Below are positions 1 through 64,000 of a DNA stretch of 64,000 bases, piece after piece. The notes beneath the pieces are model-generated. The model was not told where the DNA came from and searched no databases. It saw only the letters and a list, made by a program, of their open reading frames with translations. Each line of letters starts with the position of its first letter. The stretch's first letter is position 1. Both the position numbers and the translations under genes were made by a program. Origin of the DNA: Candidatus Nitrosopumilus sediminis (GTDB taxonomy: Archaea; Thermoproteota; Nitrososphaeria; Nitrososphaerales; Nitrosopumilaceae); the NCBI RefSeq assembly GCF_000299395.1, contig NC_018656.1, positions 186,001 to 250,000 on the forward strand, given 5' to 3'.

Positions 1-1
1 A

Positions 2-163
2 CCAATCAGAGAACATGATTGTACAGTTTGTATGGCTTGTCAAGAGATCTGTCCTGAAGGAGCAATTCGTATCGAATCTGCTAACCAAGAATGGCACGAG
101 AAAGCAGCCGGAACATATGTACTTATGAAATCTGGTTCTGAAAACCCACACGCACACGATTAA
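2..163 (+). CDS. 4Fe-4S ferredoxin-like protein, 3' end only
   Basis: Partial gene cut by the left edge of the window; 53 codons and a TAA remain. The fragment reads in frame from base 2 and carries one complete cluster motif, CTVCMACQEICP (C-x2-C-x2-C-x3-C-P), which is the classic ligand set for a [4Fe-4S] cluster. A short tail rich in Ala, Gly and His follows. The protein is therefore an electron-transfer ferredoxin or the ferredoxin domain of a larger oxidoreductase; the missing N-terminus prevents a finer call. The gene is followed by a T-rich stretch (171-190) that could terminate transcription before tRNA-Ser. Confidence 0.8.
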   Translation, partial: PIREHDCTVCMACQEICPEGAIRIESANQEWHEKAAGTYVLMKSGSENPHAHD

Positions 164-238
164 AAAGAATTTTTTTCTTTTTTCTTATTTTTCTATTTTA
201 CCTCAACAGATTTTAACCGCTATTATCCAAGAATTTTT

Positions 239-322
239 GCAGAGGTCGCCTAGCTCGGTAGGGCGCGGGCCTTGAGAGCCTGTGTGCGCAAGCATACGGG
301 GGTTCAAATCCCTCTCTCTGCG
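239..322 (+). tRNA. tRNA-Ser (anticodon TGA)
   Basis: An 84-nt class II tRNA. The acceptor stem GCAGAGG pairs with TCTCTGC (one G-T wobble). The anticodon stem CGGGC/GCCTG closes the loop CTTGAGA, giving anticodon TGA. A long variable arm follows, then a T-arm with loop TTCAAAT. Discriminator is G and CCA is not encoded. A GAG (Leu) reading was considered, but it does not leave a paired anticodon stem. The stop codon of rfcS on the other strand lies only 4 nt away. Confidence 0.93.
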
Positions 323-325
323 TTT

Positions 326-1276
326 TTAATTTTCTACTTTAGCTAGTTCTGCTAACATTGCAGATAATTGAATTTCAGAATTTGCTCCAACTAGAACTCT
401 ATAATCATACTTTGCAATTATTTCAAGAATATCTGCAAGTTTGTCATGCTTTGATTTGAATACTGCAGAGTTTAGATATTTTAAAAAGTCTGATTCTGAC
501 ATTCCATAAACTTTGATTAATTCAATCATCTTTTCTCTAGCTTCAGGTACTTTTCCAGAAAGTGCAATTTTTAGAACTTCATCAACATCAGTAGTTTTTG
601 TCAATCCTGCAGAAGACTTTACATGCTCTTCTGTAATTGCACCAAGACTGGCAGTTGCCTGCAAAAGATTGATTGCATGTCTTAGGTCTCCTTCTGAATA
701 ATCATATATTGCTTTGAGTCCCTTTTTGTCTGATTTCACCTTCTCATTTTCGGCAATTTCTTCCAGTCTTGCAATCACGTCTTCTTCTGGAATTGATGTG
801 AACTTGAATGTGGCACATCGACTTTGAATTGGGTCGATAATTTTTGAAATATTGTTAGCGATGAAAATGAATCTACAAATTTTTGCAGTATCTTCTATAA
901 TTCGTCTTAATGCTGTTTGAGCGTCTGCAGTCATCTCATCTGCTTCATCTAATATGATTATCTTGAAGGGTACCTCCCCCATCCCTGCAAATCTAGAGAA
1001 TTTCTTTACTTTTTCTCTGACCATTCCTATACCTCTTTCATCAGATGCATTTAGCTCTAGTGTATAGTCCTTAGCATAATCTCCTAAAATCTGTCTTGAA
1101 ATGCATAACGCGACTGTAGTCTTTCCAACTCCTGCAGACCCTGAAAACATCAAATGCGGCATATCTGTTGGATCTTTGATCAAAGCCTCTAGACTTCCAA
1201 TAATTTCCGTTTGATTAACAACTTCAGAAAGTTTCATTGGTCGATACTTTTCTACCCACATTCCAGTTGCAATCAT
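326..1276 (-). CDS. rfcS: Replication factor C small subunit (clamp loader ATPase)
   Basis: AAA+ subunit of the archaeal clamp loader that opens and loads the PCNA sliding clamp on primed DNA. The protein starts with the family signature WVEKYRP, has Walker A GSAGVGKTT near residue 45, Walker B LDEADEM near 110 and the SRC sensor/arginine-finger motif near 150, then the helical collar domain. Length of about 316 residues is normal for the family. A longer frame begins with TTG at 1285, but the ATG at 1276 lies about 27 nt after a TATA-like TTTATTAAA (complement of about 1300-1308), which favours a leaderless transcript starting there. The large subunit gene is also in this window, at 24.9 kb. 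Confidence 0.95.
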   Translation of the reverse strand: MIATGMWVEKYRPMKLSEVVNQTEIIGSLEALIKDPTDMPHLMFSGSAGVGKTTVALCISRQILGDYAKDYTLELNASDERGIGMVREKVKKFSRFAGMGEVPFKIIILDEADEMTADAQTALRRIIEDTAKICRFIFIANNISKIIDPIQSRCATFKFTSIPEEDVIARLEEIAENEKVKSDKKGLKAIYDYSEGDLRHAINLLQATASLGAITEEHVKSSAGLTKTTDVDEVLKIALSGKVPEAREKMIELIKVYGMSESDFLKYLNSAVFKSKHDKLADILEIIAKYDYRVLVGANSEIQLSAMLAELAKVEN

Positions 1277-1366
1277 GTGTACCAATGACTAAATCCCTTT
1301 AATAAATCCGAATTGGTTATTGTGATATCCTATATCTTAAAATCAAAACTGTGCATAATCATGCCC

Positions 1367-1463
1367 GATCAGCCTGTGATTAATTAGGATCAATTGATCT
1401 CACTAAATTGTTAACAGAATTGATCGATCCGGTACTTGAGGATCTAAATCAGATTAAGTGATC
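1367..1463. promoter_or_regulatory. Cluster of seven GATC sites upstream of gins23-mcm
   Basis: In the 191-nt divergent spacer between rfcS and the GINS gene, GATC occurs at 1367, 1388, 1396, 1422, 1426, 1441 and 1460, that is seven times in under 100 nt of AT-rich DNA. Longer shared words are AATTGATC (twice) and TGATCTCA (twice), the second copy ending just before the GINS ATG. Seen directly: the clustering. Inferred: a binding region for a regulator, or a site used in replication control; no known motif was recognised. Confidence 0.4.
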
Positions 1464-1467
1464 TCAA

Positions 1468-1998
1468 ATGGAAATAGATAAAATAGAAAAAGTTCATTCG
1501 ATTGGATACCGCCTAAAGGATGCTAAGGTTACGATAAATAGAGATTTCAAGTATAATGTGGCTGGAATGAAAATTGAAGGCACACAAGGTGATACAAACA
1601 ATATGCCTCAATGGATAGGAAAAATTCTTACAGATAACAAAATTGGCACATTAGATTCTCCAGACATGATCACTCAATTAAAACAAGCACTATCTAAAGA
1701 AAAGATGGTTGGAGAATATCAAATCTCTACACTTGATCCTCACTTTTACATTAAACTAAAAGAATCCATGAAAGAATTGAATCGCGATGATTTTGATAAA
1801 GTTGAAAGTATGATGTTGGAATTGTTTAGAATGAGAAGAGGCAAACTAGTGAAGATTGCAGACTCTATCAAACTAAACTCAGAACTATACAACAAACTAA
1901 CTGTTGAGGAGAATGTTTTCTACAAAACAATCCATGATAACAGTATAGAGTTTGAAAAACAAATAAGAGGAGAAAGAAATGAGCACAGCTCAAGCTAG
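1468..1998 (+). CDS. GINS complex subunit, Gins23-like
   Basis: Probable subunit of the archaeal GINS complex, which binds MCM and the GAN/Cdc45-like nuclease in the replicative helicase. The first 50 residues look like the small beta B-domain, followed by a long helical A-domain with the typical FRMRRGKLVKIA stretch near residue 130. This B-then-A order is that of Gins23 rather than Gins51. Length is 176 residues. The 3' end overlaps the mcm start by 20 nt, and GINS next to MCM is a recurrent archaeal arrangement, which supports the call. Assignment to Gins23 versus Gins51 rests on domain order only. Confidence 0.75.
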   Translation: MEIDKIEKVHSIGYRLKDAKVTINRDFKYNVAGMKIEGTQGDTNNMPQWIGKILTDNKIGTLDSPDMITQLKQALSKEKMVGEYQISTLDPHFYIKLKESMKELNRDDFDKVESMMLELFRMRRGKLVKIADSIKLNSELYNKLTVEENVFYKTIHDNSIEFEKQIRGERNEHSSS

Positions 1999-4066
1999 CA
2001 CATTTACTGATTCTGCATTATCTGACAAGGTAAAAGAATTCTTAACTCGCTTCAAAGATAGAGATGGCAACTACAAGTATGTAGATGCCATCGACGAGAT
2101 GATGCCAAAGAATGCAAAGTATATCATCGTTGATTACAATGATTTGGTTATAGAGCCACAAATTGAAGCAATCTTCTCACAAAATCCTGATAGAATATTT
2201 GATGCTTTTTCAAGAGCAATCAAAGAAGCATTACAAACAAGATTTCCAGAGTATGCAGAAAAAATCAAAGATGAAGTTCGTGTAAGACTAATCAATTTCC
2301 CATTAGAACGAAGTCTGAGACAAATCAATGCTGAAACAATTGGAAAAATCACCAGTGTTTCTGGAATGGTGGTTCGTGCATCTGAAGTAAAACCCCTTGC
2401 AAAGGAACTAGTCTTTGTATGTCCTGATGAACACCCAACAAAAGTAATCCAACTAAAAGGAATGGATGTTAAAATGCCCATTGTCTGTGATAATCCGTCT
2501 TGTAAACACCGTGACTTTGAATTAAAACCAGAAGCAAGCAAGTTTATTGATTTTCAAATTCTAAGATTACAAGAACTTCCTGAGGATTTGCCCCCTGGAC
2601 AACTACCTCATTACATCGACGTCACAACTAGGCAGGATTTAGTTGACAATTCAAGGCCAGGAGATCGAATAATTCTTACTGGTGTGGTGAGAGTAGAGCA
2701 AGAATCAGTTGCTGGAGTTCAAAGAGGACACAGTGGATTGTACCGATTAAGAATTGAAGGAAACAATATTGAATTTCTAAGTGGACGTGGTTCCAAAACT
2801 GACAGAAAAATTGGCAGAGAAGAAATTTCCCCTGAAGAAGAGAAACTAATTAAATCTCTTAGTCAAAGCTCAGATGTTTATCAAAGATTGATAGATTCAT
2901 TTGCTCCCCATATCCAAGGTCAATCATTAATCAAAGAGGCTATTCTGTTACTAATTGTTGGCTCCAACCAGAGACTACTTGGTGATGGAAGCAAGATTAG
3001 AGGAGACATTAACGTATTTCTTGTAGGAGATCCCGGTACTGCAAAATCTGAGATGCTAAAGTTTTGTGCAAGAATTGCACCAAGAGGTTTGTATACATCT
3101 GGTAGAGGTTCTACAGCTGCAGGACTTACAGCTGCTGTAGTTAGAGACAAAACAGGAATTATGATGTTAGAAGCAGGTGCTGTTGTATTAGGTGATCAAG
3201 GTCTTGTAAGTATAGATGAATTTGACAAGATGAAACCCGAAGACAGAAGTGCATTACACGAAGTTATGGAACAACAATCTGCAAGTATTGCAAAAGGAGG
3301 TATTGTAGCTACACTAAATGCCAGAACTTCAATTTTAGCTGCAGCAAACCCCATGTATGGAAAATATGATCCTTTCAAAAATATTACAGAAAATGTAAAT
3401 CTTCCAATTCCGCTTCTTACAAGATTTGACTTGATATTTGTTGTAAGAGATATTCCAACTAAAGAAAGAGATATGCAAATTGCAAAACACATTATTCGAA
3501 GAAACACAACACAAGGTACTGATAAAAAATCAGTCATTGAAGTTGATTTGTTAACAAAATATCTATCATATGCAAAACGTGGGGAACCCGAATTGACACA
3601 AGAGGCAGAAGCCAAAATACTGGATTATTATCTACAGATGAGAAATGTAGAATCTGAAGAAATGATTACCGTTACTCCTAGACAATTGGAAGGAATTATT
3701 CGACTCTCTACTGCAAGAGCAAGATTACTCATGAAAGATAAGGTAGAGGAGGAAGATGCCGAGCGTGCAATATTCCTAATTCAGAGTATGCTTCAAGATG
3801 CAGGAGTTGATGTCAATACTGGTAAAGTAGATCTTGGAGTGTTACAAGGAAAACCAAGAAGTGAGGTTTCAAAGATGCAATTGTTTATGGATGTACTAAA
3901 AGGTCTTGAAGGAGACAACAAGGTTCCAGTAGAAGAGAAAATCTTTGTTAAAGAACTAGAAAAGAGTGAGAAATTCACAGAAGAAGAGGCAAGAAACTAT
4001 ATCAGAAGAATGCTCAGAGAAGCATCTATTTATGAATCAAAACCCGGTCACTATAACCGAGTATGA
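1979..4066 (+). CDS. mcm: Replicative DNA helicase MCM
   Basis: Hexameric 3'-5' helicase that unwinds DNA at the fork. The 695-residue protein has an N-terminal domain with a zinc-binding set (C148, H152, C170, C175), then an AAA+ domain with Walker A GDPGTAKSEM near 350, Walker B SIDEFDKM near 411 and the TRFDLIF arginine-finger region near 480, and ends in a winged-helix domain. A purine-rich GAGGAGAAAG just before the ATG at 1979 is a good ribosome binding site inside the GINS gene. It overlaps hel308 by 4 nt (ATGA), so GINS, MCM and Hel308 are probably translated from one message. Confidence 0.97.
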   Translation: MSTAQASTFTDSALSDKVKEFLTRFKDRDGNYKYVDAIDEMMPKNAKYIIVDYNDLVIEPQIEAIFSQNPDRIFDAFSRAIKEALQTRFPEYAEKIKDEVRVRLINFPLERSLRQINAETIGKITSVSGMVVRASEVKPLAKELVFVCPDEHPTKVIQLKGMDVKMPIVCDNPSCKHRDFELKPEASKFIDFQILRLQELPEDLPPGQLPHYIDVTTRQDLVDNSRPGDRIILTGVVRVEQESVAGVQRGHSGLYRLRIEGNNIEFLSGRGSKTDRKIGREEISPEEEKLIKSLSQSSDVYQRLIDSFAPHIQGQSLIKEAILLLIVGSNQRLLGDGSKIRGDINVFLVGDPGTAKSEMLKFCARIAPRGLYTSGRGSTAAGLTAAVVRDKTGIMMLEAGAVVLGDQGLVSIDEFDKMKPEDRSALHEVMEQQSASIAKGGIVATLNARTSILAAANPMYGKYDPFKNITENVNLPIPLLTRFDLIFVVRDIPTKERDMQIAKHIIRRNTTQGTDKKSVIEVDLLTKYLSYAKRGEPELTQEAEAKILDYYLQMRNVESEEMITVTPRQLEGIIRLSTARARLLMKDKVEEEDAERAIFLIQSMLQDAGVDVNTGKVDLGVLQGKPRSEVSKMQLFMDVLKGLEGDNKVPVEEKIFVKELEKSEKFTEEEARNYIRRMLREASIYESKPGHYNRV

Positions 4067-6189
4067 ACATAGAGAAACTAAAACTTCCTGAATCTGCAAT
4101 TGAATTTTTAAAATCACAAGGTTTTGAAAAATTATATCCGCCACAGGCTGATAGTGTAAAATCTGGATTATTAGATGGAAAAAGCATTCTAGTTTCAGCT
4201 CCTACTGCAAGTGGAAAAACTTTGATAGCGATGCTTGCAATGTTGAGTTATCTATATAAAAACAAAGGAAAGATAATTTATCTCAGTCCATTGCGAGCAC
4301 TAGCTGCTGAAAAATTTGCAGAATTCAAAAAATTAGAAAAAATTGCTTTAGGAAATAAAATAAAGGTAGCAATATCAACAGGTGATTTTGAAAATATTGA
4401 AAAAAATCTAGAGAAAAGCAACGTGTTGATTTTAACAAATGAAAAAATGGATTCTATCATTCGACATGGTGTTGAATGGGTTGACGATATAGGATTAGTA
4501 ATTTCTGATGAAGTACATTTGATTGGAGATGAAAGTAGAGGTCCTACACTTGAGATGATTCTGACTCAACTAAAACTGTTGGAAACAAAACCACAAATTG
4601 TTGGTCTTAGTGCAACGATAACTAATTCCGATGAAATTGCAGATTGGCTCGAATGCAAACTAGTAAAAAATGACTGGAGACCTGTTCCGTTATCAGAAGG
4701 GGTATGTGATGCCGGTGAAGTTACAATGAATGATGGTAAAACCTTTGAAGTTGAGCGTAGTTTGAGGGGAACCCCAATTGATCTAGGCGTACAATCAGTA
4801 CAACAAGGAGGTCAATCACTGGTTTTTGCCGAGACTAGAACTCGCTCAAAATCCCTTGCAACAAAAGCAGCTGATGCAATCTCACAAATTCTTGAAAAAA
4901 AAGAAATTTCGGAACTTGAAAAAACATCAAAAAAACTTCTAGCTGAAAACGAACATACTGAATTAGTGAAAACTTTGGCTTTACTTGTAAAAAAAGGAGT
5001 TGCGTTTCACCATGCAGGATTAAATCAAAAGTGCAGAGAAACAATAGAGGCGGAATTTCGTAAAGGAACAATTAAACTATTGTCATCAACTCCTACACTA
5101 GCTGCAGGTGTCAATCTTCCTGCAAGAAGAGTTGTCATTTCAAATGTAAATAGATACAATGCAAAAGTTGGAGCAAACAGACCAATCAGTATTTTAGAAT
5201 ATAAACAGCTTTGTGGAAGAGCTGGAAGACCACAATATGATGATTATGGGGAATCAATTATTGTTGGAAATGGTAACACTGATGATCTGATTGAATATTA
5301 CATTAATGGAGAACCTGAACCAATTGAATCAAAAATTACTGATGACAAATCTTTGCGAACTCATATTTTGAGTGTGATAGTCACACATCCTGGAATTAAA
5401 AAAGAAGAGATTCTGGAATTCTTTTTACAAACACTAGGAGGATTGCAATCAAGAAAACCTACATTAAAATTTGCAATTGACATTTCATTACGTTTCCTTT
5501 CTAGCAAATTCCTGATAATTAAAAAAGGTGAAAGATATGCTGCAACTGAATTTGGAAAAAAGACATCAATGTTGTACATCGATCCTTTAACTGCCACATA
5601 CTTTAGAGATTCAATTGAAAATGTTTCCCAAGAAAGAAAACATACTTTTGGATTTTTACATCTAATCACAAACTGTAAAGAATTTTTCCCAAAATTTGCC
5701 CTTAGACAAAAAGATTATGAGACTGCCAGTTTAATGATTGAGAATAATTCATCTGAATTACTAGAGCCTATTTCAGAATATGACTGTTCACGCAGTCTAT
5801 TGGCTTTACAATACTGGATTACTGAATCCACTGAATTATCACTATCTGACAGTCTTGGAATCGAATCTGGAGACATGCACAGAATGACTGAAAATGCTAA
5901 TTGGCTATCTTATTGTTTGAGAGAAATTTCTAAGCACGTAGAGAGGGTTGATTTACTCCAAGAATTGGGTGATTTAAGAAATAGAGTGGTTTATGGCATA
6001 AGGGAGGAGTTACTTGATTTGGTGAGAGTTAAGGGGATTGGAAGAGTAAGAGCTAGAATTCTTTTTAAAAATGGGATCAAAAACCTGGATGATTTGAGGA
6101 AAATTCCTGTGAATAAATTGGCAGAAATTGATAAAATTGGTTCAACCATTGCGGATAACATAAAGGCTGAGTTACGAAAGGTTAGATAA
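4063..6189 (+). CDS. hel308: ATP-dependent DNA helicase Hel308 (Ski2-like)
   Basis: Superfamily 2 helicase acting at stalled replication forks. The 708-residue protein shows the motifs in order: Q-like region, Walker A APTASGKT near 47, DEVH box near 150, SAT (LSATI) near 185, the motif V region around TPTLAAGVNLPARR and motif VI QLCGRAGRPQYD. The C-terminal part has the winged helix, ratchet and a terminal helix-hairpin-helix (VKGIGRVRARILF, then KIGSTIADNI). Start overlaps the mcm stop by 4 nt. Placement after GINS and MCM suggests co-expression of fork unwinding and fork repair functions. Confidence 0.95.
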   Translation: MNIEKLKLPESAIEFLKSQGFEKLYPPQADSVKSGLLDGKSILVSAPTASGKTLIAMLAMLSYLYKNKGKIIYLSPLRALAAEKFAEFKKLEKIALGNKIKVAISTGDFENIEKNLEKSNVLILTNEKMDSIIRHGVEWVDDIGLVISDEVHLIGDESRGPTLEMILTQLKLLETKPQIVGLSATITNSDEIADWLECKLVKNDWRPVPLSEGVCDAGEVTMNDGKTFEVERSLRGTPIDLGVQSVQQGGQSLVFAETRTRSKSLATKAADAISQILEKKEISELEKTSKKLLAENEHTELVKTLALLVKKGVAFHHAGLNQKCRETIEAEFRKGTIKLLSSTPTLAAGVNLPARRVVISNVNRYNAKVGANRPISILEYKQLCGRAGRPQYDDYGESIIVGNGNTDDLIEYYINGEPEPIESKITDDKSLRTHILSVIVTHPGIKKEEILEFFLQTLGGLQSRKPTLKFAIDISLRFLSSKFLIIKKGERYAATEFGKKTSMLYIDPLTATYFRDSIENVSQERKHTFGFLHLITNCKEFFPKFALRQKDYETASLMIENNSSELLEPISEYDCSRSLLALQYWITESTELSLSDSLGIESGDMHRMTENANWLSYCLREISKHVERVDLLQELGDLRNRVVYGIREELLDLVRVKGIGRVRARILFKNGIKNLDDLRKIPVNKLAEIDKIGSTIADNIKAELRKVR

Positions 6190-7182
6190 TTGATTGATTT
6201 ACTGATTCCAGCTATCGTTTCATGCATTGTAGCGTTTGTTGTGGTGTTTGTGATGACTCCTCCACTAATCAAATTTTTAGAACAAAAAAATTTTGCAGTA
6301 AAAGACATGAACAAAAAAGAAGATGTAATGGTAGTAAGACCTGGTGGTCCTGCCATCATTGCAGGAATTATTATATCCGAAATTATTCTTTATGCATTTT
6401 TACAAATGAATGAAATTCTTGCTATACTAATTACAACATCTGTTGCGTTTGTAATTGGATATGTTGATGATAGAAAAGTAATGAGTGGATGGTTTAAACC
6501 TGTTGCACTTGCAATAGCTGCAATTCCAATCATTGTATTGGGTACATATGATACTAATCTTGCATTTCCATTGTTTGGAACAGTACAAATTCCTGTATTG
6601 TATATTGCATTAATTATTTTTATGATCCCCATAACTGGAAATACCATTAACTCCATTGATGTCCTAAACGGAGTTGCAAGTGGGTTTATGGTAATTGCAA
6701 GTTTCTCATTATCTCTTTGTTTATTTATTGTACAAAACTATGAAATTGCGGTTGTAAGTTTACCGCTTGGATTTGTTTCGTTAGCTTTTTACAAATATCA
6801 TAAAGTTCCAAGCAAGATTTTTCCTGGAGATTCAGGAGCTCTAACTTTGGGTGCAATGTATGGCGCTATTGCAATTGTTGGTGGCATAGAAATTATCGCA
6901 GCAGTTGCTTTGTTACCTGCAGTAATTAACTCCTTTTTGTTCCTATCAAGCGTTAAACGAGTTGTAGAACATAGGCAAATCAAGGGAAAACCTGTAGATC
7001 ATACTGAAGATTTCAAATTAAAGGCAACTAATGACAAGAAAGCACCTGTGACTCTGGTGAGACTAATTCTTGCAGGTGGCCCTATGTCTGAAAAACAAGT
7101 AGGGATTGCAATTTTCAAACTGGCAACATTTTCAGGAATTTTGGCAGTGATAACCGCATTAATGATGGGTGTATCACTTTGA
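6190..7182 (+). CDS. GPT/MraY-family glycosyl-1-phosphate transferase (family 4), membrane
   Basis: Polytopic membrane enzyme that transfers a sugar-1-phosphate from a UDP-sugar to a polyprenyl (dolichyl) phosphate, the first step of archaeal N-glycan assembly. The 330-residue protein has about ten hydrophobic segments and the family's acidic loops: GYVDDR near 93, NTINSIDVLNG near 150 and KIFPGDSGAL near 210 (Asp-rich Mg/UDP site). It begins with TTG directly after the hel308 stop, with no spacer, so it is read from the same operon. Donor sugar cannot be told from sequence. Nucleotide-sugar genes on the opposite strand just downstream fit a glycosylation role. Confidence 0.85.
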   Translation: MIDLLIPAIVSCIVAFVVVFVMTPPLIKFLEQKNFAVKDMNKKEDVMVVRPGGPAIIAGIIISEIILYAFLQMNEILAILITTSVAFVIGYVDDRKVMSGWFKPVALAIAAIPIIVLGTYDTNLAFPLFGTVQIPVLYIALIIFMIPITGNTINSIDVLNGVASGFMVIASFSLSLCLFIVQNYEIAVVSLPLGFVSLAFYKYHKVPSKIFPGDSGALTLGAMYGAIAIVGGIEIIAAVALLPAVINSFLFLSSVKRVVEHRQIKGKPVDHTEDFKLKATNDKKAPVTLVRLILAGGPMSEKQVGIAIFKLATFSGILAVITALMMGVSL

Positions 7183-7409
7183 AGTCAGGACTTTTTGGAT
7201 TTTTGTTTGCAATGTGGTGTTTGATCATTGTTGGAGGCGGAATAGTAGTATTACTTCTTGGACCAATTTCAATTTCTGGATTTGGAGAACTTGATTGGTT
7301 TATTTCATCTTTGATTAAAGCTATAATTGCACTGATACTAGTTGTAATTTGGATTTTAATTTTATCTAAAATAAAAAACTGGATGTTCAAAAAAGAAATT
7401 AAACTTTAA
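7179..7409 (+). CDS. Small two-helix membrane protein, unknown
   Basis: 76 residues, TTG start overlapping the preceding stop by 4 nt (TTGA), so probably coupled to the glycosyltransferase gene. Two hydrophobic helices (about 5-29 and 42-63) are separated by a short loop, and the C-terminus is basic (KIKNWMFKKEIKL). No family recognised. It may be a partner of the transferase; that is inference from coupling only. Its last 4 nt overlap the convergent acyltransferase gene. Confidence 0.6.
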   Translation: MKSGLFGFLFAMWCLIIVGGGIVVLLLGPISISGFGELDWFISSLIKAIIALILVVIWILILSKIKNWMFKKEIKL

Positions 7410-7882
7410 CTTTCCTTCCACTGTCTTTGCTTTTTGTTGTATTCCTCTCTTGTGTATCTAATTGAAGCCGGAGATCCCATCACAACAGAATTTTCAGGTA
7501 CATCTCTTGTCACAATTGCACCCATTGCAACTACACTGTTTCTTCCTATAGTTACACCTGCTTTGATTACTGCACGTGCACCAATAACTGCATTATCCTC
7601 AATCGTGACTCCTATCATTTTATCACACATTGGATAAGGATCATTTGTCAATACTGCAGCTGGACCAATGAAAACATTTTTTCCAATTCTGGAAAGAGGT
7701 GGAATGTATGCTTGACCTTCAATCTTTGTATTTTCACCAATTTTTACATCGTAATCAATATGTGCAAGAGAACCAATCTTGACGTTATCTCCTAGTTCTA
7801 CGTCATCACCAACATATGAAAAATGCCAAATCTGAACATTTTCACCAATTTTTGCTTTTTCTGAAATAAAATTAGTGACCAT
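7406..7882 (-). CDS. Left-handed beta-helix (hexapeptide) acyltransferase, WbpD/WlbB-like
   Basis: 158 residues made of hexapeptide repeats ([LIV]-G-x4), for example IGENVQIWHF, LGDNVKIGSLA, IGKNVFIGPA, IGRNSVVAMGA. This is the fold of trimeric acetyltransferases that acetylate the 3-amino group of UDP-amino sugars (WbpD/WlbB type) using acetyl-CoA. The conserved VMGSPA motif near the end is typical. It is the last gene of a minus-strand run with a Trm112-like protein and a Gfo/Idh dehydrogenase; dehydrogenase plus acetyltransferase is the pairing used to make diacetamido uronic acid donors. An acetyltransferase for another sugar is possible. Confidence 0.8.
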   Translation of the reverse strand: MVTNFISEKAKIGENVQIWHFSYVGDDVELGDNVKIGSLAHIDYDVKIGENTKIEGQAYIPPLSRIGKNVFIGPAAVLTNDPYPMCDKMIGVTIEDNAVIGARAVIKAGVTIGRNSVVAMGAIVTRDVPENSVVMGSPASIRYTREEYNKKQRQWKES

Positions 7883-7886
7883 TATC

Positions 7887-8156
7887 TCACAAGTGCCATG
7901 GGTTTGCCTTTGTAATAATTTTTTCAGGCAATTGATCTTTGAACTTTTTTAGAAATTCCATTTCTTGCTTTTTATCCCTTAGTTCATCAGGAAGCATGAT
8001 TGGAATTTCTTCGATTATTGGAAAGAATCTAGAACATTTTAGGCAAAATATTGCACCTTCTGAAACGATGCCCCCTTTTTCCTTTATCTCAAATAACTCT
8101 AAAGGATAACTTTTGTCAATTGGACACGCCAAAATATTCATCATTGTTTTGTTCAT
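7887..8156 (-). CDS. Trm112-like zinc-ribbon protein
   Basis: 89 residues with the Trm112 pattern: ILACPIDKSYPLEL at the N-terminus, a central GAIFCLKCSRFFPI, then IPIMLPDEL. Trm112 proteins activate class I methyltransferases for tRNA, rRNA and release factors, and short bacterial homologues (YcaR type) often sit in lipid or sugar gene sets. It overlaps the upstream dehydrogenase gene by 4 nt and precedes the hexapeptide acyltransferase by 4 nt, so it is embedded in a sugar-modifying operon. Only one of the two cysteine pairs is complete (C11 alone; CLKC intact), so zinc binding is uncertain. Confidence 0.75.
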   Translation of the reverse strand: MNKTMMNILACPIDKSYPLELFEIKEKGGIVSEGAIFCLKCSRFFPIIEEIPIMLPDELRDKKQEMEFLKKFKDQLPEKIITKANPWHL

Positions 8157-9088
8157 TTTAGATCCAGATAGATTGGGATTCCCTTTTGACTAGATAAAAG
8201 TGCAGCTTCTGCAATCTTTGTAACATTTACTGCCTCTTGTGATTTTACTACCTGTTCATTCTTTCCTTTGACAGCTCCTAGAAAATTTTGAATTTCAAGT
8301 AATAATGGCTCTTGTTTTTCATTTGTAATGATTTCTGATTCTTCATCTTTTTCTATAGTGATCTCTTGAGTGATAAAATCCGATGAAATTATTGCATCAG
8401 TACAAACTGCATTGAATTTTCTTATTTTTTTTGGTGTAATCCAATTTGATGAAATAATTGCAACTTTGTCATTTTTATATCCTAACATAATGCTTGCAAA
8501 ATCTTCATGTTCATGTTTTATTTTTCCTGCTCTTGCAAATACCACTTGTGGCATATCATCAAACAACCAATTTGCAGTATCAATATCATGTACTGATGTG
8601 TCATAAATAATTCCCACATCTTTGATATGTAGAGGCATTCTGTTTTCTCTGTGAAATTCAAGCATTACTAAATCTCCATATTTTTTGTCTTTGACCATTT
8701 TTTTAACAAGATCCACTGCAGGATTGAATCTTTCAATATACCCACAAGTAAGAATTACTTTATTTTTTTCTGCAAGTTTTGCAAGATCCTGACCTTCTTC
8801 TGATTTGTAAGTCATTGGTTTTTCTACAAATACATGTTTTTTTGCCCCAAGTAATTTTTTAGCAATTTCTGTGTGAGTTGATGTTGGAGTGACTACAAAA
8901 GCACCATCGAATTCTTCCACATCTAGTAATTCATCTAATGAATCATAGTGATTAACTGAATATTTTTCTCCATATTCTTTACTTTTTTGAGCATCTGCAT
9001 CACATACAGCTACTAGTACTCCTAACTGCGATAAAATCCTAGTATGATTTTTACCCCATCCCCCTGTTCCAATCTGAATAATTTTCAT
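8153..9088 (-). CDS. Gfo/Idh/MocA-family NAD(P)-dependent dehydrogenase
   Basis: 311-residue oxidoreductase. The N-terminal Rossmann fold opens with IIQIGTGGWGKNHTRIL (GxGxxG/W type), then the EKP motif (FVEKPMT) near 93 and the catalytic-region sequence DVGIIYDTSVHDID near 160. Such enzymes oxidise the 3-position of UDP-GlcNAc uronic acids (WlbA/WbpB) or act on other sugars. The stop of the aminotransferase gene abuts its start and it overlaps the Trm112-like gene, so the four genes look like one operon. The pairing with a WbpD-like acyltransferase supports a nucleotide-sugar substrate. Confidence 0.85.
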   Translation of the reverse strand: MKIIQIGTGGWGKNHTRILSQLGVLVAVCDADAQKSKEYGEKYSVNHYDSLDELLDVEEFDGAFVVTPTSTHTEIAKKLLGAKKHVFVEKPMTYKSEEGQDLAKLAEKNKVILTCGYIERFNPAVDLVKKMVKDKKYGDLVMLEFHRENRMPLHIKDVGIIYDTSVHDIDTANWLFDDMPQVVFARAGKIKHEHEDFASIMLGYKNDKVAIISSNWITPKKIRKFNAVCTDAIISSDFITQEITIEKDEESEIITNEKQEPLLLEIQNFLGAVKGKNEQVVKSQEAVNVTKIAEAALLSSQKGIPIYLDLK

Positions 9089-10006
9089 CTAATATACCTC
9101 AGTTAACCAATGAGAATATTCATCATTTTTGTTCATTACTATCTCTGAATACTCTTCCATCATCTTTTTTGTAATGTCTCCGGGTCTTCCGTTTCCAATT
9201 TGTTTTGAATCCATCTTTATGATGGGTGTGATCTCTGCTGCTGTACCTGTCAAGAAAATTTCTTCAGATGTCGTTAATTCACTTCTTGTAATATCTCGTT
9301 CAATAACATCCAAATCCAAATCTTTTCCAATTTTGATTATCGCATCACGAGTAATTCCTTCTAATGCAGATGATGCAAGTGACGGAGTGATTAATTGACC
9401 CTCTCTTACTATGAAGATATTTTCACCTGGTGCTTCACTTACATTCCCATTATGATCAAGCAAAATTGCTTCATCGAACCCATTTCGCTTTGCTTCTTGT
9501 GTGGCAATAATGGAATTTAGATAATTTCCTCCCATTTTTGCTTGTGGGGGTGTTGACATGTCTGAGAATTTTCTCCAAGATACCACACCGGCAGTAATTC
9601 CATTTTTGTTAAACAAATCTCCAAAAGGAAATGTAAAGATAGCAACAGACGTTGGTGCTTTTTCAGTAACATGCAGATTAATTCCATAATCGCCTACAAA
9701 ATAAAATGGTCTAATGTAACAAGATTTCTTCATTTTATTTTTTTTACAAATACCAATAACTGCATCAGTAATTTCTTGATCTGAGAAATTAAGTGAAATG
9801 TTATAAAACTGCCCTGATCTTCTAAATCGTTTTACATGTTCATCTAGTCTAAACACATTAAGATTTTTTCCATTCCAATATGCTCTAATTCCTTCAAAGA
9901 TTGATGTTCCATAATGAATTGCGTGGGTTGTAATTGGAACTTGAGCTTTTTCTGTAGGGACATACTTTCCATCAAACCAGACATATTTTGATAATGGAAG
10001 TTTCAT
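9089..10006 (-). CDS. ilvE: Branched-chain amino acid aminotransferase (PLP fold type IV)
   Basis: 305 residues of the IlvE/D-alanine aminotransferase fold. N-terminal VWFDGKYVP and HYGTSIFEGIRAYW, the catalytic-lysine region AKMGGNYLNSIIA near 157, GFDEAILLDHNGNVSEAPGENIF near 180, and a C-terminal FLTGTAAEITPI match IlvE closely. It would catalyse the last step of Val, Leu and Ile synthesis. It sits first in the minus-strand operon with the Gfo/Idh gene. An amino-sugar role is unlikely, since nucleotide-sugar aminotransferases belong to PLP fold I. Confidence 0.92.
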   Translation of the reverse strand: MKLPLSKYVWFDGKYVPTEKAQVPITTHAIHYGTSIFEGIRAYWNGKNLNVFRLDEHVKRFRRSGQFYNISLNFSDQEITDAVIGICKKNKMKKSCYIRPFYFVGDYGINLHVTEKAPTSVAIFTFPFGDLFNKNGITAGVVSWRKFSDMSTPPQAKMGGNYLNSIIATQEAKRNGFDEAILLDHNGNVSEAPGENIFIVREGQLITPSLASSALEGITRDAIIKIGKDLDLDVIERDITRSELTTSEEIFLTGTAAEITPIIKMDSKQIGNGRPGDITKKMMEEYSEIVMNKNDEYSHWLTEVY

Positions 10007-10049
10007 AGGAAACTTTTATTGGATGTGTATTAATCTATTTTGAATCTCT

Positions 10050-10661
10050 TTATTTTGAATAACCTTCTTTAGGAAATTTCATTCCTACAATTCTTGTCGT
10101 TTGATCTTCCTCATTTGCAAACTTTTCAACCGTCTCCCATTCATCCTCAATTATTTTGATAATTATCTCTGGAACATCCTTTTTCCATGATGATTTTTTT
10201 CCAAGAGCTGCATCATACAATTTTTCTTTAACAGATGTGGCCGAAAGTGATTTCCTCTCACCAATTTTTGGTCTTAATCTATACATTTTCAACATATATC
10301 CTTCAGCCTTGTCACCTGTATATGAAAAATAATCTCCCTCAACTCCGTCAAGTATTTGTTTTCTTAATTTCCATGATTTCCTTCTTACTAATGGTGGTAA
10401 GTATTTTTTAAACGGTGCTTGAAATGCGTAGTCATCAGTAATTTTGATTGAATCTCCAAAAATCGCCTTTAGCATTTTCTTTCTAGATTCAAAATTAAAT
10501 GGGAAGCTCTTACTGTTGATTTCTCTTTTGCCATCCTTGAAAACAACTGGCATAACTTTGACGATATCTGCTTGTTTTTTTAATTCTGTAATAATTTCAA
10601 CATGCGCATTTGTCACTGGATTTAGATGTGCAAGATAAAGTGCTGTAATCAATTGCATCAC
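10050..10661 (-). CDS. Nucleotidylyltransferase-superfamily protein (NMNAT-like)
   Basis: 203 residues. The N-terminal LYLAHLNPVTNAHVEII corresponds to the (H/T)xGH nucleotide-binding signature with the Gly replaced (HLNPVTNAH, residues about 11-19). Near 150 the sequence SLSATSVKEKL resembles the ISSTxxR signature of NMN and pantetheine-phosphate adenylyltransferases. It is thus an adenylyl- or cytidylyltransferase-like enzyme of unknown substrate. The altered first motif and the long basic middle (KKYLPPLVRRKSWKLRKQ) argue against calling it a standard NMNAT. Confidence 0.6.
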   Translation of the reverse strand: MMQLITALYLAHLNPVTNAHVEIITELKKQADIVKVMPVVFKDGKREINSKSFPFNFESRKKMLKAIFGDSIKITDDYAFQAPFKKYLPPLVRRKSWKLRKQILDGVEGDYFSYTGDKAEGYMLKMYRLRPKIGERKSLSATSVKEKLYDAALGKKSSWKKDVPEIIIKIIEDEWETVEKFANEEDQTTRIVGMKFPKEGYSK

Positions 10662-10701
10662 CTAAATAATTCTCATATTTCAATGATTGATTTTTAAAAT
10701 T

Positions 10702-11547
10702 CTATCCGTATGATTCGTATTTGACTTCAAAGCTTCCATCTTCACGCTTATCATGTTCTGTAACAAATCCTTTGGGATTCAAAAAGTCCATTACACCATC
10801 AATGGTTCCTTGCCATCCACAAACATAGAAGATTGTGTTTTCTTTGGTAATCTTTTCACCAATTAATTCTTCTAATGGGGAAAGCTCTCCTTCTCTTGGT
10901 CTTAGGAATGTTTCAACTCTTCCTACTTGGCCTGCCCATGATCTGTTAAACCATTCCTGTGGTCTACTGATTGCAGCCCTATATCTGAAATTCCATTGAT
11001 CTTTGCCTCTTGCAATACTCTCATTTTCAAGATTGGTTAGCAAATCTTTGTAACTTAATTCATCAACATAACTTGCTCCATGCAAAACTATAATCTCTCG
11101 TTTATCTCCTATGTCATGAAGATGCTGTGCAAAGCTTACAAATGGTGCTAAACCGGTTCCTCCGCCAATACAAACAATTCGTCTGTTATCTTTTTCACCA
11201 TTTGTTAATTCTTCATTGATCAGTAAAGCTCTACCTGTTGGTTTTAACCAAAGGATTTCATCTCCTTCTTTGATATTGAAAATTTGTGTAGTTAATCTTC
11301 CCGGTAATGGTTTTCTTACCCATCTGATTACTAACTCGATGTAATCTCTATTTTCTGGATGTGATGCTATTGAATATGCTCGTCTAACAATTTTTCCGTT
11401 TTCTACAGGATTTGGTAATCCTAATGTGATGAATTGACCCGCTTTGTATTCTGGAACAGGACCATCTTTTGGAACTAATCTGATGATTACAAGATCTTCT
11501 TTCAATAGTTGTACATAAGTAACAGTTGCTTTGTTATCTACGACCAT
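10702..11547 (-). CDS. Ferredoxin/flavodoxin--NADP+ reductase family protein (copy 1)
   Basis: 281-residue FAD/NAD(P)-binding reductase. It shows the FAD motif RRAYSIAS (RxYS) near 55, a phosphate-binding CIGGGTGLAPFVSF near 125 and a C-terminal FYVCGWQGTIDGV. The strict CxxGxxxxxD region is modified to CGWQGTIDG. It likely moves electrons between ferredoxin and NADP(H). A second copy at 21922-22764 is very similar along its whole length. The gene stands alone; a GTG start (CDS end 11547 is an ATG complement with an in-frame earlier region of low content) is not needed. Confidence 0.85.
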   Translation of the reverse strand: MVVDNKATVTYVQLLKEDLVIIRLVPKDGPVPEYKAGQFITLGLPNPVENGKIVRRAYSIASHPENRDYIELVIRWVRKPLPGRLTTQIFNIKEGDEILWLKPTGRALLINEELTNGEKDNRRIVCIGGGTGLAPFVSFAQHLHDIGDKREIIVLHGASYVDELSYKDLLTNLENESIARGKDQWNFRYRAAISRPQEWFNRSWAGQVGRVETFLRPREGELSPLEELIGEKITKENTIFYVCGWQGTIDGVMDFLNPKGFVTEHDKREDGSFEVKYESYG

Positions 11548-11673
11548 AACGATTCAATCATGATTTGAGACTTTAAATATATTGTGTTAATTTCATAACT
11601 CGATTATATTCTAGACCGCTAAACGTTAATAACCAATTTTAAAAACGTAATTCAATCAGAATTCTGATTAATT

Positions 11674-11747
11674 GGGCCGGTCGTCTAGTCCGGTAGGATA
11701 GGTGCATGGCATGCATCGGATCGAGGGTTCAAATCCCTTCCGGTCCA
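11674..11747 (+). tRNA. tRNA-Ala (anticodon GGC)
   Basis: 74-nt cloverleaf. Acceptor stem GGGCCGG/CCGGTCC (one G-T), D-arm with AGTCCGGTA loop, anticodon stem GGTGC/GCATC enclosing ATGGCAT (anticodon GGC), T-arm AGGG-TTCAAAT-CCCT. Discriminator A; CCA not encoded. It is followed after 1 nt by the end of the convergent HEAT-repeat gene. Confidence 0.93.
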
Positions 11748-11748
11748 C

Positions 11749-12285
11749 TTATCTTTTTATTAATAAAATCATTTTTTCAATTTCAGAATCTTTTTCTTTA
11801 AAACATTCATTAATTTTTTCTTCTGAAATTATAATCTCTAGATCAATGATTGCTTGTAATGCACTTTTCTTTACTTCTAGGTTAGAATCTGATAATGCCT
11901 CTATGAAAACATCTTTAGCTTCTCTAGCTTTTAGATATCCTAATGCTCCAAGTGCACATGATCTAACCATTGATCGTTCATCTTTTACTAACTTGATTAT
12001 TTCAGGAATAGCTAATCTTTCATTTCTATTTGCTAGTACTAGTGATGCAAAACCTCTGATATTTTTATTTGCAGCATTTAAGCTATTAATTAAAAACTTT
12101 GAGATTTTATTTTTATTTGATACAAGCGAACTGAACGCTTCACCTCTAACTTCTATATCATCATCATCTAATTTTGAAATTATTTTTTCTAAAATCTCTG
12201 GAGTATCTGCATCCTCCAAAGTCTGTAATATTTTGATTTTTTCTTTACTACTTCCTGATTCTAAAACTTTTGAAATATTTTCCAA
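11749..12285 (-). CDS. HEAT-repeat protein
   Basis: 178-residue all-helical repeat protein. Units of about 31 residues are visible, each with a pattern like IVKLVKDERSMVRSCALGALG or VFIEALSDSNLEVKKSALQAI, typical of HEAT/PBS-lyase repeats (Asp after the first helix, Arg/Lys-x-x-A in the second). Such proteins act as binding scaffolds; no partner can be named. The C-terminus is highly charged (CFKEKDSEIEKM). The strand choice rests on the clear repeat pattern; the overlapping plus-strand frame is Ser/Phe-rich noise. Confidence 0.8.
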   Translation of the reverse strand: MENISKVLESGSSKEKIKILQTLEDADTPEILEKIISKLDDDDIEVRGEAFSSLVSNKNKISKFLINSLNAANKNIRGFASLVLANRNERLAIPEIIKLVKDERSMVRSCALGALGYLKAREAKDVFIEALSDSNLEVKKSALQAIIDLEIIISEEKINECFKEKDSEIEKMILLIKR

Positions 12286-12400
12286 GTTCGATCCAAATTA
12301 CTTATTTCTAGTTAATAATGGTTCAAATTTTTCAAATATTTTTAATTTTGTTAGAAAATATCCTTTTAGCTTTAAATTATCCTTAAATACCAAAATTTAC

Positions 12401-12688
12401 ATGTCAAATGAAACAAGAGATACCGTATTCATTGGTAAGAAACCATTGATGGCATATGTAACATCAACGCTAATTCAATTGGCAAACTTACCATCCGTCA
12501 ACATCAAAGCTAGAGGACTCAGCATTGGACGTGCTGTCGATGTAGCTCAAATCATTGCAAGAAAAACAGAAAATGCAGGCTACTCTATCGGAGAAATAAA
12601 AATTGGCTCAGAATCATTAGAGTCACAAGACGGTAGAACAAGAAACGTTTCAACAATAGAAATTGAAGTAAAGAGAAATACAAATTAA
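12401..12688 (+). CDS. albA: DNA/RNA-binding protein Alba
   Basis: 95-residue archaeal chromatin and RNA-binding protein. It contains the conserved IGKKPLMAYVTSTL at the N-terminus, including the lysine (VFIGKKP) that is acetylated in Sulfolobus Alba, and KARGLSIGRAVDVAQI in the middle. The plus-strand frame is open for another 700 nt upstream, but that part is antisense to the HEAT gene; the ATG at 12401 gives the normal Alba length and lies about 15-20 nt after CTTAAATACC, a TATA-like box. Confidence 0.95.
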   Translation: MSNETRDTVFIGKKPLMAYVTSTLIQLANLPSVNIKARGLSIGRAVDVAQIIARKTENAGYSIGEIKIGSESLESQDGRTRNVSTIEIEVKRNTN

Positions 12689-12725
12689 CTGTACTTTACT
12701 TGAAATTTTTTATTTTATCATTTCT

Positions 12726-13592
12726 CTAATTTTTATATTTTCTTTCCATCTTTCTAAATTTTGGAAGTTCAACCAAGTCATTAAACTGATCAAAATTTAC
12801 AACTTTTTGTTTATACTTTGATGTATTTCCTGTATTCTTTAATTCTTGTAAAATATTCATTGTTGCAAATGTATTTGCATACAAAACTGACAATGGATAC
12901 AAAATAATATTGAATCCCATTTTGCTTAATACTTCAGAAGAGCTTAACGGTGTAGCTCCACCTTCAATCATGTTTGCAACTAATGGTGCATTGATCTCCT
13001 TACCAATTTTTTTCATCTCATCTATTGATCTTGGAGCTTCAACAAAAACTGCATCTGCACCTGTCTTCTTATTTTGTTTTCCTCGTTGAATTGCTTCATC
13101 TAATCCTTTTGTTGCGCGTGCGTCTGTTCTTGCAACAATCATGAACTCTTTACTTTCTCTTGCATCAATAGCAGCTGACAGTTTTTCTGTATATTCTTCC
13201 TGAGATACAACATCTTTTCCTTGCATATGTCCACATCGTTTAGGCCATTTTTGATCCTCTAGAAAAATGCCTGATGCACCTGCTGATTCTAACTCTTTTA
13301 CTAATTTCCATACGCTTAGTGCATTACCATATCCTGTATCTGAATCAACAATAACTGGGACTGAAACAGATCTGCAAATTCTTCTAGCATTATCTACAGT
13401 TTCAGCAGCTCCGATAAATCCATAATCTGGCATTCCAAACAATGTTGCGGATGTACCATATCCTGTTTGAAACATCGCATCAAATCCTACTTTTTGAGCA
13501 ATTTTTGCACCTAATGCATCATAAACTCCTGGAATAACAAGTGGTTTTTTTGATTTTAACATGCTTTTCAATTTCTTCATAATTTCATTCAT
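12726..13592 (-). CDS. Isocitrate lyase/PEP mutase superfamily enzyme
   Basis: 288-residue TIM barrel. Diagnostic elements are VIPGVYDALGAKIA near 19, VDSDTGYGN near 82 (Mg-binding Asp pair) and LEDQKWPKRCGHMQG near 117 with the KRCGH active-site loop whose Cys is the general acid in lyases. The superfamily includes 2-methylisocitrate lyase, oxaloacetate decarboxylase and PEP mutase. The KxCGH loop points to a C-C lyase rather than a mutase. Substrate not determinable; single-gene context gives no help. Confidence 0.85.
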   Translation of the reverse strand: MNEIMKKLKSMLKSKKPLVIPGVYDALGAKIAQKVGFDAMFQTGYGTSATLFGMPDYGFIGAAETVDNARRICRSVSVPVIVDSDTGYGNALSVWKLVKELESAGASGIFLEDQKWPKRCGHMQGKDVVSQEEYTEKLSAAIDARESKEFMIVARTDARATKGLDEAIQRGKQNKKTGADAVFVEAPRSIDEMKKIGKEINAPLVANMIEGGATPLSSSEVLSKMGFNIILYPLSVLYANTFATMNILQELKNTGNTSKYKQKVVNFDQFNDLVELPKFRKMERKYKN

Positions 13593-13647
13593 TGTCTGAA
13601 TTATTTATGATTTTAATTGGCAGTATTTTCTATGATGCTATTTTTTA

Positions 13648-14157
13648 TTATTCGATCTTGATTTCTTTTCCTTTCTTCTTTACATCTTTTTCTTGAACTT
13701 TTTTTAATTCTGATTCCAAAAATTGTTTGTATTTTTTTGTCTCCTCGTCAGTCATGTTGGCAAAATTTGAACTAAGAATAGATCCCATGGCAGAAATCTT
13801 CTCTAATAGATCAATTGCGACAAATCTCCCTACATTGCCTAGTCTGAATAACACTTCTAGTTGTTTCTTAACGATGTCATTTACCTTATCTACATCATCT
13901 GCAGTGTCTTTTCCTTTTTTTGTTAGTTGATATTTTCCATCCTTAGTTTCTTCAATTAGCCCTTCATCTAGTAATCTTCCTAACAAGGGATAGATCAACC
14001 CAGGTGATGGTTTCCAAATACCGTTACTTTGTTCCACTGCATAATCAATTATTTCCTTTCCTGTATGAGGTGTTTTTTTCAATAATTCTAAAATAAAATA
14101 TCTCGAAAATCCTCTAGGGATTGAGCTTCCTACTCTTTGAAACCATTCAGAAATCAT
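13648..14157 (-). CDS. PadR-family transcriptional regulator
   Basis: About 169 residues. An N-terminal winged helix (ILELLKKTPHTGKEIIDYAVEQ, then PSPGLIYPLLGRLLDEGLIEE with the recognition helix and wing) is followed by a helical C-terminal dimerisation region, the PadR layout. A GTG at 14172 in frame would add five residues, but those codons come from the palindromic repeats described next; the ATG at 14157 is preferred because a TATA-like AATATTAAAATATA (14176-14190, complement) lies at the right distance for a leaderless message. The operator sits between TATA and ATG, so autorepression is likely. The succinate dehydrogenase operon is divergent. Confidence 0.88.
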   Translation of the reverse strand: MISEWFQRVGSSIPRGFSRYFILELLKKTPHTGKEIIDYAVEQSNGIWKPSPGLIYPLLGRLLDEGLIEETKDGKYQLTKKGKDTADDVDKVNDIVKKQLEVLFRLGNVGRFVAIDLLEKISAMGSILSSNFANMTDEETKKYKQFLESELKKVQEKDVKKKGKEIKIE

Positions 14158-14179
14158 CACTAGTGATATCACTAGTGAT
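14156..14179. promoter_or_regulatory. Tandem palindromic operator, two copies of ATCACTAGTGAT
   Basis: Two perfect 12-bp palindromes ATCACTAGTGAT stand back to back (14156-14167 and 14168-14179), and the 24-bp whole is itself palindromic. They overlap the PadR start codon region and lie directly downstream of its TATA-like box, which is the classical place for an archaeal repressor to block RNA polymerase. PadR proteins are dimers that bind inverted repeats and often their own promoter (established). Binding here is inferred. Confidence 0.7.
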
Positions 14180-14252
14180 ATATTTTAATATTTTGGATCC
14201 TGCCTAGCAATTACTACATATTTATCCCGCCCAAAGCAAGTTTGACTGAAAA

Positions 14253-15965
14253 ATGGTAGATTCGCTTGAATTTGATTTAATTATTTGTGGTTCTGGTCTT
14301 GCAGGTCTAAGAGCTGCTATTGCTGCAGCCAAAAAAGGACCTAATCTCAAAATTGGAATTGTTTCTAAAGTTCAAGTGATGCGTTCCCATTCTGTTTCTG
14401 CAGAAGGTGGAACCGCAGCAGTTCTTTTTGAAGATGAAGGTGACACAATTGAATCTCATGTTTATGACACTGTCAAAGGAAGTGATTTTCTTGCAGACCA
14501 AGATGTTGCAGAAAGACTATGTGTCGAAATGCCAAAAGAAATTCATCAATTAGATCATTGGGGTATGCCATGGTCTAGAAGAGACGATGGTAGAATTGAT
14601 CAAAGAAATTTTGGTGGTTACAGTTTCCCTAGAGCAACATATGCCTCAGATAAAGTCGGTTTCTTTGAAATGCAAACTTTGTATGATACATGCCAAAAAT
14701 TTGAAAATATTGAATATCTTAACGAATGGTTTGTAACATCAATTATTCATGATGGAAAGCGATTCATGGGAGTTACTGCAATTGAATTAGGCTCTGGAAC
14801 CTTTTACACAATTAAAGGCAAAGCTCTAATCATTGCAACTGGTGGTGCAGGAAGATTATACAGTTTTTCAACTTATGCCCTTTCTTCAACACCTGATGGA
14901 TTGGATATGGGATTACGTGCTGGCATGGCACTCAAAGATATGGAGTTTGTTCAATTTCATCCAACAGGAATCTTGCCTTCTGGAATTTTAATCACAGAAG
15001 GTGCAAGAGGAGAAGGGGGTTATCTTCTTAACAATAAGGGTGAGAGATTTATGAAAACATATGCTGCTGGCAAAATGGAATTAGCTCCACGTGATATTGT
15101 ATCAAGATCAATTATGACAGAAATTCAAGAAGGACGTGGATTCAAACACGAAACTGGTGTTGATTGTATGAAACTAGATTTACGACATCTGGGAGATGAA
15201 AAAATTAAAGAAAAATTAGGTGGAATTAGAGAAATCTCAATAAAATTTTCAGGCCAAGATCCTGCTCAAGATTTACTTGACATTAGACCTGTTTGTCATT
15301 ACATGATGGGAGGACTTCATACAGATATTGACGGTGCAACTGAAATTCAAGGTGTATGGGCTGCAGGTGAAGCTGCCTGTAACAGCGTTCATGGCTCTAA
15401 TCGTTTAGGTGCAAATTCCACTTCAGAATGTATCGTTTGGGGTAAAATTACCGGTGAATTGGCAATTGACTATATTCAAAAGAATGAATCTACAAATCCT
15501 TGGCCCCATCATTTGGTCGCTGCTGAAGAGAAGAGAATCTATGATGGAATATTTAGAGGAAATGGTGATGTTAATCCCTATGAAATTAGACAACAACTAA
15601 CAGATACAATGAATGAAAAAGCATATGTCTACAAAAATGAAACAAATCTTGTTGAAGGTCTTAAAAAAATTCGTGAACTAAAAAAGCAAACTTGGAAACA
15701 CGTTGACGATAAAGCAAAAGAATACAATACCAATTTTGCAAATGTAATGGAACTCGATTCTATGTTTAGAGTAGCAGAGATTGTTTTACTTGGAGCAATT
15801 AATAGAAAAGAATCTCGTGGTGCACATGCAAGAACTGATTATCCAAAACGTGATGATGCCAACTTTTTACATCACACTCTGGCTTATTACGATCCAAATG
15901 AACCCATCATGAAAACACATCCAGTTACAATTACTAAATATCAGCCAGTGGAGAGGAAATACTAG
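14253..15965 (+). CDS. sdhA: Succinate dehydrogenase flavoprotein subunit
   Basis: 570-residue FAD subunit that oxidises succinate to fumarate. N-terminal dinucleotide fold ICGSGLAGLRAAIAA; the covalent-FAD region SHSVSAEGGTAAV with His at residue about 47; FVQFHPTGI near 232; the catalytic region TEGARGEGGYLLN near 250 with the active Arg in APRDIVSRSI near 280; C-terminal RMFRVAE-like region and RGAHARTDYPKRDD, which is diagnostic for SdhA/FrdA. ATG 14253 follows a TATA-like ATATTTAT about 28-35 nt upstream. First gene of sdhA-C-D-B, all nearly contiguous. Confidence 0.96.
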   Translation: MVDSLEFDLIICGSGLAGLRAAIAAAKKGPNLKIGIVSKVQVMRSHSVSAEGGTAAVLFEDEGDTIESHVYDTVKGSDFLADQDVAERLCVEMPKEIHQLDHWGMPWSRRDDGRIDQRNFGGYSFPRATYASDKVGFFEMQTLYDTCQKFENIEYLNEWFVTSIIHDGKRFMGVTAIELGSGTFYTIKGKALIIATGGAGRLYSFSTYALSSTPDGLDMGLRAGMALKDMEFVQFHPTGILPSGILITEGARGEGGYLLNNKGERFMKTYAAGKMELAPRDIVSRSIMTEIQEGRGFKHETGVDCMKLDLRHLGDEKIKEKLGGIREISIKFSGQDPAQDLLDIRPVCHYMMGGLHTDIDGATEIQGVWAAGEAACNSVHGSNRLGANSTSECIVWGKITGELAIDYIQKNESTNPWPHHLVAAEEKRIYDGIFRGNGDVNPYEIRQQLTDTMNEKAYVYKNETNLVEGLKKIRELKKQTWKHVDDKAKEYNTNFANVMELDSMFRVAEIVLLGAINRKESRGAHARTDYPKRDDANFLHHTLAYYDPNEPIMKTHPVTITKYQPVERKY

Positions 15966-16397
15966 ATGCCCCAAGACGATCGTAGAGAAGGTATCAAAGG
16001 AATGGCTAACCCAAGTCGATATGGAATTGAACGTGTTGCATATTGGCTAATGAGATTAAGTGGATTAGGATTATTGGCATATTTTGTAGCTCACATTTAT
16101 GAAACAAGTAATATTCTAAGAGGGCAAGTCGGTTGGGATGAATTTCTTGAATTAACTCAGACTACCGAGGGACACCTGTTTTTGGCAATAGTAATTGCAA
16201 TGTGTGTATTTCACACTGTTAATGGAATTAGAGTGATGTTGGGACATGGAGGAGTTGGGGTAGGAAAACCTGCAAGACCTGATTATCCATATGAGCCAGC
16301 ATCGCAAAATTATAGACACAAAATAGGAATCTACTCTGCAATTCTTTTAGCTGCAATTGCAATGATGTACGGTTTGGCGGTAATGTTTGGTGAATGA
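15966..16397 (+). CDS. sdhC: Succinate dehydrogenase membrane subunit C-like
   Basis: 143 residues, starting immediately after the sdhA stop. Three hydrophobic helices at about 25-48, 74-97 and 118-139. The sequence YWLMRLSGLGLLAYFVAHIYE includes the RxSG motif and His typical of the cytochrome b556 family, and FHTVNGIRVML carries the second conserved His for haem or quinone contacts. It would anchor SdhAB and pass electrons to the quinone pool. Confidence 0.85.
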   Translation: MPQDDRREGIKGMANPSRYGIERVAYWLMRLSGLGLLAYFVAHIYETSNILRGQVGWDEFLELTQTTEGHLFLAIVIAMCVFHTVNGIRVMLGHGGVGVGKPARPDYPYEPASQNYRHKIGIYSAILLAAIAMMYGLAVMFGE

Positions 16398-16398
16398 T

Positions 16399-16743
16399 AT
16401 GAGAGAAAGCACAATAATGAAAATTCACTATGGAACGGCTTTAGCAGCTGTAGCTCTAGTGGCAGTTCATATTTTGATGCGTCTTACACAGGGATTTGCA
16501 GAATCCTTAGAATATGAAAATGTTCTTGCAAATTACAAATTCATTCCATATGCTGCCATGCTAGAACTGATTCTTATTTTATTATCTGTTCATGGATTTA
16601 ATGGACTAAGGGTGATATTACTAGAATTAAAACAAGGACGAATTTATGAAAAAGCCGTCTCGTATGGTTGTCTTGCAGCCATGATTGGATTAATAGCATA
16701 TGGCTCAAGAACAATTATTATGACTAACATGGGGATGATATAG
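16399..16743 (+). CDS. sdhD: Succinate dehydrogenase membrane subunit D-like
   Basis: 114 residues with three predicted membrane helices. HYGTALAAVALVAVHILMRL and SVHGFNGLRVILLE repeat the His-containing pattern seen in the neighbouring C subunit, as expected for the second cytochrome b anchor. The frame is open from a TTG at 16387, which overlaps the sdhC end; the ATG at 16399, one base after the sdhC stop, gives the more natural N-terminus. The gene ends 2 nt before sdhB. Confidence 0.8.
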   Translation: MRESTIMKIHYGTALAAVALVAVHILMRLTQGFAESLEYENVLANYKFIPYAAMLELILILLSVHGFNGLRVILLELKQGRIYEKAVSYGCLAAMIGLIAYGSRTIIMTNMGMI

Positions 16744-16745
16744 AA

Positions 16746-17504
16746 ATGGCACAAGTTTCTAGTATTCCAAACGAGCAAACATCACCAACGTCAAAATTAA
16801 TTACACTTAGAATTTCCCGATTTAATCCAGAACATGATGAGTCAAGTGGATTCATGGAGTTTTCAGTCTCATATGAAAAATGGACAACTGTTCTTGAAGC
16901 AATTTTGGATGTAAAAAAACACCTTGACCATTCAGTTGCAGTAAGATATTCTTGTAGACAAGCAACATGTGGTTCATGTGGAATGATCATCAATGGAAAA
17001 CCAAGATTGGCATGTTTTACAAAAATTAGTGAATTAGACTCTAATGTTGTGACAGTTGAACCAATGAATAATTTCCCAATTATCCGTGACTTGGCTGTAA
17101 AGTTTGAAAAATTATTTGACACTCATCAAAAAATTAAACCATATCTAATTCGTGATGACACTGAACTAGAATCTGATGAAAAAGAATTTCTACAATCCCC
17201 TGAAGAAGTAGAGCAATATATCCAATTTGCAAACTGTATCAAATGCGGTCTGTGTAATTCTGCATGTCCTACAATGGCAACTGATTCTTCATTTGTTGGT
17301 CCTCAAGCATTAGCACAAGCATATCGTTATGTTGCTGATAGCAGAGATAAAGGAAAGGATTCTAGATTAAAAATAATAGATGATTCTCATGGAATTTGGA
17401 GGTGTCATTTTGCTGGCTCTTGTAGTCAAGTCTGTCCAAAAGGAGTTGATCCTGCAATGGGAATTCAACTACTTCGAGGATATATGCTAGGTTTTAGAAG
17501 CTAA
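16746..17504 (+). CDS. sdhB: Succinate dehydrogenase iron-sulfur subunit
   Basis: 252 residues. The plant-type [2Fe-2S] domain has CRQATCGSCGMIINGKPRLAC near 60; the C-terminal ferredoxin domain has CIKCGLCNSACP near 162 and CHFAGSCSQVCPKGVDP near 218. The last group lacks the C-x2-C-x2-C spacing of a [4Fe-4S] site and matches the usual [3Fe-4S] ligation. It relays electrons from FAD in SdhA to the SdhCD quinone site. It overlaps the convergent gene by 4 nt. Confidence 0.96.
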   Translation: MAQVSSIPNEQTSPTSKLITLRISRFNPEHDESSGFMEFSVSYEKWTTVLEAILDVKKHLDHSVAVRYSCRQATCGSCGMIINGKPRLACFTKISELDSNVVTVEPMNNFPIIRDLAVKFEKLFDTHQKIKPYLIRDDTELESDEKEFLQSPEEVEQYIQFANCIKCGLCNSACPTMATDSSFVGPQALAQAYRYVADSRDKGKDSRLKIIDDSHGIWRCHFAGSCSQVCPKGVDPAMGIQLLRGYMLGFRS

Positions 17505-17824
17505 CCTGATTTTTTTGGTTTTGAACTATTATTTACCTGATTGTTAATCTGTTCAGCCATGAAGTGGTTTGAAACATTAACTTTAACGTCATCTACACCG
17601 TCTACTTTTAGTAGATTATCATGAACATCTTGACAAATCTTAAAACCGAACACTGCAGGACAGAATGGACTTGTAAGATGTAAATCCACTTTGACATTGC
17701 TGTTGTTAATATCCACTTCATCAATTAATTCTAGTTCTACAATTGACGTGTTAATTTCCGGATCCACAATCTTTGATAATTCGTCGAATATTTTTACTCG
17801 CATCTGTTTGATATCTTGGCTCAT
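17501..17824 (-). CDS. MIP18/DUF59 family protein (iron-sulfur assembly type)
   Basis: About 107 residues of the MIP18/PaaD fold: IVDPEINTSIVELELIDEV, then VDLHLTSPFCPAVFGF with the conserved Cys, and a C-terminal Ser/Lys-rich tail. Members work in Fe-S cluster assembly or target delivery. A longer frame from 17857 exists, but the TATA-like TATATATA (17843-17851) lies inside it, so ATG 17824 is the likely leaderless start. The promoter is divergent with argH. Its 3' end meets sdhB, an Fe-S protein, though on the opposite strand. Confidence 0.8.
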   Translation of the reverse strand: MSQDIKQMRVKIFDELSKIVDPEINTSIVELELIDEVDINNSNVKVDLHLTSPFCPAVFGFKICQDVHDNLLKVDGVDDVKVNVSNHFMAEQINNQVNNSSKPKKSG

Positions 17825-17873
17825 GTCGTAAAAACCATTGTTGCTATATATAACCATTATAGAACCTTAGGTA

Positions 17874-19334
17874 ATGTATCGTTCTCGTCTTGGTACTGAT
17901 TTGAGTGATATTACTTTAGATTATGTTTCATCGATAAACGATGATTCTGAAATTGCTCTTTATGATATTCTTGGAAGCCAAGCACATGCTTTGATGTTGT
18001 TTCAAAAAAACATCATCACAAAAAATGATGTAAAAAAAATTTTATCTGCATTAGAGAATTTGAAAAATGTAAAATTTGATACATCTTCTGGAGCCGAAGA
18101 TATTCATGAATTAATTGAAACATTAGTGATTAAGAAAGCGGGAATGGCAAGTGGTGGAAAAATGCATACTGCAAGATCTCGAAATGATCAAGTTGTTTTA
18201 GATATCAGAATGAAAATTAGAGATGATGTCAATATTGTATGTAATTGTCTTTTAGATACTATTGAAGCTCTTGTATCTGTGGCTAAAAACCACCAAAAAA
18301 CCATCATGCCACTTTATACTCATCTCCAACAAGCTCAAGCAGGTCTTTTTTCACATTATCTTTTAGCACATGCTGATGTTTTAACCCGAGATTTTGAAAG
18401 ACTGTATGGAACATTTGAACGAATTAATCAAAGCCCTCTTGGAGCTGGGCCTGTTGGTGGAACAAGCATTCCAATTGATAGACATAGTACAGCAAAGATG
18501 TTGGGTTTTGATGGTCTTGTTGAAAATTCTATCGATGCTACAAGTACACGTGATTTTGTAGCAGAATATGTTGCAATGATTTCTATCATGATGACTAATC
18601 TCAGCAAAATATCTGAAGACTTTGTTATTTGGTCTACATCCGAATTTTCTTTCATTGAACTCTCAGATGAATTCACATCCCCTTCAAGCGTAATGCCTCA
18701 AAAAAAGAATCCGGATATTTTAGAATTGACAAGAGGTAAAACGGCAGAAATCATTGGTAATCTAACTGCGATTCTAACCACTGTTAAAGGATTAGCATCT
18801 GGATATGGACGTGATTTACAACAAATAAAATCCTCTATTTGGTCAACGTCAAAAATATCTATCAGTGCATTATTAATTTTAAAATCAATTCTGCTAACTT
18901 TGAAAGTAAATGAAAAGCAAATGAAAAAAGTAACCCAATCAAGTAATCTTATTGCTTTAGATATTGCTGAGAAATTAGTTCAAGAAGGAATTCCATTTAG
19001 AGTAACACATAAAATTTCAGGAAGTTTAGTCCAATCTTCCTATATCTCAAAAAAGCCTATCTCAAAATTGACTTTATCAGAAATTAGAAAATCTGTAGAA
19101 GGCACTAAAATTGATCCCAAAATTGTTTCAAACATTATTTCTTCTACAACTGTTGTTTCTTCATTAAAGGATAGAACTTCTTTTGGTTCATCAGGATATG
19201 AAGAGCAAAAACGAATGATATCTGATAGAATTCAGAAAATTAATCAATACAGAATTGATGTATCCAAAAGAGAAAATAGAATTAGCTCATCAATTGATGA
19301 ATTAACAAAACAGATCAATGCAATAATCAAATGA
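17874..19334 (+). CDS. argH: Argininosuccinate lyase
   Basis: 486 residues of the fumarase/aspartase superfamily, catalysing argininosuccinate to arginine and fumarate, the last step of arginine synthesis. Diagnostic regions: EDIHELIETLV near 80, GKMHTARSRNDQVVLDIR near 103, the catalytic His in YTHLQQAQ near 150, and the signature SSVMPQKKNPDILELTRGK near 270. Full length. It stands alone downstream of a divergent promoter. Confidence 0.96.
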   Translation: MYRSRLGTDLSDITLDYVSSINDDSEIALYDILGSQAHALMLFQKNIITKNDVKKILSALENLKNVKFDTSSGAEDIHELIETLVIKKAGMASGGKMHTARSRNDQVVLDIRMKIRDDVNIVCNCLLDTIEALVSVAKNHQKTIMPLYTHLQQAQAGLFSHYLLAHADVLTRDFERLYGTFERINQSPLGAGPVGGTSIPIDRHSTAKMLGFDGLVENSIDATSTRDFVAEYVAMISIMMTNLSKISEDFVIWSTSEFSFIELSDEFTSPSSVMPQKKNPDILELTRGKTAEIIGNLTAILTTVKGLASGYGRDLQQIKSSIWSTSKISISALLILKSILLTLKVNEKQMKKVTQSSNLIALDIAEKLVQEGIPFRVTHKISGSLVQSSYISKKPISKLTLSEIRKSVEGTKIDPKIVSNIISSTTVVSSLKDRTSFGSSGYEEQKRMISDRIQKINQYRIDVSKRENRISSSIDELTKQINAIIK

Positions 19335-19348
19335 ATAAAGTAAGAGAG

Positions 19349-19422
19349 CGGGTCTAAAGGGATTCGGACCCTTGACAACCGGATTAAAAGTCCGGTGCGC
19401 TACCTGGCTGCGCCATAGACCC
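19349..19422 (-). tRNA. tRNA-Lys (anticodon TTT)
   Basis: Read on the minus strand: acceptor GGGTCTA/TAGACCC, D-arm GCGC-AGCCAGGTA-GCGC, anticodon stem CCGGA/TCCGG with loop CTTTTAA (anticodon TTT), T-arm AAGGG-TCCGAAT-CCCTT. Discriminator G; CCA not encoded. All four stems pair perfectly. Confidence 0.94.
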
Positions 19423-19518
19423 CCGTAAAAAATGCCTTAACTGTATAATTTAGTCTTTTACAAAATATTTTGTTCTGACAGAAACTTTTAATCTGGCAAT
19501 TTGATTCAAAGAATTTGT

Positions 19519-19596
19519 GCCCTTGTAGTATAGCCCGGTCTAGAATTCGGCCCTGTCACGGCTGAGACGCGTGTTCAAATCCCGCCGAGGGCGCCA
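19519..19596 (+). tRNA. tRNA-Asp (anticodon GTC), CCA encoded
   Basis: Acceptor GCCCTTG/CGAGGGC, anticodon stem CGGCC/GGCTG around CTGTCAC (anticodon GTC), T-loop TTCAAAT with a T-C mismatch in its stem. Discriminator G is followed by a genomic CCA (19594-19596), unlike most tRNAs in the window. Confidence 0.9.
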
Positions 19597-19726
19597 TTAT
19601 TTCTATTTCATAAAAAAATCGTTTTAGAACCGATCAGAATTAAATTTCCAGATAATACCGTTGAATGAAGATAGATTCAAGATAAATCTCACAAGAATAT
19701 TAAAATTCAGGGAATTTGAGTGAATT

Positions 19727-20545
19727 TTGTTGTCTGAAGAGAAAAAAGAATCTGAAATAGACACAAAATCTATTGATGATTCTATATCTGATAAACCCTC
19801 TTCAGATGAAACTGCAAAAGCAGCTGAAAAAACAATTGCAAAAGCTGAGACAGTAAAAGCTGAAGCTGAGATAGTGAAAGCTGAAGCTGAAAAAGTCAAA
19901 GCAAATGCAAAAAAAGATGATGAAGAAGCAAAAGCAGCTGAAGAAATACAAGCAGCTGAAGAAGCAATTGCTAAAGCAGAAGCAGCAGCTAAAGCTGTTG
20001 AAGATGCAGAATTTGCAGTCAAAGAAGCTCTTGCTAAAGCAGAAGCAGCTAAAGCAGAAGCAGAAGCCGCAGCAGAAGCAGAATACAAAGCAATTGCTGC
20101 TGAAGTAAAAGCTGAGGCTGCCGCAAAATCAGATTATACCTTTAAGAGACAAAGTGAAGAAATTTTCAGACGAGAAATGGGTGAGCCTGAATTTTGGTTA
20201 GATAAACAAGATCGTTTTCCACGACCTATTCTTTCAGCAGATGAACAAGAATCACTTACTAGAAAAGCAGAGATATTTCATGATCAGACTCCTGCATATG
20301 TCCCTCAAAATGTTCTTAGTCCAGAATACGCCGGTGTTTCAAATTATGAACGTGGAGTTGAATCCTTTTTAGAAGAAACTAAACAAAAACTTGAACAATT
20401 AAAAAATAATCCTGAGGCAACTGAAAAAGAAATTAAAGATGTAGAAAATGAAATTATTTATTTGGAATCATTGCATGAAAATTTCTATATCGGTATGAAT
20501 GTTTTTAGAACAGCTAAAGGCGGACGGGATAAGATTAAAGCATAA
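19727..20545 (+). CDS. Ala/Glu/Lys-rich coiled-coil protein, unknown
   Basis: 272 residues, TTG start. Residues about 25-140 are a low-complexity helix of repeats such as KAEAEKVKA and EAAAKAVEDAE, predicted to form a long coiled coil or single alpha-helix. The last 130 residues are of ordinary composition (RQSEEIFRREMGEPEFW, then SPEYAGVSNYERGVESF) and may be the functional domain. No family recognised. It ends 5 nt before the GluTR-like gene, so the two are probably cotranscribed. Confidence 0.7.
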   Translation: MLSEEKKESEIDTKSIDDSISDKPSSDETAKAAEKTIAKAETVKAEAEIVKAEAEKVKANAKKDDEEAKAAEEIQAAEEAIAKAEAAAKAVEDAEFAVKEALAKAEAAKAEAEAAAEAEYKAIAAEVKAEAAAKSDYTFKRQSEEIFRREMGEPEFWLDKQDRFPRPILSADEQESLTRKAEIFHDQTPAYVPQNVLSPEYAGVSNYERGVESFLEETKQKLEQLKNNPEATEKEIKDVENEIIYLESLHENFYIGMNVFRTAKGGRDKIKA

Positions 20546-20550
20546 TAGGT

Positions 20551-21636
20551 GTGAATGGTTTGAGTCAAATATCTTTTGATGTAATAAATGCGCGAGTAAC
20601 TTTCAAAAATGTTCCTATACATACAATATCAAAATTTGCTTTCAAAGATGTTCCTGCAGCATGTGCAGAATTTAAAAAAATACCTGGTGTTGAAGAATGT
20701 ATAATTATTCAAACAGCAACTAGAGTTGAAATATTTACTGTAAGTAATGTTGAAACTGATGATTCTCCAGATGCAAGAAGAGCAGAAGGTAAAGCTTTGG
20801 TATTGAATCAAATTCAAGATACTTGGGTATCTTTATCATCATTAGAACAAATTGATATTGATCACTTTGATCAAACTCTTGAAGTTTACAAAGGGGATGA
20901 TGTATACTTGCATCTTTTAAGATTGGCATCTGGATTAGATTCATTAGTCGTTGGATGGCAAAGTGTATTTGACGACATCGTTAAATCTGTAGCTGATGCA
21001 AAAAGTGCAGGTACATCTGGTAATATTCTCAATAAATTATTTGATAATGTGATTAGATTGGCTTCTCGAATGAGAGATACAACAGGTATTGCTAAAGATG
21101 TTGTCTCTTTAGGTGATGTTGCTGTAAAAGTAGTTGATGAAAAAGCTGGACTTGATTCTAAAAAGAAAGTATTGGTAATTGGTACTGGTGAACCTGCTGC
21201 CATGCTTGCAAAAACTTTGAGTAAAAAAGGAATTGTCTTTGATGTTACAAGTAGAAGTTTAGAACGTGCTACTGGTTTTTCAACAATTCTTGGCGGAAAT
21301 CCTGTAGATTTCAATGATGTATTGGCAGGATTTGATAAATATGATATTATTTTTGTTGCAACAACCTCTGATTATTTCTTAATCACATATGAAAGAATTA
21401 GATTAGTAATGGAAGAAAAGAAAAAAGGTACATTAGTTGTAGATTTATCTGATCCTAGAACTGTTGATGAAGGAATTACTGCACTTCCTGGAATTAAATT
21501 ATTATTCAGAGATCAAATTGCAGAAATTTTTGAAGAAAGCGTAAAAGCTAGAGTTGGAATTGTTCCAGCAGTAGAGAAAATTATTGAAAAAGAACTTCCA
21601 GTTTTATCTGCTAGAATGAAAAGACTAGATGCTTAA
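20551..21636 (+). CDS. Glutamyl-tRNA reductase-like protein, catalytic Cys replaced
   Basis: 361 residues aligning along its whole length with HemA: N-terminal catalytic domain, LHLLRLASGLDSLVVG near 112, a Rossmann domain with KVLVIGTGEPAAMLAKTL near 205, and a C-terminal dimerisation helix. Two hallmark sites differ. The canonical (S/T)TCNRTE motif with the nucleophilic Cys reads QTATRVE near 54, and the GExQIL motif after GLDSLVVG reads GWQSVF. A normal GluTR needs the Cys to form the glutamyl thioester, so this may be a paralogue with another role. Start is GTG at 20551. No other haem-synthesis genes lie nearby. Confidence 0.75.
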   Translation: MNGLSQISFDVINARVTFKNVPIHTISKFAFKDVPAACAEFKKIPGVEECIIIQTATRVEIFTVSNVETDDSPDARRAEGKALVLNQIQDTWVSLSSLEQIDIDHFDQTLEVYKGDDVYLHLLRLASGLDSLVVGWQSVFDDIVKSVADAKSAGTSGNILNKLFDNVIRLASRMRDTTGIAKDVVSLGDVAVKVVDEKAGLDSKKKVLVIGTGEPAAMLAKTLSKKGIVFDVTSRSLERATGFSTILGGNPVDFNDVLAGFDKYDIIFVATTSDYFLITYERIRLVMEEKKKGTLVVDLSDPRTVDEGITALPGIKLLFRDQIAEIFEESVKARVGIVPAVEKIIEKELPVLSARMKRLDA

Positions 21637-21641
21637 ATTTT

Positions 21642-21809
21642 CTATAATCCCTGTTTTCTTAAGAGAAATTGCATAATGGCTTCTTTTGAATAATCTATTC
21701 CGTGTTCTTCATCTGTGTGTTTTCTAAATTCATCAATTACTGTCTCCATTTCCCCCTCAGCTATAAAATCACACTCAAACCCATAATCATTACACTTCAG
21801 TTTTGCCAT
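21642..21809 (-). CDS. DUF1059-like small protein
   Basis: 55 residues from ATG 21809. The sequence MAKLKCNDYGFECDFIAEGE, followed by a short helix and HTDEEHGIDYS, matches the small DUF1059 pattern (CxxxGxxCxF, then a His-x-x-x-x-His region). Such proteins may bind a metal through two Cys and two His; function unknown. The open frame extends seven codons upstream, but the family's usual N-terminus begins at MAK. Confidence 0.7.
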   Translation of the reverse strand: MAKLKCNDYGFECDFIAEGEMETVIDEFRKHTDEEHGIDYSKEAIMQFLLRKQGL

Positions 21810-21921
21810 ACTTTGATGAAAAATAATCAATATAAAAATCCACAGGTATTTGTCAACTTGAGAAAACTTATTTTCAGAATGTGCTCAAAATGAAATTTAT
21901 CTGATAATTTTAAGATTTTTT

Positions 21922-22764
21922 CTAACCATATGATTCAAACTTGATACCAAAACTTCCATCAGGTTTTTTCTCATGTTCAGTAACAAATCCTTTTGGACCT
22001 AGATTTTCAATTACTCCATCAATTGTTCCTTGATAACCACAAATGTAGATGATAGTGTTCTCTGGAGTTAGTTCTTCTCCTACCATTTCTTCTACAGGTG
22101 ATAACCCTGTTTTTTTATCAGGCTGGAAAAATGATTCAACTCTACCTACATGACCATTCCAAGATCTATTGAAAAATTCCTTCGGTCTGCTGATTGCGGC
22201 CCTATATCTGAAATTCCATTGATCTCTTCCTCTTTTTTCACTTTCCATTTCTAAATCTGTTAATAGTCTTTTGTAGCTTAATTCATCAACATAACTTGCA
22301 CCATGAAGAACAATCACTTCTCTCTTATCATTAGTATCGTGAAAATGTTTTGCAAATGCAATAAATGGTGCTATTCCTGTACCTCCACCTACACAAATCA
22401 CTCTTCTATTGTCTTTTTGTCCGTTAGGTAATCTATCACTGATTTGTAGTGCAGCCCCAGTTGGTTCACCAAGAAAAACCTCCTCCCCTACACTTAGATA
22501 AAATAATTCAGTAGTTACCCGACCAGGTAGTGGTTTTCTCACCCATCTAATTACAAATTCAAAATAATCTCTGTTTTCTGGATGTGATGCAATAGAGTAT
22601 GCTCTTCTAACAATTTTTTTTTCTGCAGGAATTGGCAGTCCTATTGTCAAAAATTGACCAGTCTTATATTCTGGCATTCCGTTTTCTGGAAGTAATCTGA
22701 TGATTACTAGATCTTCTTTGAGTAACTCCCTATAGATGACTTTTGCTTTCATCTCAGTAACCAT
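21922..22764 (-). CDS. Ferredoxin/flavodoxin--NADP+ reductase family protein (copy 2)
   Basis: 280 residues, near full-length homologue of the product at 10702-11547: shared RRAYSIASHPENRDY, VRKPLPGR, CVGGGTGIAPFIAF, VLHGASYVDELSYK, WNFRYRAAISRP and the C-terminal FGIKFESYG. The two must be paralogues from an old duplication (many conservative changes). Function as for copy 1. A TATA-like AATATATTTAAC lies about 25-35 nt upstream of the ATG at 22764 on this strand. Confidence 0.85.
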   Translation of the reverse strand: MVTEMKAKVIYRELLKEDLVIIRLLPENGMPEYKTGQFLTIGLPIPAEKKIVRRAYSIASHPENRDYFEFVIRWVRKPLPGRVTTELFYLSVGEEVFLGEPTGAALQISDRLPNGQKDNRRVICVGGGTGIAPFIAFAKHFHDTNDKREVIVLHGASYVDELSYKRLLTDLEMESEKRGRDQWNFRYRAAISRPKEFFNRSWNGHVGRVESFFQPDKKTGLSPVEEMVGEELTPENTIIYICGYQGTIDGVIENLGPKGFVTEHEKKPDGSFGIKFESYG

Positions 22765-22895
22765 ACAAGAAGCTTTTTCCCGACTTTGGTTAAATATATT
22801 TCTCTTAGCATCTCAGGTAGAAGATCTATCAAAAACTAAAGAATGTCAAATAAATTATCAAACTATTAGCACTTTTTCAATTTTTAATTCTAAAT

Positions 22896-23696
22896 TCATT
22901 TATTGATTTTTGACATTATTTCATCAAGAATTCCTTGGTTTGCAGCTGCAATGAAAGAAATCCGTGTATCATAACTTAGATTCGCATCAAGTTGATTCAA
23001 ATTTTCATCTAATAGAATTCCTCCAGCTTCCTTGACTATAACATAACCTGCAGCAATATCTTGAATTCTGATTTTGTTCCTCAAATCAATAAAAATATCC
23101 ATCAAACCTTTTGCAAACATTGCCATTTCAAGTGCATTTGCCCCAAAATGTCGTGTATGTTCATAATTTTCATATATTGGATTTAATCTTGTCATCAAAT
23201 CAATTGATGCACCTGATGTGTTAATTCCAATAATTTTGTAAATTGGATCTTTTTTGTGAACTTTGATTTGTTTATTGTTAAAAAATGCCCCTTTATTTTC
23301 TGATGCCCAATACATTTCTCCATTTGAAAGATTTGTAATTACGCCATCTGTAACTGAACTGAGTTTATTTTCAGTTGCAAATGCTAATGAGCTGCAGAAG
23401 AAAGGAACCCCTCTAACTGCATTTGCAGAACCGTCAATTGCATCCATTATGACAAAGCCTTTTGGGTTTTCTGATAATTCAACACGTCCACATTCTTCGC
23501 CTAACACTGTACACTCAAAATTCACTTCCTTGAGATAATCCAAAACTGTTTTTTCTGCGATAATGTCTATGTTTCTTGAAATGTCTCCTCCAGCTCCAAC
23601 ACCAAAATCTCCTGCTGCATCAACGGTTCCCGCAAGATCTTTTACATTTTCATAAATCCTTTTTGAAGCTTCACGAAGAATTTCTATTACTTGCAT
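22896..23696 (-). CDS. Inositol monophosphatase/archaeal FBPase-family phosphatase
   Basis: 266 residues of the Li-sensitive, Mg-dependent phosphatase family. Metal-site motifs are TVLGEECG near 63, MDAIDGSANAVRGVPFF near 84 and RIQDIAAGYVIVKEAGG near 213. Archaeal members often hydrolyse both inositol-1-phosphate and fructose-1,6-bisphosphate, so the enzyme could serve gluconeogenesis or inositol lipid synthesis. Which one cannot be read from sequence. Confidence 0.88.
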   Translation of the reverse strand: MQVIEILREASKRIYENVKDLAGTVDAAGDFGVGAGGDISRNIDIIAEKTVLDYLKEVNFECTVLGEECGRVELSENPKGFVIMDAIDGSANAVRGVPFFCSSLAFATENKLSSVTDGVITNLSNGEMYWASENKGAFFNNKQIKVHKKDPIYKIIGINTSGASIDLMTRLNPIYENYEHTRHFGANALEMAMFAKGLMDIFIDLRNKIRIQDIAAGYVIVKEAGGILLDENLNQLDANLSYDTRISFIAAANQGILDEIMSKINK

Positions 23697-23778
23697 ATTG
23701 TAAAACTAGTCATTCGTAATTTAAGTGAAGAAAATATTTAGTTTGAAAGCATAAATAACAATAAAGAAGCTTACGTTT

Positions 23779-24894
23779 GTGAGTGGAAAAGATCAGTCTG
23801 TAATTAGTAAGGAAGCTTTGATGGGTACAAAACCTGGAAAACAGATTATGAAACAAGCATTGTTCAAATCTAAAGGTTACAAATTATTTAACAAGTATAA
23901 AGAAGAAACAGAAAATCAGTTTCCAAATTTTGCAGAAAGATTCGCAAAGGGATTACTAGATGAAATAAAATCTGACACGAACCCAAATGCCACTCAACAA
24001 GCTTTTGGTAATGAAGTGGGTTCTACTGAAATTATACTAAATGCATCTGAAATTGAGCCTATAAAATCAAAATTAGATAGTATTGAGGTAATGCAAGATA
24101 GAGTAAATCGGATTTTAAATTCAAATTTTGTTAAAATGACCTTTCCTGTTTTTAATGGATTATTTGATGCAGCAGCAGAATATTCTGGAAGAAATGATTC
24201 TCAATTAAAACAGGATATAGTTGAAGGCCATATTCTAGCAATTGATCTAAGTGAGCCTATGGATAGAATTGTAGATAAGGATGAAGATTTGGAGTTTCTT
24301 GATGATTACAAACTGATGAATCCATATATTTTGAAATTAGCTAGGGATAAAATTTCTAAAGGTGGTGAACAAGTTCTAAAAGAATTTGAAGCAGGATTTG
24401 AAGATGCAAGAGTTGGACAATATTTAGATGAAAAATTAAAATCAAAACCAACAGAAATTACTGAAGAAGAAATGACCTTGTCTTACAAAAAATATCGTGC
24501 AGTAATGGGAACTGCTGGAAGAAACATGGCTTTAGCAGAACGACCATTAGGTGAAATCTTCTATTTGGGTATGGCAAGAGCTGCTGAAGGAGTTGGATGT
24601 GGAAATGAAATTGAAGACTCTATTAAAAATGGATTTGTAAAAATACCTTCATGGCCACTTTACTATTCACTATTAGCAAACGATGTGAAAAAAGGGTTTG
24701 ATGTTACTTTAGAAAAAAGTAATTTGTATTTGCAGGATGCAAGACTTACACTTGAATTGCTACCTGATGATTTTTCACACAAAGAATTTTTGGAGTTTTT
24801 ATTTTTAACTGTAGAACATTACAATCAATATTGGTACAATAAATTACAAAAAGCCAACAAATGGTCAGAGTATCAATCTAAACTTCCCAAGTGA
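23779..24894 (+). CDS. Conserved-looking protein of unknown function, coupled to rfcL
   Basis: 371 residues, GTG start. No family recognised. The sequence is soluble, mostly helical and acidic, without signal peptide, membrane segment or cysteine cluster; a notable stretch is MGTAGRNMALAERPLGEIFYLGMARAAEG near 240. The stop overlaps the start of rfcL by 4 nt (GTGA), so translation is probably coupled. Context suggests a link to the clamp loader or DNA replication, but that is inference. Confidence 0.7.
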   Translation: MSGKDQSVISKEALMGTKPGKQIMKQALFKSKGYKLFNKYKEETENQFPNFAERFAKGLLDEIKSDTNPNATQQAFGNEVGSTEIILNASEIEPIKSKLDSIEVMQDRVNRILNSNFVKMTFPVFNGLFDAAAEYSGRNDSQLKQDIVEGHILAIDLSEPMDRIVDKDEDLEFLDDYKLMNPYILKLARDKISKGGEQVLKEFEAGFEDARVGQYLDEKLKSKPTEITEEEMTLSYKKYRAVMGTAGRNMALAERPLGEIFYLGMARAAEGVGCGNEIEDSIKNGFVKIPSWPLYYSLLANDVKKGFDVTLEKSNLYLQDARLTLELLPDDFSHKEFLEFLFLTVEHYNQYWYNKLQKANKWSEYQSKLPK

Positions 24895-26060
24895 TTGCCT
24901 TGATGTGGTCAGAAAAATACCGACCTCAGATAATTTCTGACATGGTGGGAAATGAAGAAGCACGAGCAGCAATTACTGAATGGTTTGTCAAATGGAAAAA
25001 AGGTACAAAGCCATTACTTTTAGTTGGTCCTCCTGGAATTGGAAAAACTACCATTGCATATCTTGTTGCCAAACAATTTGGATATGATATGATTGGATTA
25101 AACGCCAGTGATGTTAGAAGTAAATCTCGAATAAATGAAATTCTTACACCTGTTTTAGCAAATGTAAGTGTCATGGGAACTCCCATGATTTTTGTCGATG
25201 AAGTTGATGGAATTCATGGTCGTGGTGATTATGGAGGTGCATCCGCATTAGTGGATATTCTAAAGGAGCCTACAGTTCCAATTGTTCTTGCTGCAAACAA
25301 TGACACATCTGACAAAATGAAAAGTATCAAAAAAGTGGTAAAAACAATTCAATTCAAAAAAATTCCACCACGATTATTGAGAGTATACCTTGAAAATATT
25401 TTGAAAAAACAAAGTGCAAAACTAAGCCCTGGTTCAATTATCAAAGTCATTGATAAATCTAAAGGCGATATTCGTTCCATGATCAATCTAACACAATCTT
25501 TAGTAACTGGATTTAATCCTCAAACTGAAACTACTTTTGAAAACATTAACGTTGAAGATGGGGTAAATGCTTTCTTTAAAGCAAATTCAATTGAAGAAGC
25601 TAGAATTGTTCTGTATTCTATGCAAATTGATCCTAGAGAAAAAATTAATGCCTTTTATTCTAGTATTATAACAAGCGAATTAGATAATTCCATACTTGCA
25701 AAATATTTAGAAATTATATCTGAGGCTGACATGCTTTTTGGAAAAATTATGAAAACTCAGAATTGGAGGTTACTTCGATACCTAAATGACATTTTAATTA
25801 AATTATATCAAAATGATGACAGAGTTCGATACTCTCAATATAATTTATCTTGGCCTTTGCTAAATCGAATCAGATGGGATGGCGCAAAAATTAAATCTCT
25901 ATCATCTATTATGGCAAAAAAACTTCATCTGTCTTCTAGTTCTTTTGTAACATTATGTTTGCCATTCGTTTTATTATGTATAAAAAATAAAACTCTTGAA
26001 TTGGAATTAGAAGAAACTTTTGGCGATATTATTGAAAAGGAGATTGAGCTAATATCATGA
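24891..26060 (+). CDS. rfcL: Replication factor C large subunit
   Basis: 389-residue AAA+ protein. It begins with MWSEKYRP, has Walker A VGPPGIGKTT near 45 and Walker B VDEVDGIHGR near 102; SRC is absent, as is normal for the large subunit. The C-terminal 150 residues form the collar. It is shorter than many archaeal RfcL proteins and lacks the PIP-like basic tail. GTG 24891 overlaps the upstream stop; ATG 24903 (MWSEKYRP) is the alternative start. It overlaps the next gene by ATGA. Confidence 0.93.
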   Translation: MIALMWSEKYRPQIISDMVGNEEARAAITEWFVKWKKGTKPLLLVGPPGIGKTTIAYLVAKQFGYDMIGLNASDVRSKSRINEILTPVLANVSVMGTPMIFVDEVDGIHGRGDYGGASALVDILKEPTVPIVLAANNDTSDKMKSIKKVVKTIQFKKIPPRLLRVYLENILKKQSAKLSPGSIIKVIDKSKGDIRSMINLTQSLVTGFNPQTETTFENINVEDGVNAFFKANSIEEARIVLYSMQIDPREKINAFYSSIITSELDNSILAKYLEIISEADMLFGKIMKTQNWRLLRYLNDILIKLYQNDDRVRYSQYNLSWPLLNRIRWDGAKIKSLSSIMAKKLHLSSSSFVTLCLPFVLLCIKNKTLELELEETFGDIIEKEIELIS

Positions 26061-26368
26061 GCTGGAGAAAAATCCCTATGAAATTTCCTGGAACATGTAT
26101 TGTTTGTAATGAAAAAATATCTGTAAATGAGATTGGTCTTTGGGCAAAAGGACTTGGCGTAAAGCATGAAAAGTGTGCCCAAATAAATGAACTACAATGT
26201 ATTGTATGTGGAGGTCCGGCAGGTTGTCTTAAGTGTGAATTTCAGGAAAATTGTGATATTCCAAATGTCTCACAACTCTGTATTTGTAAGAAATGTAGTG
26301 ATGAAAAGGATACTTTTAGTTTATATCAAAAATCTGTTAATAAGAAATTTCCAATTCTTAACACTTGA
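26057..26368 (+). CDS. Cysteine-rich zinc-binding-type protein, unknown
   Basis: 103 residues with CIVCNEKIS near 14, HEKC near 36, CIVCGGPAGCLKCEF near 48, and C-x-C-x2-C (CICKKC) near 75. The spacing suggests two or three small zinc sites. No exact family was recognised. The start overlaps the rfcL stop (ATGA). The arrangement unknown 371-residue gene, rfcL, Cys-rich gene, with both joints 4-nt overlaps, suggests a functional unit. Confidence 0.7.
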   Translation: MSWRKIPMKFPGTCIVCNEKISVNEIGLWAKGLGVKHEKCAQINELQCIVCGGPAGCLKCEFQENCDIPNVSQLCICKKCSDEKDTFSLYQKSVNKKFPILNT

Positions 26369-26468
26369 TATTCTAAAAAAACAACGATCGTTGAGTTTTT
26401 CTAAAAATTTCATGTGTTGTTATTCTCAAACTAAATTAATATAGGAAACCGTCTTTTTGTAGAATACT

Positions 26469-28016
26469 GTGCATTCTGAAAAGATTGAAGGATATACTAA
26501 AAAGAATAATACAGCATTACAAGGTGGTGGCCAAGATCGAATCAAGGCTCAACACGATAAGGGAAAATTAACTGCCCGCGAAAGAATTGATCTTCTACTT
26601 GATGAGGGTACTTTTACTGAAATTGATCCATTAACCACACATCATTATCATGAATATGATATGCAGAAAAAGAAATTTTTCACTGATGGTGTAGTTGGTG
26701 GATATGGAAATGTAAATGGAAGACAAATCTTTGTTTTTGCATATGATTTCACTGTACTTGGTGGAACTCTGAGTCAGATGGGAGCTAAAAAAATTACAAA
26801 ACTAATGGATCATGCTGTTCAAACAGGATGTCCAATAATTGGTATAATGGATTCTGGTGGAGCTAGAATCCAAGAAGGAATCATGAGTCTTGATGGATTT
26901 GCAGATATCTTTTATCATAATCAATTGGCATCAGGTGTAATTCCACAAATCACTGCAAGCATTGGCCCATCTGCAGGTGGTTCTGTATACTCTCCTGCAA
27001 TGACCGACTTTGTAATTATGGTTGATAAAGTAGGAACTATGTTTGTTACAGGTCCTGATGTAGTCAAGACTGTATTGGGAGAAGAAATTTCATTTGATGA
27101 TCTTGGTGGAGCAATGACTCATGGATCAAAAAGTGGTGTTGCACATTTTGTTGCACAAAATGAATACGAATGCATGGATTATATCAAAAAACTAATTTCA
27201 TATTTGCCTCAAAATAATACTGAAGCACCACCAAAAATTCAAACTGATGATGATCCAAACAGAATGGATCATAATTTGATCAATATTATTCCAGAAAATC
27301 CTTTACAGCCATATGACATGAAAGAAATCATTAATTCAATTGTTGACAATCATGAATTCTTTGAAGTTCATGAACTGTTTGCACCAAACATTATTGTTGG
27401 TTATGGGAGAATGAATGGTAAAGTTGTTGGAATTGTTGCAAATCAACCAATTCATCTTGCAGGTGCACTTGATATTGATTCATCAAACAAAGCTGCACGT
27501 TTCATTAGATTCTGTGACTCATTTAATATTCCAATAATTACTCTAGTAGATACTCCTGGATACATGCCAGGTTCTAACCAAGAACATAATGGTATCATAA
27601 GACATGGCAGTAAGTTACTTTACGCATATTGTGAAGCAACTGTTCCAAGAATTACTCTGGTTATTGGAAAGGCATATGGTGGCGCATACATTGCAATGGG
27701 AAGTAAAAATCTTAGAACTGACATTAATTATGCATGGCCTACTGCAAGATGTGCTGTTCTAGGTGGAGAAGCTGCTGTGAAAATCATGTATAGAAAAGAT
27801 CTCAGTGAGGCTGATGATGCTGAAGCACTAAAGAAACAATTAATCGATGAATTTGCAGAAAAATTCGAAAATCCTTATGTTGCAGCATCTCACGGAACTG
27901 TAGATAATGTAATTGATCCTGCTGAAACAAGACCTATGTTAATTAAAGCACTTGAAATGCTCGAAAACAAAAGAGTAAAACAATTACCAAGAAAACATGG
28001 AAATATCAACCTGTGA
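26469..28016 (+). CDS. pccB: Acetyl-/propionyl-CoA carboxylase carboxyltransferase subunit
   Basis: 515-residue crotonase-fold carboxyltransferase. Typical sequences are KLTARERIDLLLDEGTF near 31, GARIQEGI near 131, and the acyl-CoA/biotin-binding loops GPSAGGSVYSPA near 160 and KAYGGAYIAMGSK near 395. It transfers carboxyl from biotin to acetyl- or propionyl-CoA. In Nitrososphaerota this bifunctional enzyme fixes bicarbonate in the 3-hydroxypropionate/4-hydroxybutyrate cycle (family knowledge). GTG start; TATA-like TAAATTAATATAGG about 25-35 nt upstream. First gene of a three-gene operon. Confidence 0.95.
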   Translation: MHSEKIEGYTKKNNTALQGGGQDRIKAQHDKGKLTARERIDLLLDEGTFTEIDPLTTHHYHEYDMQKKKFFTDGVVGGYGNVNGRQIFVFAYDFTVLGGTLSQMGAKKITKLMDHAVQTGCPIIGIMDSGGARIQEGIMSLDGFADIFYHNQLASGVIPQITASIGPSAGGSVYSPAMTDFVIMVDKVGTMFVTGPDVVKTVLGEEISFDDLGGAMTHGSKSGVAHFVAQNEYECMDYIKKLISYLPQNNTEAPPKIQTDDDPNRMDHNLINIIPENPLQPYDMKEIINSIVDNHEFFEVHELFAPNIIVGYGRMNGKVVGIVANQPIHLAGALDIDSSNKAARFIRFCDSFNIPIITLVDTPGYMPGSNQEHNGIIRHGSKLLYAYCEATVPRITLVIGKAYGGAYIAMGSKNLRTDINYAWPTARCAVLGGEAAVKIMYRKDLSEADDAEALKKQLIDEFAEKFENPYVAASHGTVDNVIDPAETRPMLIKALEMLENKRVKQLPRKHGNINL

Positions 28017-28019
28017 TTA

Positions 28020-29510
28020 ATGATGATTGAAAAAGTACTTATCGCAAACAGAGGAGAAATCGCTTTACGTGTTATTAGAACATGCAAAGCACTAGGAATT
28101 AAGACCGTAGCTGTCTATTCTGATGAAGATTACAATTCAATGCATGTTAAACAAGCAACTGAAGCATATCATATTGGAGAAGCTGCTCCTGCAAAATCAT
28201 ATCTTAATCAAGATAAAATTCTTGAAGTGATGCTCAAATCAGGATCAGATGCAGTTCATCCAGGTTATGGCTTTCTTTCTGAAAATGATGACTTTGCAAA
28301 TCTATGTGAAAAAAATAAAATTATCTTTATTGGTCCTACTGCAGAATCTATGAATCTCTGTGGGGATAAAATGAAATGTAAAGATGCAATGCTTAAAGCA
28401 AAAGTTCCAACAGTACCTGGAAGTCCAGGTTTGGTAAAAGATGCTGATGATGCAGAAAAAATTGCAAATGAAATTGGTTATCCGGTAATGTTAAAATCAG
28501 TTTATGGTGGCGGAGGTCGTGGAATTAGAATCGTAAATAATGACCAAGAATTGCGTGATGGGTATGAATCAGTTACTGGTGAATCCATTGCAGCAGTGGG
28601 TAAATCTGCAATTCTGGTAGAAAAATTCTTGGAAAAAACACGTCACATTGAATATCAATTTGCTAGAGATACTCATGGTAATACTGTTCACATATTTGAA
28701 AGAGAATGTTCTATTCAAAGACGTAACCAAAAATTAATCGAACAAACACCTTCGCCAATTGTAGATGAAGAAACAAGAGCACGTGTAGGCGAATCTGTTT
28801 GTAGAGCCGCTGATGCAGTAGATTATACAAACTTGGGTACGGCTGAATTCTTGAGGGCTGATAATGGAGACTTTTACTTTATTGAAATTAATGCAAGATT
28901 ACAAGTAGAGCATCCAATTACAGAATTTGTATCTGGATTAGATTTGGTCAAATTACAACTAGATATTGCAAATGGCGAACCAATTCCATTCAAACAAAGT
29001 GACCTCAAAATGAATGGCTATGCTATTGAATGCAGAATTAATGCAGAAGATACTTTCTTAGATTTTGCTCCTTCAACAGGACCTGTTCCAGATGTTGTAA
29101 TTCCAGCAGGACCAAGTGTTAGATGCGATACCTATCTTTATCCTGGATGTACTGTTTCTCCATTTTATGACTCTCTTATGGCAAAACTCGTTACTTGGGG
29201 ACAAACCTTTGAAGAATCTAGAACAAGAATGCTTGCTGCACTAAATGACTTTTACATTCAAGGAGTTGAAACTTCAATTCCATTATACAAAACAATTCTA
29301 AATTCTGAAGAATACAAAAATGGAGACCTTTCAACCGATTTCCTAAAACGTCATGGAATGATTGATAGATTAACTGAAGATCTTAAAAAAGAAAAAGAAG
29401 AGAAAAGCGAAGCTGCATTAGCCGCTGCAATTATTCATTCTGAATACTTTAAGAGTAGAGCCCAAACTAGTACTGCTAATAACTCTAATTGGAAATATAA
29501 ATTGGATTGA
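28020..29510 (+). CDS. accC: Biotin carboxylase subunit of acyl-CoA carboxylase
   Basis: 496-residue ATP-grasp enzyme: LIANRGEIALRVIRTCKALG at the N-terminus, HPGYGFLSEN near 77, the ATP lid KSVYGGGGRGIR near 160, EKFLEKTRHIEYQ near 200, and catalytic EINARLQVEHPITE near 290. It carboxylates the biotin of the carrier protein using bicarbonate and ATP. The C-terminal 45 residues are charged and unlike bacterial AccC. The gene follows pccB after 3 nt. Confidence 0.95.
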   Translation: MMIEKVLIANRGEIALRVIRTCKALGIKTVAVYSDEDYNSMHVKQATEAYHIGEAAPAKSYLNQDKILEVMLKSGSDAVHPGYGFLSENDDFANLCEKNKIIFIGPTAESMNLCGDKMKCKDAMLKAKVPTVPGSPGLVKDADDAEKIANEIGYPVMLKSVYGGGGRGIRIVNNDQELRDGYESVTGESIAAVGKSAILVEKFLEKTRHIEYQFARDTHGNTVHIFERECSIQRRNQKLIEQTPSPIVDEETRARVGESVCRAADAVDYTNLGTAEFLRADNGDFYFIEINARLQVEHPITEFVSGLDLVKLQLDIANGEPIPFKQSDLKMNGYAIECRINAEDTFLDFAPSTGPVPDVVIPAGPSVRCDTYLYPGCTVSPFYDSLMAKLVTWGQTFEESRTRMLAALNDFYIQGVETSIPLYKTILNSEEYKNGDLSTDFLKRHGMIDRLTEDLKKEKEEKSEAALAAAIIHSEYFKSRAQTSTANNSNWKYKLD

Positions 29511-29516
29511 TGATAA

Positions 29517-30029
29517 ATGAATTACAAAATACAAGATATTGAAAAATCATTTGATGGAAAGATAGTTAAAAATCTTGGAAACAATGACTATGTTATTAAG
29601 ATTAATGATAACGAACACAATTTAAAAATCATATCAATGAATTCTAAAGGAATTGAATTTATTTTAGATAACAAATATCACAAAGCAAAATATCTTGAAC
29701 AAACTACAAATGAAATGAACATTGTAATTGACAATGTTCCAATTACACTAAACTTACACACCCACTTTGATGAAATTGTCTACAAGAATTCAGGTGGGGG
29801 TGGTGCAGGTAATGCACAACTAGCATTGAAAAGCCAAATACCTGGAAAGGTTATATCAATATCTGTCGCAGAAGGCGATTCTGTAAAGAAAGGGGATGTA
29901 ATCTGTACTTTAGAATCTATGAAAATGCAAGTAGCAGTAAAATCTCACAAAGATGGTGTAGTTAAAACAATCAAAATCAAAGAAACAGTATCTGTCGCTA
30001 AAGGCGATGTTATTGCAGAAATAGAATGA
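29517..30029 (+). CDS. Biotin carboxyl carrier protein of acyl-CoA carboxylase
   Basis: 170 residues. The C-terminal 75 residues form the biotinyl domain with the ESMKMQVAV biotinylation site (Lys in MKM), preceded by GKVISISVAEGDSVKKGDVI. The first 90 residues are a linker/beta domain of the kind seen in three-gene archaeal carboxylases; a short GGGGAG hinge joins them. Third gene of the operon, after 6 nt. It carries the biotin between accC and pccB products. Confidence 0.93.
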   Translation: MNYKIQDIEKSFDGKIVKNLGNNDYVIKINDNEHNLKIISMNSKGIEFILDNKYHKAKYLEQTTNEMNIVIDNVPITLNLHTHFDEIVYKNSGGGGAGNAQLALKSQIPGKVISISVAEGDSVKKGDVICTLESMKMQVAVKSHKDGVVKTIKIKETVSVAKGDVIAEIE

Positions 30030-30033
30030 TTTT

Positions 30034-30498
30034 TTATTTTAAGAAATTTTTGATTTCTTCATAGTTTGGCTCTTTTAATGGATCTTCTGATACCCATTTG
30101 TAACCAATTTTCCCATCTTCGTTAATTATGAAAACAGAACGTTTTGCTGCATTGTAATCTTTGATGTGTAATAGATCTGGCATCAAAACATCATAATCTC
30201 TAATTGTTTTACTGGTATAGTCAGATAATAATGGAAAATTAAAGTTGTGTTTTTCAGCAAATGCTTTGTTTGCGAATGGACCATCATTACTGATTGCTAT
30301 GACTTGGGCACCCATATCTGAAATTTCTTTCCAAGAATCTCTAAATGTACAAAGTTCTACTTCACAAACAGGCGAACTTGCAGCTACAATAAACGACAAG
30401 ACAATTTTTTCACCCTTAAATTCATCCAAAGCCCTCATTTTCAATTCTGTGTCTGCTAGTTCAAAACTAGGAGCGATATCTCCTACATTCAATGCCAT
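30034..30498 (-). CDS. Peroxiredoxin (AhpC/TSA, BCP-type)
   Basis: 154-residue thioredoxin-fold peroxidase that reduces hydroperoxides. The peroxidatic Cys lies in ASSPVCEVELCTFRDSW near residue 45; a second Cys five residues later fits an atypical two-Cys (BCP) mechanism. VSDDGPFANKAFAEKHNF-like and YDVLMPDLLHIKDYNAAKRSVFII complete the pattern. It ends convergent with the carboxylase operon, 4 nt apart. Confidence 0.9.
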   Translation of the reverse strand: MALNVGDIAPSFELADTELKMRALDEFKGEKIVLSFIVAASSPVCEVELCTFRDSWKEISDMGAQVIAISNDGPFANKAFAEKHNFNFPLLSDYTSKTIRDYDVLMPDLLHIKDYNAAKRSVFIINEDGKIGYKWVSEDPLKEPNYEEIKNFLK

Positions 30499-30580
30499 GA
30501 TCGCAATTTGACGTTATCCTATTAAGTTCTTTACAAAAATTATTTTTTTCAAATTTGATCCCAAAAATGAAACATACCTT

Positions 30581-30590
30581 TTTATACAAA
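30581..30590 (+). promoter_or_regulatory. TATA box of the complex I operon (nuoA)
   Basis: TTTATACAAA sits 21 nt before the TTG of nuoA, preceded by an A/C-rich BRE-like stretch. The spacing suits a start site at or close to the TTG, giving a leaderless or nearly leaderless message. Confidence 0.5.
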
Positions 30591-30610
30591 AATTGGAGTG
30601 AAAAGCTAAA

Positions 30611-30985
30611 TTGGTCGGGGAATTAGCGGGCAATTATAGTACCGTTGTATTGATGTTTGCGTTTGGTATAGTAGCAATGGCTCCAGCTTTAGTTATTTCA
30701 AGAATGATTTCTCCTCGAAAAAGAAGTAATCCAGTAAAATTTTTGCCAATGGAATGTGGCCAAGTCCCTTCCGGAGAAGGAAGAACTCATTTCATGATGC
30801 AGTATTATCCGTACATTTTGATGTTTGTGGTATTTGATGTGATGGCTATTTTCTTGTATGCATGGGGAAGTGCACTTTTAGAAATTCCAAAGATTGCAAC
30901 TTTGCCAATGATGGGATTTCTAGCAATCATGTTTGGCGCTATGGCATTTGCATTATATCAATCAGGGAGAAGAAGAATATGGTAG
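30611..30985 (+). CDS. nuoA: NADH-quinone oxidoreductase-like complex, subunit A
   Basis: 124 residues with three membrane helices and the conserved loop FLPMECGQVPSGEG (the Cys-containing region of ND3), then YYPYILMFVVFDVMAIFLYAW. The first gene of the eleven-gene complex I cluster. TTG start just downstream of a TATA-like box. Subunit A forms part of the quinone-coupling region at the membrane. Confidence 0.93.
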   Translation: MVGELAGNYSTVVLMFAFGIVAMAPALVISRMISPRKRSNPVKFLPMECGQVPSGEGRTHFMMQYYPYILMFVVFDVMAIFLYAWGSALLEIPKIATLPMMGFLAIMFGAMAFALYQSGRRRIW

Positions 30986-31000
30986 TTTTTTATATAAATT
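30986..31000 (+). promoter_or_regulatory. TATA box between nuoA and nuoB
   Basis: TTTTTATATAAATT directly follows the nuoA stop and lies about 25-35 nt before the TTG of nuoB. It is one of the strongest TATA matches in the window, so nuoB to nuoN probably have their own promoter in addition to read-through from nuoA. Confidence 0.5.
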
Positions 31001-31025
31001 GTATTTACGAGGGTAGGGGATAAGA

Positions 31026-31550
31026 TTGCTTAAAGATTTAGTAACACCAGAAAATGCAAATGTTTTTGTCGGAAAATTAGGGGACATTTTAGAAAAAGCA
31101 ATTGATAAACCATTGGGCTATGCCATTAATTGGGGTAGAATTTGGTCACTCTGGCCTGTCCACATTGAAACAGCTTGTTGCAGTGTTGAATTTGGCGCAG
31201 CATCAAGTCCTAGATATGATGTTGAAAGATTTGGTATCATTGAAGCATTCGGATCACTAAGACAATGTGATCTTGTTGTTGTTCAAGGAACTATTACAAG
31301 AAAAATGGCACCACGTCTCAGATTAGTTTATGATCAAATGCCAGAACCAAAGTATGTAATTGCTATGGGAGCTTGTGCCATTACTGGAGGTTTGTATTTT
31401 GATTCATACAATGTACTTCCAGGAATTGATGGAGTTATTCCAGTTGATGTCTACGTTCCAGGTTGCCCACCTAGACCTGAAACTCTCATCCAAGGATGTA
31501 TGTTATTGCAAGAAAAAATTAAGAGAATGAAGGCTAGGAAGTTTGTATAA
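31026..31550 (+). CDS. nuoB: Complex I subunit B (N2 cluster)
   Basis: 174 residues. WPVHIETACCSVEFGAA holds the tandem Cys pair, and IAMGACAITGG plus VPGCPPRPE provide the other ligands of the terminal [4Fe-4S] cluster N2 that reduces quinone. TTG start. The stop overlaps nuoC by 1 nt. Confidence 0.95.
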   Translation: MLKDLVTPENANVFVGKLGDILEKAIDKPLGYAINWGRIWSLWPVHIETACCSVEFGAASSPRYDVERFGIIEAFGSLRQCDLVVVQGTITRKMAPRLRLVYDQMPEPKYVIAMGACAITGGLYFDSYNVLPGIDGVIPVDVYVPGCPPRPETLIQGCMLLQEKIKRMKARKFV

Positions 31551-32146
31551 TGAGTACTGAAACTGAAAATCCTCCTGCAGATACAAAACCTAAAGCACAA
31601 ACACCTCCACCTAAACCTGCCCCTAAAAAACCTGAAACTGCCCCTGCAGAATTACCTGCATTTGAAAAGAGCATTTCTGATAAAATTGTTGAAAAATTTA
31701 GCGACAAAGTCGAAGTTGGATTTGTAAAAAAAGATAGAGTTAGAATTAATGTTGGACGAGAACATGTTCACGACGTTGCTGAATTTATTCGCGATGGACT
31801 AAACTATGATCATGTAGAATCTGTTTCAGGCGTAGATTATCCTCAGGATAATGAAATTGAAGTTGTTTATCATATAGGATCTTACACTGATTCATCATTA
31901 GCAAGACAAATTCTAGTTTTAGCCACAAGAGCACCTAGAGAAACAAACCCAATTCCTGGAAATGATGCAACAAGACTTCCAACCCTTAGAGATGTGTTTT
32001 ACAGTGTTGAATTTCATGAAAGAGAAGTTTTTGAAATGTTTGGAGTTTTCTTTGAAGGCCATCCTGATAATAGACGATTACTTTTACCAGAAGATTGGGC
32101 AGATTTACCTCCACTTAGAAAGGACTTTGCAATAAAGGGTAGATGA
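31550..32146 (+). CDS. nuoC: Complex I subunit C
   Basis: 198 residues. The first 40 are a Pro/Lys-rich, probably disordered leader (PPPKPAPKKPETAPAELPA). The rest is the 30-kDa subunit domain with VSGVDYPQDN near 105 and YSVEFHEREVFEMFGVFFEGHPD near 150, ending in the conserved LPPLRKDFAIKGR. It packs against subunit D in the peripheral arm. Confidence 0.93.
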   Translation: MSTETENPPADTKPKAQTPPPKPAPKKPETAPAELPAFEKSISDKIVEKFSDKVEVGFVKKDRVRINVGREHVHDVAEFIRDGLNYDHVESVSGVDYPQDNEIEVVYHIGSYTDSSLARQILVLATRAPRETNPIPGNDATRLPTLRDVFYSVEFHEREVFEMFGVFFEGHPDNRRLLLPEDWADLPPLRKDFAIKGR

Positions 32147-32147
32147 G

Positions 32148-33281
32148 ATGACTGAATTACCTCCTGGATTAGCACTCCAAAAAGTTGATGAGAGAATAAT
32201 GACTCTCAATGTTGGACCACAACATCCTGGTTCTGGCCACATGAGAATTATTGTACAAATTGATGGTGATTACATTGTTGCATGTGATCCTGATCCTGGA
32301 TATGTTCATCGCGGAGAAGAAAAAATGGCAGAATATAGAAATTATATTACAAATATTCCTCACTTGGAAAGACCAGTAATTCATGATTCTTGTAATATAT
32401 TATACCCATATGTTTTGGGTGCAGAAGAACTTCTTGGAATCGAGGTTCCAGAACGTGCAAAATACGTTAGAGTAATTGCATCTGAACTAAACCGCTGTAT
32501 TTACATCATGTATTGGCTTGCAATTTATGGAATCTTTTTGGGACACTCTACAATGTTCATGTGGCCTGCAGGAGATCGTGAACTGTTAATTGATTTGATG
32601 GAAAAAATGACTGGTGCTAGAGTAACACATGCACACTTTGTTCCAGGTGGAGTCAGAAATGATTTGCCACCAAACTTTGAGGATGTTTGTTTACGTCAAG
32701 TTAACTACTTTGAAAAACGTATCAAAGAATATGCTGCAGTCTTTTATGACAATCCTATTCTAATTTCAAGAACTAGAGATACAGGAGTACTATCCAGACA
32801 AGATGCAATCAGATATGGAACTACTGGCTCTGTGCTTCGTGCTAGTGGTGTTGATTATGATCTTCGAGTAAAGGAACCATACGATGTCTATGATGAATTA
32901 GATGTTCATACCAATGTGATGAAAGAAGGAGATTCCTACGCAAGATCCAGAATTCCATGGCTTGACATGATGGAAAGCTGTAATATTATCAGACAAGCAT
33001 TGCAAAAAATGCCAAAGTCCGGCTCTGTTAGAGTAAAACTAAAACCAAATCCAAAAACAAAGGGACTGGAATCAGTTTACAAACGTGTAGAATCAGGCAG
33101 AGGATCATTAGGTTGCTATATTGTGTCTGATGCTAAAACAGAGCCCTATAGAGTAAAGTTGAGTGTTCCTTCATTTAGAAATCTAATTGCTTTACCAAAT
33201 CTTCTAAGAGGTGAAAAACTTGGCAATATGCCATCAGTTTATTGGAGTCTTAATTATTGGCCAGTGGAGGCAGACCGATAA
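32148..33281 (+). CDS. nuoD: Complex I subunit D (49-kDa)
   Basis: 377 residues. Features: NVGPQHPGSGHMRI (quinone-site His-Pro-x-Gly) near 21, DPGYVHRGEEKMAEYR near 50, ARVTHAHFVPGGVRND near 160, and the C-terminal ESGRGSLGCYIVSD. It forms the quinone chamber with NuoB and lacks the Ni-ligand cysteines of hydrogenases. Confidence 0.95.
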   Translation: MTELPPGLALQKVDERIMTLNVGPQHPGSGHMRIIVQIDGDYIVACDPDPGYVHRGEEKMAEYRNYITNIPHLERPVIHDSCNILYPYVLGAEELLGIEVPERAKYVRVIASELNRCIYIMYWLAIYGIFLGHSTMFMWPAGDRELLIDLMEKMTGARVTHAHFVPGGVRNDLPPNFEDVCLRQVNYFEKRIKEYAAVFYDNPILISRTRDTGVLSRQDAIRYGTTGSVLRASGVDYDLRVKEPYDVYDELDVHTNVMKEGDSYARSRIPWLDMMESCNIIRQALQKMPKSGSVRVKLKPNPKTKGLESVYKRVESGRGSLGCYIVSDAKTEPYRVKLSVPSFRNLIALPNLLRGEKLGNMPSVYWSLNYWPVEADR

Positions 33282-34580
33282 ATGTCAGTCATTGCACCAA
33301 ATTTCAAACTAAGTGAATTTATCAAATCATTACTTGATAATGTATTTTGGATAATTCTACTACTTGTTTTAATTGGTATTCCGGCAGTATTCATGATTCT
33401 ATTTGTAATTGAAATGCCCGTTATCAATGGAGAACTACTTACACCATTTCTTGCATTAACATGGATTGCGGATCCGTCTCGTACTCTTCCAATTATTAAA
33501 GCATTCATGGCAACTGATATTTTTAGAGTAATGGCATTTCCTGGATTTGGATTTGCAGCATTGCTAGCAGCAGGTACCATCTTTATTGAAAGAAAGATGC
33601 TTGCAAAATTACAGCTTAGAGTTGGTCCATTTTATTGTGGAAAGTTTGAAGGTATTTTGCAATTAATGGGTGACGGCTTAAAATTAATCTCAAAAGAAAT
33701 TATTATTCCTGCAAAAGCTGACAAACCTATTTTCTGGGCAGCTCCGGTACTCTTTGTTGCAGCTGCAGCAGCATTTGTTGCATTCATTCCTGTTGCACCT
33801 GGTTGGGTAGTTGCAGATGTAGATATGGGATTACTTGGGGTATTTGCGGTAATTGGATTCTTCCCAATCATTACAATTCTCTCAGCATGGTCTGCAAACA
33901 GTAAATTCCCATTCATTGGTGGTATCAGAGCATTATTCCAAATGGTCTCATTTGAAATTCCATTAATTTTGTCTTTGCTAGGTGTCGTCATGTTAACAGG
34001 TTCTCTTAATCTATCAGAAATTGCTGCAAGTCAATCCAGTTTCCCATGGATTGTATTTTTGCCAGTTGGTGCAATTGTGTTCTTTATCACAATGCTTGCA
34101 GAATTAGAAAGAATTCCATTTGACTTGCCAGAAGCAGAAAGTGAAATTGTTGCTGGTTGGTTAACTGAATTATCTGGAATGATGTATGGACTTGTTCAAT
34201 TAGGAACATATCTTAAACTCTATGCGTTTGCAGCATTGTTTGTTGTTATTTTCTTAGGTGGATGGAATGGCCCAATGGTTGTACCACCATTCCCAGCAGA
34301 AATTCTTGAAAAAGGAATTGAAATGGGTCCTATCGTAGCAAAAATTCCTGGTCTGCCATTATTCGATCAAGCAATGCTTAATGGCACACTTTGGTTTGTT
34401 CTAAAAACAGTAGCTGTGATATTTTTCATATTGTTGCCAAGAGGTGTTTTCCCAAGAATTAGAGTTGATATGCTGCTAAGTCTTGGATGGACTAAATTAA
34501 TTGGATTAGCTTTCGTTAACATCTTTATTGCACTGGGCTTGCTTTACGCTGGAGTGCTAGGACCAGGAGGATTACAATAA
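33282..34580 (+). CDS. nuoH: Complex I subunit H (ND1)
   Basis: 432-residue membrane protein with about nine helices. ERKMLAKLQLRVGPFYCG near 101 and the acidic loop ELERIPFDLPEAESEIVAGW near 270 are the ND1 signatures lining the quinone channel. There is an extra N-terminal segment with one helix before the core and a roughly 40-residue insertion, PMVVPPFPAEILEKGIEMG, after helix 7; both are longer than in bacterial NuoH. Confidence 0.94.
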   Translation: MSVIAPNFKLSEFIKSLLDNVFWIILLLVLIGIPAVFMILFVIEMPVINGELLTPFLALTWIADPSRTLPIIKAFMATDIFRVMAFPGFGFAALLAAGTIFIERKMLAKLQLRVGPFYCGKFEGILQLMGDGLKLISKEIIIPAKADKPIFWAAPVLFVAAAAAFVAFIPVAPGWVVADVDMGLLGVFAVIGFFPIITILSAWSANSKFPFIGGIRALFQMVSFEIPLILSLLGVVMLTGSLNLSEIAASQSSFPWIVFLPVGAIVFFITMLAELERIPFDLPEAESEIVAGWLTELSGMMYGLVQLGTYLKLYAFAALFVVIFLGGWNGPMVVPPFPAEILEKGIEMGPIVAKIPGLPLFDQAMLNGTLWFVLKTVAVIFFILLPRGVFPRIRVDMLLSLGWTKLIGLAFVNIFIALGLLYAGVLGPGGLQ

Positions 34581-35077
34581 TGGGAACTGCAACTGGTATT
34601 ATTCGTGCATTAAATTCAGGAATTAAACACATTGCAACAAAACGATTCACACTTCGTTATCCTGAAGAGAAACTAAAGTTTGTAGGTGATGGATATCAGT
34701 TTGATCCATCTACTGGTGTTGGAATCGCCGGATTAAAAGGACGACATATGTTATTCCATGATCACTGTACTGGATGCCAATTATGTTCAATTGCATGTGA
34801 AGGCGTTGCAGAAGCCATTGCAATGGTAAAAGTTCCAGAAGAACAAAAACAAAATAAAAAATCAATCATGCCACAAATTGATTATGGAAAATGTGTTTTC
34901 TGTGGCCTCTGTGTTGATGCATGTCCTTTCTATGCACTTTACATGACTAATGATTATGAGTTATCTTCCTTTTCAAAAGAAGGTTTGATTTACACTCCTG
35001 CACAACTTCAGGTAAAACCATATGTTGCACAGGATAGTGAAATACAAATATCTGATAGAGGTGCTACACATGGCTGA
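34580..35077 (+). CDS. nuoI: Complex I subunit I (two [4Fe-4S] clusters)
   Basis: 165 residues. Two ferredoxin motifs: CTGCQLCSIACEGVAEAI near 62 (the usual Pro after the last Cys is replaced by Glu-Gly) and CVFCGLCVDACP near 108. Its N-terminus RFTLRYPEE is typical. It carries electrons from the missing input module to N2. Overlaps nuoH by 1 nt and nuoJ by 8 nt. Confidence 0.94.
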   Translation: MGTATGIIRALNSGIKHIATKRFTLRYPEEKLKFVGDGYQFDPSTGVGIAGLKGRHMLFHDHCTGCQLCSIACEGVAEAIAMVKVPEEQKQNKKSIMPQIDYGKCVFCGLCVDACPFYALYMTNDYELSSFSKEGLIYTPAQLQVKPYVAQDSEIQISDRGATHG

Positions 35078-35582
35078 TGCTGCATTTCTTGCATTGGCAG
35101 TAATTACAATTGGCTCAGCAATTGCTGCACTTGAATTAAGATCATTAATCTATGGTTCCATTGCTTTGATGGGAACTTTAGGTGGTATTGCAGGATTCTT
35201 TTTCTTACTTGATGCGCCTTTTGTTGCATTATTCCAATTAGCAGTTTACGTAGGTTCCATTGCTGTTTTAATTTTGTTTACTGTAATGTTAGTAAAAAGA
35301 GAATTAATCTTCAAAAAAATTGAAGACAAGAGAAGAAAATTTGCAGGAATTGGTTTGATGCTTGTAATTATGGTGTCATTAGGAGCAGTATTCTTGGATT
35401 CTGGAATCAAAACAATAACTACTGATGAACCTGCAACTGACTTTAGAGATATAGGAACTGACTTTGTAACATATTATTGGCCTGCATTAATTCTGATGGG
35501 ATTATTACTGGCAGGATCTGTTACTGGTGCGCTAGTTTTAGCCAAACGTGAGGATGTGGAGAATGACCAGCGAGCTAGTTGA
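35070..35582 (+). CDS. nuoJ: Complex I subunit J (ND6)
   Basis: 170 residues from ATG 35070, which overlaps the end of nuoI; an upstream in-frame ATG at 35022 lies within nuoI and is less likely. Five hydrophobic helices; FQLAVYVGSIAVLILFTVML near 60 is the ND6 pi-bulge helix. GTG/ATG-rich end overlaps nuoK by 20 nt. Confidence 0.92.
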   Translation: MADAAFLALAVITIGSAIAALELRSLIYGSIALMGTLGGIAGFFFLLDAPFVALFQLAVYVGSIAVLILFTVMLVKRELIFKKIEDKRRKFAGIGLMLVIMVSLGAVFLDSGIKTITTDEPATDFRDIGTDFVTYYWPALILMGLLLAGSVTGALVLAKREDVENDQRAS

Positions 35583-35868
35583 TTTTACTCTCGTATCTGT
35601 GGCTCTCCTTGGTATAGGAATCTATGGTCTTGCAGTTAAACGTAATTTTATCAGGATGCTATTTGCAGTTGAAATAATTATTAATGCTGCAAACTTGAAT
35701 ATTGTTGCTTTTGGTAGATTTCTACCTCACAGCGGTGGTCAAACTATGGCATTATTTTCAATTGCAATTGCAGCAGCAGAAGTTGCAGTTGGACTATCTT
35801 TGATCATTGTAGCTTATCGTATGTATCAGAATGTCGATATTGCAGACTTCAGGAGCTTGAAGGGATAA
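35563..35868 (+). CDS. nuoK: Complex I subunit K (ND4L)
   Basis: 101 residues from ATG 35563 (GTGGAGA just upstream can act as ribosome binding site). Three helices with conserved Glu in AVEIIINAANLN near 33 and EVAVGLSLII near 73, the membrane acidic residues of the proton path. It overlaps nuoJ and nuoM (1 nt). Confidence 0.92.
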   Translation: MTSELVDFTLVSVALLGIGIYGLAVKRNFIRMLFAVEIIINAANLNIVAFGRFLPHSGGQTMALFSIAIAAAEVAVGLSLIIVAYRMYQNVDIADFRSLKG

Positions 35869-37421
35869 TGGAATACGCATTACTTCAGGCAGTTTTCTTG
35901 CCCTTACTATTATCTCCAGTAGCTTACATTATTGGAAGAAAAGTAGGACCAACACCTGCAATGTGGTTTACATTTGCAATTCTATTGTATACTACAATTC
36001 TTGTTGTCAATGCAGCATTATCTGGAACCGTAGAGGAACACTATCCATGGACTGAACAGTTTGGTGAATTTGGTTTCTTGTTAGATGGATTGGCATCACC
36101 ATTTGCAATAATCATCTATGTGTTATCTACAATCTTGGTACTGTATTCTAAACCTTACATGATACACAAATTCCATGAACAATTTGAGGAAGAAAAGAAT
36201 CTCAACACCGCTTCAAGTGGTCAAACTTCAATTGTAGAATCTTCTTCTTTATCTGATTATGTAAATGCAAAATCTGGACTTTACTTTGCACTATACCTTG
36301 TATTTGCAATGGGTATGCTTGGAACAGTTCTATCAACTAATCTTATTGAATTTTACATCTTCTTTGAAGTAATGTTAATTCCTGGTTTCTTTTTGGTTGC
36401 CCTTTGGGGTGATGGTCCTAGAAGAAAGATTGGTTTAATGTTCTTGTTTTGGACTCATGCTGGTGCAGTAGTTTTACTATTGGGATTCTTGATGATTGGT
36501 CTTACACTAGGTAGTTTTGACTTTGCAGATATCAAAGAATCTGAAATCCCTGCAGATGTTGCAATGTATTCTGCTGTTGCGATTTCAATAGGCCTTGGTG
36601 TTAAACTTGCTGTGTTTATGTTTCATGTTTGGCTTCCATATGTCCACGGTTCAGCACCAACACCAATCAGTGCATTGTTATCTCCTGCAATGATCGGAAT
36701 TGGAGCTTATGGTCTTTTCAGATTAATTGTTGAATTTTTACCATTAACATATGCTGAGCTTTCGATCTGGTTCCACATCTGGGGTCTAGTTACCATGATT
36801 TATGGTGGAGCAATGGCATTGATGCAAGATGATCTCAAACGTCTCTTAGCATATTCTAGTATTAGTCAGATGGGCTATCTTTTATTTGGAATTGGCTCAA
36901 TGTCAGCACTTGGTCTTTCAGGTGCAGAGATGATGTATGTAACACACGGAATTGGAAAAGGTATTCTCTTCATGATGGCAGGAATTATTATTGTTAAAGT
37001 AGGAACTAGAAGCATTTCAAAATTGGGTGGACTGGCAGGAAAGATGCCTATCACTGCAGTCTGTGCAGTTATTGGTGCACTGACAATTATGGGAGTTCCC
37101 CCAACAAGTGGTTTCATGGGAGAATGGGTTCTCTTTTACGGTGCACTAGAGACTGCCATTGAAGAAGGCTCAACACTAAGGGCTGTTACATTTGGTTTAG
37201 GTCTTGTCGCAACTGCACTTACAATGTCATACATGTTATGGATGCTAAAGCGTGTATTCTTTGGAAAGACTCCTGAACATCTAGAAAATGTGAAAGAGGG
37301 AAGTTGGTATATGACAGCACCAATGATGGTATTGGCAGGATTCTCAATAGTAATTGGTATTTATCCAGATATTTTCTTTAAGACTATCATTCCATACATG
37401 AATGGAGTATTAGGAGTTTAG
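35868..37421 (+). CDS. nuoM: Complex I antiporter-like subunit M (ND4)
   Basis: 517 residues, about 14 helices. EVMLIPGFFLVALWG near 155 contains the key helix-5 Glu; HVWLPYVHGSAPTPISALLS near 250 the broken helix; KRLLAYSSISQMGYLLFG near 325 the conserved Lys. It belongs to the proton-translocating antiporter-like subunits. Order M before L is the reverse of the bacterial J-K-L-M order. Confidence 0.94.
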   Translation: MEYALLQAVFLPLLLSPVAYIIGRKVGPTPAMWFTFAILLYTTILVVNAALSGTVEEHYPWTEQFGEFGFLLDGLASPFAIIIYVLSTILVLYSKPYMIHKFHEQFEEEKNLNTASSGQTSIVESSSLSDYVNAKSGLYFALYLVFAMGMLGTVLSTNLIEFYIFFEVMLIPGFFLVALWGDGPRRKIGLMFLFWTHAGAVVLLLGFLMIGLTLGSFDFADIKESEIPADVAMYSAVAISIGLGVKLAVFMFHVWLPYVHGSAPTPISALLSPAMIGIGAYGLFRLIVEFLPLTYAELSIWFHIWGLVTMIYGGAMALMQDDLKRLLAYSSISQMGYLLFGIGSMSALGLSGAEMMYVTHGIGKGILFMMAGIIIVKVGTRSISKLGGLAGKMPITAVCAVIGALTIMGVPPTSGFMGEWVLFYGALETAIEEGSTLRAVTFGLGLVATALTMSYMLWMLKRVFFGKTPEHLENVKEGSWYMTAPMMVLAGFSIVIGIYPDIFFKTIIPYMNGVLGV

Positions 37422-37424
37422 GTT

Positions 37425-39503
37425 ATGGCAACAGAAGCTTTTGGATTACCATTTGAAGTTGGAACTCTTAGTGCTTGGTTAGTTTGGATTCTGCCCTTTG
37501 CTGCAGCAATGATTATTCCTGGTGTTGGAAAATTATCAAAACATGCAACTGGATATGTTGCAGTTGCATTTGCTTTAATGAGTGCATTATCTGCAGCAAC
37601 AATGATTCCTGTAGCTCTTGAAGCACACGAAATGCATCATCAAATTATGTGGATAGAAGCATTGGGTCTTAAAGGTGGCGTCTTAGCTGATCCTCTTTCA
37701 ATTATTATGGCAAATGTAGTTGGCTGGATTTCATTCTTGATTATGATTTACAGTACTGGTTACATGAAAGGTGACAAAGACATTACCAGATTCTGGTTTT
37801 GGATGATGTTCTTTATTGGTTCAATGCAATTAATTGTATTATCTGATAACTTACTTCAAGTCTTCTTTGGATGGGAAGGTGTAGGACTTGCATCATATGC
37901 TTTGATCAGCTTTTGGTATCGTGATAAAAAGAAAGATCATGTTGGTGTTGAAGGTCGTACAGTTCTTGGAATGCTAGATTATTACGCCCCAACACATGCA
38001 GGAATGAAGGCATTCATCATGACCAAAGTCGGTGATGTTATGATGATTGCTGGCATGCTTTTGATATTTTTGTTTGCAGGTACATTTGGATTTAAAGAAT
38101 TAATGGGAGATACTGATTGGGCAACTGCAATGGCTGCTCAGGGATTGTTAGTCCCTGCATTTGTTTTACTGTTTGGTGGAGCAGTAGGCAAGTCCGCACA
38201 ATTCCCCCTAAACGAATGGTTGCTAGAAGCAATGACTGGTCCTACTGCAGTATCTGCATTGATTCATGCAGCAACAATGGTCAAAGCAGGAGTCTTTTTG
38301 GTGGCAAGAATTGGTCCACTTGTATTTGCATTAGGTGCTGCAGGAATTATGGCTGATCAATTCTTTGAAATTGTTGCCTGGGTTGGCGCCATTACTGCAT
38401 TACTGCTTGCAACACAAGGTATGGTTAATCCTGAAATTAAGAAAGTTCTTGCATATTCTACCGGCTCTCAAATTGGTTATATGATGATGGCCTTAGGTGT
38501 TGCAGGACTATCTCATCAATATGTTGACGGTTACACTGCAGGGTTCTTCCATCTGATTTCACATGCAATGTTCAAAGCTTCATTATTCATGGCAGCTGGT
38601 TCTTTGCTACATATTGTTGGTTCTAGATTCATGACCGACATGGGGGGTTTGAGAAAACAGATGAAGAAAACTTATGCATTCATGTGGGCTGCAGGCCTTG
38701 GTTTGATGGGTGCTCCATTTATCACAACAGGTTTCTGGAGTAAGGATGCAATATTCGCTGCTGTTTATACATCTGGAAATGAATGGGCATTGCCACTATA
38801 CATTATTGCTGTACTAACTGCTGTTATCACTGCATTCTATACTACAAGAATGATTGGAATGGTCTTCTTTGGAAAGAAGAGCAAACACATCGAAAAGATG
38901 GAAGAAGAAGGACATCATATTCATGAAGCATCATTGTCTATGTGGGTACCATATGGAATTCTTGCAGTTCTTACAATTGGTATTGGTCTTATTGGGTTAT
39001 CTGCAGAAGAAGGATTACATCATATGTTCACTGATTATCTTGAACACTCATTTGGTATTCACACTGAACATGTTGCTGCTGAAGCATCAATCCTACCAGA
39101 GTTCTTGCAAGGACTTAACCCTGTTGCACTTGGTTCATCATTAGTAGCATTTGCTACAGGTATTGGACTTGGTTACATCTTCTACATTGGAAGATGGGTT
39201 GATCCAGTCAAATTTGTCAATTCAAATATTTTCTTTTACTCAATTCACAAAGTCATCTTAAACAGATGGTATCTTAATGCAATTATCTATTGGTGCTTTG
39301 TTGTAGCCCCATTATGGTTAGCAAGAGGAATCTTCCGATACTTTGAAAAGACCGCCATCGATTACGGTATGAATGATGGAGTTCAAAAGGCAGTTGGATG
39401 GAGTGCCAAAGTTGTTCAAGGAACTCAGACCGGTGTTTCACAATCATATCTATTTGTATTTGGAGCAGGATTACTATTCGTAGTTCTGATATTGTTGATA
39501 TAG
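37425..39503 (+). CDS. nuoL: Complex I antiporter-like subunit L (ND5)
   Basis: 692 residues. The ND5 features are FFGWEGVGLASYALISFWY near 145, LIHAATMVKAGVFLVAR near 280 and KKVLAYSTGSQIGYMMMALG near 340. The C-terminal 150 residues contain the long lateral helix region (YIGRWVDPVKFVNSN) and a terminal transmembrane helix. Ends 12 nt before nuoN. Confidence 0.94.
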   Translation: MATEAFGLPFEVGTLSAWLVWILPFAAAMIIPGVGKLSKHATGYVAVAFALMSALSAATMIPVALEAHEMHHQIMWIEALGLKGGVLADPLSIIMANVVGWISFLIMIYSTGYMKGDKDITRFWFWMMFFIGSMQLIVLSDNLLQVFFGWEGVGLASYALISFWYRDKKKDHVGVEGRTVLGMLDYYAPTHAGMKAFIMTKVGDVMMIAGMLLIFLFAGTFGFKELMGDTDWATAMAAQGLLVPAFVLLFGGAVGKSAQFPLNEWLLEAMTGPTAVSALIHAATMVKAGVFLVARIGPLVFALGAAGIMADQFFEIVAWVGAITALLLATQGMVNPEIKKVLAYSTGSQIGYMMMALGVAGLSHQYVDGYTAGFFHLISHAMFKASLFMAAGSLLHIVGSRFMTDMGGLRKQMKKTYAFMWAAGLGLMGAPFITTGFWSKDAIFAAVYTSGNEWALPLYIIAVLTAVITAFYTTRMIGMVFFGKKSKHIEKMEEEGHHIHEASLSMWVPYGILAVLTIGIGLIGLSAEEGLHHMFTDYLEHSFGIHTEHVAAEASILPEFLQGLNPVALGSSLVAFATGIGLGYIFYIGRWVDPVKFVNSNIFFYSIHKVILNRWYLNAIIYWCFVVAPLWLARGIFRYFEKTAIDYGMNDGVQKAVGWSAKVVQGTQTGVSQSYLFVFGAGLLFVVLILLI

Positions 39504-39515
39504 GAGAATTATGAA

Positions 39516-41000
39516 ATGATCGAAATTACTTCAACACCATTGATAATAATTGCAATTTTAGGAACAGTTGGAATTCTTCTTCCCATCATCAGTATTGCAA
39601 GAAAAGAACAAGGCTCAAACTCATTTTATGCAGTAATTGCTTTTGCTGCATTAATAGTATCCATGGGCTATGTTGGATATCAATTCATCAATGAAAATGT
39701 TGCTTCATCAGCTCTTTTCTCAGAAGATGTAATTGTAGATGATGCATTTGGAGGATTCTTTGCAATTGCAATGTTGATTGTTGCTATTTTCACAACTGTT
39801 GGCTCTTTCAACTACATGCGAAAACACAATTCTCCTGCGGTTTACTATTCACTAATTTTACTTGCAACAATTGGTATGGTGCTAGTTGCTTACTCCACCG
39901 ATTTGATAATGTTGTTTGTTGCATGGGAGCTAATGAGTATTCCAACATACATTTTAGTTGGCTACATGAAAAAGAACCCAAGTTCAAATGAAGCTGCTCT
40001 AAAATATTTCTTGTTTGGAGCATTATCTTCTGCAATCATAGTTTACGGAATTTCAATTTCTTATGGACTAACAGGCTCTACAAATATTGGTGAAGTGATT
40101 CAAGGTTATTCTACACTTGATCCTTCCATGTTGCCTCTTGCATTGCTTTCAGTTGGGATGTTTATTGCAGGATTTGGATTCAAAATGGGACTTGTCCCAT
40201 TTCATCAGTGGTTACCAGATACCTATGAAGGAGCTCCCCCTACAATTACTGCACTATTAGCTGCTGCAACAAAGAAAGCAGGATTTGCTGCATCGATTAG
40301 AATTATAGTTCTTGGTATGGTTGTTCTAAATCTTGACTGGACATTAGCTCTTGGAATTATTGCTGTGATGACTATGACAATAGGAAATGTGGCTGCAATT
40401 ATGCAAAAGAACATTTCAAGAATGTTGGCATACTCTAGTATCGCTCATGCAGGATACATCTTGATTGGACTTGCAGTAGCACCACATAGTTCTCTTGGAT
40501 TGCAGGGTTCCTTGTATCAAATTATGAATCATGCAGTGATGAAAGGTGCTGCTTTTATTGCAATAGCAGGTATTGTCACTACGCTTGCAGTTACTCATAT
40601 TGACAAACTGAAAGGGCTTGGAAGAAGAATGCCAATTACTGCATTAGGTTTAGTAATTGCTCTGTTTGCACTCGCTGGAGTACCTCCGCTTTCTGGATTC
40701 TGGAGTAAATTGATGTTATTTGGAAGTGCTCTTGATGCTTCATCTGCTTTATGGTGGGCACCTTGGCTAGCAATTGCAGGTGTACTAAACAGTGCACTAT
40801 CTCTTGCTTACTATGGTTGGATTACAAGAAAGATGTACTTTGAAGGAGAAACCGAAAAGAGAGTTGCAGAACCAAAATCTGTTATTGCTGTAATGATTTT
40901 CTCAACAATATTCTTAGTAGGATTTGGTGTATACCCAGAACCATTACTAAAGTTTGTAGAGTTTGCAACTCCTGTAATTAGTTTAGGTCTTATGCCTTAA
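39516..41000 (+). CDS. nuoN: Complex I antiporter-like subunit N (ND2)
   Basis: 494 residues, about 14 helices. FVAWELMSIPTYILVGY near 130 and FHQWLPDTYEGAPPTITALL near 230, then SRMLAYSSIAHAGYILIG near 305 mark ND2. It closes the cluster; NuoE, F and G are absent from this 10-kb run, as in other archaea, so the electron donor is probably reduced ferredoxin or another carrier rather than NADH. Its last 11 nt overlap the convergent GGPP synthase gene. Confidence 0.94.
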   Translation: MIEITSTPLIIIAILGTVGILLPIISIARKEQGSNSFYAVIAFAALIVSMGYVGYQFINENVASSALFSEDVIVDDAFGGFFAIAMLIVAIFTTVGSFNYMRKHNSPAVYYSLILLATIGMVLVAYSTDLIMLFVAWELMSIPTYILVGYMKKNPSSNEAALKYFLFGALSSAIIVYGISISYGLTGSTNIGEVIQGYSTLDPSMLPLALLSVGMFIAGFGFKMGLVPFHQWLPDTYEGAPPTITALLAAATKKAGFAASIRIIVLGMVVLNLDWTLALGIIAVMTMTIGNVAAIMQKNISRMLAYSSIAHAGYILIGLAVAPHSSLGLQGSLYQIMNHAVMKGAAFIAIAGIVTTLAVTHIDKLKGLGRRMPITALGLVIALFALAGVPPLSGFWSKLMLFGSALDASSALWWAPWLAIAGVLNSALSLAYYGWITRKMYFEGETEKRVAEPKSVIAVMIFSTIFLVGFGVYPEPLLKFVEFATPVISLGLMP

Positions 41001-41856
41001 ACGAAGTAAATTTAATTAAATTATCTAGATTTATCTTTGCATCATTATCTGGAATTTTCCTCAACCCTGATCTAGCTTTTTCAGAATATTCTTTTAGTAA
41101 TTCTTCCATTTTGTTAAAGACATCTCTAGGGTCAGAACTTTTTTTGATTAGTAAATTGAATAACTTGTCTTCATTCTTCCAATCTAGTAAATCATCTCTA
41201 ATTTGATATGCTATACCGATATTCTTTCCATATTCAGTTAATGCTTCAATTTGTTCTTCTGTTCCATTAGCAATAATTGCACCAATTCTTGCTGCTACCT
41301 CAAATGCTACTGCTGTTTTGTATTCGATTACTTTTAGATAGTCATCAAATGTTACATCTTCACCTGTTTCTAATCTGCCTTCGATCATCTCGCCTTCACT
41401 CATTAGCATGGCAGTTGTGGCCAAATCTTTTGTAATTCTAGCATTGTCTAACCTTGATGATATTGCAAGAATCAATCCTAGAACAAAATCTCCAGTTAAA
41501 ACACTGGTATTGTATCCATATTTGACATGGAAAGGATCCTTTTGTCTTCTCATTGTTTCGTTATCTATGATATCATCGTGAATGATTGATTCCATATGGA
41601 GAAATTCAACCGCACATGATGCTGATAGTACATTTTCATCAATTTTACCCACACTTTCAGCTGCCAAATTCAAAATAATAGGTCTAATTCGTTTACCTCC
41701 TTCTAGTGAATATTTTAGAGGTTCAATAAACTCTGATTCAGAATAAATTGCAAGTTCATTTTCCAAAGCTTGATCTATACGTTGAATATATTTTCCATAG
41801 GTTTCAAGTAGAGGATTTATCTCGATATTTTTCCTGTCCAAGATGGGCCTGATCAA
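40990..41856 (-). CDS. Geranylgeranyl (polyprenyl) diphosphate synthase
   Basis: 288 residues of the trans-prenyltransferase family, making the C20 chain of archaeal lipids. First Asp-rich motif HDDIIDNE near 90 with HMESIIHDD, second GIAYQIRDDLLDW near 215, and EGGKRIRPI near 48. The residue before DDxxD region sets chain length and cannot be interpreted safely. TTG start inferred at 41856. Confidence 0.93.
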   Translation of the reverse strand: MIRPILDRKNIEINPLLETYGKYIQRIDQALENELAIYSESEFIEPLKYSLEGGKRIRPIILNLAAESVGKIDENVLSASCAVEFLHMESIIHDDIIDNETMRRQKDPFHVKYGYNTSVLTGDFVLGLILAISSRLDNARITKDLATTAMLMSEGEMIEGRLETGEDVTFDDYLKVIEYKTAVAFEVAARIGAIIANGTEEQIEALTEYGKNIGIAYQIRDDLLDWKNEDKLFNLLIKKSSDPRDVFNKMEELLKEYSEKARSGLRKIPDNDAKINLDNLIKFTSFKA

Positions 41857-41886
41857 AAAACTTTCCCATTAGTAAATAAATCTTGG

Positions 41887-41962
41887 TGCTCCAGCCGGGA
41901 TTTGAACCCGGGATCTTTGCCTTGAAAGGGCAAAATGCTTGACCGGTCTACACCACTGGAAC
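41887..41962 (-). tRNA. tRNA-Glu (anticodon TTC), CCA encoded
   Basis: Minus-strand cloverleaf: acceptor GTTCCAG/CTGGAGC, anticodon stem TTGCC/GGCAA with loop CTTTCAA (anticodon TTC), T-arm CCGGG-TTCAAAT-CCCGG. Discriminator A is followed in the genome by CCA (complement of 41884-41886). Confidence 0.92.
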
Positions 41963-42042
41963 CCACGAAAATTCTGCATTATCATCATAAAATCTTTTGT
42001 ACACCACAAAGATTTTTTTATTGGCGTAATTGCAGATGAATC

Positions 42043-42675
42043 ATGAATATAATACAGAAAATTGATGAAATGATTGAAGAAAGAAGTTTACTAAAACACC
42101 CATTTTACCAAATGTGGTCTGATGGAAAATTAACACAGAAATCTTTAGCAGGGTATTCCAAAGAATATTTTCAACTTGTAAAAGCTGTTCCTTCATTTAT
42201 GACTCCAATAATTGAAAAATCTCCTGAATCAGTAGTTAAGGAATTAGTTGAAAATCAGCAAGAGGAATCTGATCATATCAAACCCTGGATTGCTTTTGCA
42301 GGTGAACTAGGAATATCTGAAGATGAATTAATTTCATATTCAGGAACTGCAAAAACCCAAAAAGCAGTATCTGACTTGACTCAATTAATGAACACTTTTG
42401 ATGGTGGTGCATGCGCTATGTATGCTTTTGAAAAAGAAATTCCAAAAATCAGTCAAACAAAACTTGATGGATTAGCAGAATTTTATGGAATGACAAGTCA
42501 TGAAGCCACAGAATACTTCAAACTTCATACTGAAGCTGATATTAGACATGCAGCATCATGGAGAAATATACTGGAAAAATCTTCAGTTGACTCTAGCAAC
42601 TTGATTGAAATTGCAGACAAATCAATTTCAGCACAAAACTTGCTGCTTGATAGCTGTTATGAAGAATACTGTTAA
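42043..42675 (+). CDS. CADD-like haem-oxygenase-fold diiron protein (candidate p-aminobenzoate synthase)
   Basis: 210 residues of the TENA/PqqC/CADD fold. Candidate metal ligands are H78 (with E70/E74/E75 nearby), E130, H162, D166 and H169; the H-x3-D-x2-H spacing at the end is that of the CADD group. Tyr22 in KHPFYQMW and Lys140, ten residues after E130, match the Tyr and Lys implicated in CADD-type p-aminobenzoate formation, where the enzyme consumes its own Tyr side chain. This would feed folate/methanopterin-type cofactor synthesis. The family call is solid; the pABA role is inferred. Confidence 0.75.
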   Translation: MNIIQKIDEMIEERSLLKHPFYQMWSDGKLTQKSLAGYSKEYFQLVKAVPSFMTPIIEKSPESVVKELVENQQEESDHIKPWIAFAGELGISEDELISYSGTAKTQKAVSDLTQLMNTFDGGACAMYAFEKEIPKISQTKLDGLAEFYGMTSHEATEYFKLHTEADIRHAASWRNILEKSSVDSSNLIEIADKSISAQNLLLDSCYEEYC

Positions 42676-42716
42676 TCTCATAACATTTTATACCTGAGAA
42701 AAAATTCCTTTGCTTA

Positions 42717-42790
42717 GGGCCCGTAACTCAGCTTGGTAGAGTAACCGGCTCATAACCGGTGAGCCAAGGGATCGAAGCCCTTCGGGCCCA
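42717..42790 (+). tRNA. tRNA with CAT anticodon (Met elongator or Ile2)
   Basis: 74-nt cloverleaf: acceptor GGGCCCG/CGGGCCC, D-stem ACTC/GAGT, anticodon stem ACCGG/CCGGT with loop CTCATAA (anticodon CAT), T-arm AAGGG-ATCGAAG-CCCTT, discriminator A. The GGGCCCG acceptor resembles archaeal tRNA-Ile, so it could be a tRNA-Ile2 in which C34 is modified to read AUA. The last 17 nt of the gene are repeated at 47537. Confidence 0.9.
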
Positions 42791-42791
42791 T
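42774..42791 (+). repeat. 18-bp direct repeat, left copy (attL-like, 3' end of CAT tRNA)
   Basis: GAAGCCCTTCGGGCCCAT covers the 3' half of the T-arm, the acceptor strand and the discriminator, plus one base. The identical 18 bp recur in the same orientation at 47537-47554. An exact 18-mer repeat within 5 kb is not expected by chance. 3' tRNA ends are the usual attachment sites of archaeal integrative elements. Confidence 0.75.
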
Positions 42792-43017
42792 ACCCTATCT
42801 GAGTCTTTATTTGGTCCCATGATTATAGGGGGTATCATGAGCCAACACATCGAACCTTAACCTTGTGTCTGTGGAGAATTTTGTAAAATTAGTTGATGTC
42901 GAATTATTTTATTTTTAAATCCTGTTAATTTTCTATCTTTCTGTTTTTATTTTTTCAAACTTGCTATGCTATTTTCTAAAACATTCTTAATTTATCTGCT
43001 AAATTAGTTATCTCCCT

Positions 43018-43194
43018 TTAACTTCTCATTTTTAGTATGATGGTAATTGCTATAATTGCCATACTTATTCCAATTAAGATTAATCCAATAAACCATGTTT
43101 CTGAAAAAATATCTGTAAAATTTATGATTAGTATTCCAGCTGTAAATAAAATTCCAATAATAATGTAAATTATTGCTTTTGGTTTTATGTACAC
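43018..43194 (-). CDS. Small two-helix membrane protein, unknown
   Basis: 58 residues, GTG start. After a short basic start (MYIKPK), two hydrophobic helices of about 18 residues are joined by the polar segment NFTDIFSETW, and the protein ends KMRS (positive inside). TTAAATAT about 27 nt upstream on this strand is a plausible TATA box. The other frames here have no such pattern, which favours a true gene. Function unknown. Confidence 0.55.
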   Translation of the reverse strand: MYIKPKAIIYIIIGILFTAGILIINFTDIFSETWFIGLILIGISMAIIAITIILKMRS

Positions 43195-43409
43195 AGTGTA
43201 TCATTAATTCCTATGTCATATTTAACATGATAAGCTAATTTTTGGAAAATAATCTTCGTTTTCTTTTTTGTATTATGAAAATTGAACTGTTGTCATCATG
43301 CTATTCTATTTCTGAACCGCCCGTAGGTTGTTTTTTTGATATCTGGAACGAAAATTGGCCTCAAAATAGCTTAAATTCAACAATTTAGCTTATTTGGATT
43401 TATTGCATC

Positions 43410-43826
43410 TTGAGTGGTAATACAACTATGTCCTCACAAATATCTCTCACATCAGTTAGTCATGCTTGTGATACATTATTAGCCAATCAAAGTATCAGAT
43501 CTATTTGCATTATTGATCCTTTAGGAAATTTAATTTTTGAAAAAAATCAAAAAAACAAAATCTTTCCCTTAACTGACAAAAACTCACAATCCTTGTTTAT
43601 TCAATCTGTATTGGATGTTGCATTAAAGAAAGATTTTGATGAACAAATTGGCCTTTTAAAATATAATGTAAGTTATAGGGATAAAATGAATTTCATAACT
43701 ATTCCTATTTTTGGCTTTGTTGTTTTGATATCTGTAGATCCACATGAAAATTGCGAATTAATTGCTAATACTGCAATAAAAATTTATGAAATAATTTTCA
43801 AAAACTTTTCTCACTCTGATTCCTAA
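43410..43826 (+). CDS. Roadblock-like/DUF6659-type protein
   Basis: 138 residues. The core runs SIRSICIIDPLGNLIFEKNQ, then a helical part ending DVALKKDFDEQIG, then LKYNVSYRDKMNFITIP and a hydrophobic FVVLISVDPHE. This beta-helix-beta pattern with YxxxxRxK resembles a small protein family, several copies of which occur in Nitrososphaerota, and is reminiscent of roadblock/LC7 folds. Starts with TTG 43410; ATG 43428 is an alternative. Role unknown. Confidence 0.55.
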   Translation: MSGNTTMSSQISLTSVSHACDTLLANQSIRSICIIDPLGNLIFEKNQKNKIFPLTDKNSQSLFIQSVLDVALKKDFDEQIGLLKYNVSYRDKMNFITIPIFGFVVLISVDPHENCELIANTAIKIYEIIFKNFSHSDS

Positions 43827-43924
43827 TCTTGGAAATATTTTATTAATGTTAAATTAAGCTATTTTTGTGAAATTATTCATTTTTGTTTACATGAGTTTAT
43901 AGTTATTTATTGTATAAACAATGT

Positions 43925-44146
43925 ATGATTCATGAAATTTTGGTAATTTGTAATGATGGGAAGAGAGATTATGCAATTGAAAGATTAAAAGAATTTCAAG
44001 ATATACAGACTATAGAACAAAGAAAAAATCAGAATGAAATTCTAGCCAAAGTTGAATCTGATGATAAAAACTATGTAACAACTAATGTAGTTCAAAGAAT
44101 TCAAGCTATAGATGGTATAGATCAGGCATCAATTCGACCTCTTTAA
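43925..44146 (+). CDS. Small ferredoxin-fold (RAM/NapD-like) protein
   Basis: 73 residues from ATG 43925 (a TTG at 43910 gives five more). The pattern is beta (HEILVICN), helix (YAIERLKEFQDI), beta (QNEILAKVES), helix (VTTNVVQRIQAI), beta (QASIRPL), the fold of free-standing Lrp/AsnC ligand-binding domains and NapD-like proteins. No DNA-binding domain. Function unknown. Confidence 0.55.
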   Translation: MIHEILVICNDGKRDYAIERLKEFQDIQTIEQRKNQNEILAKVESDDKNYVTTNVVQRIQAIDGIDQASIRPL

Positions 44147-44271
44147 TTTGGCATATTTTTCAAAATATTTAAAAATAATTTAAATCCAAAATATCTATGT
44201 AAAATTTATTGAGTTTACATAAAAAATTTCTGATGTTTACATTATTTAATTGAAAAAATTTTTAATTTACA

Positions 44272-44613
44272 ATGGCAGCAAAAAAACGTACTGCAAAAAG
44301 AAAACCTGTTAGAAAAGCAAAACGAACAGTTAGAAAAACAGCTACAAAAGCAAAACGAACAGTTAGAAAGCCTGTCAAAAAGGCCAAACGTACTGTTAGA
44401 AAAGTAAAACGAACAGTTAGAAAAGCAAAACAAACAGCAAGTAAAGCAAAAAAACGTGCTGAACAAGTAGCAAACAAAAGAAAGAGAGAACTTCTACAGG
44501 CAAATAACAAAATCAAGAGTATGAAAAAGGCTATAAAATCTGCAGAAAAATCTGCAAGAAAAAAGAACTCTATATACCAAAAAGCGTTAAAGAGAGCCAA
44601 ACAAACTCTATAA
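44272..44613 (+). CDS. Lys/Arg/Ala-rich histone H1-like protein
   Basis: 113 residues; about half are Lys or Arg. Residues 1-60 contain tandem units like KAKRTVRK and KVKRTVRK; the remainder is a charged helix (KRELLQANNKIKSMKKAIKSAEKSARKKN). At DNA level the units recur as near-identical words such as CAAAACGAACAGTTAGAAA. Such H1-C-tail-like proteins bind DNA or RNA nonspecifically. The open frames on the other strand are Phe/Cys-rich shadows. A nucleoid protein of an element or of the cell is plausible. Confidence 0.75.
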   Translation: MAAKKRTAKRKPVRKAKRTVRKTATKAKRTVRKPVKKAKRTVRKVKRTVRKAKQTASKAKKRAEQVANKRKRELLQANNKIKSMKKAIKSAEKSARKKNSIYQKALKRAKQTL

Positions 44614-44768
44614 CCTCTTTTTTATCTTATTTAGATAATTTAGAAATAATGAGCTTAATTTATCAGAAAAATTTTCTCGATATCCTTATTGTAATAGTAA
44701 AGTAAGATATTCTACTCGTTCAAATAAACATAGGTTGGAAACTAAAGTAAAACGTATTTAAAAATTAT

Positions 44769-44945
44769 CTACTCTGTAACACTGATTTCTGCAGAATCTG
44801 CTTGAAATCCTACTTTAGTATGAGTTCCATCACAGCTAGGCTGAGTGCTGGATTTACCACATCTGCATAATGTAACAGTTGTTTTTTTATCTACTTCTAC
44901 TAACAGTGGACCGTTTTTTATTGCTTTGATTTTTACATTTGCCAT
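44769..44945 (-). CDS. CDGSH-type iron-sulfur protein
   Basis: 58 residues, ATG 44945 to TAG. The motif CRCGKSSTQPSCDGTH matches C-x-C-x2-(S/T)-x3-P-x-C-D-G-(S/T)-H, the 3-Cys-1-His site of a [2Fe-2S] cluster. N-terminal beta strands (VKIKAIKNGPLLVEVD) are typical of the family. Proteins of this kind carry electrons or transfer clusters. Small, with a short spacer to its neighbours on both sides. Confidence 0.85.
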   Translation of the reverse strand: MANVKIKAIKNGPLLVEVDKKTTVTLCRCGKSSTQPSCDGTHTKVGFQADSAEISVTE

Positions 44946-45051
44946 TGATAAAATATATCATTTATACTCTAAAAACCCCGTTAAGCTTTCGTTTTTAATT
45001 TAAGCTAATTCTTGAAAAAGTGTTAATGTAATTTTCTATACAAATTAAACC

Positions 45052-45267
45052 ATGACAAAACTACAACAACTACAAAAAATGGTTGATGAAAAAGGTGAGC
45101 TGATGGTCATGTCAGACACTGGTGAAAAGTTTGAACTTCACAAACACAATGTGAAGTTTGATGAGTCATCAGATCTGGTAGAAATTGATGGAGGCACAAA
45201 GAAATTTTGGCTTATTCCATCAAAAATAGCATACTACTGGACTCATGATAAGGCCAGAGAGGAATAA
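45052..45267 (+). CDS. Small acidic protein of unknown function
   Basis: 71 residues with ATG start. Sequence is balanced and beta-rich in the middle (KFELHKHNVKFDESSDLVEIDGG), with a terminal aromatic stretch AYYWTHDKA. No family recognised. Codon use and composition look coding. Confidence 0.5.
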   Translation: MTKLQQLQKMVDEKGELMVMSDTGEKFELHKHNVKFDESSDLVEIDGGTKKFWLIPSKIAYYWTHDKAREE

Positions 45268-45367
45268 TTCCTTTTTTATTTTTGTATTGATTATGATAAC
45301 TATTACAAAATGTTTGATTGAACAAGAGTTTATCATTTGATAATTTTTAAAAATCCTTGGATTAATT

Positions 45368-45838
45368 TTATGGGATATGCATTTTTCTTTTTCCATTCTC
45401 ATCAATAACTAATGCTCTTTTGTTTTTAGGTGATTGAACAAAATGCCAATTAACAAAAACACTTCTCTTTTTTTGTAAACCCATCAATTTCCATAATTTA
45501 TCAGAAATCTGTATTCCACTTTTATCTGTGGTTTTATTCTGAAAGTCTTTTCCAGTTTCAGCCTGGGGCCTCTTTTTAGCTCTCCAATATGGATCATCAT
45601 ATTTATCGTTCCAACCGCCACCATTCCATGGACCTATGTGCCCAATAGGAACCACTGCTCTTGGAGGTAGTGGTGGGATAGTTAGCTGAACCCATTTTCC
45701 TTTCATTTTTGATGCAGGAAGCCCTACAAAAATACCCTCAGCCATACTGTATCCATATGCCGATTTTGATAGTTTTTTTGGAATTTTTGAAGCCTTTATG
45801 TGTGTCTGTATGTGATATTTCAAATTTTTACTTTTCAT
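45368..45838 (-). CDS. Unknown basic protein, possible double-psi-barrel segment
   Basis: 156 residues. Basic N-terminus, then IPPLPPRAVVPIGHIGPWNGGGWNDKYDDPYW and near the end GIQISDKLWKLMGLQKKR-SVFVNWHFV. The latter resembles the last strand of RlpA/expansin double-psi barrels (an Asp/Ser-rich start, a Leu pair and a W-x-(F/V) end), but the first half of that fold is not evident. No signal peptide. Treat as unknown. Confidence 0.5.
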   Translation of the reverse strand: MKSKNLKYHIQTHIKASKIPKKLSKSAYGYSMAEGIFVGLPASKMKGKWVQLTIPPLPPRAVVPIGHIGPWNGGGWNDKYDDPYWRAKKRPQAETGKDFQNKTTDKSGIQISDKLWKLMGLQKKRSVFVNWHFVQSPKNKRALVIDENGKRKMHIP

Positions 45839-45867
45839 TATTTACACTAACTCAGAAAAATTATCTG

Positions 45868-46134
45868 TTATTCTGATTTGCTAATAACATCATTGTCATA
45901 ATATTCTATGATGCTATTTTTAATGGTGATTGTTGAATCTTTTTTAAAAGAAAAAATTTCATTCCATTCTGACCTTATTCCATACAAAATTATTGATGCT
46001 CCTTCATCTAAGGCTACATATTCATGAAAAGAATTTTTTTTAAGATTCCATCTGCCTTTTAATTTACAACTTTTGAAAGCCTTGTATAATTTTACATTTA
46101 GATTTAATTGTTGATTAACACTCATGATTAACAT
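45868..46134 (-). CDS. Unknown small protein, CKLxGRW family, copy 1
   Basis: 88 residues (ATG 46134; a second ATG at 46125). It shares a common core with the protein at 46653-46904: CKLKGRW, a Tyr/Leu-x-x-GA (LDEGASI), FSFKKDSTITIKNSIIEYY. Two copies face away from each other across a 0.5-kb centre, so they probably arose by duplication and inversion. Function unknown; the pattern of strands suggests a small beta domain. Confidence 0.55.
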   Translation of the reverse strand: MLIMSVNQQLNLNVKLYKAFKSCKLKGRWNLKKNSFHEYVALDEGASIILYGIRSEWNEIFSFKKDSTITIKNSIIEYYDNDVISKSE

Positions 46135-46170
46135 CTTCCTTGCTTTTTTGATTTAGATAAAATTTTATTT

Positions 46171-46251
46171 TCATGAAAAATTCCTTCTCCCTATTTTCCA
46201 TTTCTCTAATCTTTTTCTTTCATAATCTTCAAGATCTCTATTTTTTGCCAT
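46171..46251 (-). CDS. Very short basic ORF (26 codons), doubtful
   Basis: ATG 46251 to TGA, a 26-residue highly charged peptide (starts MAKNRDLEDYERKRLEKW). Its start lies about 120 nt before the next minus-strand gene. There is no independent support; it is noted because nothing else fills this spacer. Confidence 0.2.
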   Translation of the reverse strand: MAKNRDLEDYERKRLEKWKIGRRNFS

Positions 46252-46293
46252 ACCTTTAATGATTCTTTTTTTACATATAGTATATTATCATCA

Positions 46294-46316
46294 AATTAAT
46301 TGAAATTCAATTAATT
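46294..46316. promoter_or_regulatory. Perfect 11-1-11 palindrome upstream of RAM-domain gene
   Basis: AATTAATTGAA and its reverse complement TTCAATTAATT flank one A. The dyad ends 41 nt before the ATG of the RAM-domain gene, upstream of a TATA-like AATAATAATTATTTT stretch. A regulator site is plausible; the very AT-rich sequence lowers confidence. Confidence 0.4.
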
Positions 46317-46357
46317 AGCTTATGAATTAATAATAATTATTTTGATCAGTGTAAATT

Positions 46358-46609
46358 ATGAACGCTTCATATTTGCCTCTTACATGTACGATTCACAAAA
46401 ACATTGAAGTTGCAAATACCGTTCAAAAACTGTCAGGCGTAAAGAAAGATGTGCCTGTACGTGGTGCATATGATTGCATTGTAAAAGTCGACAAATCAGT
46501 TCCTAGTGATGTTGATCAATTTGTTTTGTCTAGTATATTTTCGCTAGACAATATCAGAAGTATCCATACTTTGCATGAAGCACCACCCATAATTGTGAGA
46601 TCAAAATGA
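46358..46609 (+). CDS. Stand-alone Lrp/AsnC ligand-binding (RAM) domain protein
   Basis: 83 residues. Pattern of the AsnC_trans_reg domain without its HTH: NIEVANTVQKLSGVKKDVPVRG-AYDCIVKVDK (the G-x-Y-D-x-x-V core), then a helix FVLSSIFSLDNIRSIHTL ending in the R-S-x-x-T-like strand. Such solo RAM proteins are known in archaea as octameric effector-binding or partner proteins. The effector is unknown. Confidence 0.75.
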   Translation: MNASYLPLTCTIHKNIEVANTVQKLSGVKKDVPVRGAYDCIVKVDKSVPSDVDQFVLSSIFSLDNIRSIHTLHEAPPIIVRSK

Positions 46610-46652
46610 TTGCTCTCTTCAAATTATACAAAACATGTAGAGGTAATCATTT

Positions 46653-46904
46653 TTGAATTCCGGTAGTCAGATTCACGATAAAATGAAAACACAGAAGTTA
46701 TTTGACACTTGTAAATTAATAGGTAGATGGAAACATGCTAATAGCTCTTCACCTTCTTCTTATGAATCTCTTGAAGATGGTGCAACCATTGAGTTTAGTA
46801 TGATTCAAGCAAATTTTACTGAATCCTTCAGATTTAAGAAATTCTCTAGAATTACCATTAAAGACAGTATGATTGAATTTTATGAAGAGGATTTATTTCG
46901 ATAA
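46653..46904 (+). CDS. Unknown small protein, CKLxGRW family, copy 2
   Basis: 83 residues from a TTG. Core CKLIGRWKHA, LEDGATIEFSM, FRFKKFSRITIKDSMIEFYEED aligns with copy 1 at 45868-46134 at most positions of a 60-residue stretch. It ends 3 nt before the MscS-like gene, suggesting cotranscription. An ATG at 46683 could also start it. Confidence 0.55.
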   Translation: MNSGSQIHDKMKTQKLFDTCKLIGRWKHANSSSPSSYESLEDGATIEFSMIQANFTESFRFKKFSRITIKDSMIEFYEEDLFR

Positions 46905-46907
46905 AAA

Positions 46908-47378
46908 TTGTCTGAAATTTATTTTGCAGTATTATCCGTAGTTCTAACTATTTTTCTATATTTTCTTACAAGGCATATTATAAACACAAAATTACATGAA
47001 TTACAAGGATCCGATAAACTGCTGGGTATGTTGTTAATATTCATACTTTTAGGCGAATTTGTTTATCTTGGAACAATGTTTGGCCTCTTTGATCTCGCAC
47101 TGGAAGCAATAACTTCTATTGGTGCTGTTGCTGTTGTGTTTGGTATTGCATTACAGAACCAATTAAAAAATGCCATGTCTGGAATTAGCATCTTTTTGAG
47201 TCCTCAGATCAACGTAGGTGATTCCATTGAATTTGACTATGTTAGATGTACCATCACTGGATTGCATCTTACTAAAGTTACAGCAATTACTGAAGATGGA
47301 ACAAAAATAATAATTCCTAATCATAAACTAAGTGAAGAAATGGTGCAAATCTTTTCTAGATATCGTAAAACCAGGTAA
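46908..47378 (+). CDS. Minimal MscS-family mechanosensitive channel
   Basis: 156 residues, TTG start. Three predicted helices (about 4-22, 38-57, 62-82). The pore helix AVAVVFGIALQNQLKNAMSG and the beta-domain opening ISIFLSPQINVGDSIEF match the MscS core, then TAITEDGTKIIIPNHKLSEE, the end of the beta domain. The usual C-terminal alpha/beta vestibule is missing, so it is about half the length of E. coli MscS. It would release solutes under osmotic or membrane stress. Confidence 0.8.
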   Translation: MSEIYFAVLSVVLTIFLYFLTRHIINTKLHELQGSDKLLGMLLIFILLGEFVYLGTMFGLFDLALEAITSIGAVAVVFGIALQNQLKNAMSGISIFLSPQINVGDSIEFDYVRCTITGLHLTKVTAITEDGTKIIIPNHKLSEEMVQIFSRYRKTR

Positions 47379-47536
47379 AACCTATTTTGTCAGTAAAATG
47401 CATGTAATTTTTGAAATTGGATTTTCACTGTAATTTGTGTGAAAAACTTAATTTTTAGTTATTTGTATAGATGATATCCTAAAAGAGAAAAATTATCATG
47501 CCTGGATTGAATCTAAATGTAATGACAAAATATCCT

Positions 47537-47554
47537 GAAGCCCTTCGGGCCCAT
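47537..47554 (+). repeat. 18-bp direct repeat, right copy (attR-like)
   Basis: Exact copy of GAAGCCCTTCGGGCCCAT from the 3' end of the CAT tRNA gene at 42774-42791. Flanking bases differ on both sides, so the duplication is limited to these 18 bp, as in a site-specific recombination core. The rest of a tRNA is absent here. It lies 112 nt before the end of pyrE. Confidence 0.75.
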
Positions 47555-47666
47555 TATTTTCCATTAGTTTTAAAATGAGCAAATCAAAAATTATCTGGCC
47601 GCAATGAAGAATCAGAGTTATATCTGAATTGATGATTGGAAGGCATTTGTCTGAGCAGCCATAAAT

Positions 47667-48272
47667 TTACTTGTTGATTTGTTTTTTCACTTTTTCCAAT
47701 ACGTTTTCATCAATTAGATTTTGTTCGAATAAAGTCTCTGTAATTTGTAAAATATTTAAAATAGAATGCATTTTTACACCCAATCCCAATAATGCGTCGG
47801 CAGCTCCCTCCATTCTATTTACTATAACATATGCGTCCTTAACTGAAATGTTGACTTCTTTTAGATCTTTTACAGCATTAACCACTGAACCTCCAGTGGT
47901 GGCAACATCATCTATCATGACGACTTTCATATTATTGTGAATTTTCCCTTCGACTGATTTTGATGTCCCATAATCTTTTGGTTTACTTCTAACATAGATT
48001 AGCGGTTTGACTGTTTCTATTGCTAGTGCTGATGCAATTACTAAACCTCCTGTAGGAACTGAAACGATTGAATCAAAATTGTCTAATCCGATATCTTCAA
48101 CAATCTGATTTTCAAGATATTTCACCATTTTTCTAAATTCAATAGGATAACTTGGTACTAACCTTAAATCAACATAGTATGAGCTATGTTTTCCACTAGC
48201 TAATGTAAAGTCGCCAAATTTTATGATGCCTTTTTGATGTAAAAATGTTGCAAACTCTTTTACAAATTCCAT
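47667..48272 (-). CDS. pyrE: Orotate phosphoribosyltransferase
   Basis: 201 residues. Type I phosphoribosyltransferase that makes OMP from orotate and PRPP. KFGDFTLASGKHSSYYVDLR near 20, SVPTGGLVIASALA near 67, and the PRPP loop VVMIDDVATTGGSVVNAV near 118 are all present; KPKDYGTSKSVEG near 95 is the flexible loop. Full length. Confidence 0.94.
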   Translation of the reverse strand: MEFVKEFATFLHQKGIIKFGDFTLASGKHSSYYVDLRLVPSYPIEFRKMVKYLENQIVEDIGLDNFDSIVSVPTGGLVIASALAIETVKPLIYVRSKPKDYGTSKSVEGKIHNNMKVVMIDDVATTGGSVVNAVKDLKEVNISVKDAYVIVNRMEGAADALLGLGVKMHSILNILQITETLFEQNLIDENVLEKVKKQINK

Positions 48273-48322
48273 ACAAAAGTTAACTACACTGGATTTATTT
48301 TGTTTTGTATTGAGAGATAATT

Positions 48323-49405
48323 ATGCCTGAAATCTGGTTAAATTATGGAATTACTGATGTAGTTTTAGATATAAAGGCTGAAAATTTAGAGCAAAAAATT
48401 GATTCTGAAGGTAAAATTTTAGATGATACTGCGATCAATGAAAAACTAAACACTCTTGATTTATCAAAACCTATGGAACTTGTGGTATTACATAATTCGA
48501 AAACTATTCTAAAAATAATTTCTTCCCTGTTTACATTATGTGAACAAAAATCAAAACCCTTTCCAAAAATACTAACTGACAAAAGAATCCTCAATTTAGT
48601 AAAATCCGGATTACCTGAAGGCAGTTCAATTAATGAATTTGACGAGGTTGGAATTGAAAATTCAAATCTTGTTTTCATGGGGGAGATGGAATTTAATGGC
48701 TTGTTTGGTTATGAGACTATTTCCACACGTTTAATCAAAAAATTTGGCCAAGAATCTATGCTTGCAGCTTATGCAAAAAGACAAGGAAATTTTCCTACTC
48801 CTGGGCAGTATTCTGAGAGTTTAACTGAAGCAAAAAAATTTACTGACAATTTTGAAATTCAGGGAATAGAAATAGTTGCAAATTCTGAGGGAATTATAGA
48901 TTTCTCAATTGGTCATCCTTCAGAAACTATATCATCAACCAAAATCCTTGAATCAAATTCTATCAAAGATATTGGTGAACATAAAACAATGGTGATTAGC
49001 ACTGGAAAAGATGCAAGTAATGATGATCTAGGACACTCTCTCTCTTCTCTTTGGAATTGTTCCAATGCAATCAAAAAAGATGGTCTTGCTATTTTAGTAG
49101 CTGAATGTAAAGGTGGATTAGGTTCTGATGCATTACAACAATACATTGAAGATAGATTGACTCTAGAACAACTACGAAACCCTACTAAATACATTAACGG
49201 GATGGAAGATTTACTGTTTCTCTCTGAAATACAAAAGAAATTTCAAATTGGACTTGTTTCAATTTTACCTGAATTTTATGCAAAGAAACTCAACATGATT
49301 TCTATGCAGGGAATAAAATATTCGATGGACTATATTCTAAAAACACAAGGATCACGTCAGAAAGTTGCAGTGGTTACCGATGGTGCAAGACTTTTGTTAA
49401 GGTAA
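48323..49405 (+). CDS. Unknown protein, distant LarA/DUF2088-like
   Basis: 360 residues. The N-terminus (MPEIWLNYGITDVVLDI) resembles the first strands of LarA-type lactate racemase-like proteins, and the C-terminal AILVAECKGGLGSDALQQYIE resembles their closing GxG segment. The middle does not show clear catalytic His residues, so any link to a nickel-pincer racemase is weak. Diverges from pyrE; ends 9 nt inside the convergent protease gene. Confidence 0.5.
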   Translation: MPEIWLNYGITDVVLDIKAENLEQKIDSEGKILDDTAINEKLNTLDLSKPMELVVLHNSKTILKIISSLFTLCEQKSKPFPKILTDKRILNLVKSGLPEGSSINEFDEVGIENSNLVFMGEMEFNGLFGYETISTRLIKKFGQESMLAAYAKRQGNFPTPGQYSESLTEAKKFTDNFEIQGIEIVANSEGIIDFSIGHPSETISSTKILESNSIKDIGEHKTMVISTGKDASNDDLGHSLSSLWNCSNAIKKDGLAILVAECKGGLGSDALQQYIEDRLTLEQLRNPTKYINGMEDLLFLSEIQKKFQIGLVSILPEFYAKKLNMISMQGIKYSMDYILKTQGSRQKVAVVTDGARLLLR

Positions 49406-50527
49406 AAGCATAGGTAAGAAATCTGATGGTAACGGTGCACACAAAATTGCTAAAACTATAATTCCAATATATGCAAGTTTTCTATTTCTTGAAAGAGGAG
49501 AAACATCGTCCAATGGCATTGCACTAGGGTTTCTTGAACTCATTATTAGAATCAGAATTGCCATTAACCAATAATTTAACAAAACAAGAATTCCAATACT
49601 TCCAAAAGTTGCATATCTGTGCAATTTTACTCCAAGTAATGTTCTTGCCATATGACCTCCGTCTAATTGCCAAGCAGGCAATAAATTTAAAAATGTAATT
49701 AAGAAACCAATCCATGCCGCAAACATAACTGGTGTCATTAAAACTTCATATCCTGATCCTCCTTTTCCAAACAAAGCCAAACTTGCAGTCATTAGTAATG
49801 GCTCACCTTGATTCCATTCCATTAATCTTGAATCTTCAAATAATCCTGCTGCAATTTGAGGATCTAAAATTGGTGCAGTATATGCAGCATAAATTGAAAC
49901 TATAATTGCAATTACCAATCCTGCGATAGGCCCTGCAATAGCAACATCAAATAATATTTCTCGATTGATTGTTAGTCCTCTTGATTGAATAAATGCCCCA
50001 AATGTTGGTATGCCAATAACTGGAAGTCCTGGAATAAAATATGGCCAAGTAGTTTTTAGACCATGTGCCTTTGCAGCAATAATGTGACCTAGTTCATGAA
50101 TTCCTAAAATCCCTAATAATGACAATGTGTAAACTGCTGCCATTTCAAGGGGATCGCCTATTTCTACAATTGAATTTGTCCCTGACGTTCTGTAATACCC
50201 ATCAATCATTACAAATGAAATAACAATGGCAAACAATATTCTTGGAGTCCATGAAGTACTCATCCATTTTCTTTGTTTATTTGGGGAAAATTTTTGAATG
50301 ATGACGTACAGTTCTCCATCTCTTTTTTCTAATTTACAAACATATTTCATATCTTCTAATTTTCTAGCCAAGCCTTCAAATTTTGATTTGAAATCATCAT
50401 CTTCTATTCTAAATTCTAGTGAAAATTCAGTTTTGGTAAAGTCGCTAACCTGAAATAGGGAATTGACTAGTGAAATAATGTCTTCTTGTGAGGGATCTTC
50501 CATCTGTTTAAGATTAGATTTTTCCAT
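49397..50527 (-). CDS. Site-2 protease family zinc metalloprotease (M50)
   Basis: 376 residues. A soluble N-terminal region of about 100 residues is followed by membrane helices; HELGH (GIHELGHIIAAKAHG) near 145 gives two His ligands and LLPAWQLDGGHMARTLL near 275 the Asp ligand of an intramembrane protease. Such enzymes cut transmembrane segments of regulators or membrane proteins. Substrate unknown. Confidence 0.9.
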   Translation of the reverse strand: MEKSNLKQMEDPSQEDIISLVNSLFQVSDFTKTEFSLEFRIEDDDFKSKFEGLARKLEDMKYVCKLEKRDGELYVIIQKFSPNKQRKWMSTSWTPRILFAIVISFVMIDGYYRTSGTNSIVEIGDPLEMAAVYTLSLLGILGIHELGHIIAAKAHGLKTTWPYFIPGLPVIGIPTFGAFIQSRGLTINREILFDVAIAGPIAGLVIAIIVSIYAAYTAPILDPQIAAGLFEDSRLMEWNQGEPLLMTASLALFGKGGSGYEVLMTPVMFAAWIGFLITFLNLLPAWQLDGGHMARTLLGVKLHRYATFGSIGILVLLNYWLMAILILIMSSRNPSAMPLDDVSPLSRNRKLAYIGIIVLAILCAPLPSDFLPMLLP

Positions 50528-50577
50528 TAAATGGACTTTTGGTTTAAAATTAAATATTGATAATACTAAACAACATC

Positions 50578-51075
50578 ATGCAAGTAATTCTTAGGCAGTT
50601 GGGGGATTGCAATATTAGACGCGCAGAACCAAGCGATCTAATTTCCATAATGGAAATCAATCTGAAAACTCTTCCAGAACACTATTCTGATTATTTCTAT
50701 GAAAGCTTACTTGCTGAACTTCCAGAGGCTTTCATTGTTGCAGAAATTGGAGGAAAACATGTTGGATACATTATGTGTAAAACTGAATTTGGGTTTTCAA
50801 ATTTTAAGAAGCTAGGCTTTGTCAAAAAGGGACATGTTGTTTCCATAGCAGTTCTTGAAGAATATAGAAGAAAAGGTATAGGAAATGCGCTTGTTGAAGA
50901 ATCAGTTAACGGTGTAAAATTAAGAAAATGTGATGAATTCTATTTAGAAGTTAGATGTAGTAACACTGAAGCTGTACGACTATATGAAAAACTAGGATTT
51001 GTAATTCGTCAACAATTAAACGCATATTATCGAGATGGTGAGGATGCATATCTCATGGCAATTGAACTACAATAG
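50578..51075 (+). CDS. rimI: Ribosomal-protein-alanine N-acetyltransferase RimI/Ard1-like
   Basis: 165 residues (ATG 50578). GNAT motif A, VVSIAVLEEYRRKGIGNALVEE near 100 (RRKGIG acetyl-CoA loop), and the C-terminal NTEAVRLYEKLGF near 138 are typical of N-terminal acetyltransferases. Archaeal homologues acetylate protein N-termini broadly. The frame is open seven codons further upstream, but ATG 50578 suits the family start. Confidence 0.9.
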   Translation: MQVILRQLGDCNIRRAEPSDLISIMEINLKTLPEHYSDYFYESLLAELPEAFIVAEIGGKHVGYIMCKTEFGFSNFKKLGFVKKGHVVSIAVLEEYRRKGIGNALVEESVNGVKLRKCDEFYLEVRCSNTEAVRLYEKLGFVIRQQLNAYYRDGEDAYLMAIELQ

Positions 51076-51112
51076 TTCAAACCAATAAATAACTCACAAA
51101 AAATTCTTCGCC

Positions 51113-51331
51113 ATGGATAAACGAAAAGGAATGGGTGTTACCATTTTTGTGCTTTGTATTGGCGGATTTTTCCTTTATGCATATTTACTAATGTTATCTG
51201 AATGGAGTCCAATTGTATTACAATTATCTGTATTAATGATTGCAGGTGGTATTTTGGGAGTTATTGCATGGATTGGATATGTGATGGCTACCACAAAACC
51301 TTCATCTGCATCAATTACCTCTGAAGATTAG
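51113..51331 (+). CDS. Small two-helix membrane protein, unknown
   Basis: 72 residues, ATG start. Two hydrophobic helices (about 8-29 and 35-58, joined by LSEWSPIVLQ) and a short polar tail ending SASITSED. No family recognised. Tandem with rimI after 37 nt and convergent with trm5 1 nt away. Confidence 0.6.
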   Translation: MDKRKGMGVTIFVLCIGGFFLYAYLLMLSEWSPIVLQLSVLMIAGGILGVIAWIGYVMATTKPSSASITSED

Positions 51332-51332
51332 T

Positions 51333-52169
51333 TTATTTGAAAATTTTTACATCTACAACTGTTTGATAATATCTTGGACCCACTGCTCTAACAATTTTTG
51401 AATCTAAAATTTCTGATTTTACTGGGGTGATCTTTAGATAGTGTTTTTCTGATAATTTTCCAGCTTCTGATTTTTTATCTGCATGTATATGTGAATAATA
51501 ATGAATAATTCCTTGATTTTTGGTTGTTTTAATTGCAGATTCTAAAAACTCATCAGACCTTTCAGGTAACAACATCAATGTTCTATCAGATTTGTCTACT
51601 AGTTGTTTATTGATAATTTCCGTTGCATCTCCGTTTATTGAAATGACATTTCCTGCAAGTTTGTTTAAACTGCTATTTTCATCACACAATTTTGAAGCTA
51701 CTGGATTGATATCAAGACTATATACGGTGCATTTCTTCTTTTTTGCCGCCATTATTGAAAACATTCCAATTCCTGCAAACATATTGGTTATTACCTCTCC
51801 ATCTTGAACCAGATTGGCAATTCTTTCTCTTTCTGTAGATAGTCTTGGTGAAAAAAATGCATTTTTTACATCAACCTTGAATCTACAGCCAAATTCTTTG
51901 TATTCAGTTTCTGTGTTATCTTCACCTGCAAGAATTTCAAGATCTCTAGTACGAAATTCCCCCTCTACTGCAGAAGCTTGATAGAATACACTTCTTACAA
52001 TTTTTACCTCATCTAACAATGTTTTTCCGATAATTTTCTTTTTTGAGAGTAATGATTCTGGAATTCTTACAATAATTATTTCCCCAATCTGATCAAATGC
52101 TGAGATTAATTCATCACTTTCTTCTTCTGTGAGCACATTTTCTAGTGCTTTTTTTAGCATCCGAGTCAA
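51333..52169 (-). CDS. trm5: tRNA (guanine37-N1)-methyltransferase Trm5-like
   Basis: 278 residues. The RNA-binding N-terminus ends in VRSVFYQASAVEGEFRTRDLEILAG; the class I SAM fold opens with DVKNAFFSPRLSTERERIA and VITNMFAGIGMFSIMAAKKKK (motif I). A later VYSLDINPVASKLCDENSSLNK gives the acidic SAM-binding end. It would methylate N1 of G37 in tRNAs (archaeal counterpart of TrmD). It overlaps the ABCE1 gene by 4 nt. Confidence 0.88.
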   Translation of the reverse strand: MTRMLKKALENVLTEEESDELISAFDQIGEIIIVRIPESLLSKKKIIGKTLLDEVKIVRSVFYQASAVEGEFRTRDLEILAGEDNTETEYKEFGCRFKVDVKNAFFSPRLSTERERIANLVQDGEVITNMFAGIGMFSIMAAKKKKCTVYSLDINPVASKLCDENSSLNKLAGNVISINGDATEIINKQLVDKSDRTLMLLPERSDEFLESAIKTTKNQGIIHYYSHIHADKKSEAGKLSEKHYLKITPVKSEILDSKIVRAVGPRYYQTVVDVKIFK

Positions 52170-53953
52170 TGCTTGTAATAGAAGTTTCCAGTTGATTTTT
52201 GATCTTTATCTAACCTGCTTTCTAATTTATTTACACGGGGTCTTAGACTTTTTTCATCTCTTCTAAATGACATGTCAAGTGATTTTAGAAATCTATTCAT
52301 GGCTTCTGCTTTTGGCATAGGTGATGTAGCAATTCCTGCAGATCCTGATTCTCCCTCAAATATTATCATTGAATCTGAAATTAGATCCATCAGTTGTAAA
52401 TCATGATCAATGATTATCGCTGATTTTCCAAAAGAACGAACAAATTTTTGTAAAAATTTTGCAACTGCAATTCTATCTTCTACATCCAAAAATGCTGATG
52501 GTTCATCTAGTGCATACAAATCAACTTTTTGCAATAGGCATGATGCAACGGCTACTTTTTGCAGTTCTCCTCCAGAAAGATTCTTGATTGATTTATTATA
52601 CAGTTTTTTGATTTTTAATGGATCTAGAATTTGTTCTTCTTCCATACTACCTTCAACTGGATTTTCATTTGCTTTATCTAGAACTGATATGACTTCCACA
52701 TCAAGATCGTTTTGAAGATATTGTGGTTTGTATGCAATCTTTAATTTTTTATCAATATGACCTACATCTGGCTTTTCAACCCCTGCAATCATTTTCATCA
52801 TAGTTGTTTTACCAAGCGCATTAGCTCCCATAATTCCTAAAACTTCTCCTTTTCTTACTCTTCCAGGCTCAATTGTTACTGAAAATGAAGGATATTTTTT
52901 CTCCAGTTTAGGATATGTGAGAATATCACTACCTTCTTGAAAAATATCTGTAACTGAAGATGATACATCAAAAGAGAATTTTTTATCCCTAAATCTTACA
53001 TTTTCATTTGGTAAATATCCATCAAGGAAAACATTGATTCCAACTTTTGTAGATAGAATACTTGAGACAATTCCATATGCTGTAGGTTCTCCATACAACA
53101 CTTCGATATAATCACTTAGAAAATCTAGTAATGTTAAATCATGTTCTACTACCATTACACTTTTCCCAATTTTTGCCAAATTTTGTATTACTCGCGCAAC
53201 ACCTGTTCTTTGAAATACATCATTATACGATGATGGTTCATCAAAAAAGTAAAACTCTGTATCTTTTGATGCCGCAGCTGCAACTGCAATTCTTTGTAAT
53301 TCTCCACCACTTAATTCCTTTAAACTCTGTTCCATAGAGTTCTCTAATCCTAATTCTTTGATCAGTTCTCTTGATACTCCGCGTTCATCATATTTGTCGA
53401 GGAGTTCTTTTCCAGTTCCATCAAATGCCTGAGCAATATGATGAACTTGCTGTGGTTTTATTGATGCTCTGATTTGTTTTTGTTCAATTTTTTCAAAATG
53501 TTGTTTGAGTTCTGTTCCACTGTAATGTTTTAAAATTTCATCCCATTCAGGTGGGTTATCATATCTTCCCAAATTTGGTTTAAGATTTCCTGATAGTATG
53601 TTGACTACCGTACTTTTTCCCATCCCATTTCTACCTAATAATCCAACAACTTCTCCCTTCTTTGGTGTGGGTAATTTGTAAAGTCGAAATGAATTCATTC
53701 CATACTGATGAATTTTGTCCGTAGCTAGTTCGCTTGCTAGGTTGACAATTGTTATTGCATCAAATGGGCATACTTTGACACAAATTCCGCATCCATTACA
53801 AATATCCTCATCAATTTGAGCTTTCTTTGATTCTTCGTTAATAGTGACACATTCTGCGCCTGATTTGTTGACTGGGCAATATTTTATACATTCTAAACCA
53901 CATTTTTGTGGCTGACATAGATCCTGATCTAAAACTGCTACTCTATGAGTCAT
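52166..53953 (-). CDS. Ribosome recycling ATPase ABCE1/Rli1
   Basis: 595 residues, diagnostic architecture: N-terminal Fe-S domain (CQPQKCGLECIKYCP, then CNGCGICVKVCPFDAI), then two ABC ATPase domains with Walker A GRNGMGKST near 108 and GANALGKTT near 375 and signature LSGGELQR near 215 and LSGGELQKVA near 460. It splits terminated ribosomes. Single copy in every archaeal genome, so a good marker. Confidence 0.96.
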   Translation of the reverse strand: MTHRVAVLDQDLCQPQKCGLECIKYCPVNKSGAECVTINEESKKAQIDEDICNGCGICVKVCPFDAITIVNLASELATDKIHQYGMNSFRLYKLPTPKKGEVVGLLGRNGMGKSTVVNILSGNLKPNLGRYDNPPEWDEILKHYSGTELKQHFEKIEQKQIRASIKPQQVHHIAQAFDGTGKELLDKYDERGVSRELIKELGLENSMEQSLKELSGGELQRIAVAAAASKDTEFYFFDEPSSYNDVFQRTGVARVIQNLAKIGKSVMVVEHDLTLLDFLSDYIEVLYGEPTAYGIVSSILSTKVGINVFLDGYLPNENVRFRDKKFSFDVSSSVTDIFQEGSDILTYPKLEKKYPSFSVTIEPGRVRKGEVLGIMGANALGKTTMMKMIAGVEKPDVGHIDKKLKIAYKPQYLQNDLDVEVISVLDKANENPVEGSMEEEQILDPLKIKKLYNKSIKNLSGGELQKVAVASCLLQKVDLYALDEPSAFLDVEDRIAVAKFLQKFVRSFGKSAIIIDHDLQLMDLISDSMIIFEGESGSAGIATSPMPKAEAMNRFLKSLDMSFRRDEKSLRPRVNKLESRLDKDQKSTGNFYYKH

Positions 53954-54048
53954 GTTGTAATCGAGTATTTTCTTTGCTTTATACCTATTTTGAGCATCAC
54001 CAAATCCGGCGTTACGTTAATAGATGAGAATTTGACATCTAATTTCAA

Positions 54049-54161
54049 GCCGGCCATAGCGTTAGGGTGCGACCCAATCCCGTTCCGAACTTGGAAGTCA
54101 AACCTGACGTCGCTGTTGTGCTACTAAGATGCGAGAGCTCTTGGGAAGCAACAGTGCTGGC
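54049..54161 (+). rRNA. 5S ribosomal RNA
   Basis: Closing helix GCCGGC.../...GTGCTGGC, loop A-B region TAGGGTGCGACCC, the conserved CCCGTTCCGAACTTGGAAGT that pairs into helix III, and the later CTCTTGGGAAGC. It stands alone between ABCE1 and a zinc-finger gene with no 16S or 23S nearby, as is normal in this phylum. Ends are approximate to a few bases. Confidence 0.9.
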
Positions 54162-54210
54162 ATTTTCTATTATACAATCAATCTTTTAATACTGACTTGA
54201 TTGGATTGAT

Positions 54211-54348
54211 ATGAATTCAATGCCTAATTGTAGTGTATGTGGAGAAATATGTGACAATGATATTAGATTGCTAAACCATATGATGGAAAAACATGGTTGG
54301 AGAAATCCTAATGTTGGAACTCCTGACAGAAACAGTAGAGGATACTAA
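54211..54348 (+). CDS. Small C2H2 zinc-finger protein
   Basis: 45 residues, ATG start. CSVCGEICDNDIRLLNHMMEKHG carries a C-x2-C, then a helix ending H-x4-H, a single classical C2H2 finger; the remainder is NPNVGTPDRNSRGY. Encoded just downstream of the 5S rRNA. It may bind RNA or DNA; function unknown. Below the length that most ORF callers accept. Confidence 0.75.
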   Translation: MNSMPNCSVCGEICDNDIRLLNHMMEKHGWRNPNVGTPDRNSRGY

Positions 54349-54350
54349 TT

Positions 54351-55820
54351 CTATAATCTCTGCAAATAATCTAAAATCAATCTTACACCAAAACCTGTAG
54401 CACCTTTTGGATTGTATGACTTTTCTTTTGTAGAACTTTGTGTCCATGCAACTCCTGCAATGTCAATATGAACCCATGGTGTTTTTTCAATAGCATTTTT
54501 CAAAAATGCTGCAGCTGTAATAGTTCCGGCTGCTTTACCTATTCCAACATTTTTCATATCTGCAACCTCTGATTTTATCATGTCCATATAGTCTTGGTTT
54601 AATGGAAGTTCCCACACTTCTTCTGTAGTTCTTTTAGAGGATTCATTAATTTTCTTTGTTAGTTTTTCATCATTTGAAATTACTGCAGCAACATTGGTGC
54701 CAAGTGCTACAATACATGCACCTGTAAGAGTTGCAAAATCAATAATTGCTTTTGGAGAATATTGTTTTTCTCCATATGATAATGCATCAGATAGAATCAA
54801 TCTACCTTCTGCATCTGTATTTAGAATTTCTGCAGTTTTTCCACTATACAGTTTGATAATATCTCCCGGCCTATATGATTCTCCTCCTGGCATATTTTCT
54901 ACTGACGGAATAATACCAACAACATTGAGTGGTAGTTTTAATTCTGAAACTGCTTTCATTATTCCTAATACAGTACATCCTCCACATTTGTCAAATTTCA
55001 TTTCATCCATTGCACTTCCTGGCTTTAACGAAATACCTCCTGTGTCAAATGTGACTGCCTTTCCTACTAGTACAATTGGTTTCTCATTTCTTGGTCCATG
55101 ATTATGTTCTAAAATAATTAATTTTGGTTGATTTTTACTTCCCTGACCCACTGCAGAAATTCCACCAAACCCCTTCTTCTTTAATTCAGGTTCAGAAATT
55201 ATACTACATTTCATTTTATTCTTTGAAATACTTCTTGCAAAATTTGCTAATGTTGTAGGTGTACATTCGTTAGGAGGTAGGTTAGCAATACTTTTAGTAA
55301 AAATAGCTCCATTTGCAACAATTTCAGACGTCTTGATGGTTTTGGAAATCTTTGTTGATTTTGAAACTATTATGGTTAAGTTAGGATCAGATCCTGTTTT
55401 CTCTGATTTGAATTTGTCAAATTTGTAAAGAGCCATTTTGCTGCCTTCTATAATTTGAGAAATTGTGGAATTTGGTTCATTTACAAAACTTGGAGGAGAA
55501 ATTATAGAAAATTCTTTTAATTTCAATTCTCTAGCTTTCTGAGCAATTTTGCCTGAAACAAATCTAATGGTATCATTTGTCAAGTTCTCTTTTTTGCCTA
55601 TGCCGGCAAGAAGAATTCTTTGTATGGATTTTTTTTCAGATAATGGTATGATGCTTAATTTTCCCAATTTTCCTTCCATATCTTTAAGGGATTGATTGAT
55701 AACATTGGTAGTTTTTGCATCAAATTTTGGTAATCCTAAAACCTTACTATCATTTTCTAATACAAATCCGCAAAGTAGATTTGTTTTCTTTTTTGATGAA
55801 TTCGCTGTTTTAATTTTCAC
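54351..55820 (-). CDS. pepA: Leucyl aminopeptidase (M17)
   Basis: 489 residues. The C-terminal catalytic domain has VGKAVTFDTGGISLKPG near 235 (metal-binding Asp/Lys), and the family signature NTDAEGRLILSDAL near 315, with DFATLTGACIVALG after it. The N-terminal 150 residues are the macro-like domain. Cytoplasmic peptidase releasing N-terminal residues. Confidence 0.94.
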   Translation of the reverse strand: MKIKTANSSKKKTNLLCGFVLENDSKVLGLPKFDAKTTNVINQSLKDMEGKLGKLSIIPLSEKKSIQRILLAGIGKKENLTNDTIRFVSGKIAQKARELKLKEFSIISPPSFVNEPNSTISQIIEGSKMALYKFDKFKSEKTGSDPNLTIIVSKSTKISKTIKTSEIVANGAIFTKSIANLPPNECTPTTLANFARSISKNKMKCSIISEPELKKKGFGGISAVGQGSKNQPKLIILEHNHGPRNEKPIVLVGKAVTFDTGGISLKPGSAMDEMKFDKCGGCTVLGIMKAVSELKLPLNVVGIIPSVENMPGGESYRPGDIIKLYSGKTAEILNTDAEGRLILSDALSYGEKQYSPKAIIDFATLTGACIVALGTNVAAVISNDEKLTKKINESSKRTTEEVWELPLNQDYMDMIKSEVADMKNVGIGKAAGTITAAAFLKNAIEKTPWVHIDIAGVAWTQSSTKEKSYNPKGATGFGVRLILDYLQRL

Positions 55821-55857
55821 TATAAAATTCTGTTTTTTAAAGTAATATTTAGATTTA

Positions 55858-56232
55858 CTATAGATCTATTGTTTTACTATTTGTAATTAGACTGGATGAT
55901 CTAACAAACACTGCTTTGATCGTTTTACAATCTTGTTTACAATCATCGCTACGAATTGAGAGTTGTTTTTTTGTTTTTTCAGAGAAAATGGATTTTATTA
56001 GTGGAAGCAATGCAGCTCTTCCTCCATGTGCTCTTTTATCACCAATTAGCCAAAACATGTCCAGAGCTGATTCATCCAAAATTTCTTCCCTAATTCTTTT
56101 ACCGAATTCTGAATAATGTCCTACCATTGTAATTCTCCCTCTGGCGAAAAAATTGACAATTTTTACAAATTTCATACACAAATAGCATTGATTATCAAAT
56201 AACATTATTGGGACATTTTCTTTAATTTCCAT
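55858..56232 (-). CDS. DCC-family (DUF393) thiol-disulfide oxidoreductase-like protein
   Basis: 124 residues. The family signature D-x-x-C-x-x-C appears as FDNQCYLCMKFVKIV near residue 13, with MFWLIGDKRAHGGRAALLPL in the middle. The family is thioredoxin-like and of uncertain substrate. The C-terminus has an extra Cys pair (DDCKQDCK). Convergent with nothing; divergent from the YkgJ-like gene. Confidence 0.75.
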   Translation of the reverse strand: MEIKENVPIMLFDNQCYLCMKFVKIVNFFARGRITMVGHYSEFGKRIREEILDESALDMFWLIGDKRAHGGRAALLPLIKSIFSEKTKKQLSIRSDDCKQDCKTIKAVFVRSSSLITNSKTIDL

Positions 56233-56300
56233 GATAATACATAGTAACGATCAAATTAAAATTTTACAAACTTAATATCTGAAATTCATTTTGATAGTTT

Positions 56301-56867
56301 ATGAAATTAATTTCAAAGGGTTATGATTCCGGCAATGATGAGACTGGAGAATTTCCATGTGTTTCATGTCATACAAATTGCTGTAAAGAATATGTGATAT
56401 TTGTCAATGCTCATGATGTTTACCGTCTCTCTATCGGACTGGGGTTGGCTCCTGAGAGTTTTTTAGATGTTTATGGTGCAAAGGACTATTCTTTAGGAAT
56501 TAAGGTAAAAGAAGGTCTGATAGATCTTGCTTTGAAACAAAATAATGGTGCATGTAAATTCCTCGAAGAAACTAAAGATGTCTTTAGATGTACAGTAAAT
56601 GATATCAAGCCTGGAGTGTGCAAATCATATCCATTTGAAATGAAAAATGGGAAATTGAATCAGATGACTAGTATGATGTGCCCTATAGATTGGGATATCG
56701 CAAAATTTGAGGAAATGATGATAACCCATCTTAAAAAAGATGAATTTGAATGGAAGTTCTATGATAAACTTGTAAAGGAATGGAATACAAAACATTGGAG
56801 AAAAAAACCATTATCTGCATTTTTGAAATTTATGTTAGATAAAGTAGAATCCTCTTTGATCTCTTGA
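56301..56867 (+). CDS. YkgJ-family cysteine-cluster protein
   Basis: 188 residues. FPCVSCHTNCCKEYVIF near 12 (C-x2-C-x3-C-C), GACKFLEETKDVFRCTV near 80, and KPGVCKSYPFEM near 105 are the conserved groups of the YkgJ/zinc- or iron-chelating family. May bind Zn or an Fe-S cluster; role not defined. Confidence 0.85.
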   Translation: MKLISKGYDSGNDETGEFPCVSCHTNCCKEYVIFVNAHDVYRLSIGLGLAPESFLDVYGAKDYSLGIKVKEGLIDLALKQNNGACKFLEETKDVFRCTVNDIKPGVCKSYPFEMKNGKLNQMTSMMCPIDWDIAKFEEMMITHLKKDEFEWKFYDKLVKEWNTKHWRKKPLSAFLKFMLDKVESSLIS

Positions 56868-56940
56868 CTCTTGATGTATTCAATTAGCGGTTTTCTTTTA
56901 GAAGTAGATTTTTATTCAATTTACAAGTATAACGTTGCAA

Positions 56941-58607
56941 ATGGGGCTTAATTATTATCAAATAAAAAAAATATTCTTAGAGCCCGTAAATTAGTCATTA
57001 AAGGAACTAATGCTGCTGGATCTGGTCATCCTGGGGGCTCTTTTTCTATGGCAGAAATTTTAGGTTGTTTGTTCAACAAATATCTAAAATTTGATCCTAA
57101 AAATCCACAATGGGAAGATAGAGATCGTTTAGTTTTATCAAAAGGACATGCTGCTCCTGGACTATTTTCTAATATGTCAGTTGCAGGATATTTTCCAGAG
57201 TCTGAAATTGAAACTTTACGTAAATTTGGAAGTAAATTACAAGGACATCCAGATCTCAAGTGTCCTGGGATAGAGTTCTGTGGTGGTTCTTTAGGTACTG
57301 GATTATCATATTCTATAGGGATTGCACTTGCTGCAAAAATTGATTCTAAAAGTCACCATGTCTATACCATCATTGGAGATGGGGAGTCTGATGAAGGACA
57401 AGTTTGGGAGGCTGCAATGACTGCTTCAAAATACAAAGTTGATAATCTGACTGCTTTTCTTGATAGAAATTTCCTTCAACAAGACTCGTACACTGAAAAA
57501 GTCATGCCTCTTGATGAAAAATTGGAAGGTGATAATATTTCTGAAATGTGGAAAGATGCGTCGCGTTGGAAAACCGGGGATAAATGGAGATCATTTGGTT
57601 GGAATGTAATTGAAATTGACGGACATCGTATAGAACAAATTAATGCAGCAATTGCAAAAGCAAATGTCACAAAAGGCGTTCCTACAATAATAATTTCTAG
57701 AACTATCAAGGGAAAATCTATAGAGCACATGGAAGACAATCCACAATGGCATGGGAAAGCTCCTGATTCTGATGTTGTCCCTATGATTAATCTTGAATTG
57801 GATTCACAGTTCATGATTTCACCATCAATTATTGCAGGAGATATGACAAATTTAGAAAATGAAATTAAACGATGTGTGTCTGGTAGGGCAGATTACATTC
57901 ATCTTGATGTAATGGATGGACAGTTTGTACCGACAAAAACTTTCGATCATAACAAAATCAAAGAACTAAGACCATTAACAGTAATTCCTTTTGACACTCA
58001 CTTGATGATAAATGAACCTGTAAAATATGTTAAAGACTATATCGATGCGGGCAGTGACATTATCACTGTTCATGCAGAAGTTACTGATGAATCTAGTTTT
58101 GGAGAAATTCATGATTTGTTAAAACAAAATCAAGTTGGTGTAGGATTCTCAATAAATCCAGACACTGAACTACCTGAATGGTCTTACAAATTTTTAGAAT
58201 CACTTGATCAGTTAATTGTAATGTCTGTAGTACCTGGAAAATCTGGTCAAAAATACATTGAAGAGACACATGCTAAAATGTCTAGATTGAACTCTGTTCT
58301 AAAAGAACATAATTTTACAGGCTATATTGAGGCTGACGGGGGTGTAAATCTTGAAAATATTGGTTCTATATTTGCAGATGGTGCACGGGTTTTTGTTGGA
58401 GGTGGTGCTATTATTGGACAACAAGATGTTCGAGCTGCCATTAGAGATTTTAGAACTGAGGTGTTAAAATCTAGAAGACGAAATTTACTTGATAAAGCAA
58501 ATGAATTAGGTGGGACCGAATTGGTAAACAAATGGATTGGCCTACACGTAATTGGAGAAAAACAAGATCAAATTAAAAAAATTGCACAGGAGGCAGGGTA
58601 TCTTTGA
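56941..58607 (+). CDS. Fused transketolase N-terminal half / ribulose-phosphate 3-epimerase; start needs a frameshift
   Basis: Two domains in one frame. Residues of the first about 290 are the TPP-binding half of transketolase: GSGHPGGSFSMAE, GTGLSYSIGIALAAK, IIGDGESDEGQVWEAAMTA (GDG...N), with an extra loop of about 25 residues before KWRSFGW. Then MISPSIIAGDM starts a full ribulose-phosphate 3-epimerase (HLDVMDGQFVP, THLMINEPV, VMSVVPGKSGQ, EADGGVN) and a 45-residue tail. The transketolase His in GHP lies upstream of the first in-frame ATG (57048), and the frame back to the stop at 56949 holds no ATG, GTG or TTG. ATG 56941 joins this frame only if one extra A is read in the eight-A run 56964-56971. 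Confidence 0.8.
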
Positions 58608-59578
58608 ATGAACCTATAATGACTGATATGCGTTCAGAATATTCCAAAACATTAATTCAATTAGGAAAAGAAAATCCAAACATTGTTGTTTTAGGTGCAG
58701 ATACAACTGATTCGCTTAAAACTTCTGGATTTGGAAAAGAATTTCCGGAGAGATTTTTCAATGTAGGTATTGCTGAAGCAAACCTTGTAACTATTTCAGC
58801 CGGATTAGCTGCATCTGGAAAAACATCTTTTGCTAGCACTTATGCAATATTTCTACCTGGTAGGGCAGTTGATCAAATTCGAAATAATATTGCTTATCCC
58901 TCACCACCTGGAAAAAAAGGTCTTAACGTAAAATTAGTTACATCCCATGGTGGTTTATCCGTAGGTCCTGATGGTGGTTCTCATCAACAAATTGAAGATA
59001 TTGCAATAATGAGAGTTATTCCAAATTTCCGAGTTTTTATCCCTGCTGATACTATTGCTGTTTCAAAATTAACACAATTAATGGCAAATGAATATGGGCC
59101 ATTTTACATGAGAATGGCAAGATCTGCAACACCTTTAGTTCACTCTGATTCTCAGGAATTTCAAATTGGAAAAGGTATTACGATGAGGGATGGCTCTGAT
59201 TGCACTATTGTTGCATGTGGTATAACTGTCAGAATGGCTTTAGAGGCTGCTGAATCTTTACAGCAAGAAGGAATTTCTTGTAGAGTTTTGGATATGTTTT
59301 CAATTAAACCCATTGACAATCAATTATTAGAAAAAGCTGCTAGAGAAACTGGTTGTATTGTGACAACTGAGGAACATAATATTTTTGGCGGAATGGGTTC
59401 TGCTGTAGCTGAATCTATTTCTGAATCTTATCCTGTACCTATAAAGAGAATTGGAGCCCAAGATATGTTTGGAGAGTCTGCACGAGATAATGAAATTCCA
59501 TTACTCTTAGAAAAACATGGAATAACATCTTTTAATATGGCAAAACAAGTCAAAGAAATTAGGAGTAAAAAATTATGA
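58604..59578 (+). CDS. Transketolase C-terminal half
   Basis: 324 residues. Pyrimidine-binding domain with PERFFNVGIAEANLVTISAGLAA near 45 (the catalytic Glu in GIAEAN) and VTSHGGLSVGPDGGSHQQIEDI near 110, then the C-terminal domain (GCIVTTEEHNIFGGMG). Forms the heterodimer-like active site with the product of the preceding gene. TTG start overlapping the previous stop by 4 nt (TTGA). Confidence 0.93.
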   Translation: MNEPIMTDMRSEYSKTLIQLGKENPNIVVLGADTTDSLKTSGFGKEFPERFFNVGIAEANLVTISAGLAASGKTSFASTYAIFLPGRAVDQIRNNIAYPSPPGKKGLNVKLVTSHGGLSVGPDGGSHQQIEDIAIMRVIPNFRVFIPADTIAVSKLTQLMANEYGPFYMRMARSATPLVHSDSQEFQIGKGITMRDGSDCTIVACGITVRMALEAAESLQQEGISCRVLDMFSIKPIDNQLLEKAARETGCIVTTEEHNIFGGMGSAVAESISESYPVPIKRIGAQDMFGESARDNEIPLLLEKHGITSFNMAKQVKEIRSKKL

Positions 59579-60246
59579 AAATTTTCCTAGATACTGCTAA
59601 TCTCGAATCAATTAGAAAATTTAACGACATGGGACTGTTAGATGGAATCACTACAAATCCTTCACTCATGTCAAAAGAAGGAGGAAATCCCAAGGATGCA
59701 ATGGAAGAGATTACAAAAATCATCAAAGGTGATGTAAGTTTAGAAGTTGTCAGTACTGAATATTCAGGAATGATAGAAGAAGGTAAGCGTCTTCGTCAAT
59801 ATGGGGAAAATGTTGTAGTAAAAGTTCCTATGACACCTGATGGTCTTAAAGCATGCAAATCCCTATCCTCTGAAGGAATTCCTGTGAATGTCACATTGGT
59901 ATTTTCTGCAAATCAAGCTTTACTTGCAGCAAAATCTGGTGCAAAATATGTCAGTCCATTTATTGGAAGACTAGATGATATTGGACAAAATGGCATGGAT
60001 CTGATTAAAGAAATTAAAGAAATATTTGAACACTATAAAGATACTTTAAAAACGCAAATTCTTGTTGCAAGTGTACGTCATCCTTTACATGTTATAGATG
60101 CTGCAAAAATTGGTGCAGACGTTGTTACACTACCTCCTATAGTTTTGGATAAAATGTTACAACACCCTTTGACAAAAATTGGCTTGGAAAATTTCCTTGC
60201 TGATTGGGACAAATTAAAATCTGGAAATCCTGATATCAAAATATAG
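59575..60246 (+). CDS. tal: Transaldolase (FSA/TalC type)
   Basis: 223 residues. MKIFLDTANLESIRKFNDMG, GLLDGITTNPSLM near 20, VVVKVPMTPDGLKACKSL near 82 (the Schiff-base Lys region KVPMT), and SPFIGRLDDIGQNGM near 125. Small transaldolase of the fructose-6-phosphate aldolase group. It overlaps the transketolase gene by ATGA, giving a four-activity pentose-phosphate operon. Confidence 0.93.
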   Translation: MKIFLDTANLESIRKFNDMGLLDGITTNPSLMSKEGGNPKDAMEEITKIIKGDVSLEVVSTEYSGMIEEGKRLRQYGENVVVKVPMTPDGLKACKSLSSEGIPVNVTLVFSANQALLAAKSGAKYVSPFIGRLDDIGQNGMDLIKEIKEIFEHYKDTLKTQILVASVRHPLHVIDAAKIGADVVTLPPIVLDKMLQHPLTKIGLENFLADWDKLKSGNPDIKI

Positions 60247-60296
60247 ATAAAATTAACTAAGGATGAAACTATAAAAATTAAAAAATAGAGGCTTTA

Positions 60297-60569
60297 CTAC
60301 TGTGTTCCTTTATTCCTACTTTTTCTTGAACCAGTTCCTCTACCTGTAACTCTAGTCATTCCCTCAGTTGAAGGTCTGGCTTTTGGATCAGGCATGTCTC
60401 CTAGTTTTCTTGAACCAGTTCCACGACCTGTATGAACCATTCTTCCTGCTGATGCTTTTTTCCTTGCTTCTTGGATCTTTCTAAATTCATCTCCAGACCA
60501 TTTTGAAGCATCTTCATCAACTTCGATAGTTCCGGTTCCTCTACCAGTTCTTATTCTAATTTTCCCCAT
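60297..60569 (-). CDS. GRGTG-repeat protein, unknown
   Basis: 90 residues, basic. The motif TGRGTG occurs three times (about residues 8, 47 and 75), twice continuing as TGRGTGSRK; between copies 1 and 2 lies a helical DEDASKWSGDEFRKIQEARKKASAG. No family recognised. Repeated Gly-Arg-Gly loops with basic neighbours suggest nucleic-acid or phosphate contacts; that is inference. Three near-identical DNA words (TTCTTGAACCAGTTCC and variants) mirror the protein repeat. Confidence 0.6.
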   Translation of the reverse strand: MGKIRIRTGRGTGTIEVDEDASKWSGDEFRKIQEARKKASAGRMVHTGRGTGSRKLGDMPDPKARPSTEGMTRVTGRGTGSRKSRNKGTQ

Positions 60570-60628
60570 GATTTAGGTTAAATTATCTTGTATTTAATTA
60601 AGCTCATTTTTTGTAAGATTTGCTAGTT

Positions 60629-61651
60629 TTAACTACTAATCCATCCTAATTTCTTGAAATACGCAAACATCATGATTGCTGGAATTGCAGATGCAATAAT
60701 TACAATAATGAATGTTGTAAATGGTCCTAAGATCAAAATATCACTTCCAATTCCTCCTGGTAAATCAACATTCATTCCATAAAATGTACCAATCACCGTA
60801 GATGGAATTGCTAACGTGAAAATTATTGTTAAAACTGCAAGAACTTTGTTTGTTTTTTCAGTGCTTAACACAAAGTCTGTATCTTTGTAAATTTCCATAG
60901 TTTCCCTTGATTCTTCCAATGTCTCAATTACTTTGTCAATGTGGTCGATTACATCGTCATAATATAATGTAATTTCATCATCATCGCTACCTGAAAATCT
61001 TTTAACATTTTTTGCTATTTCTAATACAAATTTCTTTAATGGGTTCACTATTCTTCTTAACCTGTTAATTTCCCTTCTGAGTAAAGCGATACTTCTTGCT
61101 ACTGGTTTTGTTTCATCAAAAACCCTATCTTCAATTTCATCAAGATTTGCAATAATCTTCCTTGATGTATGTAAAAGATCATCAACTAACACATCCAAGA
61201 TTTCATGAAGTAACATTCCTGACGATCTTCCTAATAGTGTATTCTTTCTTTGTTGGTCAGAATTTGATTTACAAATATCTACTAATTCTACTAATGGCTT
61301 AAGATCCCCCTGATGAACAGTGACTAGAAAGTCCTTTCCTACAAATATTGACAATTGACTGTTTTTTGATATTGCTATTTTTTGTGCTAGTGGTGGAAAA
61401 TGAAGGATCACAAAGAAGTGGTCATCATAACTATCTAATTTTGGAAGCTCAAATTTGGTCATACAATCTTCGATGTTTAATTCATTGAAATCGTATTTTT
61501 CAGCTAATTTTTCAACATCATTTCTATCTGGATTTTGTAAATCGGTCCATACAAATTTTTCACCTTGAATGGTTTCAATCTTACTTTCTATGGTTGTCTC
61601 GACTGTTTTTCTAGTGGAGCGTAACCTATTTCTGATGAATCCTTTCCTCAT
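60629..61651 (-). CDS. corA: CorA-family magnesium/cobalt transporter
   Basis: 340 residues. A large cytoplasmic N-terminal alpha/beta domain and long stalk helix precede two C-terminal membrane helices; the loop between them has the GMN signature (FYGMNVDLPGG) near 295. C-terminal KKLGWISS is basic. Pentameric Mg2+ channel. Start ATG at 61651. Confidence 0.94.
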   Translation of the reverse strand: MRKGFIRNRLRSTRKTVETTIESKIETIQGEKFVWTDLQNPDRNDVEKLAEKYDFNELNIEDCMTKFELPKLDSYDDHFFVILHFPPLAQKIAISKNSQLSIFVGKDFLVTVHQGDLKPLVELVDICKSNSDQQRKNTLLGRSSGMLLHEILDVLVDDLLHTSRKIIANLDEIEDRVFDETKPVARSIALLRREINRLRRIVNPLKKFVLEIAKNVKRFSGSDDDEITLYYDDVIDHIDKVIETLEESRETMEIYKDTDFVLSTEKTNKVLAVLTIIFTLAIPSTVIGTFYGMNVDLPGGIGSDILILGPFTTFIIVIIASAIPAIMMFAYFKKLGWISS

Positions 61652-61752
61652 GTCGAAAAATACCCTGATACAACAAATTTAAAGCGATCGCTATGACCAT
61701 TTTGAAACTAATTGCATTGCTGAATTGAGGCTAGAATAATCTGATTAAATAT

Positions 61753-61836
61753 TCATTTTACCCATGGTAGAAAATAGTTAGTACCTATCCAAACAAGTCC
61801 TATGGAAATTGCCATTGCAATCCACCATTTTCGCAT
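61753..61836 (-). CDS. 27-residue single-helix membrane peptide
   Basis: ATG 61836 to TGA. The peptide begins MRKWWIAMAISIGLVWIG and ends in a short FLPWVK tail; a 20-residue hydrophobic helix with basic N-terminus and aromatic girdle. TTTATTATTG lies about 27-35 nt upstream on this strand, as for leaderless genes. The gap between corA and tRNA-His otherwise holds nothing. Likely real but unproven. Confidence 0.5.
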   Translation of the reverse strand: MRKWWIAMAISIGLVWIGTNYFLPWVK

Positions 61837-61930
61837 ACATAGATTCAAAACTAGTCAATAATAAATCTACAGCCCAATTTTCAACAAAATCTTAAAGATT
61901 ATTACTGGATAAACAAATTTCTTTTTTTGT

Positions 61931-62003
61931 GGCCTTCGTAGTACAGTGGTTAGTATAGAGGATTGTGGATCCTCGGACAGGAGTTCGATTCCCCTCGAGG
62001 GCC
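61931..62003 (+). tRNA. tRNA-His (anticodon GTG)
   Basis: Acceptor GCCTTCG/CGAGGGC, anticodon stem GAGGA/TCCTC with loop TTGTGGA (anticodon GTG), T-loop TTCGATT. The extra base G-1 that is characteristic of tRNA-His is encoded at 61931, opposite C73 at 62003. CCA not encoded. Confidence 0.93.
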
Positions 62004-62012
62004 CTCTTAATT

Positions 62013-62360
62013 TTAAAAAATTCCAAACTTACTTGATTCCATCTCTTCTTTTATGGCTAGCTTAAATCTGGGCGATTTAGTTTCTACATTTTTTGTTAGC
62101 CATGCCAAAAATTTCTTATCTGTGTTTTTCCCCTTCAATTTCTCAAAATCCATACCCATCATTTCTGCCAATTTTTCAATTAGAGATTTGTTTATGCTTA
62201 ACACAAAAAAGTGCCAACCAAAAGCAAATTCCGAGTCTGTCATTACAAAATCATCTTCTCCATGTACCATTTCTTCTAAAAGTGATAACTGATGAGTTAA
62301 TGCTTTACTAGTTTTATCATAATCTACTGCAGAAACATTGATGTTCAATCGATTCTCCAT
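62013..62360 (-). CDS. Protein of unknown function, about 115 residues
   Basis: No family recognised. From ATG 62360 the product is soluble, acidic, mostly helical (LTHQLSLLEEMVHGEDDF, then FGWHFFVLSINKSLIEKL and KKFLAWLTKNVETK). No cysteine cluster or membrane segment. ATG at 62360 is preferred to an upstream in-frame ATG at 62381. Confidence 0.55.
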   Translation of the reverse strand: MENRLNINVSAVDYDKTSKALTHQLSLLEEMVHGEDDFVMTDSEFAFGWHFFVLSINKSLIEKLAEMMGMDFEKLKGKNTDKKFLAWLTKNVETKSPRFKLAIKEEMESSKFGIF

Positions 62361-62400
62361 ATTTTGTTTACACAAAAACAAAATAAAAGGATTACACAGG

Positions 62401-63162
62401 TTATTCTTTTAATAAATATTCAAAATCTATGTCAAAATGCATCTTCATAATGTTGATGTATGTCTTAATGGATTCTGGAATTTCATCTCCACACACGACT
62501 CCTAATTTCTTTGCATTTATCCAGATTACTAATGTTTGTATGATTGTTAGAAATCGATCATTTTTAATTTCTGGTGATCCAATTGCTTTGGTATATCTTT
62601 CTGCAAATTCCCATGCTGTCACAAAATCAACACATTTTACACCAAAAATTGCCAACAACTGTTCTTGCATGCTTTGTGCTTTTTTGAATGGGACTTTATT
62701 CAAAATATATGGAAAATCTACCTTGTCTGGAAGACAATCTGGAAGAGGTCCCCAAATTGTGATTATTTTTGTTTCAGGTTTCAATTTTCCAAATTTTTCT
62801 ATCATTTGATTAATTACAGTCTCATCAGTAAACCAAAATAAAATAACTGAAGCATCTGAGATCTCTGATTCTTCTATGTTTTGACAAATTAATTCTGCGT
62901 TAATTTTTTTATTCTCCAGAATTTTCTTTGTATGTTCTATTTTTTCTAAGTTATTGTCAATTCCTACTGCTTTCTTCACTCCAAATTCATTGACGGCTAT
63001 CTCGATTCCTTTTTCGTCACTGCATCCTAAATGATAGAAAATATCATCTTTATCTAAATTCACAAATTTGAAAATTTCTCTAAAAGATTTTTCAGGCAAT
63101 TGAACGTCTTCACCATTAAGTAAATTATCTGGAAGTGTTTCTAAATATTCTTCAATTTTCAT
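62401..63162 (-). CDS. Class I SAM-dependent methyltransferase-like protein
   Basis: 253 residues. DDIFYHLGCSDEKGIEIAV near 38 is motif I (xLGCSxxxG), KAVGIDNNLEKIEHTKKIL near 63 motif II (acidic residue binding the ribose), and ASVILFWFTDE near 103 motif IV. The C-terminal 90 residues are a helical extension. Target unknown; Dot1-like or small-molecule methyltransferase possible. Confidence 0.75.
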   Translation of the reverse strand: MKIEEYLETLPDNLLNGEDVQLPEKSFREIFKFVNLDKDDIFYHLGCSDEKGIEIAVNEFGVKKAVGIDNNLEKIEHTKKILENKKINAELICQNIEESEISDASVILFWFTDETVINQMIEKFGKLKPETKIITIWGPLPDCLPDKVDFPYILNKVPFKKAQSMQEQLLAIFGVKCVDFVTAWEFAERYTKAIGSPEIKNDRFLTIIQTLVIWINAKKLGVVCGDEIPESIKTYINIMKMHFDIDFEYLLKE

Positions 63163-63187
63163 TATAACTAGTACTTTAAACGAGAAT

Positions 63188-63457
63188 TTATTCTCTTATG
63201 CTTTCTAATTTTGAAACTGCTTGCCATAATTGTGTTCTAACGTATGAAGGCATGTTTGGATCTTGTGTAACATCATCTAGTAAACTAATTGTATTTGCTG
63301 CTCTAACTGATAATGAATATTCTGGATTATTAAGATCTGTAATTAAATCGGTGATTGATTTTTTAATTGTTTTTGGAGTTGAATTGCTTGCAGTAATTTG
63401 CTCTAATGTTTCAATTGCCTCTTTCATTGATTTTTTATTTTGATCATCGTCAGCCAT
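63188..63457 (-). CDS. UPF0147 family protein
   Basis: 89 residues matching UPF0147 by sequence: ITASNSTPKTIKKSITDLI, YSLSVRAANTISLLDDVTQDPNMPSYVRTQLWQAVSKLESI. Widely conserved in archaea, of unknown function. Start ATG at 63457. Confidence 0.88.
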   Translation of the reverse strand: MADDDQNKKSMKEAIETLEQITASNSTPKTIKKSITDLITDLNNPEYSLSVRAANTISLLDDVTQDPNMPSYVRTQLWQAVSKLESIRE

Positions 63458-63493
63458 TTTTTACACCTTTTCTTAAAAATTAGAAGTATATAG

Positions 63494-63802
63494 TTACATC
63501 TCTACAAATACATTGTCTGATTCGACAACAACATTGTATGATGTTAAATCTCTAATTTTTGCTGGGAATTTAACTAGTTTTCCAGTTTTACAATCAAATT
63601 CTGCTGCATGCCATCCACAAGTAATAGTACAACCATCTAATTTCCCTTCGGATAAACTTGCACCTGAGTGTGTACATGAATCATCTGTCGCACAATACTC
63701 TCCATTGATATTTGCAACTAAAACATCTCTTCCATCAATCGATACCTTAATCATTTTTCCTGGTTGGATATCTGAAGTTTTTCCAGCTATAATTTTCCCC
63801 AT
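63494..63802 (-). CDS. Rieske [2Fe-2S] ferredoxin-like protein
   Basis: 102 residues. Cluster motif in two parts: CTHSGASLSEG near 42 (C-x-H, with D/S instead of the second G) and CGWHAAEFDCKTG near 61 (C-x2-H), the Rieske ligands. No membrane anchor, so a soluble electron carrier resembling biphenyl-dioxygenase-type ferredoxins. Confidence 0.88.
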   Translation of the reverse strand: MGKIIAGKTSDIQPGKMIKVSIDGRDVLVANINGEYCATDDSCTHSGASLSEGKLDGCTITCGWHAAEFDCKTGKLVKFPAKIRDLTSYNVVVESDNVFVEM

Positions 63803-63841
63803 TGAAGTTTTTATCTAATTATTCTTAATAATTTTTTGGAT

Positions 63842-64000
63842 ATGATGGAAATAAAAATTAGAGATGCTAATAATTTGGATAAAATTCCAATTTTGAAATT
63901 CTGTAAAAATACTTTTTCTTGGGGTGATTATATTGAACATGTTTGGGATTATTGGCTATCTGAAGGGAATTTGTTTTTGGCCCAAAATCAATATCCAGTT
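63842..64000 (+). CDS. GNAT-like acetyltransferase, 5' part only
   Basis: Partial, cut by the right edge of the window. The 53 residues read include KIRDANNLDKIPILKFCKNTF, SWGDYIEHVWDYWLSEGN and FLAQNQYPV, a typical N-terminal half of a GNAT protein. ATG at 63842 or 63845. Substrate unknown. Confidence 0.6.
   Translation, partial: MMEIKIRDANNLDKIPILKFCKNTFSWGDYIEHVWDYWLSEGNLFLAQNQYPV

Follow-up and report, generated by a model that had tools for sequence, protein, structure and literature searches.

A cysteine-less glutamyl-tRNA reductase paralogue and its coiled-coil partner in Nitrosopumilaceae

The window, that is, the whole 64,000-nucleotide stretch of Candidatus Nitrosopumilus sediminis DNA analysed here, encodes a paralogue of glutamyl-tRNA reductase (GluTR, or HemA), which we call GluTRp. 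As read from the sequences, it stems from a duplication, has lost the catalytic residues and has come under new constraint. Selection acts on it, and it keeps a fixed partner, a coiled-coil protein with which it co-occurs among genomes. On balance, we favour the reading that GluTRp is a dead, neofunctionalised GluTR that acts as a binding or regulatory subunit, the long form of a protein that bears a conserved helical hairpin (CORE) being its fixed partner. Marine ammonia-oxidising archaea rank with the most abundant archaea of the sea, and a pseudo-GluTR that is conserved, under selection, and tied to a fixed partner poses a testable question in the core metabolism of these archaea.

Identity of GluTRp and its former active site

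The gene and its distinguishing positions are as follows.

20551-21636, forward strand: GluTRp, Cys-less GluTR paralogue, 361 aa (Pfam GlutR_N 6.3e-28, Shikimate_DH 3.5e-20; one clade nested in Nitrosopumilaceae HemA)
20713-20730, forward strand: TATRVE, the former nucleophile loop, with Ala56 (20716-20718) at the catalytic Cys position and Arg58 and Glu60 retained (alignment with TCNRIE of the genome's own canonical copy)
20743-20808, forward strand, bounds approximate: insert of about 20 residues, peculiar to the paralogue, that follows the putatively dead active-site loop, with DxPDxRRxEGK (absent from all aligned canonical copies)
20956-20958, forward strand: Trp136 where GExQIL has Glu; most relatives have Lys (residue counts in 122 orthologues)
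21370-21372, forward strand: Asp274 for a conserved Pro in the nucleotide-binding domain (Asp in 122/122)

By homology, translation probably begins at TTG 20560 and not at GTG 20551. Descent from the GluTR superfamily is evident from the PF05201 match (6.3e-28) and from the position of the clade within Nitrosopumilaceae HemA, and a Foldseek search of the PDB ranks GluTR entries first (1gpj, E 2.4e-24). By both sequence and fold, the best matches are to HemA (TIGR01035; Methanopyrus kandleri 1gpj; Arabidopsis GluTR 4n7r/5yjl), with which GluTRp shares the N-terminal GlutR_N fold, the Rossmann domain, the start of the spinal helix, and the substrate-loop QTxxRxE. Unlike HemA, however, it has neither the nucleophilic Cys nor the GExQ Glu, carries Asp274 in place of Pro and the insert of about 20 residues, and has mostly lost the dimerisation domain.

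In a single alignment, the window copy reads IQTATRVE and VVGWQSVFDDI against IQTCNRIE and VLGEEQILGQI in the canonical copy of the same genome. The preliminary description, made from the window alone, had read the TCNRTE-type motif as TATRVE and the GE of GExQIL as GW, while allowing for a misalignment. Both readings are confirmed, as the same-genome alignment places the motif correctly and neither the Cys nor the Glu occurs in any of the 122 distinct orthologues. Its statement that the overall domains are intact stands for GlutR_N and Shikimate_DH, but not for GlutR_dimer (PF00745), which the Pfam scan finds missing from the window copy. Moreover, the TIGR01035 score of 195.9 lies below the NCBIfam cut-off of 209.55, and thus none of the tested marks of HemA competence (nucleophilic Cys, GExQIL Glu, PF00745, and a score above the TIGR01035 cut-off) is found in the window GluTRp.

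Residue counts over the 122 distinct GluTRp sequences show the same pattern. Here, the Cys position is occupied by Ala (88), Ser (27), Gln (3), Gly (2), or Thr (2), and the GExQ Glu position by Lys (92), Trp (22), Asn (3), Arg (2), His (2), or Thr (1), while the Gln of this motif is mostly Glu (94) or Asp (24) and is left as Gln in 2. There is also no new conserved Cys in these sequences besides Cys50, which is shared with the canonical copy. GluTR catalysis follows an established thioester mechanism through the Cys (PMC7242693, PMC6399207), and this mechanism cannot run in GluTRp because that residue is missing. GluTR catalysis would therefore appear to be lost, with a residual ester mechanism formally open where Ser or Thr takes the Cys position (29/122).

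This has a bearing on annotation. Two full-length Cys-less paralogues (L072:5983-7248 and L067:6060-7331) score 236.5 and 232.5 for TIGR01035, and since such scores exceed the cut-off, automatic annotation would name full-length GluTRp a glutamyl-tRNA reductase. The trap is that these copies pass the HemA equivalog cut-off though unable to form the thioester.

A canonical HemA in the same genome

A second GluTR, canonical, with TCNR and 423 aa long, is encoded elsewhere in the same 1.69-Mb single-contig genome. It has all three domains (GlutR_dimer 5.4e-19, Pfam) and scores 340.9 for TIGR01035. Adjacent to it are hemB and two further genes, one of precorrin-2 dehydrogenase type and one of nirD/H type, while hemC, SUMT, and hemD are found at a distance of about 13-16 kb; these names were assigned by homology and from the Nitrosopumilus maritimus cluster, within which hemA is NMAR_0510 (PMC3004389). 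The search for a second, TCNR-bearing hemA that the preliminary description had proposed is thus positive, and of the two alternatives offered there, the canonical copy in its heme cluster supports a paralogue with another function and refutes, for this genome, a sole HemA with a changed mechanism. In the same genome, hemL is broken in two by a frame change within a poly-A run (L241:1380-2663; G000:C1, ~413.9-415.2 kb), which is either an assembly error or real.

With HemA present, GluTRp might regulate tetrapyrrole synthesis as an enzyme-derived decoy, binding canonical HemA, HemL, or Glu-tRNA and tuning ALA production. The GluTR fold is retained, and Gln54, Arg58, and Glu60 of the substrate loop are invariant in all 122 sequences. 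Furthermore, 11/122 have a long C-terminal extension, and GlutR_dimer is recognised in both of the long forms scanned. Against such a role, GluTRp lies outside the heme cluster at every locus examined, the dimerisation domain region is lost in 111/122, and many relatives with a full HemA have no GluTRp. We consider it unlikely, either as a rival to the binding or regulatory subunit reading or as a narrower version of it.

The partner protein and the CORE hairpin

Immediately upstream of GluTRp is the partner gene.

19727-20545, forward strand: partner gene, an Ala/Glu-rich coiled coil plus a conserved C-terminal domain (immediately precedes GluTRp in 156/156 loci)
20129-20542, forward strand: conserved domain at the C-terminus of the partner (model A1), comprising IFRREMGEPEF (20162-20194) followed by the CORE helical hairpin, which ends in GMNVFRTAKGGR (37-sequence alignment; hairpin pLDDT ~83)

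Its probable start is TTG 19730, and the C-terminal domain has 21 invariant columns among the 37 aligned sequences. That a coiled-coil protein is the partner, as first proposed from the window, is borne out by synteny at all 156 loci and by co-occurrence. Among the loci with long flanks, 36/36 have the gene directly 5' of GluTRp, and a broader script places it within 200 bases of GluTRp in 155/156; at the one left, L062, the gene and the stop-to-stop frame of GluTRp overlap. The surrounding gene order varies, being argH-coil-GluTRp-FNR, rfcL-g26057-coil-GluTRp-FNR-carboxyltransferase, or neither.

As counted in related genomes, which are not independent events, the long partner form and GluTRp are both present in 129, both absent from 66, and discordant in 5, all of these last being less than 80% complete. 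In a profile search, every form found in genomes without GluTRp is short (90-198 aa from stop to stop) and lacks IFRREMGEPEF. The co-occurrence is limited to the long form. Searched against the PDB and Pfam, the partner gives only coiled-coil noise, and none of the solved structures matches it in sequence. The one other match, to Rpb5_C, is weak (best E 0.0077, 5/37 members) and was taken as chance.

The CORE itself is a helical hairpin of 70-100 aa, ending GMNVFRxAxGGR, which a second profile detects at 1e-11 to 1e-21 in most ammonia-oxidising families, with weak matches in family f45, and for which there is no convincing Pfam or PDB match. Its gene neighbourhood leads to a carboxylase, of which one gene is in the window.

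26469-28016, forward strand: acyl-CoA carboxylase carboxyltransferase beta gene (Carboxyl_trans 1.8e-189)

In short-form loci with flank, the acyl-CoA carboxylase beta gene and biotin carboxylase follow immediately on the CORE, and the same order is found in nearly all intact loci of the other ammonia-oxidising families, the exceptions being L216 and the f45 loci. In several genera, moreover, coil-GluTRp lies between g26057 and the carboxyltransferase gene. Small carboxylase-linked subunits are known as the acyl-CoA carboxylase epsilon, or PccX, type. Similarly, the CORE is a small helical protein whose gene adjoins carboxyltransferase genes, a likeness of adjacency only; it differs from the epsilon subunits in that the Pfam matches listed for it at E of 1 or less include none to their family. 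A functional link of CORE and GluTRp to the carboxylase is conceivable, though rather improbable as a rival to, or a narrower form of, the binding or regulatory subunit. The replication factor C large subunit belongs to the same conserved block, so that the linkage may be inertia, the L216 CORE is away from the carboxyltransferase gene, and three f45 genomes (G311, G355, and G378) have distant CORE-like proteins and no carboxyltransferase. Because CORE-like proteins occur without it, we treat the link as a lead and not a finding, and have dropped any firm claim of the CORE as a carboxylase subunit.

The nucleotide-binding domain and other conserved positions

Certain changes are peculiar to GluTRp. 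The Pro that Asp274 replaces is conserved in the canonical copies of Nitrosopumilaceae and in 10/11 others, and Gly171 is Ala or Ser in 121/122 GluTRp. In the insert, Asp74 and Arg76 are kept in 122/122, and His105, Asp107, and Gln108 are likewise invariant. Gly128 and Gly135 are invariant too. The Rossmann glycines Gly211 and Gly213 are retained in 122/122, whereas position 235, at which we take Arg to contact the NADPH 2'-phosphate, is Arg in 81, Lys in 28, Met in 10, and Gln in 3.

These positions bear on whether GluTRp might have changed its chemistry and become a Cys-independent NAD(P)H oxidoreductase for another substrate. The intact glycines and the new invariant Asp274, His105, and Asp107 would suit such an enzyme, but the relaxation of Arg235 in 41/122 argues against it, as does the presence of the sole conserved Cys in the canonical copy too, and we judge it quite unlikely.

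Origin, distribution, and selection

In a 71-row tree, made by a quick method that only partly settles the canonical branching, the 37 paralogues group together as a single clade (support 100) within Nitrosopumilaceae HemA, with a long stem of 0.57 changes per site. On this sequence evidence, GluTRp arose once, by HemA duplication in an ancestor within Nitrosopumilaceae. Two GluTR copies (PF05201) are found in 45/45 sampled genomes of the genus. GluTRp is also present in many other Nitrosopumilaceae genera and missing from others, and the named records that have it include Nitrosopumilus, Nitrosarchaeum, and Nitrosopelagicus. Among 151 genomes of the order, there is no second full copy outside Nitrosopumilaceae, and a search for viral copies found none. 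In family f10 of the same phylum, two genomes (G018 and G042; L097-L100) have two GluTR copies each, all with the Cys (TCNR or TCGR), and these were set aside as an unrelated duplication. The literature searched, which covered few subscription papers, yielded no description of the paralogue.

Between close GluTRp pairs, dN/dS computed pairwise (Nei-Gojobori, own script) is 0.03-0.15, and it reaches ~0.2 against the window copy, for which dN is 0.04-0.12 and dS 0.5-0.9. GluTRp is under strong purifying selection. Hence, while catalytic residues and one domain have been lost, a HemA copy that is decaying or misassembled and has no function can scarcely be credited and is refuted by the low dN/dS, the invariant residues, the occurrence throughout the genus, and the fixed partner.

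Structure prediction and proposed role

At 73 loci, the coil and GluTRp are in one frame, and natural read-through of such loci gave a fused alignment (A3). From this shallow input of 62 rows, AlphaFold2 returned a model (pTM 0.66), judged by pTM and pLDDT, in which pLDDT is mostly above 90 for GluTRp, ~83 for the CORE hairpin, and ~30-50 for the IFRREMGEPEF segment. This shallow read-through model has no confident coil-GluTRp contact, which counts against the proposed complex.

A comparable arrangement is that of Arabidopsis GluTR with the GluTR-binding protein and FLU (4n7r, 5che; PMC4726326). Both cases have a GluTR-fold protein and a non-catalytic partner, the pair here being a putative one. 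In GluTRp, however, it is GluTR itself that seems dead, and the partner is a helical hairpin plus coiled coil.

For GluTRp as a binding or regulatory subunit, we infer a loss of activity, a physical complex, a ligand, and a target, which might be ordered as follows. A HemA duplicate fixed in the Nitrosopumilaceae ancestor would have lost GluTR catalysis and gained a new role, with the N-terminal extension of CORE (coiled coil plus IFRREMGEPEF) evolving together with it. GluTRp may then use the retained Gln/Arg/Glu pocket, the Rossmann domain, or both to bind glutamate, Glu-tRNA, or NAD(P)(H), and join the long CORE protein in a complex, from which a signal would pass to whatever the CORE protein acts on. 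As a long shot, this lineage-specific complex of dead GluTR and extended CORE could read a nitrogen or redox signal (glutamate, Glu-tRNA, or NADPH) and, in the marine ammonia oxidisers, control the acyl-CoA carboxylase that serves carbon fixation by the 3HP/4HB cycle.

Other features of the surroundings

Between argH and the coiled-coil gene are tRNA-Lys (TTT; 19348-19422, reverse strand) and tRNA-Asp (GTC; 19519-19596, forward strand). Downstream, the reading frames at 23779-24894 (371 aa) and 26057-26368 (103 aa) have no Pfam match; across ammonia-oxidising archaea, the two share a conserved block with the replication factor C large subunit.
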